In this document: positions 1 to 29,829 of the stretch, piece after piece | Numbering within the stretch: the first letter of the stretch is position 1 | How the letters are laid out: every line of letters starts with the position of its first letter | Origin: a virus | Reading direction: 5' to 3' (one strand) | Virus record (IMG/VR): IMGVR_UViG_3300003691_000035 | Coordinates: 1 to 29,829 of that record | DNA: 29,829 nt | Notes under the pieces: model-generated | The model's input: the letters and a program-made list of their open reading frames with translations, nothing else | The model's database searches: none | Told to the model about the DNA's origin: nothing | Program-made: the position numbers and the translations under genes

Positions 1-135
1 AGTCAGGGCGATGGTCGGGCCGTTCGCGCTGCTGTTGCTGTTCGCTGTCGCAGCATCGACTGTGACGGCTGCATCTGCCTTGACGTAGACCCCGCTGGTG
101 TGCGAGCCCCGGGTAAACCCACCGCGACCACTCAC
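1..135 (-). CDS. Partial tail protein, 5' end only (runs off left edge)
   Basis: A GTG at 135-133 overlaps the TGA stop (134-132) of the upstream gene, the junction used repeatedly in this late block. From there the frame is open for 45 codons to the window edge. The translated start reads MSGRGGFTRGSHTSGVYVKA and continues with an Ala, Thr, Asn and Ser-rich stretch. This low-complexity composition suits a tail-fibre or other tail protein, but no family can be named from 45 residues. Upstream there is no clear Shine-Dalgarno sequence, so translation is probably coupled to the preceding gene. The call rests on the overlap junction and the absence of stops. Confidence 0.55.
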   Translation of the reverse strand, partial: MSGRGGFTRGSHTSGVYVKADAAVTVDAATANSNSSANGPTIALT

Positions 136-671
136 ACGGGCCAGCCGGCGGTAATATCGACCGCGAACTGGCCCGCGAAATCGGCCTGGTCTTCGAGCAG
201 CTCTTTAATCTGGACGGCGCTTGCGTTAATTGCCGCCCGCAGACTCTCCAGCCTCTCGGCCTTGGCAATTACTTTGCCGACCCGGACTGAGCGCGGCTGT
301 TTAATCGTAATTTCTGCATCAATATTCGGGGTCGCTGGCTCTATGCCAAGCTGACCGCCATTAGCCCACGCTTGCCAGGCTTTGGCCTGGGTGGCTTTTT
401 CCGGCCAATCCAGCATCTGCGCGGCGGTTGGCGTGCTGCCATCTCGGTTTTTAATGCCGGTGGCAAACTGCTTAATCACCAGGGCATCAACTTCGGCCTT
501 GCGGTATTCGAGCGCATCAGCCAGCGTGTAGCCATCGATGATGGCCTGCACGGCGGCGTCGTCAGTCGATGATATTGTTAAAACCCCGGCGTGATCCTCA
601 ACAAAGCTAAGCCCAATTCCTGAGGCCCCGACCGCATCGCGTAGACCTGGTTTTTCTGCCCAGGTAATCAT
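132..671 (-). CDS. Tail-region protein of unknown function (179 aa)
   Basis: The ATG at 671 overlaps the TGA of the upstream fibre-like gene (668-670). The protein is mostly helical in appearance. An N-terminal 40 residues with beta character (LSFVEDHAGVLTISSTDD) is followed by a Glu/Lys/Ala-rich stretch around residues 45-115, and a second helical stretch (residues 135-170, VIAKAERLESLRAAINASAV) could form a coiled coil. I do not recognise the family. Its place downstream of the tape measure and a fibre-like gene, in phage tail-tip gene territory, suggests a fibre-associated or fibre-assembly protein. This is inference from position only. Confidence 0.6.
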   Translation of the reverse strand: MITWAEKPGLRDAVGASGIGLSFVEDHAGVLTISSTDDAAVQAIIDGYTLADALEYRKAEVDALVIKQFATGIKNRDGSTPTAAQMLDWPEKATQAKAWQAWANGGQLGIEPATPNIDAEITIKQPRSVRVGKVIAKAERLESLRAAINASAVQIKELLEDQADFAGQFAVDITAGWPV

Positions 672-1522
672 GCGCCTACCACTCCAACTAGTGGGTTTCC
701 TGATCCGCCCACGGGGCTTAGATCAGTCGGCGCAGCGGGAAGGCTGGTTTGGCCGCCGCCGACATAATCCCAGAGGGATTTCACCGATAGCGTGCTGTTG
801 TTCATTATCGGGAGCATGTAATCAATACCCGTTATCCCATAGAGCGCATCAGACCCGTTAAAACATATCGCCAGCAGGTAATCCCCCGGCGGCACGTCAA
901 CAGCAGCCGCAATTGTCTTAATCTGCCAGCCAGTTGCTGCGGGGGTGAAAGCCGTGGTTTCGCAAAGTAGTGCGCCGATTCCGCCACCAGGGGCGTATTC
1001 GAACAGCCCGATAAAACAAGAACTACCGAACGCCGTTACCACATTAATCGCGAAACCGGCCACGTCACCGGCCCACCACTTGTGGAAGGGTATGAAGTAA
1101 TACCGTCCCGTATTAGCCGTCATTGAGCCCATTGCCGTTATTCCTGGGTGGAGAAATATGTTGTCAGCAAAAGTTGAGTTAGTAGATATTAATGAGCTCT
1201 TAACCTTCGAGCTTTGCTGCATCCCGCCCGCTACCGGGGTTGGCCAAACGTCGACGGTCTCGGCGCCAAAATCTATCCGTGAGGTGGTGCCGCTGGAGTT
1301 GTTGATAACCTCGGTTCGGTTGAATTTATTAGCCGCTACTGTTGTGTAGCGACCCTCTTCCCACAACCCAGTGGTTTGCGATTTGAGCACGGCCTGAAAA
1401 GCCTGCCCAACGACAGGGAACGCGGCTGAGATGCGCCGGTCGCCGTCGTCAGTACCTGCCGTTGGTGTTACCGCTAGCAGGCTGCCCGGCACGGCGGTTT
1501 CGTGGACTAAATTGGCTGACAT
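668..1522 (-). CDS. Putative tail-fibre / receptor-binding-type protein (284 aa)
   Basis: The start is the ATG at 1522, seven bases after an AGGAG ribosome binding site; a TTG one codon upstream is less likely. The sequence is rich in Gly, Ser, Thr and Asn with little charge. An N-terminal segment (around residues 55-95, GRYTTVAANKFNRTEVINNS) resembles the repeating beta segments common in phage fibre stalks. It is followed by alternating beta-rich segments with aromatic residues (YYFIPFHKWWAGD) and a Gly/Pro-rich tail. No catalytic motif was found. It lies between an exported protein and a helical protein at the distal end of the tail genes. The DNA here is visibly more AT-rich than in the head genes, as is common for exchanged host-range genes. 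Confidence 0.6.
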   Translation of the reverse strand: MSANLVHETAVPGSLLAVTPTAGTDDGDRRISAAFPVVGQAFQAVLKSQTTGLWEEGRYTTVAANKFNRTEVINNSSGTTSRIDFGAETVDVWPTPVAGGMQQSSKVKSSLISTNSTFADNIFLHPGITAMGSMTANTGRYYFIPFHKWWAGDVAGFAINVVTAFGSSCFIGLFEYAPGGGIGALLCETTAFTPAATGWQIKTIAAAVDVPPGDYLLAICFNGSDALYGITGIDYMLPIMNNSTLSVKSLWDYVGGGQTSLPAAPTDLSPVGGSGNPLVGVVGA

Positions 1523-1556
1523 CAAATAGCTCCTTGTTGGTCGCCCAAATGCCCGT

Positions 1557-2012
1557 CTAATCGCTACTACAAGGGGTTAAGCCGTCAACGCAACCATCTA
1601 CCCACTCGCGTAAACCAGTAACTGGCCCCGTTGCTTGCTCTAGGCTTTTTAAATCGACTTGGAATATCGGGAATGCTGGAGCACTCTCCAAACCGAAGGG
1701 CGTGTGGGTGGTAGCTGTGACGTATAGCGTTTGATCCCTGTCCCCGTCTAGCGTATCCCCTCCCAGCAATATTTGAGGTTTTGGGGTGCGCCGGATCTTG
1801 CCCTTGAAATCGGCTAGGCTCGTAAACGGCGTGCCTACTGAGTAATAAACCGAGTATTCGATGATGCCGCCTGGTGGGATGGTTTCCCCATCTAAATACT
1901 TAGTAGGCGGCGTCCACTGCACTCCCTGCTCGAACGGCGCAGCATTAACCGAAAAGCCGACCATCAGGCCGAGCCCCAGTAAAACTACCTTCTTCGCAAT
2001 CAATCTACGCAT
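1557..2012 (-). CDS. Exported Fn3-like protein with Sec signal peptide (151 aa)
   Basis: The ATG at 2012 is preceded by GGGAGG eight bases upstream, which fixes the start; an in-frame start 13 codons earlier would bury the signal peptide. Residues 1-25 are a typical Sec signal: MRRLIAKK, then a hydrophobic core (VVLLGLGLMVGFSV), then an NAA cleavage region. The mature part has the look of a fibronectin type III fold: a WTPPT opening, IIEYSVYYS as a central strand, then LYVTATTHT and a GLESAPA turn. Two cysteines near the C terminus (CVDGLTPC) could form a disulfide in the periplasm. A secreted host-surface or superinfection-exclusion role is possible but unproven. A phage particle protein would not usually need a Sec signal. 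Confidence 0.7.
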   Translation of the reverse strand: MRRLIAKKVVLLGLGLMVGFSVNAAPFEQGVQWTPPTKYLDGETIPPGGIIEYSVYYSVGTPFTSLADFKGKIRRTPKPQILLGGDTLDGDRDQTLYVTATTHTPFGLESAPAFPIFQVDLKSLEQATGPVTGLREWVDGCVDGLTPCSSD

Positions 2013-2052
2013 GTACTTCGCCTCCCGGCAACGGTTGGTGTAAACGCCCACG

Positions 2053-3828
2053 TTAAAAAGCCCCAGACGGCGCCAACGTGACGCCCCCGCCGAGCGCGCC
2101 GCCTGTTACTTCTGCGGACGTGCCGGACTCGGCTCTCAGTGTAACCTCTGACGTGCTGGTCGTCCTGTTTTCTTCGATGCTGCGTGCAGCACGTTCCTGC
2201 GGGCTGACTACGCCCGCTGCAGCCGACGCGGCCTGCGCGGACTGCTCGCCGACGTCGTCACCGCCGAAGCCGAAGAACCCCGCCGCGGCAGACGCTATGC
2301 CGCCGATTACTCCCGCGTTGTCCTTAAGGAATTTAATCGCTTTAATCAGTAAATAGATCGGCGTCAGCGCGAATTTAACTATTCCAGGCAGCTTATCGAA
2401 CCCGGCGACCACGTCGTCGATCCAGACCACTAGCGCCACGAATCCGGCGATCAGTGCGATTACTGCCAGGACGATTAGCGTTATCGGGTTCGCCGCCATG
2501 ACGAGATTGAACAACGTCATTACGGCGATCATTGTTTTCAGTACGATCGAGAACGCAGCGAACGCAGCGAAACCGATAGCGATGCGCTTCGCCCACGTTA
2601 CAATCAGGGCGAAATTGTCGATTATCATTGTCAGGAAGCCGCCGACCCGGGACGCGATCAGATCCTCGTTGGCCGAGACCCACTCTGTCAGCTTGTCGAC
2701 CGCCCCCTTTAGCGGCCCGGACTCCAGCCCGAACAGCTTAACCTTGACGGCGTCGACTGCGGACCCGAGCAGCAGCATCGATCCCTGAAAAGTGTTCATG
2801 CGGAGCTTGGCCATCTCCTGCGCCTTGCCGAGCGCGCCGTCCAGTTCGGCGGTTAGGTTTTGGAGCTTTCCGGCCTCGAACAGATCCGCCAGGTTAGCCG
2901 CGGCTTTTTGCCCGCGCAGACCGACGAGCTCGGCCAGAAACGCCACCTTGTCGAAGTTGCCGCCGGCTTTTTTCGATGCGACGTTCAGCTGCTCGATAAC
3001 GTCCTGAAAGGGCAGCATGTCGCCTTTCGCGTCCTTGAACGATACGCCAAACTTCTTCATTTTCTTGGCGATGCTGTCGGTCGGTGCGGCCATTTTCGTG
3101 AGCATGGTGTTGAGCGCAGAACCTGCGACGCTCGCATCGAGTCCGACGTCCTGCAGCAACGCGACGGCCGCGACGGCAGACTCCAGCGGGACGCCTAGCT
3201 GCTTGGCCGTGCTGGCGACGTTCTTCATCGACTCGCCAAGCGACCCGATGCTGCTGTTCGTACGGGCAGACGCCAGCGCCAGGACGTCGGCAACGCGTGC
3301 CGCCTCCGTGGTCTCCAGGCCCATGCCCTTGAGCACGTTCGATACGTGGTTGGCTACCTCCGCGATCTCCAGCCCGGACGCCGCAGCGGCGCTCAGGACC
3401 GCAGGCGTTGCGGCCAGTATTTCCTGCGAATTGAAACCGGCACGCGCGAGGACTTCCATCGCGTTGGCGGCTTGCGTTGCGGTGAACTTTGTAGACCGAC
3501 CGAGGTCTAACGCCTGTTTTTCTAGCTCGGCGATCTGGTCGCGCGACTTGAGCGATACGGCCCCGACGTTTACGATCGCCTGCTCGAAGTCGCTACCCGC
3601 GCCGACTACGTTCGCCATCGCGCCACCGATTACGGCAAACGATAGCGCCGTGACGGCTGCGGCTTTTTTCATGCCGCGGGCGAAACTGTTAGTTAGTCGG
3701 TTGAGCTTGCGGAAATTCTTTTCCATTCCGCGCGAGAACTTGCCGACGCGGTTCTGCATCCGCGTTACGGGGGCGGTTACGCGATCGACTGCTTTAAAAA
3801 CTGCCTCGACTGAAAACCGTCCCGCCAC
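2053..3828 (-). CDS. Tail tape measure protein, TP901-type
   Basis: This 591-residue protein sets tail length and is packed inside the tail tube. The first 60 residues (EAVFKAVDRVTAPVTRMQNR) and the following core (GSDFEQAIVNVGAVS, then SLGESMKNVASTAKQLGV and GLDASVAGSALNTMLTKMA) match the TP901 tape-measure core. Hydrophobic segments at roughly residues 405-475 include MTLFNLVMAANPITLIVLAV, typical of the part inserted in the host membrane during DNA ejection. The C terminus is Ala/Ser/Gly-rich. At about 1.5 angstrom per residue, a known rule for the family, a tail near 90 nm is expected. The start is GTG with CGAGG upstream. It follows the two chaperone frames, as in lambda and Mu. Confidence 0.92.
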   Translation of the reverse strand: MAGRFSVEAVFKAVDRVTAPVTRMQNRVGKFSRGMEKNFRKLNRLTNSFARGMKKAAAVTALSFAVIGGAMANVVGAGSDFEQAIVNVGAVSLKSRDQIAELEKQALDLGRSTKFTATQAANAMEVLARAGFNSQEILAATPAVLSAAAASGLEIAEVANHVSNVLKGMGLETTEAARVADVLALASARTNSSIGSLGESMKNVASTAKQLGVPLESAVAAVALLQDVGLDASVAGSALNTMLTKMAAPTDSIAKKMKKFGVSFKDAKGDMLPFQDVIEQLNVASKKAGGNFDKVAFLAELVGLRGQKAAANLADLFEAGKLQNLTAELDGALGKAQEMAKLRMNTFQGSMLLLGSAVDAVKVKLFGLESGPLKGAVDKLTEWVSANEDLIASRVGGFLTMIIDNFALIVTWAKRIAIGFAAFAAFSIVLKTMIAVMTLFNLVMAANPITLIVLAVIALIAGFVALVVWIDDVVAGFDKLPGIVKFALTPIYLLIKAIKFLKDNAGVIGGIASAAAGFFGFGGDDVGEQSAQAASAAAGVVSPQERAARSIEENRTTSTSEVTLRAESGTSAEVTGGALGGGVTLAPSGAF

Positions 3829-3832
3829 GCCG

Positions 3833-4111
3833 TTACCTCGGTTCTGTGTGTTTCGTCAGCTCTGCCCGGAGCCCGTCGTAAAAAAATCTAATCTCTGTAG
3901 CCCGTAGCGTCCGGGGGTCCGGTAGCCCCGGGTAGTCCCTGCAGATCTGGAGCAACATCACGCCGTAAACCTCCGCGAACGTGCCGCCGCGATCCCCGCC
4001 GTGCAGTACCACGCACGCCCGAACTAATCCATTAAAAGCGAGAACAACGCCTCGCAGACTTTGCCGTCGCTGCCAACCAGCCCGGCGAATGTGTTCGGGT
4101 GAACCCGGCAC
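3833..4111 (-). CDS. Second tail-assembly chaperone frame (gpT-like, probably made by frameshift)
   Basis: This frame overlaps the end of the upstream chaperone by 88 bases, in the -1 frame relative to it, and ends just before the tape measure start. The last 50 residues contain the recognisable segments MLLQICRDYPGLPDPRTL and EIRFFYDGLRAELTKHT, seen in second chaperone frames of other phages. The first 20 residues from the nominal GTG at 4111 look like out-of-frame translation. The real product is therefore probably a fusion of gene 4024-4440 with this C-terminal part, as in lambda gpG-T. No classical X-XXY-YYZ slippery heptamer is evident, so the shift point is unknown. Independent initiation at an internal GTG is the alternative. 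Confidence 0.65.
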   Translation of the reverse strand: MPGSPEHIRRAGWQRRQSLRGVVLAFNGLVRACVVLHGGDRGGTFAEVYGVMLLQICRDYPGLPDPRTLRATEIRFFYDGLRAELTKHTEPR

Positions 4112-4440
4112 ATGTCGCCCATAACGGCGTAGGTTTTAGCGACGTCGTGGTGCTTTTTCTTGCCGTCCATTGCCATCAACGACGCGCCGGTGCGTTCGTG
4201 GAATGTAATCGGGTCGGTCGCTTTGGAGCCGGCACGGCATGGCGTATAGACCGCCTCGCCTTGCTCATTAACGACCAGCGCACCGGACTGCATTGCGCGC
4301 AATATGCGGCGGCGCTGCTTGTCGAACGCGGTGCGGTCTTCTGCGTCCATGTTCGCCGTGTCAAGGTCAAGGTCCATCTGTTCGACCCACCGGTCGAACT
4401 CTTGCGCCGCGACTTCTGGTGCTACTGCGTGGTCTGTCAT
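4024..4440 (-). CDS. Tail assembly chaperone (gpG / Mu gp41-like), 138 aa
   Basis: The acidic N-terminal half (TDHAVAPEVAAQEFDRWVEQ, then a DLDTANMDAEDR segment) and a central small beta region (GALVVNEQGEAVYTP) match the usual layout of phage tail chaperones that coat the tape measure protein during tail assembly. It sits between the tail tube and the tape measure, the standard position. An AGGGCGAAAAG ribosome binding site precedes ATG 4440. The stop at 4024-4026 lies inside the overlapping downstream frame, which is the arrangement for programmed frameshifting. The family call comes from position, size and frame overlap more than from sequence motifs. Confidence 0.75.
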   Translation of the reverse strand: MTDHAVAPEVAAQEFDRWVEQMDLDLDTANMDAEDRTAFDKQRRRILRAMQSGALVVNEQGEAVYTPCRAGSKATDPITFHERTGASLMAMDGKKKHHDVAKTYAVMGDMCRVHPNTFAGLVGSDGKVCEALFSLLMD

Positions 4441-4532
4441 CTTTTCGCCCTGCTGTTATTTGGTGCCGCTCCCCCGGCGCGAGCCAGGGTACAGGGCAGG
4501 GCAACCCGAGCAGCTTTACGCCCTAACTGAGA

Positions 4533-4916
4533 CTATTGCTTGGTTAGCTCGCCCGGCCCCATCAAATTGACCGACGCCGATGCGCTCTGGCTGCTCGCCT
4601 GCATTTCACCGACGATCTGCGCGCGGCCCTGATACGTGAGCCCGGACGCGTAGGTGATCGAGATCGGAAAAAAATCGTTTCGATTCGATAGCGCCTGCAG
4701 GAACTCCTGGTCGCCTCGGTCGTCGTCGACTTCCACGACCAGGCCGTCCAGCGACAGCGGGACGCGGGTTTTTATTAGCCGCCCCGAGCCGTCACCGTTC
4801 GCCAATACTTCGTTCTCGAAGCCGCCGAGTTTTCGTTGTACTTCCGCGTCCGTCGCGGTCGGGAAGTTACGCCCGTCGAGCGTTACCGATTCAATGCTGC
4901 CGCCTGTTGCTGCCAT
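4533..4916 (-). CDS. Tail tube protein, Mu gpM-like
   Basis: At 127 residues this is the expected size of the Mu-type tail tube protein, which polymerises into the inner tube surrounded by the sheath. Recognisable parts are the opening GGSIESVTLDGRNFPTATDA, the KLGGFENEVLANGDGS loop and the TKQ C terminus. It immediately follows the sheath gene, the invariant order in contractile-tail phages. A GGAG ribosome binding site lies ahead of ATG 4916. Between it and the chaperone gene there are 92 bases with no gene. Confidence 0.88.
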   Translation of the reverse strand: MAATGGSIESVTLDGRNFPTATDAEVQRKLGGFENEVLANGDGSGRLIKTRVPLSLDGLVVEVDDDRGDQEFLQALSNRNDFFPISITYASGLTYQGRAQIVGEMQASSQSASASVNLMGPGELTKQ

Positions 4917-4931
4917 GTTCTACGCTCCGGG

Positions 4932-6428
4932 TTAGGCTACGATCGGCACGACGCCGAAGTAAAAGCCGAAATCTAAATCTATCGAAATGATGTTGCTGTT
5001 GCCGGACAACTGCACTGTAAACGCAATGTCGAGCCGCTTCGGGTTCGTCGCGTTAATCGCTGCGACGAGGCTCGCTTTCGCGGTTGCCGGGTCGCTGATT
5101 ATGGCGTTTAGCGCCAAGCTGTCGATCAGGGCCGCAACGGCCGCAACGGCCATTTTTGGCTTTTTGGCGTCACGGTTGGCGGTCGGCTGGTCGTCAGGGA
5201 TCAGCGGCGCGCCGTCCCACTCTGCCGTAGCAAAAATTAGGTTCAGGTTAAAAATGATCTGCTGCAGCTTGACGATATCCACGACGTAACGGTACGCCGG
5301 GGTTGGGTCGCCGCTCGGGTGGTAGAACGTCACCGTGTCGGATAGGTTTACAACGCCGTCTTTGACCTCTACGGTCGAGCTGCCTGCCTTGACTGCCTGG
5401 TCGCGGTCTGCGTACGTCCACTGGCTGCCGTCCGCTCCGGGGGTCAATCCAGTGGCCTGCTGGCTGCCGTAGTCGCGGGGCGGGTTGTTGTTCGCAATGA
5501 CAACCGCTCGTGCGAGCTGCCGGGCCGCTACGATCAGCGGCAGGTCGTTCGATGCGGGTGCGACCAGCTGCGAGTTAGTTCTGTCTGTTTTGCGTGCGTC
5601 CGGTATCGCTATCGCGGCGGACACGGTGGTCGCCGTGTTGCCGGTGAATACGATCAGCGGTTTGCGCGTCAGCGCGCCCCAGCGGCCCTCTCCGAAGGTG
5701 CTGAACAGGCCGAGCGTGGTGGTGTCGGCGATGTCCATGCAGTTGAGCAGCATGGACTCCCAAACGTCGCCCACCTGGTCGAGCGCGTCCTGCACGTCCG
5801 GGTTGACCAGACCGCCGACCGGCTGCGTGATCGCAAACGATACCCCCGCGTCGGTTGGCCCGACGATCTCGATTACTAAGTCGTTGCCGCTGGCGCCTTC
5901 CCACTTCGCCGCGAGCGTTGCGACGGTCGTGCCGTCGGTGGCGATCATCGGCTCGTTAAGGTTAGCGTTAACCGCAGCAGCAATCGCCGTAACCATGACG
6001 GCGACGCTGTCCCCGATTGAAATCACGAACGATTCCGAAAGAATGTTATTGATCGATACCTGGTACGCGGCCGCTACGGTCGCACTGCCGCTCGGCGTGA
6101 TATCGCCAGCAGCTGCAACGCCTGTGCCAGCGTCAACCAGCGGGTAAAACGTAACCGGGATCGTGCCGACGCCGTCGCCATTAGCGGGCAACAGCTGCAG
6201 CGCCGCGAGGTGTAACGGGGAGCCGAAACCGTACGCAGAGCCAACAGCAAACGCGCTGGTTAACTGCGCTTTGGTGGTGGCGTACGTCGACGCGGTGGCG
6301 CCCTGGCCGATGACCGCGACGCGCTGCGGAAGAAACACGACGGAGCCGCCGCGCAGATCTTTAAACTCGGTTTTAACGCCGACTACGCGGGCAACTGCCG
6401 ACGCGTCTACTGCACTAGATACACTCAC
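4932..6428 (-). CDS. Contractile tail sheath protein, Mu gpL-like
   Basis: This 498-residue protein should form the contractile sheath, so the virion is a myovirus. The N-terminal part has the sheath pattern FKDLRGGSVVFLPQRVAVIG followed by AFAVGSAYGFGSPLHLAALQ. The central region contains inserted Ig-like beta segments (ATVAAAYQVSINNILSESF). The C-terminal third has the conserved YVVDIVKLQQIIFNLNL helix region and ends in beta strands (FTVQLSGNSNIISIDLDFGF). Length matches Mu gpL (about 495). The GTG start at 6428 is preceded by AGAGGG lying in the last codons of the upstream hydrolase gene, so the two are translationally linked. Confidence 0.93.
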   Translation of the reverse strand: MSVSSAVDASAVARVVGVKTEFKDLRGGSVVFLPQRVAVIGQGATASTYATTKAQLTSAFAVGSAYGFGSPLHLAALQLLPANGDGVGTIPVTFYPLVDAGTGVAAAGDITPSGSATVAAAYQVSINNILSESFVISIGDSVAVMVTAIAAAVNANLNEPMIATDGTTVATLAAKWEGASGNDLVIEIVGPTDAGVSFAITQPVGGLVNPDVQDALDQVGDVWESMLLNCMDIADTTTLGLFSTFGEGRWGALTRKPLIVFTGNTATTVSAAIAIPDARKTDRTNSQLVAPASNDLPLIVAARQLARAVVIANNNPPRDYGSQQATGLTPGADGSQWTYADRDQAVKAGSSTVEVKDGVVNLSDTVTFYHPSGDPTPAYRYVVDIVKLQQIIFNLNLIFATAEWDGAPLIPDDQPTANRDAKKPKMAVAAVAALIDSLALNAIISDPATAKASLVAAINATNPKRLDIAFTVQLSGNSNIISIDLDFGFYFGVVPIVA

Positions 6429-6432
6429 TGGT

Positions 6433-7872
6433 TTACCCTCTGGTTAATTTCCCTGCGCGGAGCATGTCGCCTAGTATGGCATAGTCCCCGCCAACATCGC
6501 CAACCGTTACCGCGTCGCCCGGCGATCGGATGCCACGCGCCGTCGTCACCGGTACGCTCCCGGCTACGACTAGGCTGCCCGGTGCGGACGTGCCGAACTG
6601 GACGTACGGCGGGTCTGTCCGCCGCACCCAGCCGTTTCGCGCCTGGATGACTACGTCGCCGCTCTGTGTGTTGTCGATCAGTATTTCCAGTCGGTAGCGC
6701 GCAGTGGTGCTGTCGTCTACCAGCTTTCCGGGCGGCAGCTGGTACCGCGCTGAGAACGCCTCGTCAGTAAAATTGTCCGCGGTCTGGAGCATGTCACGCT
6801 GGGTCGTACCGTCCGTGCCCTGGTCTTTGTAGTAGAGCATCAAGCCGACGAGCGGGGCGGCGCCCGCAACCACCTCCAGGTCCATGCCTCCCGTCACCCA
6901 CTCACCCGCTAGCGTGTGCGCGTGGTCTGCCGAGGCAGTACGCAAATAGACTAGCGACGTGCCCGTCGTGCCGGGTGTGATCGTCAGTACCTGGTCGCCC
7001 GTGTCGGGGTGTTTAGACGCAACGACAGCACAATCGCCGGACGCGATCTCCACTTTCCAGTCGTCCGCCACGTCGCCCGTCGCGCCGCCTGCTAGCAGCC
7101 CGCCTGTGCCGTCCAGGCCGCCGTTGTCGATGACGTTGCCGGTTGGGTTGGTCGTCGCGTCGTACTGGTCGCCGTCCGCTGGTGCGCGTGACGCTACCGG
7201 CGGCGACAGGGCGCGGATCAAGTCGGCGAACTTGCTGCCCACCGCAAACGCGCCTTTGCCGTTAAAGTGCGTGCCGTCGACGGACCAGCCCGGGAATGGC
7301 TCCGCTTCGGGGCTAGCCGGGTCCACCCAACCGTCGTTCCAATCGTGGACGATAACGCGGGGGTCCGGCCCGTATGTTTTCTTAGTCAAAAAATTGACGG
7401 TGTGCAGTTTGTCCCTGATCTCGCCTGCAGGCCACGACGTTACCTCGCGTGTCAACACGGTCAGCAGGATCGGCTTCCGGCCGCGCAATAGTAGGAACTC
7501 GACCATGGCCACGCGGAACGCGTGGATCTCTTGCGCCGTTAGCGCCGTGCCCACGTCGTTCGTGCCCATGTCGATGACGTGGTAGTCCGCGTCGATTCCT
7601 GCCACGGCTTCCTTTCGCGCGTACACTTGTTCGCTAGTCTGGCCGCTGACGCCGGCGTTCAGCCCCCAGAACGCGCGGGTGGCTCCCGCCACGCCGGATG
7701 GCTCCCAACCTGTGACGACCGTCGGGTCACCCCACACCGGCGACCAGCACCGGCCGCTGAGTTTTTCGGCCCACGACAGCCAGCTCTTTGTCGTGTGGGA
7801 CACCCTGCCGAGGGAGTTCACGTCCCCCTGGTTAACTAGCGAGGTGCCTACTACGCAGAGTGCTAACGTCAC
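6433..7872 (-). CDS. SGNH/GDSL-family hydrolase, virion-associated esterase candidate (479 aa)
   Basis: The N-terminal 225 residues carry the SGNH esterase blocks in order: block I VVGTSL with Ser11 as nucleophile, block II AFWGLNAGVSG with Gly74, block III DMGTND with Asn105, and block V DGTHFNGKGA with Asp199 and His202 completing the triad. Such enzymes cleave ester bonds such as O-acetyl groups on polysaccharides. The C-terminal 250 residues look like a beta-sandwich carbohydrate-binding or structural domain (LAGEWVTGGMDLEVVAGAAP; RYRLEILIDNTQSGDVVIQA). An AGGAG site precedes the GTG start. Its location between the neck genes and the sheath suggests it is a virion component that deacetylates a surface glycan, but this is inference. 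Substrate is unknown. Confidence 0.85.
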   Translation of the reverse strand: MTLALCVVGTSLVNQGDVNSLGRVSHTTKSWLSWAEKLSGRCWSPVWGDPTVVTGWEPSGVAGATRAFWGLNAGVSGQTSEQVYARKEAVAGIDADYHVIDMGTNDVGTALTAQEIHAFRVAMVEFLLLRGRKPILLTVLTREVTSWPAGEIRDKLHTVNFLTKKTYGPDPRVIVHDWNDGWVDPASPEAEPFPGWSVDGTHFNGKGAFAVGSKFADLIRALSPPVASRAPADGDQYDATTNPTGNVIDNGGLDGTGGLLAGGATGDVADDWKVEIASGDCAVVASKHPDTGDQVLTITPGTTGTSLVYLRTASADHAHTLAGEWVTGGMDLEVVAGAAPLVGLMLYYKDQGTDGTTQRDMLQTADNFTDEAFSARYQLPPGKLVDDSTTARYRLEILIDNTQSGDVVIQARNGWVRRTDPPYVQFGTSAPGSLVVAGSVPVTTARGIRSPGDAVTVGDVGGDYAILGDMLRAGKLTRG

Positions 7873-7887
7873 GGGGCGGTGCTCCTG

Positions 7888-8547
7888 TTAGGTGTAATCG
7901 TAGTCGGTGGCGACAGCTACCCGGCCGTCTTCCGTCCGCAGTACGTTCGCCGACAGGAGCTCCAGCTCAACCGGCTCGACCTGCGGGCTGTATTCATTAA
8001 ATTCTACGTTAAAAGTCAGCCGCGCGCCTACCACTTGGAGCACGTTTTGCGCGTCCTGCTGTGGCTGGAATATCGAAACCGCAGCGGGCCAGCGTCGCCA
8101 GACCACGCCCCGGAGTCCGAGATACGTGTACTCTGCTGCCATTAAAATATTCCGGACCAGTCGCACGGCGCGCTGTACTGCCTCGGCGGCGCTCTGGTCT
8201 CCGGCGGTCTGCCCGCCGGGGCTGGCCGCGGCGCTGACGCCGTGGCCGTAACAATCGATGTTAATCCGGGCAGTGCTTTTCTGCCGCTCCATGATGTTGC
8301 TGGCTTTTTCGTCAAACGATGACGAGTCCCACCAGACGTTGACAACCGACGCCTGGTCGCCGTCCTGAAAAACGTCCCACGGGTTCGCGCGTTCCTGGTA
8401 CACGCGCAGTCTCCACAGACCCGGGTCCGGTTTTGCCGCGTTGGTGGCCAGTACGACCTGCGCTGCGGACTCGATTGCCAGGATCGCGGCGATCTGGTCG
8501 CGTACGATCTCGACGGTGTCCTGCTTGTCAATCAGGGGCAGCGTCAC
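7888..8547 (-). CDS. Putative neck / tail-completion protein (219 aa)
   Basis: The start is taken as GTG 8547, overlapping the TGA stop (8544-8546) of the joiner gene in a GTGA junction. A TTG start at 8571 is possible but would overlap more. The protein opens with PLIDKQDTVEIVRDQIAAIL, has a WRLRVYQERANPWDVF beta segment, and ends with a strand-rich part (LTFNVEFNEYSPQVEPVELE). Its place, after the head-tail joiner and before the tail sheath, is where contractile-tail phages keep a tail-terminator or completion protein. I do not recognise a specific family. The role is inferred from position. Confidence 0.6.
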   Translation of the reverse strand: MTLPLIDKQDTVEIVRDQIAAILAIESAAQVVLATNAAKPDPGLWRLRVYQERANPWDVFQDGDQASVVNVWWDSSSFDEKASNIMERQKSTARINIDCYGHGVSAAASPGGQTAGDQSAAEAVQRAVRLVRNILMAAEYTYLGLRGVVWRRWPAAVSIFQPQQDAQNVLQVVGARLTFNVEFNEYSPQVEPVELELLSANVLRTEDGRVAVATDYDYT

Positions 8548-8933
8548 GGGGCCCACGCCTCTAGTAAGCAAACGACTACGCCGAGGGTTCGATCTGGGTC
8601 ACCCTGTCGGACTTTAAACGTGTGCGCGTCGCCGTTGATATCGTCGAACGCTACGAGCCACGGCGCGCTGTCCGTGTCGGCCACGGCGCGCGGTAGCGAG
8701 GTAAAACAGGCCGCCTGTAGAGACGAGATCCGCAACACGATAGACGCGACCCGCCCGGACACCAGTACACCGGTCTCCGGGTCGATCATCTGCGAAATAT
8801 CGTCGGAATATCCGACAAGCGTGTCGTCGGTCAGTCCGTCAGGGTCGGTTAGCGTAATCGGCCAGCCGAACCCGTAGGCGCTATCCTCCAGGATGGCACC
8901 GAGGTCGTTCTCTGCGAGTTCGCGCAGCCCCAC
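8544..8933 (-). CDS. Head-tail joining protein, FII-like (129 aa)
   Basis: The small beta-rich protein reads GLRELAENDLGAILEDSAYG at the start, then WPITLTDPDG and YSDDISQMIDPETGVLVSGR, features of head-tail joiner proteins that bind beneath the portal and dock the tail. Position after the capsid genes and before the tail genes agrees. The start is GTG 8933 and the end overlaps the next gene's GTG. Length fits the lambda FII and related connector proteins (about 115-130 residues). Confidence 0.72.
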   Translation of the reverse strand: MGLRELAENDLGAILEDSAYGFGWPITLTDPDGLTDDTLVGYSDDISQMIDPETGVLVSGRVASIVLRISSLQAACFTSLPRAVADTDSAPWLVAFDDINGDAHTFKVRQGDPDRTLGVVVCLLEAWAP

Positions 8934-8936
8934 GGA

Positions 8937-9269
8937 TCAGCCCCGGAGGACGTGCCCGGACTTTACGAACGCGTCTAGCGCGTCAGTGCCGCCCGCCAGG
9001 TCGTCGGCGGTGATCTCTGCCTCGACGTCGCCGGATAGGATGCCGCGTTTCGACGTAATCGATCGGCCCGGGGCGACGTAGTAGTCGGGGCGTGCGTCTG
9101 CTGCTGCGGCGTCTGCTGCTGCGGCGTCTGCTGCTGCGGCTTCTGCTGCTGCGTCGGCGGCAGACTCCAGCACATCGAGCAGGGTTTCCAGCTCGGCGTT
9201 GGTTAGCCCTTCGGTTGCTGCTGCTGCGTCTAGCACTACGATTGCCGCGATCAGTTCTGCTTCAGTCAT
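8937..9269 (-). CDS. Small Ala-rich protein downstream of capsid gene (FI-like position)
   Basis: The N-terminal 35 residues are an amphipathic helix with a LTNAELETLLDVLES motif. A repetitive Ala/Asp segment follows, encoded by a 15-bp tandem DNA repeat. The C-terminal 48 residues start YYVAPGRSITSKRGIL and end with DALDAFVKSGHVLRG, a small domain seen in several phage head-region proteins. Its place between major capsid protein and head-tail joiner corresponds to lambda FI, a packaging accessory, but sequence similarity to FI is not clear. GAGGG lies upstream of ATG 9269. Function is unassigned. Confidence 0.65.
   Translation of the reverse strand: MTEAELIAAIVVLDAAAATEGLTNAELETLLDVLESAADAAAEAAAADAAAADAAAADARPDYYVAPGRSITSKRGILSGDVEAEITADDLAGGTDALDAFVKSGHVLRG
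9096..9155. repeat. 15-bp tandem repeat inside the Ala-rich gene
   Basis: Three perfect copies of GTCTGCTGCTGCGGC (9096-9110, 9111-9125, 9126-9140) are followed by one degenerate copy (9141-9155). On the minus strand it encodes repeated AADAA units. The 15-bp period keeps the reading frame, so copy number can vary without frameshift. Confidence 0.9.
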
Positions 9270-9290
9270 TGTTCGTCGCCCTCATTACTG

Positions 9291-9312
9291 CCCGGCGGGA
9301 CGTCCCGCCGGG
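9291..9312 (-). terminator. Perfect 22-bp palindrome after the capsid gene (attenuator or mRNA-stability hairpin)
   Basis: The arm CCCGGCGGGA (9291-9300) is followed by CG and the perfect reverse complement (9303-9312). It starts 17 bases past the capsid stop in the direction of transcription. No U-tract follows on the minus strand, so it is not a classical terminator; it may attenuate transcription or protect the 3' end of the abundant capsid message. Confidence 0.6.
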
Positions 9313-9329
9313 TGTTAGTGGTGTCTCGT

Positions 9330-10427
9330 TTACAGCTGGGTGATTAAACAGCCGTAGGTATCGATTGCGGTCGGGATCATCAACGGACGCGCGCCGACAC
9401 CGCCGAACAGCTGCTCGCCGTCTGCGGACAGCCACGCGTTAACGAATAGATCCATCCCGCCCGCGCCGTTTGAGATACGGCCTGGCAGCTCGGGCAATAG
9501 CCGGGCAGCTCCGCCGCCCATTAGCGCGCCGATGTTCGGGATAGCTCCGAAGGTGGCGTCGAGCCGGCCGGACGATGCCCGAACGATTACGTTGCCGCCG
9601 TCGATATAAAGTTCCTTGTTCCCGGTCTGCGCATTTTTAAAGCGGCCGCCGTATGTCCAGACGTCGTAGCGGTAGTTCCCGATCTCGACGATCCCGCGGA
9701 ACGAGCCGCCGTCGCTGCGCATTTGCATCGGCGATATGGTGCCCAGGTCGATGCGGCGGATATCGAACCGCTTCTGAACGTCGGCGTTGCTGATGAATTT
9801 CTCAAACGCGTCGATGCCCATGATCAGCTGATCCGGGCCGGCCAGGCCGTCGTCGCGGATCTGCTCGGCCAGCGCGCTGATATCGGCGAGCATCTGCGCG
9901 CCGGTAGCGGTGGCCCACGAAACGCCCGAGGTCGGGAAGTGGCTCGACTTTGGTTTGTAGTCCAGCGCGTACAGCACAGCGCCGGCGCTATCGGTTAGCG
10001 AGACCTTGCCGGTCTGCAGTACCTGCGACGCCTGCTGCTCGTTAGCGCGGCGAATTTTCGCCTCGACTTTTGTCATTCCCGAAAAAATGCGGGTGATTAC
10101 GTTCGCCCGGAAGTCTGGTGACTGGAACGGGTCCTGCCCGGGCATGCGCTTGAGCAGGTCGAACGAATTTACCGGGACCTCTTCCTTGAACACGGGCGGC
10201 TTGAACCCTTTGTTCGTGTAAATGTCGGCAGAGTTGGCGCGATACCCCGCGCTCAGGTCCTGCACGACGATAGCGACGTCCTCGTCGCTCCGTACAATAT
10301 CGATCTCCACCTCTTCCGAGGTGTGGAAATTCTGCGGGGGGCTCTGGAAAAACCCGGACAGAAAAAGAGTCGGCTGCGCCATCTGGTTATAGACGGGAAT
10401 CAGCTTGCTGGTGGTTGCTCCGCTCAT
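9330..10427 (-). CDS. Major capsid protein, lambda gpE family
   Basis: This 365-residue protein is the main head shell subunit (HK97 fold). Family features include the N-terminal TLFLSGFFQSPPQNFHTSEE, the EVEIDIVRSDEDVAIVVQDL strand, the FDLLKRMPGQDPF region, the NVITRIFSGMTKVEAKIRRA spine helix and the DQLIMGIDAFEKFISNADV A-domain helix. Lambda gpE has 341 residues. The gene follows the decoration gene exactly as D-E in lambda, with AGGAG ahead of ATG 10427. A strong palindrome follows its stop. Confidence 0.94.
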   Translation of the reverse strand: MSGATTSKLIPVYNQMAQPTLFLSGFFQSPPQNFHTSEEVEIDIVRSDEDVAIVVQDLSAGYRANSADIYTNKGFKPPVFKEEVPVNSFDLLKRMPGQDPFQSPDFRANVITRIFSGMTKVEAKIRRANEQQASQVLQTGKVSLTDSAGAVLYALDYKPKSSHFPTSGVSWATATGAQMLADISALAEQIRDDGLAGPDQLIMGIDAFEKFISNADVQKRFDIRRIDLGTISPMQMRSDGGSFRGIVEIGNYRYDVWTYGGRFKNAQTGNKELYIDGGNVIVRASSGRLDATFGAIPNIGALMGGGAARLLPELPGRISNGAGGMDLFVNAWLSADGEQLFGGVGARPLMIPTAIDTYGCLITQL

Positions 10428-10468
10428 GGCGTGGCGCTCCTGGTGCTATCGGCTACTGGGGCCAGTGG

Positions 10469-10870
10469 TTACTGGTTGTCCTGACTGTTGAGTTCCTGCA
10501 CGTCGATCGAAACGAGCGTATAGGCGCGGAGTTGATCCAGTACGGCGTCGTCGACGTTGCTGGCGTCCCCGTCGGCGTCAATGGCCAGCCGTTCGGCGCG
10601 AACTGAACCGGACACCATGTCGCGGATTGCCTCGTCGCCTGCGCCGGTCGCGGTGACAGCGTACGTCAGGATCGCTTTCGGGATGCCGTTCTCATTGGCT
10701 ACGCCGCCCTTAACGTACGGGACGAGCTTCAGGGACACCGAGTCGCGGGCGAGGATCGTGCCCTCGATTACGGTTCCGGCACCCGCGAAGGCCAGCAGGT
10801 CGTCTCGGAACTGCCCATCTTTCAGGATGATGCTGCCGAGGTCTACGTTTTCGATTGCGATGTTCGCCAT
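10469..10870 (-). CDS. Head decoration protein, lambda gpD-like
   Basis: At 133 residues this is slightly longer than lambda gpD (110), which binds as trimers at the threefold axes of the expanded capsid and stabilises it. It shows the expected sequence of a flexible N terminus, the FAGAGTVIEGTILARDS start of the beta-tulip domain, then LVPYVKGGVANENGIPKAIL and TYAVTATGAGD. The extra C-terminal part (LRAYTLVSIDVQELNSQDNQ) contains another strand. It lies between the protease/scaffold gene and the capsid gene, as in lambda. The CCGGAG ribosome binding site overlaps the end of the protease gene. Confidence 0.9.
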   Translation of the reverse strand: MANIAIENVDLGSIILKDGQFRDDLLAFAGAGTVIEGTILARDSVSLKLVPYVKGGVANENGIPKAILTYAVTATGAGDEAIRDMVSGSVRAERLAIDADGDASNVDDAVLDQLRAYTLVSIDVQELNSQDNQ

Positions 10871-10875
10871 GTCCG

Positions 10876-11214
10876 TTACTCCGGGTTGTATCCGAGTTTA
10901 GCAGCGACAAGGTCGACCACTTCGCCGACCCCCTGGTCGTCGCTCTGTTGGTCGGCGGCGTCAGCGGCGGACGTGTCGTCGCCCTCGCGCGCCTGCTGGT
11001 CGCCGCGATTCATGCCGGCGGCGGTGTATGTGGCGTGCAGCGCGGCGGTCATTTCGGTGCCGTCTTTAGCTGCAGCCAGCGCGGTTTTCATGTCGCCGGA
11101 CGCTTCTCCGAGGATCAGGTGCGCTGATACGCGATCCCGCTCGGCGGCGGTGCCGTCCTCGCGGACAGCCGCATACACTGCGGGGTGTTCTGCTTGTAGG
11201 GTTGCCTTGTCCAT
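10876..11214 (-). CDS. Nested scaffold protein (Nu3-like), internal start in the protease gene
   Basis: An in-frame ATG at 11214 (Met260 of the protease) is preceded at nine bases by GGAG, a good internal ribosome binding site. The product would be 112 residues, beginning MDKATLQAEHPAVYAAVRED, largely helical and highly charged. In lambda, Nu3 scaffold is made the same way from within gene C. Presence of both the site and the domain boundary supports independent translation; expression itself is not shown by the sequence. Confidence 0.72.
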   Translation of the reverse strand: MDKATLQAEHPAVYAAVREDGTAAERDRVSAHLILGEASGDMKTALAAAKDGTEMTAALHATYTAAGMNRGDQQAREGDDTSAADAADQQSDDQGVGEVVDLVAAKLGYNPE

Positions 11215-11991
11215 GCTTTTCGTCTCCGACGAGGTTGGTACCGGCTGGCGCTTCGCGCCCGCTACGGTGTCGATCATGCCGCGCTGTCGCGCAGCCTCGG
11301 CCAGCAGTGTAGCACCCTGACCAAAATTTTTGTTGACATTTTCGATTGACGTACTTCGCCCCGTAGCGATGGCATCCGCGAACAGTTCGTGCAGCGCGTC
11401 CAGCTCCTCGACTACCACGGCCTGCCCGGCTGCTGTCGCCAGGTCCGGGCGTTTCTTCGGCGCTGCCGTGCTGGCCAGCTGCACGACGGTCGGGTCGATG
11501 CGTCCGGCGACTGCTATGCCGATGCTACCGATCCGCGCCGCGCGGTTGCCCGCCTCGATGGTGTCGGCCTGTGCGGCGAGCGCGTAGGCTGCAGACGCGG
11601 CCACGTTGCTGACGCGAGCGGTGATCGGTTTGGTGGCCGCCTCCAGCGCGGCGATGGTGTCGAACAGCCCGTCGATAGTTCCGCCGGGGCTGTCAACCGA
11701 CAACACGACCCGGGATACGCCCGGGTCCTGCTCGGCCGCAGCCAGTGCTGCAGTGATCTCCGGATACGTCGTGTTCCCGCCGCCGAACAGCATCGCGAAG
11801 AAATCCGGCCGGTTAGTGAGTACGCCCGCGACGGCGATGTCCGCCACGTCCCCGGCGACGGTCAGCAGGCGCGGAGCGCCCCCCTCACTGTCGCCGAACC
11901 GCGCCGCGAACGCGTCGACCTGCGCGGCGGTCGGCGTGTAGCCGCTCGCCTGTTCTATGTTCTGCAGTACGCTCTGCTCTAGTAGCCACAT
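10876..11991 (-). CDS. S49-family capsid maturation protease with C-terminal scaffold (lambda gpC-like)
   Basis: The protease domain (about residues 40-245) is of the SppA/ClpP-fold type. The oxyanion-region motif VVLSVDSPGGTIDGLF lies near residues 96-110, and the nucleophile is probably Ser133 in SNVAASAAYALAA. It would cleave scaffold and portal N termini during head maturation. After residue 260 comes a helical, charged, Ala/Asp/Gln-rich tail typical of a scaffold. Lambda gpC is 439 residues and has the same arrangement, with Nu3 nested inside. AGGAG precedes ATG 11991. It lies upstream of the decoration and capsid genes in canonical order. Confidence 0.92.
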   Translation of the reverse strand: MWLLEQSVLQNIEQASGYTPTAAQVDAFAARFGDSEGGAPRLLTVAGDVADIAVAGVLTNRPDFFAMLFGGGNTTYPEITAALAAAEQDPGVSRVVLSVDSPGGTIDGLFDTIAALEAATKPITARVSNVAASAAYALAAQADTIEAGNRAARIGSIGIAVAGRIDPTVVQLASTAAPKKRPDLATAAGQAVVVEELDALHELFADAIATGRSTSIENVNKNFGQGATLLAEAARQRGMIDTVAGAKRQPVPTSSETKSMDKATLQAEHPAVYAAVREDGTAAERDRVSAHLILGEASGDMKTALAAAKDGTEMTAALHATYTAAGMNRGDQQAREGDDTSAADAADQQSDDQGVGEVVDLVAAKLGYNPE

Positions 11992-12010
11992 GGCTTGTTC
12001 TCCTGTTCGT

Positions 12011-13096
12011 TTACGTGTCGGCTAGCCGGTGCAGCCCGACGATAGAATTCCCGACAGTTACCGTGCCCGCAATATCAGACGCCGCCCACATTGACAGCTT
12101 GTCCCCCGCCAGAACTGAAAAGATACCTGTGGCGGTCGTCGTGGTGGCTTTGTTGTTGTTCGCCTGGCTGTTCGGCACTGGCGAAGGCGCGAAGAGTAGC
12201 TGCCCGGCGCGCTCTATGGCTAGCGCGAAGGTCACCGTCGCGCCGTTTGCGGAGTGGCGAAACGTGATCCAGCCGCCCGGCACAACGTAGTCGCCGCCGA
12301 TCTCGATAACTATCGCGGCGCCGTCTACCGAAATCTGGTGCAAAGGCGGGTTACTGGCGTACGCGGCGACCTTGTAGAAACCGCCAAACGGACCCGGGCC
12401 GGCCACTTGCGGAGTTAGCGGCGGGTTCATCGTGTCGTTGCCGCTCGGGTGCGCCAGCACGGCTACTGTGTAGGGGTCAGGGTCGCCGGAGTCGCGTTTC
12501 TCGATCTGCATCGAGCCGTACGGCTGCACGACTGGGGCGCCCTGCGCACCTCCGCCACCGTTGCCTGGGCTGAACGGGGCGCTTGGTGTCGGTACGGCGA
12601 TCCGCCCGATTTTGCGGCGCTTGCCGTTGATTGCTACGATCAGTTCGTTTTTGTCCAGACTAACGCTGGTTATGCTCTCGCCGTCCTTGCCGTCGCGGCC
12701 ATTACGTCCCGCCTTTCCGTCCTTACCGTCTCGGCCTGCCTTGCCCTGCGCGCCTTGCGTACCGGCTGCGCCTGGCGCCCCGGGTTCTGCCGCTTCGGGT
12801 GCCGGCATGCGGGCGTGAACAACCGCTGCCACGTCGGCAACGCTAACCGGTGGCGCGTCGCGGCCGTCTCTCGGCTCCGGGAGTCTGGACAGCACGTCAG
12901 CGACCAGCGCGCCGGTGTCGATCGGTTCGGGGTCGGCGGGCGCGGGGATCTGCGCGATAATGTCCTCGATATCGGGGGTCGACCCGTCCCGGCCATCCCG
13001 GCCATCTGCGGCGACGGGTAGCCCCTCGATCTGTGCGCGTAGCTCGCTGATCTCGTCGCGCATCGCCTGGAATGCGGCTAAAATTTTCTCAGTCAT
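12011..13096 (-). CDS. Collagen-like head fibre or decoration protein (361 aa)
   Basis: Residues 1-25 form a predicted coiled coil (KILAAFQAMRDEISELRAQI). Short GRDG motifs follow at residues 32-38. Residues 106-141 consist of 12 uninterrupted Gly-X-Y triplets (beginning GAPGAAGTQGAQ and ending GRDGKDGES), enough to form a collagen-like triple helix. A short beta segment (ELIVAINGKRRKIGRI) precedes a Gly-rich linker, and the C-terminal 150 residues look like a jelly-roll trimer domain (WITFRHSANGATVTFALAIE). Such trimeric fibres are found on heads of several phages. Location between portal and protease, overlapping the portal stop, points to a head rather than tail part. Function is inference. 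Confidence 0.75.
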   Translation of the reverse strand: MTEKILAAFQAMRDEISELRAQIEGLPVAADGRDGRDGSTPDIEDIIAQIPAPADPEPIDTGALVADVLSRLPEPRDGRDAPPVSVADVAAVVHARMPAPEAAEPGAPGAAGTQGAQGKAGRDGKDGKAGRNGRDGKDGESITSVSLDKNELIVAINGKRRKIGRIAVPTPSAPFSPGNGGGGAQGAPVVQPYGSMQIEKRDSGDPDPYTVAVLAHPSGNDTMNPPLTPQVAGPGPFGGFYKVAAYASNPPLHQISVDGAAIVIEIGGDYVVPGGWITFRHSANGATVTFALAIERAGQLLFAPSPVPNSQANNNKATTTTATGIFSVLAGDKLSMWAASDIAGTVTVGNSIVGLHRLADT

Positions 13097-14738
13097 CGGT
13101 CTGCTCGGCTAGGTAGTCGTCGATCGCCGCTTCCAGCTCGTCGGTAGCCACGCTGGCGGTCGGTTCGCGGTTGTCGCTGGTCCCGAGCGCTGCCATTTCT
13201 CGGCGTAGCTCCAGGATCGGCGCCAGTGCTTCGGCTAGCTGCTCGTTTTCGCGTTTCAGGCGCTGTGTGTTCTTGCTGAATTTGGTCCCGGTGGTAATCC
13301 GCGATTCGCGTGCCCGCGTCGAGTACCCGCCCGCGACCAGTAGGTCGGACGCTTTGACCTGCTTGAGCTGGTCGGTCGACGGCTTAATCGACCCGTACCA
13401 GTCCGCGCTGGTCCACGCGGCGAACTTGTCGTATTGCGCCGGGTCGCGCCATGCGTCCAGCAAACCGGGCGCGATGACCGCCCTGTTTAGCGTTTCGCTG
13501 ACCAGCCACTCGGTATAGACCGGCGCGCAGAACGTCTCGCCGAACTCCGACCAGATCCTATTCAGGTAGATCTTGAATTCGTTTATTGCCGCCTGGCTGG
13601 CGCTGTAGTTGTTGGAGAACGCCAGCCGCAGGATCTCCGGCGGGATCTCGTTCGCCCACGCTACGGACTGGATGATCGCCTCCTCGAACGTGCCGAAATT
13701 TACGTCTGTGCCTTCGCCGCCTTTTAGTACCGGCTCCTCGCCGTGCTGCAGCTCCTCGATAACGAGGCCAGGGAGCTGCTGCGCAATGTTGAACTTCCGC
13801 GGGGTACCTTTCGTCGTGTCATCAGAGACGCTAGCTGTGCCGCGTTTAACCGCGCCGCCTGTCATTGGTAGTGTGCCCGGCTTGTCCTGTGTTTTCTTGA
13901 TGAACATGGCCAGAATCGAATTTATAACCGCTTTGCGCTGCGCAGAGTCCCGGTATCTGTCGACCTCGCGGAGGGACTGCAGCACCAGCGACAGCAGCGG
14001 TTGGCCGCGCACGTCGTCGAGGCGCCTGTCGGTGCCGAACACCAACCAGGCTACGCGCCGCCCGGACCGCTCGCCGTATGCCGGGAGGCGTTTGTACGTG
14101 CCGTCGGTCTGCCTGACGTGGTACGCAGCCACGCGGCCGCGTCGGTCGTGTTCTACGCCGTGCGTGATCGTGTGGCCTTTTCGTATGTTCTTTTCGCCGC
14201 CTAATGGCGTGTTGACTGCGCCGCCCCGTACCAGCTGCACGGTCGGCGAGCGGGTCGTGCGGTTCATGTGCAACACGACCAGCACATCGCCCTCGACCAG
14301 CGCCTCCATGCGGGCGGATCTCTGCAACGCGCCGAACGTGTTGACGCCGAGCCGGTCACAGGCGGCGGGCGTTTTGCCCCACAGTCCGAACCGGTTCTCG
14401 GTGATCTCTGTCCAGTCCTGCAGGCTGTCGGTCGGTACGCCTAGCACCTGCTCGTCGGGTGCGGACTCGGGAGTCAGTCCGGTGTTAATTTCGTTTGTTA
14501 CGAGTCGGCGGATGATGCCGCGCGCGTAGTGGTTGCTGTTGAACAGCTGCGCGGAGCGTGCCCGCAGCGTCCAGTAGTCGACGGACTGGATCTGGGTGTC
14601 GCCGAACCCGCCGAAGAACTTGTCGCCGTCCAGATTCGTGTCTACCCACGGCGCGGACGCCACGTACTCGGGCAGGTCGTCAACTGCTACCGCCGGCACG
14701 GCGGGCGGAGGTGGGCGGAACCAGTCGAGCCAACTCAC
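13089..14738 (-). CDS. Portal protein, lambda gpB family
   Basis: This 549-residue protein should form the dodecameric portal, the channel for DNA packaging and ejection and the docking site of terminase. Lambda-family features include RARSAQLFNSNHYARGIIRR near residues 60-80, LVTNEINTGLTPES, a WTEITENRFGLWG helix, GDVLVVLHMNR, and the crown/stem region NEIPPEILRLAFSNNYSAS with INEFKIYLNRIWSEFGE. Lambda gpB is 533 residues. It starts at ATG 14738, overlapping the stop of the gpW-like gene, and its C-terminal Glu/Leu-rich tail may be trimmed by the protease. Confidence 0.94.
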   Translation of the reverse strand: MSWLDWFRPPPPAVPAVAVDDLPEYVASAPWVDTNLDGDKFFGGFGDTQIQSVDYWTLRARSAQLFNSNHYARGIIRRLVTNEINTGLTPESAPDEQVLGVPTDSLQDWTEITENRFGLWGKTPAACDRLGVNTFGALQRSARMEALVEGDVLVVLHMNRTTRSPTVQLVRGGAVNTPLGGEKNIRKGHTITHGVEHDRRGRVAAYHVRQTDGTYKRLPAYGERSGRRVAWLVFGTDRRLDDVRGQPLLSLVLQSLREVDRYRDSAQRKAVINSILAMFIKKTQDKPGTLPMTGGAVKRGTASVSDDTTKGTPRKFNIAQQLPGLVIEELQHGEEPVLKGGEGTDVNFGTFEEAIIQSVAWANEIPPEILRLAFSNNYSASQAAINEFKIYLNRIWSEFGETFCAPVYTEWLVSETLNRAVIAPGLLDAWRDPAQYDKFAAWTSADWYGSIKPSTDQLKQVKASDLLVAGGYSTRARESRITTGTKFSKNTQRLKRENEQLAEALAPILELRREMAALGTSDNREPTASVATDELEAAIDDYLAEQTDD

Positions 14739-14989
14739 CAGCCAGGCGCCACGGTTACTGCGCCGCCGGTCAGGCGTGCTTGCTGGGTCGTCAGTCGGTT
14801 GTAGAGGCTGTCGAGCATTTTATTCAATTCCGGGATCTCTGCGCGCGTGACGGTCTGCCGCGACTGCCCTGTGTCGAGTATGTAGCTCTGCACGCCGCCC
14901 TGCTTGCCGATGGCCAGCAACGCGTCCTCGTAGGCGACGATCTGCTTTTTTGTTGCGGCAATCCGTTCCTGCAGAAATTGTCGGTCCAT
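14735..14989 (-). CDS. gpW-like head-tail joining protein (84 aa)
   Basis: The small protein is helix (residues 1-28), short hairpin (VQSYILDTGQSRQTVTRAEI), helix (PELNKMLDSLYNRLTTQQA), which is the two-helix and hairpin plan of lambda gpW. gpW closes the portal ring after packaging. It sits between terminase large subunit and portal as in lambda A-W-B. It overlaps the portal start by an ATGA junction. Sequence identity to gpW is not obvious, so the assignment is from fold pattern and order. Confidence 0.75.
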   Translation of the reverse strand: MDRQFLQERIAATKKQIVAYEDALLAIGKQGGVQSYILDTGQSRQTVTRAEIPELNKMLDSLYNRLTTQQARLTGGAVTVAPGW

Positions 14990-15055
14990 TGCGCGGGCGC
15001 TGCCTCGGTTGGGTGTAGCGTTACCTTGCCACTGTACTGCCTGCGGTTCGGGTGG

Positions 15056-17050
15056 TCAAGCGGGCGGCGCCTCGCTGAAAAACAGCTGCTCGGTTTCGAC
15101 GTAGTCCCAGAACCGGGGCCAGTCGACCTCCTCCAGCTCAAACTGCTGGATGCAGACGAGCCACGCGACGATCTCGGCGCCTGCGTGCGTGTAGCCGAGC
15201 AGATCCCAGAGTTCATTGCGCGATCCGCCGGGGCGGTGCCAGTAGTACGACGTGTTCCCGCGGTCGTCGACTTTCTCGCGGCGCGTCTCGACCGTGAGCT
15301 CTTTCATGGCCTTGTCAGGCACGTCGATCGGGGCGTTGAAGTGGTAGCTGCCCTGGTCGCCGTGCTGTTCGTCCCACTCGCGCCGCAGAACCGACGCCAG
15401 GCGATCCTTGTAGTGGTCGACGGTGACCCGGTACCCGGTCGTCCCCGCCTGCGTGGTGAACTCGCCGAACTCTGTGATCGTCTGGCTTTTCGCCGGGCGG
15501 TCTCTGCCCAGGATCGGGTAGACCCCGGACTCGTAGTCCGCGCAGAACGTCGACACGGTATCGTTCGCGTACCCGGCGTCGACCAGGGTCAGCGCGATGC
15601 CGTACTCCTTGCCGTCGTCGGCCGTGTAGCGTTTCTCCTCGACAATTGTGCGCAAGCGCCCCCAGACGGGGCTGGTCAGCTCCGCGCAGTCATCGTCGTC
15701 GTCTGCCCGCTCCAAACGCCAGTAATCGACGAGGTACACCCGCAGGTCGCGCGTGACGCCCATCACCGAGACGGCCAGGTCGCGCTTTTGCACGTCGACC
15801 GTGCAGATCAGCAGCAGCACCGGCGAGCCGGAGTACTTCGCGGCGTACTTGTTCGGGATCTCGCCGAGCTTGTACGCGGGGCGGCGGTGCGACGATACGC
15901 TGGCGAATCGGACGCGCGCGCCGGTGACGCGGTACGGGACGCCTAACGTGTTGTTATAAAATTCCTGGTACTTCGACACGCTGGTCACCTGCTTGGTGCC
16001 CGGGTCGTAGCTCTCCAGGTAGTCGGCGACGCACTTGTACCACGGCCGAAAACCGAACGGGCTGTAAAACGCCGGCAAGTGGTACGACCGGATTCCGGGT
16101 TCTTTCGCGCGGGCAGTCGGGTTCCAATGCGCGCCGTTCTCGGTAGCGAACAGCGACTCCTTGTCGTGCTCCGGGTGGCCGTGGCCACAATTCGCGCAGT
16201 GATACCTGACCGACTCCAGGATCAGTGCGCCTTGCTCTGTCTCCCACCTGAAACCGCCGATCAGGCCGGTGTCTTTGCTGACGTGCTCCATCCGCAGTTC
16301 TTGCGGGAAGCTGCACGACCTGCAGAGCACTAAGTACTTCCGCTGGTCGCCGCGTGCGTACGCCTCGCCGATCATCGACGGCTCCAGGAGCGGCGTCGAC
16401 CCGCGCAGGATCTTGCGGACGGACCAGTATGCGGACAGCCTGGCGTCGGTTAGCGTGTCGCTGTTGCCGTCCTTGCCGACGGCGCGCTTCCAGCCGTCGA
16501 GTTCGTCTTTGAGCATCAGGGGCACAGAGTACTGCCGCATCTTTGCCGCGTTCAGTGCGCCGTTGTAGATCAGGAAGCCGCCACCGTCCCACTGGATGAA
16601 ATCCTTAGTTTTCCCGGTCTTTCTGGTGTTGCCTTCGTCTGCCGACCGGATCAGGTCGGAGAACCCAGACTCGTTGATCATCGGCAAAATGTTGTTTTCT
16701 ACGCGGCCGCTGGCCAGCTCTTTGTCGGCGGTGATAAACATGGCGGCCTGCGTTTTAATATGCGCGATGTAGTACAGCAGCACGGACTCCAGGAGCGTCG
16801 TGTACCCGGTCTGGACCCCCTTCATCAGGTTCACCTCGCGCACCGGCGACAGCGGGTCGAAACACTCGATGATCTCGCGCAGGAACGGGAACAGGTCGTA
16901 CCGGATAAACCCGGGCCGGGGGCTGACGCCCTGCGGCAGGTACCGGTTGTCTTCGTTGAACTTCACCGGGCCGAGTCGCTCGATGCTGTCCGGCATGTCG
17001 TCGACTTCGCCGATCAGCCAGTCAACGCCGATCTGGTCGAGGTCAGGCAT
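15056..17050 (-). CDS. Terminase large subunit, lambda gpA family
   Basis: This 664-residue motor and nuclease translocates DNA into the head and cuts it. The ATPase part has the lambda-type Walker A MKGVQTGYTTL with Lys77, and a downstream MLKDELDGWKRAVGKDG segment carrying the Walker B acidic residues. A zinc-binding pair follows (CRSCSFPQELRM and HCANCGHGHPEHD). The C-terminal RNase H-like nuclease starts at LLICTVDVQKRDLAVSVMGV, whose Asp is the expected metal ligand. Lambda gpA is 641 residues. gpA-type terminases are cos-cutting, so the genome probably has cohesive ends, though no cos site could be recognised. ATG 17050 overlaps the small subunit stop. Confidence 0.95.
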   Translation of the reverse strand: MPDLDQIGVDWLIGEVDDMPDSIERLGPVKFNEDNRYLPQGVSPRPGFIRYDLFPFLREIIECFDPLSPVREVNLMKGVQTGYTTLLESVLLYYIAHIKTQAAMFITADKELASGRVENNILPMINESGFSDLIRSADEGNTRKTGKTKDFIQWDGGGFLIYNGALNAAKMRQYSVPLMLKDELDGWKRAVGKDGNSDTLTDARLSAYWSVRKILRGSTPLLEPSMIGEAYARGDQRKYLVLCRSCSFPQELRMEHVSKDTGLIGGFRWETEQGALILESVRYHCANCGHGHPEHDKESLFATENGAHWNPTARAKEPGIRSYHLPAFYSPFGFRPWYKCVADYLESYDPGTKQVTSVSKYQEFYNNTLGVPYRVTGARVRFASVSSHRRPAYKLGEIPNKYAAKYSGSPVLLLICTVDVQKRDLAVSVMGVTRDLRVYLVDYWRLERADDDDDCAELTSPVWGRLRTIVEEKRYTADDGKEYGIALTLVDAGYANDTVSTFCADYESGVYPILGRDRPAKSQTITEFGEFTTQAGTTGYRVTVDHYKDRLASVLRREWDEQHGDQGSYHFNAPIDVPDKAMKELTVETRREKVDDRGNTSYYWHRPGGSRNELWDLLGYTHAGAEIVAWLVCIQQFELEEVDWPRFWDYVETEQLFFSEAPPA

Positions 17051-17867
17051 TGCGCAGCGACCGCTGGATTTTCGACTTAATGGGCCGGATAAACGACCCC
17101 AGGATGTCGGAGACGTACGCCTCGACTTCGGACAGCTCCGCGCCGGCCGCGTGTTTAGACACCACGCCGGCGGCTATCGACTTCGCGCCGTCTTTCATCA
17201 GGCGCAGGTGCGCGGCGTTGAACACGTCGATTACTCCGCGGTGTACCAGCTCGCGGCTGATCAGCTCGCCTTTCGTTTTCGCGTTCTTTAGCCGCTTCTC
17301 GTTGATCGCTTCAATTTTTTGGGTGGCGTTGAGCCACTCCAGGAATTTCGTGTCGGTGCCGAACTGCTCGATTAGCGCCCGGAGCGGCATGTCTAAAAAT
17401 TGCTGTATTTCTTCCGGGATCTCGGCGGGTGGTTCCGGGGCCGGGGCGCTGGCGGCAGCTACCACGGCGGACAGGTCGACCACCATCGGCGGTCTCTCCG
17501 GCGGGGGCGCTGCGACGGGTTCGACTAGTACGCCGAGTGCCAGGATTGCGTCGCGTATCCGGCTGGCGCGAGTGGTGCCAACGGATAGTCCGCGCTTGAT
17601 CAGCCCGGCGGAGACGCGGCCGTGTCGCCGGCAGATCTCGACGGCCTGGTCGTGCAGGGCGTCGACGCCTTCGGCCGGCGCGGGCGGTTTCGGTGTCTTC
17701 GGCCCGGCGTGCTTTTCGCGGTACGCGATAGCTGCGGGGTGGTTGGCGTCGATCTGTTTACCGGCTAACGCGCCGCGCAGGTGCGTAACGCACGCAGCGG
17801 TCACGCTGGTAGTCGATACGCCGACGAGCTTGGCGTACGCGCTCCGCCTGATTATGTTTTTTGGCAT
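17043..17867 (-). CDS. Terminase small subunit with an FtsK-gamma-like winged helix (274 aa)
   Basis: The protein directly precedes the large subunit and overlaps its start, the standard place for the DNA-recognition subunit. Residues 8-30 look like a helix-turn-helix (SAYAKLVGVSTTSVTAACV), as in lambda Nu1. Residues 69-118 match the gamma domain of FtsK: DALHDQAVEICRRHGRVSAG, then GLSVGTTRASRIRDAILALG. A Pro/Ala-rich linker separates this from a C-terminal helical domain (FLEWLNATQKIEAINEKRLK) suited to oligomerisation and large-subunit binding. FtsK gamma reads KOPS sequences in bacterial chromosomes. Here it could read the packaging site. There is no strong ribosome binding site before ATG 17867. 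Confidence 0.82.
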   Translation of the reverse strand: MPKNIIRRSAYAKLVGVSTTSVTAACVTHLRGALAGKQIDANHPAAIAYREKHAGPKTPKPPAPAEGVDALHDQAVEICRRHGRVSAGLIKRGLSVGTTRASRIRDAILALGVLVEPVAAPPPERPPMVVDLSAVVAAASAPAPEPPAEIPEEIQQFLDMPLRALIEQFGTDTKFLEWLNATQKIEAINEKRLKNAKTKGELISRELVHRGVIDVFNAAHLRLMKDGAKSIAAGVVSKHAAGAELSEVEAYVSDILGSFIRPIKSKIQRSLRNA

Positions 17868-17959
17868 AGCGGGGATGGTAGCACGCCCTGCCCGTCCCGG
17901 CGGCCCTGCCGGTTCCGAAATCGCTTTTTGTGCGAGGGCTGCGCGGCGGAATCAAAACG

Positions 17960-17981
17960 GCGCTATGGCCCCCATAGGCGC
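17960..17981 (-). terminator. Hairpin between the first late gene and the terminase genes
   Basis: GCGCTATGG (17960-17968) pairs with CCATAG-G-CGC (17972-17981), with one bulged G and a CCC loop. On the minus strand it is followed by CGTTTTGA, a short U-run. It could be a weak terminator or attenuator setting the ratio of the first late gene to the terminase genes. The short U-run makes full termination doubtful. Confidence 0.4.
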
Positions 17982-17994
17982 GCAGTACCAGCAA

Positions 17995-18005
17995 GGGGGG
18001 GGGGG
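17995..18005. repeat. Homopolymer of 11 G (11 C on the coding strand)
   Basis: Eleven consecutive G lie just beyond the stop codon of the first late gene, in the 147-base gap before the terminase small subunit. It is the longest homopolymer noticed in the window. Length could vary by slippage in replication or be wrong in the assembly. Confidence 0.9.
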
Positions 18006-18014
18006 TGCCACGCG

Positions 18015-18704
18015 CTACCCGCGGAAGAGCCCACGCCGGCGTAGCTGCTGACGCAGCGCGTCCGCGTAGAACGCGGGCAGCATGCGCTCCGACTCCACGA
18101 CAGCCGGGCGCAGCCACGGGTTAGCCGGTACGCGGACAGTCGGCCGGCTCATGCTCCAGACCATCTCGACTTTCGGCGAGCGCTTGCCCCCGGTCACGCG
18201 GAAAATGCCGCGCGTCCTGCCCAGGTCGAGGAAGACGTACTTGTTGCCGCCCGCTGCAGCCTGGCGTACTGCTGCCGCGTTGCGTGCTGATCGTCCGCCA
18301 CGACCGCTGCGTCCGCGCAGGTTGATCGACGACAGTTTGTTCGGCTTGCGTGGTAGGCGCGTACGGGGGCGCGCGCCCCGGCCCTGGCCTGCTGAGTAGT
18401 TGGTCGCTATGGGTCCGCTTTCAGTGCCGCCGAACTCTTGCGTCTCCAGGTAGTCCGCGACGCTGCCGACGACAGCGGCCTGGTGGCGCACGTTCAGGGT
18501 GCGCGCCTGCTCGACCTGGATGCTGCGGGCGGTGAACGTGTTGCGCAGGGTCATTCGCTTGGGCAGGTCGGCCCGTGCGATCTTCATCGCCTGGAACGCC
18601 CCGCTGTTCACGGTCTGCTTTGTGGCGAACGGGAACGCCCTGTCAGCGAATACCTGCAGGTCGCTCTCCAGCCGCCGTATGTCCTTGTCGTCGATGTTAA
18701 ACAT
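18015..18704 (-). CDS. First gene of the late block, unknown structural or packaging-associated protein (229 aa)
   Basis: The protein begins MFNIDDKDIRRLESDLQVFA, with a helical N-terminal part that continues MTLRNTFTARSIQVEQA. A very basic Gly/Arg-rich linker (SINLRGRSGRGGRSARNAAA) follows, and a beta-rich end has KYVFLDLGRTRGIFRVTG and PWLRPAVVESERM. The general form, an N-terminal helix region then RIFRVTG-type strands, resembles minor tail or head-completion proteins, but I cannot name the family. It is the first gene behind the leftward promoter candidate and lies upstream of the terminase. The basic linker could bind DNA. The upstream ribosome binding site is weak. Confidence 0.6.
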   Translation of the reverse strand: MFNIDDKDIRRLESDLQVFADRAFPFATKQTVNSGAFQAMKIARADLPKRMTLRNTFTARSIQVEQARTLNVRHQAAVVGSVADYLETQEFGGTESGPIATNYSAGQGRGARPRTRLPRKPNKLSSINLRGRSGRGGRSARNAAAVRQAAAGGNKYVFLDLGRTRGIFRVTGGKRSPKVEMVWSMSRPTVRVPANPWLRPAVVESERMLPAFYADALRQQLRRRGLFRG

Positions 18705-18781
18705 CGCGCGCTTTTACCACGGCGGGGGCGGGGCGTCAACGACTTCCGCGTTACGTTGTTACGCAATCCGGCCTTATTGTT

Positions 18782-18797
18782 AGTATATTTATATACT
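18782..18797. repeat. Inverted repeat 1 (7-2-7)
   Basis: AGTATAT-TT-ATATACT. All arm bases match. It lies about 20 bases downstream of the predicted start of the leftward transcript. Confidence 0.85.
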
Positions 18798-18815
18798 TAC
18801 CTTACCTACCCCCTA

Positions 18816-18844
18816 TTTATACTCTATTTACATATTCTTTTAAA
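18816..18844 (-). promoter_or_regulatory. Leftward late promoter candidate
   Basis: On the minus strand, TTTAAA (18844-18839) and TATAAA (18821-18816) are separated by 17 bases, matching sigma70 -35 and -10 boxes at four and five of six positions. Transcription would begin near 18809, leaving a leader of about 105 bases before ATG 18704. It would serve the whole structural block. The -35 box lies within inverted repeat 2. Confidence 0.55.
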
Positions 18845-18850
18845 AAAGAA
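18835..18850. repeat. Inverted repeat 2 (7-2-7)
   Basis: TTCTTTT-AA-AAAAGAA. It covers the -35 box of the leftward promoter candidate and starts exactly 53 bases after inverted repeat 1. Confidence 0.85.
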
Positions 18851-18887
18851 ATATAGTGTAATAGTAGTAACAACCCGCGCCGGTGTT

Positions 18888-18903
18888 GACTCTCCCGAGA
18901 GTC
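18888..18903. repeat. Inverted repeat 3 (7-2-7)
   Basis: GACTCTC-CC-GAGAGTC. It starts exactly 53 bases after inverted repeat 2. With GC in the arms it is the least likely of the three to arise by chance and is a plausible operator. Confidence 0.85.
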
Positions 18904-18917
18904 GAAAAGCGTACCAC

Positions 18918-18967
18918 GTTACGTAACTTAGCGGCGTACCGTAACGCGTCACGCTTTTGCTGTTACG
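18918..18967. promoter_or_regulatory. GTTAC-box cluster upstream of the early promoter
   Basis: The palindrome GTTACGTAAC (18918-18927), a GTAAC at 18941-18945 and a GTTACG at 18962-18967 lie just upstream of the early -35 box; further copies are at 18750, 18758 and 18867. The same half-site builds the operators at 22290 and 23984. A shared regulator is inferred. Confidence 0.5.
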
Positions 18968-18968
18968 C

Positions 18969-18998
18969 TTGACATTTGCCACTTTACGCCGGTACTAT
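18969..18998 (+). promoter_or_regulatory. Rightward early promoter
   Basis: TTGACA (18969-18974), an 18-base spacer and TACTAT (18993-18998) form a strong sigma70-type promoter. Transcription would begin near 19005, about 18 bases ahead of the ATG at 19023, whose GGAG site lies in this short leader. Confidence 0.75.
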
Positions 18999-19022
18999 CC
19001 ACAAAACGAATTTGGAGCGAAC

Positions 19023-19250
19023 ATGGAAAACGAGCTACTAACGGCTAAAGAAGTCGCGGAAGCACTGAGAATCAGCCTGCGCACCACCCGCACCCTACTC
19101 CGATCTGGCGCTATTAAGAGCCATAAACTCGGCCACCGAACGGTCCGAATAAAGCGTACCGATCTCGACGCATACCTGCAGAGCACCGCCGAGGATCTGG
19201 ACGAGTACGACGCGGTCGACTTCGCCGACGACCTGGCGTCCAGGGCGTGA
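19023..19250 (+). CDS. Excisionase-like / MerR-type helix-turn-helix protein (75 aa)
   Basis: The start is ATG 19023 with GGAGCGAAC upstream; a longer frame upstream would run back through the promoter. Residues 4-55 form an HTH_17-type DNA-binding domain: LLTAKEVAEALRISLRTTRT, then LLRSGAIKSHKLGHRTVRIK and RTDLDAYLQS. The acidic tail (AEDLDEYDAVDFADDLASRA) is not part of the domain. Proteins of this form act as recombination directionality factors or small transcription regulators. Being first in the early operon, directly after a cluster of GTTAC boxes, it is a candidate regulator of early or late transcription. There is no integrase in view to support an excisionase role. Confidence 0.82.
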   Translation: MENELLTAKEVAEALRISLRTTRTLLRSGAIKSHKLGHRTVRIKRTDLDAYLQSTAEDLDEYDAVDFADDLASRA

Positions 19251-21631
19251 CGCTCGCCGAGCAGCTCCATGGCGCCGGCGTCCGGGTGTTCCCCGTCACG
19301 CAGGACAAGCGGCCGGCCGTCAAGGGCTGGCAAGACCCCCTGCCCCCGGCGGAGTACCAGTGGCCGTCAGACCGCGTCGGCGTACCGATACCGGCCGGCG
19401 TGTTCGTGGTCGACCTCGACACCTATAAGGGCGTCACGCGCGCCGCAGTCGAACAGGCGCTAGGCGGGCCACTACCGTGGGACGCAGCGATGATCCAGCG
19501 GACCGCAAACGGCGGCGAGCACTACGCGTTCCGCTCCGATGTTCTTGACCTGCGTCAAGGCGCCGACCTACTAGACGTGATCGGGTTCGACACGCGCCGC
19601 GCAGGTGCTGGTTTCATTGTTACCGGCGAAGGATACGCCCCGCACGGGTTTGGCCTGTTCGCACTGGCGCACCCTGCCGCGCTGCCGCCGTTGCCCGACA
19701 CGGCCACCCGGGCGCTACGGCGACCCGAGCCAACCGCCGCACCGGCGCCACGGGATGCCCCCGCAAACGCCACCGAGGCCGCCACGGCCCTGCAGCACAT
19801 CGACCCAGACTGCACCCGTGACGAGTGGGTCCGCGTCGGAATGGCCCTGCGCAACCTGTTCAGCGATGAACCGGCCACCGGCGAACAGCTGTTCCACGAC
19901 TGGAGCGCCCGAGGTGCCGAGACGTACACCGGCCCCGAGGACGTCGAGCAGCAGTGGGCGAGTTTCAAACCGGACGGCGGCATAACCGGCGCGACGCTGT
20001 TCCACGTCGCCATGCGGGCCGGCTGGGTGCCGCCGAAGTCGTTTGACACGGCGAGCGCGTTCGGCCCCACTGCCGCACCGGCCGACGCGTACGCCGCCGC
20101 AGTCGAGGACATCACCGCCCACGCCATCGACCCGCTGCAGACGCCCCGGATCATCGAGGCGGTGCGCACGTTTACCGGGTCGGCGGAACAGTCCGGCGTG
20201 CTGCGCGCCCTGTTGGCCAGAACACTGAAAGAGGACGGCCAGCTCACCCCGGAGCTGCGCGACCTGACACGGGCGCCTAGTGCACCGTCGGCCGGCCTAT
20301 ACGACAAGAACCACACCAGCAACGCGCAGACGTTCCTCACCCGGTGTTACCCTGACAACCGGTTGATGCGCCTGGACGAGGTGTGGTACGGCTACGAAGG
20401 CAAGGCATGGGCCGAGCTGCCCGACGCCGAAGTTCGCCACCGCGTCACTGCCGAGCTGGAGCCGTCGCTGCCGCAGATCGGAACGATAGTCGGGACCTAC
20501 GCCGTGCTGGCCGAGAAGGCGTACCGGCCCAGCGTGGCAATGAACCAGACCGGCCGCCCGCTGGTGGTATTTGATAACGTGGTCCTGGACCTGGCAACCG
20601 GCGAGCTGCTGCACCACCACCCCGACCAGCTGACCACCAAGCTGCTGCCGTACGCGTACCGCCCCGAGGCGACCTGCCCGCGATGGCTGCGGTTCATGTC
20701 CGAGCTGTTCGCCGGCGACAGCGAACGGGTCGAACTGCTGCAGCAGTGGCTCGGGTACATGCTGTCGCCGACGTACCAGTACCAAAAAATTATGCTGTTC
20801 ATTGGCCCGCTCCGCGCCGGTAAGTCCCTGATCGGGCAGGTACTGGAGGCGCTGGTCGGCGAGCGTAACCACTCCGCCGCGTCGCTCGATTCGTTTGCCG
20901 CTGACGACTTCCTGGACAGCCTGCGCGGTAAAACGGCGGCGTTCAGTGGCGACACCGCTAAGCGGGTCAACCGGACGAAAATCGACACCGTGATCGAGCG
21001 GCTGAAAAAAATTAGCGGCGGCGATGCTGTCGACTTCGGGCGCAAATACAAGTCCAGGCAGTCGGTACGCCTGCCGACCCGGATCACGCTGTCGAGTAAC
21101 CACGTTCCGCGCCTGTTTGATGACAGCGAGGCGCTGGCGCACCGGCTGCTGGTGCTACCGTTCGACGTGTCGTTCGCCGACCGCGAAGACCCGTACCTAA
21201 TCGACGCGCTGCTGTCCGAGATCGAAGGGATCGCGGTGTGGGCGCTGCAGGGCCTCGCGCAGCTGAACGCGCAGGGCCAGTTCACGGTGCCGGCGTCCAG
21301 CCGAGACGAAACCACGTTTATCGCCGAAACGTTCAACCCGCTGCGGGCGTTCATCGAGGGGCGCTGCATCCTCGGCGGCGATGCAGTCGTCAAGGTGTCC
21401 GACCTCTACGACGCCTACCGGGTGTGGGCGACCGCAGAGCAACACGACACGCTGCTCGGCCGTAACACCATGGTCGCGGCGTTTAAAGACGCCACGCGCG
21501 GCCGTGGGTGCAAGTACGCACCGCACCGCGTCGGCGACAGCACCGTGCGCGGGTTCAAGGGGCTGTCCCTGGTCGATGCGTCGGGCACCGGTAGCGCCGG
21601 CACGGCCGCAGCGTTCCAAACGAACAATTAA
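19247..21631 (+). CDS. Primase-polymerase / SF3 helicase replication protein (794 aa)
   Basis: The N-terminal 160 residues are a Prim-Pol domain: KRPAVKGWQDPL, catalytic acidic pair in VFVVDLDTYKG, and the GGEHYAF motif. Residues 190-275 resemble PriCT-2 (HIDPDCTRDEWVRVGMALRN). A D5-type helicase N domain precedes the SF3 helicase core with Walker A IGPLRAGKS (residues 519-527, Lys526), and the sensor region reads TRITLSSNHVPRLFDD. It would unwind the phage origin and prime DNA synthesis. The GTG start overlaps the stop of the HTH gene. This single protein can replace separate primase and helicase genes. Confidence 0.93.
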   Translation: MTLAEQLHGAGVRVFPVTQDKRPAVKGWQDPLPPAEYQWPSDRVGVPIPAGVFVVDLDTYKGVTRAAVEQALGGPLPWDAAMIQRTANGGEHYAFRSDVLDLRQGADLLDVIGFDTRRAGAGFIVTGEGYAPHGFGLFALAHPAALPPLPDTATRALRRPEPTAAPAPRDAPANATEAATALQHIDPDCTRDEWVRVGMALRNLFSDEPATGEQLFHDWSARGAETYTGPEDVEQQWASFKPDGGITGATLFHVAMRAGWVPPKSFDTASAFGPTAAPADAYAAAVEDITAHAIDPLQTPRIIEAVRTFTGSAEQSGVLRALLARTLKEDGQLTPELRDLTRAPSAPSAGLYDKNHTSNAQTFLTRCYPDNRLMRLDEVWYGYEGKAWAELPDAEVRHRVTAELEPSLPQIGTIVGTYAVLAEKAYRPSVAMNQTGRPLVVFDNVVLDLATGELLHHHPDQLTTKLLPYAYRPEATCPRWLRFMSELFAGDSERVELLQQWLGYMLSPTYQYQKIMLFIGPLRAGKSLIGQVLEALVGERNHSAASLDSFAADDFLDSLRGKTAAFSGDTAKRVNRTKIDTVIERLKKISGGDAVDFGRKYKSRQSVRLPTRITLSSNHVPRLFDDSEALAHRLLVLPFDVSFADREDPYLIDALLSEIEGIAVWALQGLAQLNAQGQFTVPASSRDETTFIAETFNPLRAFIEGRCILGGDAVVKVSDLYDAYRVWATAEQHDTLLGRNTMVAAFKDATRGRGCKYAPHRVGDSTVRGFKGLSLVDASGTGSAGTAAAFQTNN

Positions 21632-21650
21632 CCACCGAGAGGAATAGACG

Positions 21651-22061
21651 ATGCCAGACGAAAACAGGGAAACGACTGTCGCCGAGTTTGAAGAGGCGTT
21701 TAAAAAGACGGGCAAGATGATCCGGTTCGTTTTTATTAAGCTAGACGGCGAGTGGTATGACGCCACCGCGCAGGACTTCGGGGTGTGCGTTGACTACCGG
21801 CTGCTGGGGACCACGGCGAAGCGGCTCAGGCAGGACGAGATATCTGCGGTGTTCGTCCCGCGGCCCCCTGCACCGCCGGCCCCCGCCGCGTGGCGCATGA
21901 CCGTAGAGCCGAAAGGCGTGGGCTGGGTCTGGCGACTGCAGCACCCGGCGCACCCCCGGGCGGCCGTTGTGGCCCCGCTCCCGCTCGCGGCCGAGCTGGA
22001 CGCGAGGTACGACGGCCTCGGATTCGCCGCCGAACAGGGCTACCTGGTCGAGGCCAGATGA
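21651..22061 (+). CDS. Unknown early protein (136 aa)
   Basis: GAGAGGAA precedes ATG 21651. The N-terminal 65 residues form a small alpha/beta unit (TTVAEFEEAFKKTGKMIRFV, IKLDGEWYDATAQDFGVCVD). A Pro/Ala linker (VPRPPAPPAPAAW) joins it to a C-terminal part ending GLGFAAEQGYLVEAR. No family recognised. It follows the primase-helicase by 19 bases and overlaps the next gene by ATGA, so it belongs to the same transcript. Confidence 0.7.
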   Translation: MPDENRETTVAEFEEAFKKTGKMIRFVFIKLDGEWYDATAQDFGVCVDYRLLGTTAKRLRQDEISAVFVPRPPAPPAPAAWRMTVEPKGVGWVWRLQHPAHPRAAVVAPLPLAAELDARYDGLGFAAEQGYLVEAR

Positions 22062-22300
22062 CCCGCCAGAACTGCGCGGCGCGGCAATACAGCGACCAGA
22101 TGCAGTGCGGCCCGTGCGGGCTGACCTGGGACATGAACGACGACGACGACCCGCCACCGTGCGCCCCGGACGACCCGAAAGCGACCGGCCGGGCCGCACT
22201 GCAGGCGATGCGCCGGATAGTCGAGGGCCGCCGGGACGACGTAGCGTGCCGCGGCGAGGGCGGCGGCCTGCCAGATAATAAAGGGTTTCGTTACCGGTAA
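22058..22300 (+). CDS. Small Cys-containing protein, zinc-ribbon-like (80 aa)
   Basis: The ATG at 22058 overlaps the stop of the upstream gene. The first half reads NCAARQYSDQMQCGPCGLTW and then DMNDDDDPPPC, a Cys pattern with a C-G-P-C-G knuckle found in short phage proteins placed among replication genes. The second half (GRAALQAMRRIVEGR) is helical. A role in nucleic acid binding is possible. The stop codon lies inside the GTTACCGGTAAC operator of the next promoter. Confidence 0.7.
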   Translation: MTRQNCAARQYSDQMQCGPCGLTWDMNDDDDPPPCAPDDPKATGRAALQAMRRIVEGRRDDVACRGEGGGLPDNKGFRYR

Positions 22301-22314
22301 CGGGGCGTTACACT
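22286..22314 (+). promoter_or_regulatory. Early promoter with GTTACCGGTAAC operator, copy 1
   Basis: The -10 box is TACACT (22309-22314) with a weak -35 TTTCGT (22286-22291) 17 bases upstream. The perfect 12-bp palindrome GTTACCGGTAAC (22290-22301) fills the space between the boxes, and a third GTTAC overlaps the -10. A bound protein would either block polymerase or replace the poor -35 contact. Confidence 0.6.
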
Positions 22315-22325
22315 AGCGCCAGACA
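22289..22325 (+). repeat. 37-bp dispersed repeat, copy 1
   Basis: This segment differs from 23983-24019 at a single base (G versus A just after the palindrome). It spans operator, -10 box and the first transcribed bases, ending AGCGCCAGACA. Each copy stands 24-26 bases ahead of a start codon. Confidence 0.92.
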
Positions 22326-22348
22326 CTGACCATAACGAGGGCAACACA

Positions 22349-22924
22349 ATGATCTACACGATAAACCTGCGGCAGATCGCCGCGCTGCAACACCTGGCCA
22401 CCACGGGCAACGTCCGGTACTACCTGAACGGCGTCCACGTCACTATCGACGGTAACGTCGTGACCTGCGAAGCGACCGACGGTGCCGCAATGGGCCGGTT
22501 CACCGAGGATCTGCCGAACGCAGGCGACCCCCTCGGCATCAGCATCATCATCCCGATTGACGCCGTGAAACGCATCAAACTGCGCAAGGCGGACGACGAC
22601 CACGGGATGCTCATACCGCTGGCAGCGAATGGCGTGTGGGCGATCACGAACGCCGCCGGGCTGTCGGTCCAGTTCGACGCGATCGACGGCACGTTCCCGG
22701 ATACCGACCGGGTCATACCGCCAGACAGCAAGGACAAACCGACCCCCGCGAACTACGACTTCGACCTGCTCGCCAAGTCCGGCAAGCTGGGCAAGGCGAT
22801 GCACCTGCAGCACCCCGGCACGTTCACGATCGACCAGCGCGGCGAGTCCGGCGCTGCCGTCACGCACTCCGCCCTGCCGGGCTTCGTCGGCGTCGTTATG
22901 CCTTTTCGGCCGGGCGTACGGTGA
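22349..22924 (+). CDS. Beta sliding-clamp-like protein (DnaN-related), 191 aa
   Basis: The segment GNVRYYLNGVHVTIDGNVVT followed by CEATDGAAMGRF is the signature of DnaN clamp domains, whose typical form is RYYLNGV...L.ATDGHRLA. A DAVKRIKLRK helix follows as in clamp domains. At 191 residues it is about half the length of a bacterial clamp (three domains, near 370), so it holds one clear clamp domain and perhaps a degenerate second. It may tether a phage polymerase or interact with the host clamp loader. ATG 22349 has ACGAGG upstream and lies behind the repeat-borne promoter. Confidence 0.72.
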   Translation: MIYTINLRQIAALQHLATTGNVRYYLNGVHVTIDGNVVTCEATDGAAMGRFTEDLPNAGDPLGISIIIPIDAVKRIKLRKADDDHGMLIPLAANGVWAITNAAGLSVQFDAIDGTFPDTDRVIPPDSKDKPTPANYDFDLLAKSGKLGKAMHLQHPGTFTIDQRGESGAAVTHSALPGFVGVVMPFRPGVR

Positions 22925-23094
22925 CCCGCTCGCAAGGGTGGACGTCAGGGACGAACAGGGTCGTCGCGTTCCGCAAACGGGCCGCCTCGAACGGCTGGAA
23001 ACGCCGGGACTACTACGCCACGCCGGAAGAACACGAACGGCTGGTCGAGCTACTAAAACAACTGCGAGGGTCGCCCAATGCGCCTAGTAAATAA
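22921..23094 (+). CDS. Small basic protein (57 aa)
   Basis: GTG 22921 overlaps the TGA of the clamp-like gene, and the frame runs 57 codons to the TAA at 23092-23094. The sequence is basic in the first half (TNRVVAFRKRAASNGWKRRD) and ends with a helix YYATPEEHERLVELLKQLRG. This looks like the small DNA-binding proteins of RHH or similar type often found in phage early operons, but the fold is not certain. It overlaps the next gene by 17 bases, which carries that gene's GAGGG ribosome binding site. Confidence 0.65.
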   Translation: MTRSQGWTSGTNRVVAFRKRAASNGWKRRDYYATPEEHERLVELLKQLRGSPNAPSK

Positions 23095-23611
23095 ACTACT
23101 GTTCAAACTGACCGCAAACCGCCCCGTGCGGTTGATCGAGCTGGACGCCGGCCCGTACCTGGAGCGGTACTACCTCGGACAGATCGGCCCGTCGACGTTC
23201 TACCTGCACCGGTTCGTCAGCGCAGACCGCGAGCGCCACCTGCACAACCACCCGTGGACGTGGGGCCGCGCGCTGGTGCTGTCTGGCGGGTATAGCGAAG
23301 AGGTGGTCGACGATATCACCGCCGCCGCGCCGACCGGCTGCGTGCTGCGTACTCGCTGGATCGCGTGGTTTAACCGCGTCGACGGCAACCACTTCCACCG
23401 CATCGCCGCCGCGAAGCCGGGAACCTGGACGCTGTTCGTCCACGGCCCGCGCGCCGTCGTACCGGGCGGCATGGCCAGCAAGCTGAAAGGTTGGGGTTTC
23501 CTGGAGCCGCTCGCCGGGCAGGTAGTGTTCCGCCCGTTCGCGTCTGGCAAGTCGCAGTGGTGGCTCGACGCCCCGCTCGGCAGGGACAGCGACCGGGAGC
23601 CGTTGCTGTGA
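23078..23611 (+). CDS. Cupin-like (jelly-roll) protein, unknown role (177 aa)
   Basis: A histidine cluster RHLHNHPWTWGRALVLSGGY (His54, His56, His58) and a second site GNHFHRIAAAKPGTWTLFVH (His105, His107) are the two halves of a metal-binding cupin barrel. Short strands between them (YSEEVVDD and RTRWIAWFN) fit. Such proteins are common in tailed-phage early regions and their substrate is not known. The N terminus (LVNKLLFKLTA) is a short basic helix. GAGGG precedes ATG 23078. Confidence 0.75.
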   Translation: MRLVNKLLFKLTANRPVRLIELDAGPYLERYYLGQIGPSTFYLHRFVSADRERHLHNHPWTWGRALVLSGGYSEEVVDDITAAAPTGCVLRTRWIAWFNRVDGNHFHRIAAAKPGTWTLFVHGPRAVVPGGMASKLKGWGFLEPLAGQVVFRPFASGKSQWWLDAPLGRDSDREPLL

Positions 23612-23763
23612 GTACCGGCGGGTTCGACCTACTCCCGGACTGGAAGCAGGGCGGGTTCGCTGTGTACCTGGCCGACAGCCCGGACAGAGTGGGTTCGCTG
23701 CTGCCGTCCGCCGCCGGTGCTGGACGCACGATAGCGGCCCTGCTCCGGGACTTCGGCCGATGA
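23608..23763 (+). CDS. Small unknown protein (51 aa)
   Basis: GTG 23608 overlaps the stop of the cupin-like gene by GTGA. The frame reads STGGFDLLPDWKQGGFAVYL, then ADSPDRVGSLLPSAAGAGRT and ends RDFGR. No domain is recognised. It belongs to a chain of very small overlapping genes whose spacing indicates coupled translation. Confidence 0.55.
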   Translation: MSTGGFDLLPDWKQGGFAVYLADSPDRVGSLLPSAAGAGRTIAALLRDFGR

Positions 23764-23895
23764 ACGCAGCCAGTCACGGTACACGGCGAAGGCGCCAACG
23801 CCAGCGAGGCGCTGTCCCAGGCCATCGCCGAGCTGCGCCGGAACGCGGCGCGGTATCTGGCGGACGCTGACGCGTGGTCGGAGGCGTTGTCGTGA
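23760..23895 (+). pseudogene. Frame-broken small gene with one extra base after the start codon
   Basis: An ATG at 23760 overlaps the previous stop (ATGA) and a TGA at 23893-23895 overlaps the next gene's GTG, so both ends fit the operon pattern. The interval is 136 bases, one more than a multiple of three. Read from the ATG, the frame gives an Arg-rich string that looks unnatural. Removing one A from ATGAACG gives a convincing 44-residue protein: MTQPVTVHGEGANASEALSQ, then AIAELRRNAARYLADADAWS and EALS. This may be a recent mutation, a sequencing error, a programmed shift, or initiation at the ACG codon at 23764. Confidence 0.65.
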
Positions 23896-23969
23896 GATGG
23901 CGGCACGTGGCGCTGCTCGCGCTCGGGTTCCTCATATCCGCCGTTCGGTGGCTGCTGGGCTACGGATAG
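23892..23969 (+). CDS. Tiny membrane protein (25 aa)
   Basis: GTG 23892 overlaps the preceding TGA and the frame closes at TAG 23967-23969. The product reads MRWRHVALLALGFLISAVRW then LLGYG: a basic N terminus and one hydrophobic helix of about 16 residues. It would be a single-span inner membrane peptide. The GTGA junction is the main support; peptides this small can also arise by chance. Confidence 0.45.
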   Translation: MRWRHVALLALGFLISAVRWLLGYG

Positions 23970-23979
23970 AAAATAGCGG

Positions 23980-24008
23980 TTGCGTTACCGGTAACAGGGC
24001 GTTACACT
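23980..24008 (+). promoter_or_regulatory. Early promoter with GTTACCGGTAAC operator, copy 2
   Basis: The -35 TTGCGT (23980-23985), 17-base spacer and -10 TACACT (24003-24008) repeat the geometry of the promoter at 22286. The palindrome is at 23984-23995, again seven bases ahead of the -10. Confidence 0.62.
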
Positions 24009-24019
24009 AGCGCCAGACA
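23983..24019 (+). repeat. 37-bp dispersed repeat, copy 2
   Basis: Matches 22289-22325 at 36 of 37 positions. The downstream AATAACCA resembles CTGACCA after copy 1, so similarity fades gradually, as after a duplication that carried a promoter to a new gene. Confidence 0.92.
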
Positions 24020-24044
24020 ATAACCAACCACAGGGCGAAACACC

Positions 24045-24305
24045 ATGGCAACATTCATCACGTCTTTTAACGGCCTAATAGCTACCCGCGCGTCAGTCGC
24101 CGTACCGAATCTCGTCAGGGTCGATGCGTACCGCCAAGCCGGCGCCGTACTGCTCCGGGCGTCGTCCGGGCACAACCTGGCTAGCCTCCCAGGCCGGGCG
24201 GTTATCACAAACGCGGAGTTCGCCGACCTGCAGGCCGCCGACCCATACGACGGGGTGGCAACCGCAGCCAAGGCGCTAGCGCTGGTCGGGTGGACCGCCT
24301 GCTAG
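24045..24305 (+). CDS. Unknown protein at the end of the early block (86 aa)
   Basis: ATG 24045 follows a CAGGGCGAAACACC leader from the copy 2 promoter. The protein begins MATFITSFNGLIATRASVAV, continues RVDAYRQAGAVLLRASSGHN, and ends ALALVGWTAC. No family recognised. Its last 30 bases overlap the 3' end of the opposing TetR-like gene, so the two transcripts converge and could be mutually antisense. Confidence 0.65.
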   Translation: MATFITSFNGLIATRASVAVPNLVRVDAYRQAGAVLLRASSGHNLASLPGRAVITNAEFADLQAADPYDGVATAAKALALVGWTAC

Positions 24306-24620
24306 CCGAACGACCCACGCGGCGACCTGCTGCATCACCGTGGCGTCGACGCGGCCGTTCAGGTCCGCGTCGGCCGCGACCACCCCCTGCGCGATAACCG
24401 GCACGCACCGAACACGCACCGCGTGCCGTAGCACCGCGCGCCGCATGTTTGGGATGGTGCCGAAACAATACGACACCGCCGCCGGGCTGACGCCGGCTGC
24501 AGCCGCCACGCCGGCGCGGGTCAACTCCCGATAGCTGCTCCCGTCCGTCTGCGCTAGCTGCAGCGCGACGTCCAGCAGCTGTATCCGGCGCCGCGCCGGG
24601 TCTAACCGTGCTGCCCTCAT
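24276..24620 (-). CDS. TetR-like helix-turn-helix regulator (114 aa)
   Basis: The N-terminal 60 residues are a TetR-type DNA-binding domain: RRIQLLDVALQLAQTDGSSY, ELTRAGVAAAAGVSPAAVSY and CFGTIPNMRRAVLRHAV, with the HTH in the middle piece. The C-terminal 45 residues are too short for the usual ligand-binding and dimerisation domain (full TetR proteins are about 200 residues). It is last in the minus-strand operon and overlaps the nuclease stop by ATGA. A role as the regulator of its own divergent promoter region at 27238-27281 is a reasonable inference. It could instead bind the GTTAC operators. Confidence 0.72.
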   Translation of the reverse strand: MRAARLDPARRRIQLLDVALQLAQTDGSSYRELTRAGVAAAAGVSPAAVSYCFGTIPNMRRAVLRHAVRVRCVPVIAQGVVAADADLNGRVDATVMQQVAAWVVRLAGGPPDQR

Positions 24621-25102
24621 AGTTCCAACCCTCCTGTGCTGAATGTTGCGAACCCGCCGGCGTTACGCACCAGCGCCAAGAACGCCGCCTGTGCGGCCTC
24701 GCGTCCGTTGCCAGTGTACGACCACCCGGGCCGCTTCGTCTCTACCGCCCCGAACTGCGCGATCGTCGTGCCGACGTCCTGCGGCCGGATCTGCCGCGGT
24801 ATGGCCAGGATCAGGTCGGACGACTTAACCACGCGGTTCAGCCGTTCGGAGTCGTTCGCCAGCCCGTACCGCACCGGCCGCTGCCGTTCGCCGCAGTCAG
24901 GACAGGTCGCGGGCGTCGCCCCGACGTTATTACGCCACGCCAGCGCACCAGAACGCGCCGCCCTCATGCGGTCCTGCTGCTGCGCCCATGCCTCCGACTG
25001 TCCGCCACTGTCCGCCACGTCCGGCCAGGGTATCGCGCCGATCATTGCGTTCAGGTCTGCGGCCGCCGCCGGGTGCTGTGCTGCCCACTCGTTGTACGTC
25101 AT
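24617..25102 (-). CDS. VRR-NUC-type PD-(D/E)XK nuclease (161 aa)
   Basis: The C-terminal 100 residues match VRR-NUC domains of phages: WRNNVGA, RYGLANDSERLNRVVKSSDL with Asp96, then FGAVETKRPGW with Glu121 and Lys123 as the E-x-K catalytic pair, and REAAQAAFLALVRNAGGFAT. A CPDC knuckle (Cys67, Cys70) may bind zinc with a further ligand. These enzymes are structure-specific nucleases acting on flaps or junctions. Its gene overlaps the helicase gene, a pairing common in phages and suggesting joint action on branched DNA. Confidence 0.85.
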   Translation of the reverse strand: MTYNEWAAQHPAAAADLNAMIGAIPWPDVADSGGQSEAWAQQQDRMRAARSGALAWRNNVGATPATCPDCGERQRPVRYGLANDSERLNRVVKSSDLILAIPRQIRPQDVGTTIAQFGAVETKRPGWSYTGNGREAAQAAFLALVRNAGGFATFSTGGLEL

Positions 25103-26811
25103 GCCGTCATGTCCTCTGAGAACCGTTCCGTTATGCGCTGGATCAGCGCGTCAGTGTCGCGGGCGGGCAGTGTGAACGCCGTCCCGATATCTATGCCGAA
25201 CCGGTGGTAAAACCGTCGGTGCTTCTCGCTCAGTGTCCGGCCGTCTGGCTGCATACCCGCCCACCAGGCGACGAGCTCCCGCAGGACCTCGCGGCGGTGC
25301 TTCGCGGCCCGGTGTCGTTTCATATCCGCGCCCCGACCGATCGCCGGTATTCCGCGCCGCAGCTGGTCGGACCCGTACGCGTCGTCGTCCATGCCCGCGC
25401 GATCGATAGCCGCGAACAGCGCCGCCATGCCCTCGACGTCCAGCTCCATCAGGTCGCCGTCGACCTGATCGGGTGCTCTGCGCTCTGGTATCGCCGGGAC
25501 GTGCCCGCAGTACGGACAGGCGGCAAAGAACCGTTCGTACGGCTGCGTGCAGGCGTCGCAGACGCGCTGCGGTATCGTATCGGCCGCGCTGTCTCGGGTG
25601 CCTTTGTCCTTGCCGTCCAGCGACCAGCGGCGCGGCCAGTTCGGCATGCCGTGGCGCTCCCAGTTTCGTACCGGGTCGATGATGATCGCCTCCGGTTTCG
25701 GGCCGGCCGCTATCGCCGCGCGCCTCCCGTCTACGGTCGACAGGTCGAACCCGCCGGCGTATATCACGCGCAACGCCCGACCGACCATCTGCAGGTACTT
25801 CGCCAGCGACTCGGTTGGCCGCGCCAGTAACACCGCCTCGACGCCCGGCACGTCGAACCCCTCGTCGAACAGGTCGACGTTGACCAGGACGTCCAGGCCG
25901 CCGGTCTGGAACGCGTCCAGATCCCGGTCTCGCTCGCGTCCGTCCGTTTCACCGGACAGCGCCACGGCGGCGACACCGTCCGCGGTGAACGCGTCGGCTA
26001 TTTCGTGCGCGGTGGCGACGTCGGTAGCGAACACGATCGCCTTTTTGCCGTCCGCGAACCGGCGGTAGTGCCTGACCACGTCGCCGACCAGGTGCGACTC
26101 GACCACCCGGGCGCGCAGTGCTTTCGCGTTGAGCTCCCCGGACGCCGTGATCGCCACGCCGGACACGTCCAGGTCGGTCATCGGTGCGCGGTACGTGAAC
26201 GGCGACAGGTATCCGCCCTCGATCAGTTCTTGCGTGCTCGGCCCCTCGACCATCACGTCGGCGAACCCGTCCGCCTCGCGCCCGAGCCCCTTGCCGTCGG
26301 CCCGGTCGGGCGTGGCAGTAACGAACAGTTGAACGCCCCGATCGAGCGCCTCGACAGCCCGCGCCCACAGCCCCGACTCTACGTAGTGGTGCCCCTCGTC
26401 GAATACAGCCAGCGTCACCTGGCCGAGCCACCGCTGCAGTTCGTCGTTGCGCCCGCTGGCTGCGCTGGTGATCGTCTGCACCGACGCGACGCCGGCCAGG
26501 GCGTGCGGGTCGACGTACGACCGGTCGAACTCTTTAAGGTGCTTGCGCCTGATCCGCGTCACCACCGCAGGCGGCGCGATAACGCGGTGCTTAACACCGA
26601 GCCGCGCGAGCGTCTGGCTGATCTGCCCGATGATCTCTTTACGGTGGACCACCGCCGCGCAGGCGCCGACGTGCCGCTGCATGATTGCCGCAAACGACAC
26701 GGTTTTCCCGCCACCGGTCGCGCAGACACCCAGCACCGACGGCGCCGTCTGCCACGCGTCCCGGATACCCCGAACGAACTCGGCCTGATAGTCGCGGAGC
26801 CGTATCGTCAC
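25099..26811 (-). CDS. SF2 DEAD/DEAH-box helicase (570 aa)
   Basis: Helicase motifs appear in order: a Q-type start RLRDYQAEFVRGIRDAW, Walker A ATGGGKT (31-37), Walker B FDEGHH (Asp138 to His142), motif III TATPDR (165-170), then IVFATDVATAHEIADAF, VNVDLFDEGFDVPGVEA and QMVGRALR for motif VI. A zinc knuckle CDACTQPYERFFAACPYCG follows. The C-terminal 150 residues (LRELVAWWAGMQPDGRTLSE) are a helical extension. It is an ATP-dependent DNA translocase resembling phage and RecQ/XPB-like repair helicases. GTG 26811 overlaps the upstream stop. Confidence 0.9.
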   Translation of the reverse strand: MTIRLRDYQAEFVRGIRDAWQTAPSVLGVCATGGGKTVSFAAIMQRHVGACAAVVHRKEIIGQISQTLARLGVKHRVIAPPAVVTRIRRKHLKEFDRSYVDPHALAGVASVQTITSAASGRNDELQRWLGQVTLAVFDEGHHYVESGLWARAVEALDRGVQLFVTATPDRADGKGLGREADGFADVMVEGPSTQELIEGGYLSPFTYRAPMTDLDVSGVAITASGELNAKALRARVVESHLVGDVVRHYRRFADGKKAIVFATDVATAHEIADAFTADGVAAVALSGETDGRERDRDLDAFQTGGLDVLVNVDLFDEGFDVPGVEAVLLARPTESLAKYLQMVGRALRVIYAGGFDLSTVDGRRAAIAAGPKPEAIIIDPVRNWERHGMPNWPRRWSLDGKDKGTRDSAADTIPQRVCDACTQPYERFFAACPYCGHVPAIPERRAPDQVDGDLMELDVEGMAALFAAIDRAGMDDDAYGSDQLRRGIPAIGRGADMKRHRAAKHRREVLRELVAWWAGMQPDGRTLSEKHRRFYHRFGIDIGTAFTLPARDTDALIQRITERFSEDMTA

Positions 26812-26996
26812 TCGGTCGGCGTCCGGTACGCTGACCAGTTACGCCCTGACCCGTCCGGGTAGCGCGGGACGTTTAACAGTCTGCCTAGCTCCTCGCCGTC
26901 CCCCGACGCCATGTAATCAGCCACGGCCCGGCGGATCTCGCGCCGCAGCTTGGCGACGGCCACCCGCTCGGCCCGGTCTAGGGGGTCGCCGCCCAT
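26808..26996 (-). CDS. Small unknown protein (62 aa)
   Basis: ATG 26996 shares a base with the stop of the zinc-ribbon gene, and the end overlaps the helicase start by GTGA. The sequence is charged and helical: LDRAERVAVAKLRREIRRAV, then ADYMASGDGEELGRLLNVPR and a Tyr/Trp tail. It may assist the helicase, but this is only from position. Confidence 0.6.
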   Translation of the reverse strand: MGGDPLDRAERVAVAKLRREIRRAVADYMASGDGEELGRLLNVPRYPDGSGRNWSAYRTPTE

Positions 26997-27211
26997 CAGA
27001 CCTGCACCCCGTCGGCGTGTTTGGTAGCCAGCGGCCGGTAGTCCGCGCCGGCAGTCTCTCCGCAGCTGCCGCAGACCATGGCAGGGACGACGTTCTGGTG
27101 GAAATGCCCGTCGTCGTACCCGCCCTGCTGGGTCTCCTCGTCGCAGTGCTCGCAGGCGAATATCGCCCGGAAGTCTCTGCGGTGCTGTGAAAGGATCTTT
27201 TTAATACGCAC
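26996..27211 (-). CDS. Small zinc-ribbon protein (71 aa)
   Basis: The start is set at GTG 27211 because AGGAG lies eight bases ahead; starts further upstream would overlap the promoter. Two cysteine pairs, CEHC (20-23) and CGSC (47-50), bracket a GGYDDGHFHQNVVPAMV segment, with DYRPLATKHADG at the end. This type is widespread in phages infecting proteobacteria, with no known function. It is the first gene of the minus-strand operon and so is the first product of the leftward promoter at 27253-27281. Confidence 0.82.
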   Translation of the reverse strand: MRIKKILSQHRRDFRAIFACEHCDEETQQGGYDDGHFHQNVVPAMVCGSCGETAGADYRPLATKHADGVQV

Positions 27212-27237
27212 TCCGTTCTCTCCTGAAAAAATAGTAG

Positions 27238-27266
27238 TTGACATGCCGGTCAATAGTGCCGATAGT
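27238..27266 (+). promoter_or_regulatory. Rightward promoter of the 27305 operon
   Basis: TTGACA (27238-27243), 17 bases, GATAGT (27261-27266). Transcription would start near 27273, giving a leader of about 32 bases with the GAGG site for ATG 27305. Confidence 0.65.
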
Positions 27267-27281
27267 TGACGGCGTTGTCAA
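27253..27281 (-). promoter_or_regulatory. Leftward promoter of the 27211 operon
   Basis: On the minus strand TTGACA (27281-27276), 17 bases, CACTAT (27258-27253). Transcription would start near 27246, about 35 bases ahead of GTG 27211. It shares its DNA with the rightward promoter, so one polymerase excludes the other. Confidence 0.55.
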
Positions 27282-27304
27282 TTAACAAACCGAGGAAAAA
27301 CGCA

Positions 27305-28054
27305 ATGAGCAAAACGATTAGCTTAACGATCCCGTACGAACCCGACGCGCTGTCCATGGCCAGCACCATGCTACTCGATATGGCGCGGCTACTGGAGCAG
27401 ACAGGCGGTGCGCCCGCCAGCAGCCCGGTAGTGCTCGCACTCGCAGAGCAGTACGACGCAGAGCAGCTCCACGCCTCCGACGAGACGCAGAACCAGGCAG
27501 CGGACGACGGCGTGAACCCTGTCCCGGCAGAAATGGCCGGCACGGTTGGTCTGGACGGGCAGGATCGCGAAGACCCCGGGCTGCCCGTAGCCGGCCCGGA
27601 CACCCGAGTCGACGGCAAGGGCGTACTGTTCGACGGCAAGTACTGCGCCGCAGCGGCCGACCCGTTCTACGCGGCAGGTAAGTACGCCGGACAGTGGAAG
27701 AAAAAACGCGGCGTTTATCAGTCTACCTACGACGCGTGGCACGCTGCAGAAGTGCAGGCGCTGTACGAGACGGCCACCGCCGGAGCGGTAGACGGGGCTC
27801 TCGGCATACCCGCTGGCGACACCGCCGCCGCGTTCGCACCAGACGACGCGCAGCCTGAGCAGGCCAAACCGCAGACAGTCGGCGAGTTCATGGGCTGGGT
27901 AGCCGAACGTCAGGCCGCTGAAACGCTGACGCAGGCCGATATCGACGGCGCATACGCTGCGTGCCAGTTGACCGTCAACATGCTGTTCCCGCCGACTAAC
28001 GAGTCTACCGTCGCGGGCCATATCTCGCGGCTACTCGCTGCGCTGGGCGCCTAA
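27305..28054 (+). CDS. Phage protein with WKKKRGV motif, unknown role (249 aa)
   Basis: The start is ATG 27305 after GAGGAAAAACGCA; a longer frame would begin inside operator B. The N-terminal 60 residues (KTISLTIPYEPDALSMASTM) form a beta-alpha unit, followed by an acidic Gln/Ala linker. The middle module DTRVDGKGVLFDGKYCAAAA and YAGQWKKKRGVYQSTYDAWH matches a motif common in phage proteins next to DUF2800 genes (typical form GLPWD.RIHS...W..KRGV). The C terminus has TQADIDGAYAACQLTVNMLF. Its stop overlaps the nuclease ATG (TAATG). Function is not known; a link to recombination is inferred from its neighbours. Confidence 0.72.
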   Translation: MSKTISLTIPYEPDALSMASTMLLDMARLLEQTGGAPASSPVVLALAEQYDAEQLHASDETQNQAADDGVNPVPAEMAGTVGLDGQDREDPGLPVAGPDTRVDGKGVLFDGKYCAAAADPFYAAGKYAGQWKKKRGVYQSTYDAWHAAEVQALYETATAGAVDGALGIPAGDTAAAFAPDDAQPEQAKPQTVGEFMGWVAERQAAETLTQADIDGAYAACQLTVNMLFPPTNESTVAGHISRLLAALGA

Positions 28055-29211
28055 TGTCACAGCACGCACGGTTTGCTCCTAGCGGCGCGCCGGTCTGGGG
28101 CCACTGCTCCGGGTCGGTGCAAGCGCAGGCCGCGTTCCCTGACACCGAGACGCCCGAAAGCCGCGAGGGCACCGCAGCGCACTGGGTTATCTCCGAGGTG
28201 CTGTCGAGCGGCACCGTCATGGCGTACGCCGCCGACCTGCTCGGGCAGACCGCGCCGAACGGCGTGGTTATCGATGAAAAGATGGTCGAAGGCGCGCAGG
28301 TAATGATCGACGATGTGCTGGGTGTACTCGCCGCGTGTGCCGGGGCGGAACTGCTGATCGAGCACCGCGTCGCTATGCCGGCGATTCACCCGGAGAACTG
28401 GGGCACCCTGGACGCCGCGCTGTACGTGCCGTCCGCCGGTGCGCTGTTTCTATGGGACTATAAACACGGCCACCGCGAGAACAGCGCAGCGGGCAACCTG
28501 CAGCTGATCGACTACGTGGCCGGGCTGGTGCAGCAGTACCGGATCGACGGCGTGACTGAGCAGAACACCCGCGTCGTGCTGCGGATTGTGCAGCCGTTTT
28601 GTTACACGTCGACCGGCCCGGTTAGCGAGTGGGTCGCCCCGTTAACGGATCTGCGCGGGTACTGGAACCGGCTGCACGCTCAGGCCGCCGAAGCCGATAC
28701 CGGCGGCACGCTGACGACGGGGCTCTGGTGCCGCGACTGTAAGGCGGTCGGCGTCTGCGCTGCAGAACGCCAGGCCAGCCACAACCTGATCGCCGTGGCG
28801 GGGTCACCGTACGAAATGGACACCATGTCGGGCGCCGATCTGGCAACCGAACGACGCATACTGTCCGACGGTATCGCCGTCGCAGGTAAGCGGCTGGAAG
28901 CTATCGGGGATCAACTGCACCACCGCGCCACGTCCGGAGGCGATGCAGGCGGGCTGGTGCTGGAAACGACCAGCGGCCGGCGTGAGTGGGCCGTCCCCCC
29001 GGCGCAGGCCGTCGCGCTGGCGTCCCAGTTCGGCGTCGATGCTAGCAAACCGGGCGTGCTGACGCCGACCCAGACGCTAGCCCGCGCCCCGGCTGCGGTC
29101 CGGCCGATGCTCGATCAGGTAATGAAAAACGCAACCCGGCGACCTGCCGGAAAAACGAAACTAGTAGAAGCGGCCGACAGCACCGTCGCCCGCGCATTTA
29201 AGAGGAAGTAA
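28054..29211 (+). CDS. DUF2800 RecB-like PD-(D/E)XK nuclease (385 aa)
   Basis: The opening HARFAPSGAPVWGHCSGSVQ and SREGTAAHWVISEVLSSG are the hallmarks of DUF2800, a family of the RecB/Cas4-type nucleases. Catalytic residues are visible as Asp120 in GTLDAALYVP and Asp135 and Lys137 in LWDYKHGH. A Cys pair in GLWCRDCKAVGVCAAER may belong to an iron-sulfur or zinc site. It would act as an exonuclease in phage recombination or replication, working with the adjacent ssDNA-binding protein. It follows the WKKKRGV gene without a gap. Confidence 0.88.
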   Translation: MSQHARFAPSGAPVWGHCSGSVQAQAAFPDTETPESREGTAAHWVISEVLSSGTVMAYAADLLGQTAPNGVVIDEKMVEGAQVMIDDVLGVLAACAGAELLIEHRVAMPAIHPENWGTLDAALYVPSAGALFLWDYKHGHRENSAAGNLQLIDYVAGLVQQYRIDGVTEQNTRVVLRIVQPFCYTSTGPVSEWVAPLTDLRGYWNRLHAQAAEADTGGTLTTGLWCRDCKAVGVCAAERQASHNLIAVAGSPYEMDTMSGADLATERRILSDGIAVAGKRLEAIGDQLHHRATSGGDAGGLVLETTSGRREWAVPPAQAVALASQFGVDASKPGVLTPTQTLARAPAAVRPMLDQVMKNATRRPAGKTKLVEAADSTVARAFKRK

Positions 29212-29216
29212 ACACC

Positions 29217-29829
29217 ATGCCACGAATAGACGAAAACAAGGTTAAATTGTGCGGCGGAATCGTCGTGTGGGACGAGGTCAGCACCCCGACCGTTGCGACG
29301 CAGGGAAAACGCGCTGGCGATACTCACTGGAAATTTAAGCTGGCATTCGAGCCTAGCAACCCCGACCTGGTCCTGCACAACAACCTCGCGCTAAAGGCGC
29401 TAGCGGAGTCGCCCGATTTTCGCGGCGTGCTGCCTCCGGGCGGCCGTATGCCACAGAGCGTCATCGGTCCTAACGAATTCGGCGGCCAGTTCACCGGTTG
29501 GGTGGCTGTCAGCTTCGGCACGTACTACGCGCCGGACATATACGACGAGGCGGGGACACTGATCGACCCGATGCAGCGCGCCGGGCTTGTTTACGTCGGG
29601 CAGCGGGTCGACGTGCTGTGTCACTGCTACCCATACAACACGGCGAGCAAGGGCATCGGCTCCGGCCTGGACGCCTTCGGGGTGAGTCTCTCCGCTCCTG
29701 GCCAGCGACTAAACCTCGGCAGCGGCGACACCGCGGGCGCGTTCGCACCGACCGGCGCACCGCCACCGCAGGCAGCTCCCGCGCCCGGCCAGCAGTACGC
29801 ACCGCCACCGCAGGCAGCTCCCGCGCCCG
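29217..29829 (+). CDS. Probable ssDNA-binding protein, DUF2815-like (partial, runs off right edge)
   Basis: AAGAGGAAG precedes ATG 29217 and the frame is open for 204 codons to the edge. It begins PRIDENKVKLCGGIVVWDEV, then THWKFKLAFEPSNPDLVLHN and a beta-rich core with FTGWVAVSFGTYYAPDIYDE and LVYVGQRVDVLCHCYPYNTA, followed by a Pro/Ala/Gln-rich tail. Position right after DUF2800 is typical for DUF2815, which acts as a phage ssDNA-binding protein. The flexible tail resembles those of SSB proteins, which recruit partners. The true end is unseen. Confidence 0.72.
   Translation, partial: MPRIDENKVKLCGGIVVWDEVSTPTVATQGKRAGDTHWKFKLAFEPSNPDLVLHNNLALKALAESPDFRGVLPPGGRMPQSVIGPNEFGGQFTGWVAVSFGTYYAPDIYDEAGTLIDPMQRAGLVYVGQRVDVLCHCYPYNTASKGIGSGLDAFGVSLSAPGQRLNLGSGDTAGAFAPTGAPPPQAAPAPGQQYAPPPQAAPAP
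29757..29829 (+). repeat. 42-bp tandem repeat in the tail of the ssDNA-binding gene, cut by the edge
   Basis: The 31 bases from 29757 recur exactly from 29799 with a 42-bp period, ending at the last base of the window. Each unit encodes 14 residues, APPPQAAPAPGQQY. Further copies may follow. Confidence 0.9.

Follow-up and report, generated by a model that had tools for sequence, protein, structure and literature searches.

In Tn10 tetA/tetR, two TetR operators are located between overlapping divergent promoters, and an inducer-binding TetR controls a resistance pump. In phage lambda the early repressor Cro turns down early genes by acting on promoter-embedded operators of the tripartite operator OR. 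For the bidirectional promoters studied in E. coli the start sites lie 10–23 bp apart, and at those with an overlap similar to the one described below no competition between polymerases was observed at basal activity (PMC12825309). The consensus site of the Vibrio regulator LuxR, TATTGATAAATTTATCAATAA, contains TTGAT-N6-ATCAA (PMC2680268).

The window analyzed here is a stretch of viral DNA of 29,829 nucleotides (IMG/VR record IMGVR_UViG_3300003691_000035); the underlying viral record is probably incomplete. Two operons diverge from an intergenic gap at exactly 27212–27304, between a GTG start at 27211 (minus strand) and an ATG at 27305 (plus strand). The features of the gap and of both operons are:

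24276–24620, minus strand: 114-aa protein with a TetR-family DNA-binding domain (phrog_8723), last gene of the leftward operon, proposed repressor (from profile, predicted structure and conservation in the module)
24617–25102, minus strand: endonuclease-like protein (phrog_93)
25099–26811, minus strand: DEAD/ResIII-type helicase (phrog_16)
26996–27211, minus strand: 71-aa Cys-rich protein (phrog_14808), first gene of the leftward operon, differing among relatives
27238–27243, plus strand: rightward -35 box TTGACA, doubling as the left half-site of operator 1 (sequence, promoter scan)
27238–27253, no strand: putative operator 1, TTGACATGCCGGTCAA, TTGAC-N6-GTCAA (exact dyad match)
27253–27258, minus strand: leftward -10 box CACTAT, weak, 17-bp spacer, N7 after operator 2 (sequence)
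27261–27266, plus strand: rightward -10 box GATAGT, 17-bp spacer, N7 after operator 1 (sequence, promoter scan)
27266–27281, no strand: putative operator 2, TTGACGGCGTTGTCAA, TTGAC-N6-GTCAA, 28 bp from operator 1, start to start (exact dyad match)
27276–27281, minus strand: leftward -35 box TTGACA, doubling as the outer half-site of operator 2 (sequence)
27305–28054, plus strand: 249-aa protein of unknown function, first gene of the rightward operon, C-terminal half conserved
28054–29211, plus strand: DUF2800 / phage exonuclease (phrog_69)
29217–29828, plus strand: start of the next gene, the record ending inside it (no Pfam match)

The leftward operon also encodes a 62-aa protein between the 71-aa protein and the helicase. 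Judged from position alone (PY6_23), the product of 29217–29828 is probably ssDNA-binding. Pseudoalteromonas phage PY6 is annotated with the same gene order: helicase, nuclease and TetR-family regulator follow each other on one side, and the opposite arm is annotated hypothetical, hypothetical, ssDNA-binding, DNA polymerase. Based on the gene content of the window and this annotation, both arms consist of replication genes. The 71-aa protein has relatives of 50–62% identity in T4-like Yersinia phages and in Streptococcus phages, and in other relatives unrelated small genes occupy the slot after the leftward promoter. At two loci (L053, L062) the nuclease/TetR-like part is located on the strand opposite to the helicase, so this half-module can invert.

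Read directly from the sequence, the facing -35 boxes of the rightward and leftward promoters enclose 44 bp (27238–27281), and each dyad combines the -35 box of one promoter with the predicted start of the opposite one. As in bidirectional sigma-70 promoters, -35 and -10 elements in both orientations lie within one polymerase footprint, the leftward -10 being weak. The rightward promoter has 10 of 12 matches and was the only one of the pair called by the promoter scan. The leftward promoter described in the earlier note can be read as TTGACA-N17-CACTAT, but its -10 box matches TATAAT at only 3 of 6 positions and the scan did not call it. Since the -35 hexamer itself is TTGACA, a promoter without any operator would already provide one half of each dyad. 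Exact TTGAC-N6-GTCAA occurs only twice in the 29.8-kb record, both times within 27212–27304 (reversed-pattern control: 0); a third exact copy is absent from the record, including the region before the window’s own tetR-like gene. When up to two mismatches were allowed, the record contained 18 matches compared to 7.5 ± 2.5 in shuffled sequences, and none of 100 shuffles reached 18.

The arrangement proposed here shares with Tn10 tetA/tetR two TetR-family operators between overlapping divergent promoters, a regulator in one arm, repression of both directions and autoregulation. It differs in that the TetR-like protein is truncated and lacks the ligand domain, the genes under control form phage replication operons, and a -35 box makes up one half of each operator. 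The layout is not without precedent, two TetR operators between overlapping divergent promoters being the arrangement of Tn10. With lambda Cro and OR it would share an early phage repressor at promoter-embedded operators, but the protein family is different, a lysogeny counterpart was not seen and the operator is not tripartite; a lytic arm facing a lysogeny arm with a repressor/Cro pair, as in a lambda-type switch, is not present. E. coli bidirectional promoters such as acrA/acrR, which adjoins a TetR-family regulator gene, are likewise pseudo-symmetric overlapping divergent promoters (PMC12825309), whereas in the window about 27 bp separate the predicted starts, and the -35 box of each promoter falls on the start of the other. 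LuxR, HapR and SmcR of Vibrio have the folds closest to that of the phage protein, and the LuxR half-sites have the same N6 spacing as the dyad; however, these are full-length host quorum-sensing regulators and dual activators/repressors. We consider it likely that both early operons are shut off by the truncated TetR-family repressor through binding to the two dyads, the element being a composite bidirectional promoter-operator.

Helicase relatives from IMG/VR and from named phages were used to compare the intergenic regions. In nearly all closer helicase relatives the operons diverge likewise and the TetR-like gene is retained. TTGAC-N31..36-GTCAA, corresponding to the distance of facing -35 boxes, was found in 55 of 65 homologous divergent helicase/exonuclease intergenic regions; the shuffle control gave a mean of 0.17 and a maximum of 2, the reversed and complemented controls 0. 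Our listed set of 47 distinct elements (56 loci) was selected partly by TTGAC/GTCAA, so the near-invariance of these boxes inside the set is not independent evidence, while the 55/65 count is. For the -10 hexamers of the two directions the 47 distinct elements gave 4.39 and 4.42, compared to 2.97 ± 0.14 in shuffled spacers (about 10 sd). This enrichment together with the 55/65 count indicates that the overlapping face-to-face promoter pair is conserved, by sequence in phages of Vibrio, Shewanella, Alteromonas, Oceanospirillum, Aeromonas, Acinetobacter, Klebsiella and uncultured hosts. The overlapping divergent promoters with an operator pair, as described for the window in the earlier note, are thus present in the sequence and recur in relatives. 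At L031 and L033 one or both TTGAC boxes are missing from the divergent region; L031 has TTTAC and an inverted repeat TTGGTAA ... TTACCAA, perhaps an altered operator.

In a scan that made no use of homology information, IMG/VR was searched for two exact dyads 9–16 bases apart, which yielded 14 loci. Five of them (L141, L144–L147) carry helicase, nuclease and TetR-like protein with a helicase identity of only 33–41%, and a sixth has a DUF2800 relative. L145 contains one exact dyad pair at the divergent region and another directly before the tetR-like gene; L141 has pairs at both places as well, one site of the divergent pair carrying one mismatch. Recurrence of the 28-bp operator spacing in related phages, proposed earlier as a check, was confirmed for 8 of the 10 close pairs inspected (at most one mismatch in all): the window, MSW-3, L141 (twice), L145 (twice), L146 and L027. 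The promoters are arranged face to face in the window, L141, L145, L146 and L027, and back to back in MSW-3 and L144. A search of IMG/VR for a single dyad with a strong -10 pattern resembled chance background, with the TetR module in none of the 80 matches listed. Paired dyads without the helicase/TetR module occur at L138 and L149 and at L137 and L140, some in longer repeat runs, and possibly represent another regulator or a replication origin. The record behind L146 carries, besides the paired operators, four identical perfect palindromes, TTGACTCATGAGTCAA, across its 48-kb genome.

Exact copies of the dyad were also counted in whole records. We found 8 copies in Klebsiella phage Geezett, 5 in Edwardsiella phage MSW-3, 6 and 7 in another Klebsiella phage and an Escherichia phage, and 5, 12, 5, 6 and 3 in uncultured module phages, compared to a random expectation of about 0.05 per genome. 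Judging by these sequences, Jedunavirus, Yokohamavirus and uncultured relatives carry the full dyad as an operator in multiple copies. Several copies at promoters throughout the genome are thus seen in relatives, whereas the 29.8 kb of the window contain only the pair. In Geezett and MSW-3 most intergenic dyads are followed after 7 bases by a -10 hexamer, which makes the promoter spacer 17 bp long. Many of these dyads are found some 60 bp ahead of an early-type gene or operon start. The same N7 geometry between dyad and -10 box is found at both sites of the window. Furthermore, putative operators precede the tetR-like genes themselves, by sequence position, in Geezett (dyad at 44399), MSW-3 (62 bp before ORF-58), Scuro (one dyad), L141 and L145. 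The annotated GTG start of the TetR-like gene of Geezett is probably too far upstream.

The inner half-sites are less well preserved. A GTCAA-like inner half-site at gap N6 with at least 4 of 5 matches was present in 18 of 94 arms compared to 1.6 expected (maximum 7 in 300 shuffles). A second, smaller peak was observed at gap N5, and all other gaps were far less enriched than N6. The expectation that both TTGAC-N6-GTCAA sites are conserved in related genomes therefore holds in part: repeated or paired dyads are found in many relatives, but many homologues have lost the inner half. Retention in every relative is ruled out by the 18 of 94 arms, and VP16, R9Y1, PY6 and PD0307 possess the TetR-like gene with the inner half-site lost. 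At sequence level, conservation of the promoters exceeds that of the operator. In relatives with another inner sequence, either the regulator would read another site or the divergent promoter would lie outside its control. Arm-to-arm similarity is higher within loci than between loci (permutation 0.0002), a value which ignores relatedness and which we give little weight.

Such losses could mean that the promoters alone matter. The pair would then be kept because both operons are needed, and the dyads of the window would be an accident of facing TTGACA boxes and chance inner halves. The outer TTGAC boxes and both -10 boxes indeed persist where inner half-sites do not, and since an indel in overlapping promoters harms both, the geometry would be locked without any regulator. 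This explanation does not account for the two exact dyads in the window, compared to about 0 in shuffles, nor for the enrichment of specifically gap N6 among the elements. In addition, relatives carry the dyad repeatedly as an operator at promoters, and distant module phages identified without homology have exact 28-bp pairs as well. We therefore regard it as unlikely that promoter function is the only constraint.

In PY6 a different palindrome is present at other promoters, and none in the divergent element. Five near-identical copies of TAGCGC-N4-GCGCTA (also GTAGCGC) are located near small genes at about 7108, 8015, 12383, 19993 and 28189 (L115/L105) within the -35/-10 spacer. This motif differs from the TTGAC dyad and is possibly the site of a repressor of PY6’s own. 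A de novo search for repeated dyads gave nothing convincing in VP16C, R9Y1, CKB-S1, AeroV_348 and SFCi1; among the other named phages the TTGAC motif was recovered only in Scuro.

The TetR-like gene was characterized further. A profile of 15 phage homologues matches TetR-family proteins of the PDB (best E 1.1e-11). Pfam TetR_N was above cut-off in three homologues, the window protein alone giving no Pfam match. An AlphaFold model predicted from the window and IMG/VR sequence rows reached a pLDDT of 84 and a pTM of 0.75. Its best Foldseek matches are LuxR, SmcR and HapR with a probability near 1, the E of only about 0.01 probably being due to the short domain. Profile and model point to an N-terminal TetR HTH domain in the product of 24276–24620. 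The C-terminal ligand/dimerisation domain of about 130 aa is absent, the proteins comprising about 94–117 aa and thus representing a short form. In two phages, SppYZU01 (L089:7380–7880) and Scuro (L091:8317–8817), the TetR-like protein has 166 aa, the extra HTH-like part being N-terminal to the TetR domain.

The earlier note had suggested the last leftward gene as the regulator. With its TetR-family domain and its conservation in the module it is the best candidate, and its role as the binder of the dyads is suggested by sequence. Alternatively, another factor might read the dyads, either a different phage protein, e.g. the product of one of the small first leftward genes, or a host regulator. 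Proteins annotated as HTH are encoded directly downstream in two cases (VP16C orf44C, NVP1009O_43); however, the proteins in this slot change from relative to relative and are unrelated to each other. The TetR-like gene, by contrast, is conserved, and in several phages a dyad stands before it. We consider a different binder quite improbable.

For the TetR-family repressor acting on both dyads, the following sequence of events can be proposed. Two sigma-70-type promoters overlap face to face, and every -35 box forms half of a TTGAC-N6-GTCAA operator. Host RNA polymerase would transcribe both replication operons from the 44-bp element early in infection, and the leftward one would supply the TetR-family protein from its last gene. 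TetR-like dimers might then occupy both operators and block both promoters, in a repressor position given by the operator covering the -35 box and the upstream spacer. The candidate regulator closes one of the two operons and in relatives has its own operator. The simplest circuit would be early expression followed by autoregulated joint repression. The outcome would be negative autoregulation and a coordinated, Cro-like shut-off of early genes.

Originally the element had been interpreted as a possible, mutually exclusive genetic switch. In a bistable switch of this kind, polymerase bound for one direction would shut out the opposite one, and the repressor would fix one of the two states. Physically, polymerases of opposite direction are likely to exclude each other; the predicted polymerase footprints overlap fully, and strong one-way activation can repress the other direction at E. 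coli bidirectional promoters (PMC12825309). At basal activity, however, the E. coli promoters tested in vitro showed negligible competition (PMC12825309), and both arms of the window encode replication functions that are needed together. In relatives the operators are also located at other, unpaired early promoters. The proteins examined include neither an integrase nor a CI-like repressor, and the search of isolate genomes turned up no close relative as a prophage. Because the antagonistic arms that it needs are absent, the switch is unsupported and in our view very improbable; coordinated shut-off fits the data better. A pure chance origin of the dyads and promoters is ruled out by the facing boxes in 55 of 65 regions, the -10 enrichment and the repeated dyads in relatives.

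The phages carrying the module look virulent. On a broader scale, and with somewhat less confidence than for the window itself, we favor the existence of a widespread early-gene regulon of virulent tailed phages. It would comprise a TetR-family repressor of about 100 aa acting on replication genes and further early genes, -35 boxes that form one operator half, pairs of operators spaced by 28 bp where bidirectional promoters stand face to face, and an operator sequence that diverges between phages. Open literature on Jedunavirus/TetR/promoter and on phage-encoded TetR early repressors contained nothing relevant, and the early-gene shut-off circuit is apparently undescribed so far. The analysis bears on the turning down of early transcription in non-model virulent phages, the Klebsiella phages of the genus Jedunavirus included. 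Its outcome is a specific, easily tested candidate regulator together with an operator code, in phages that are already cultivated. The promoter and operator map is of use for annotation, and the elements represent a natural set of bidirectional promoters for studying polymerase competition and the co-evolution of repressor and site.
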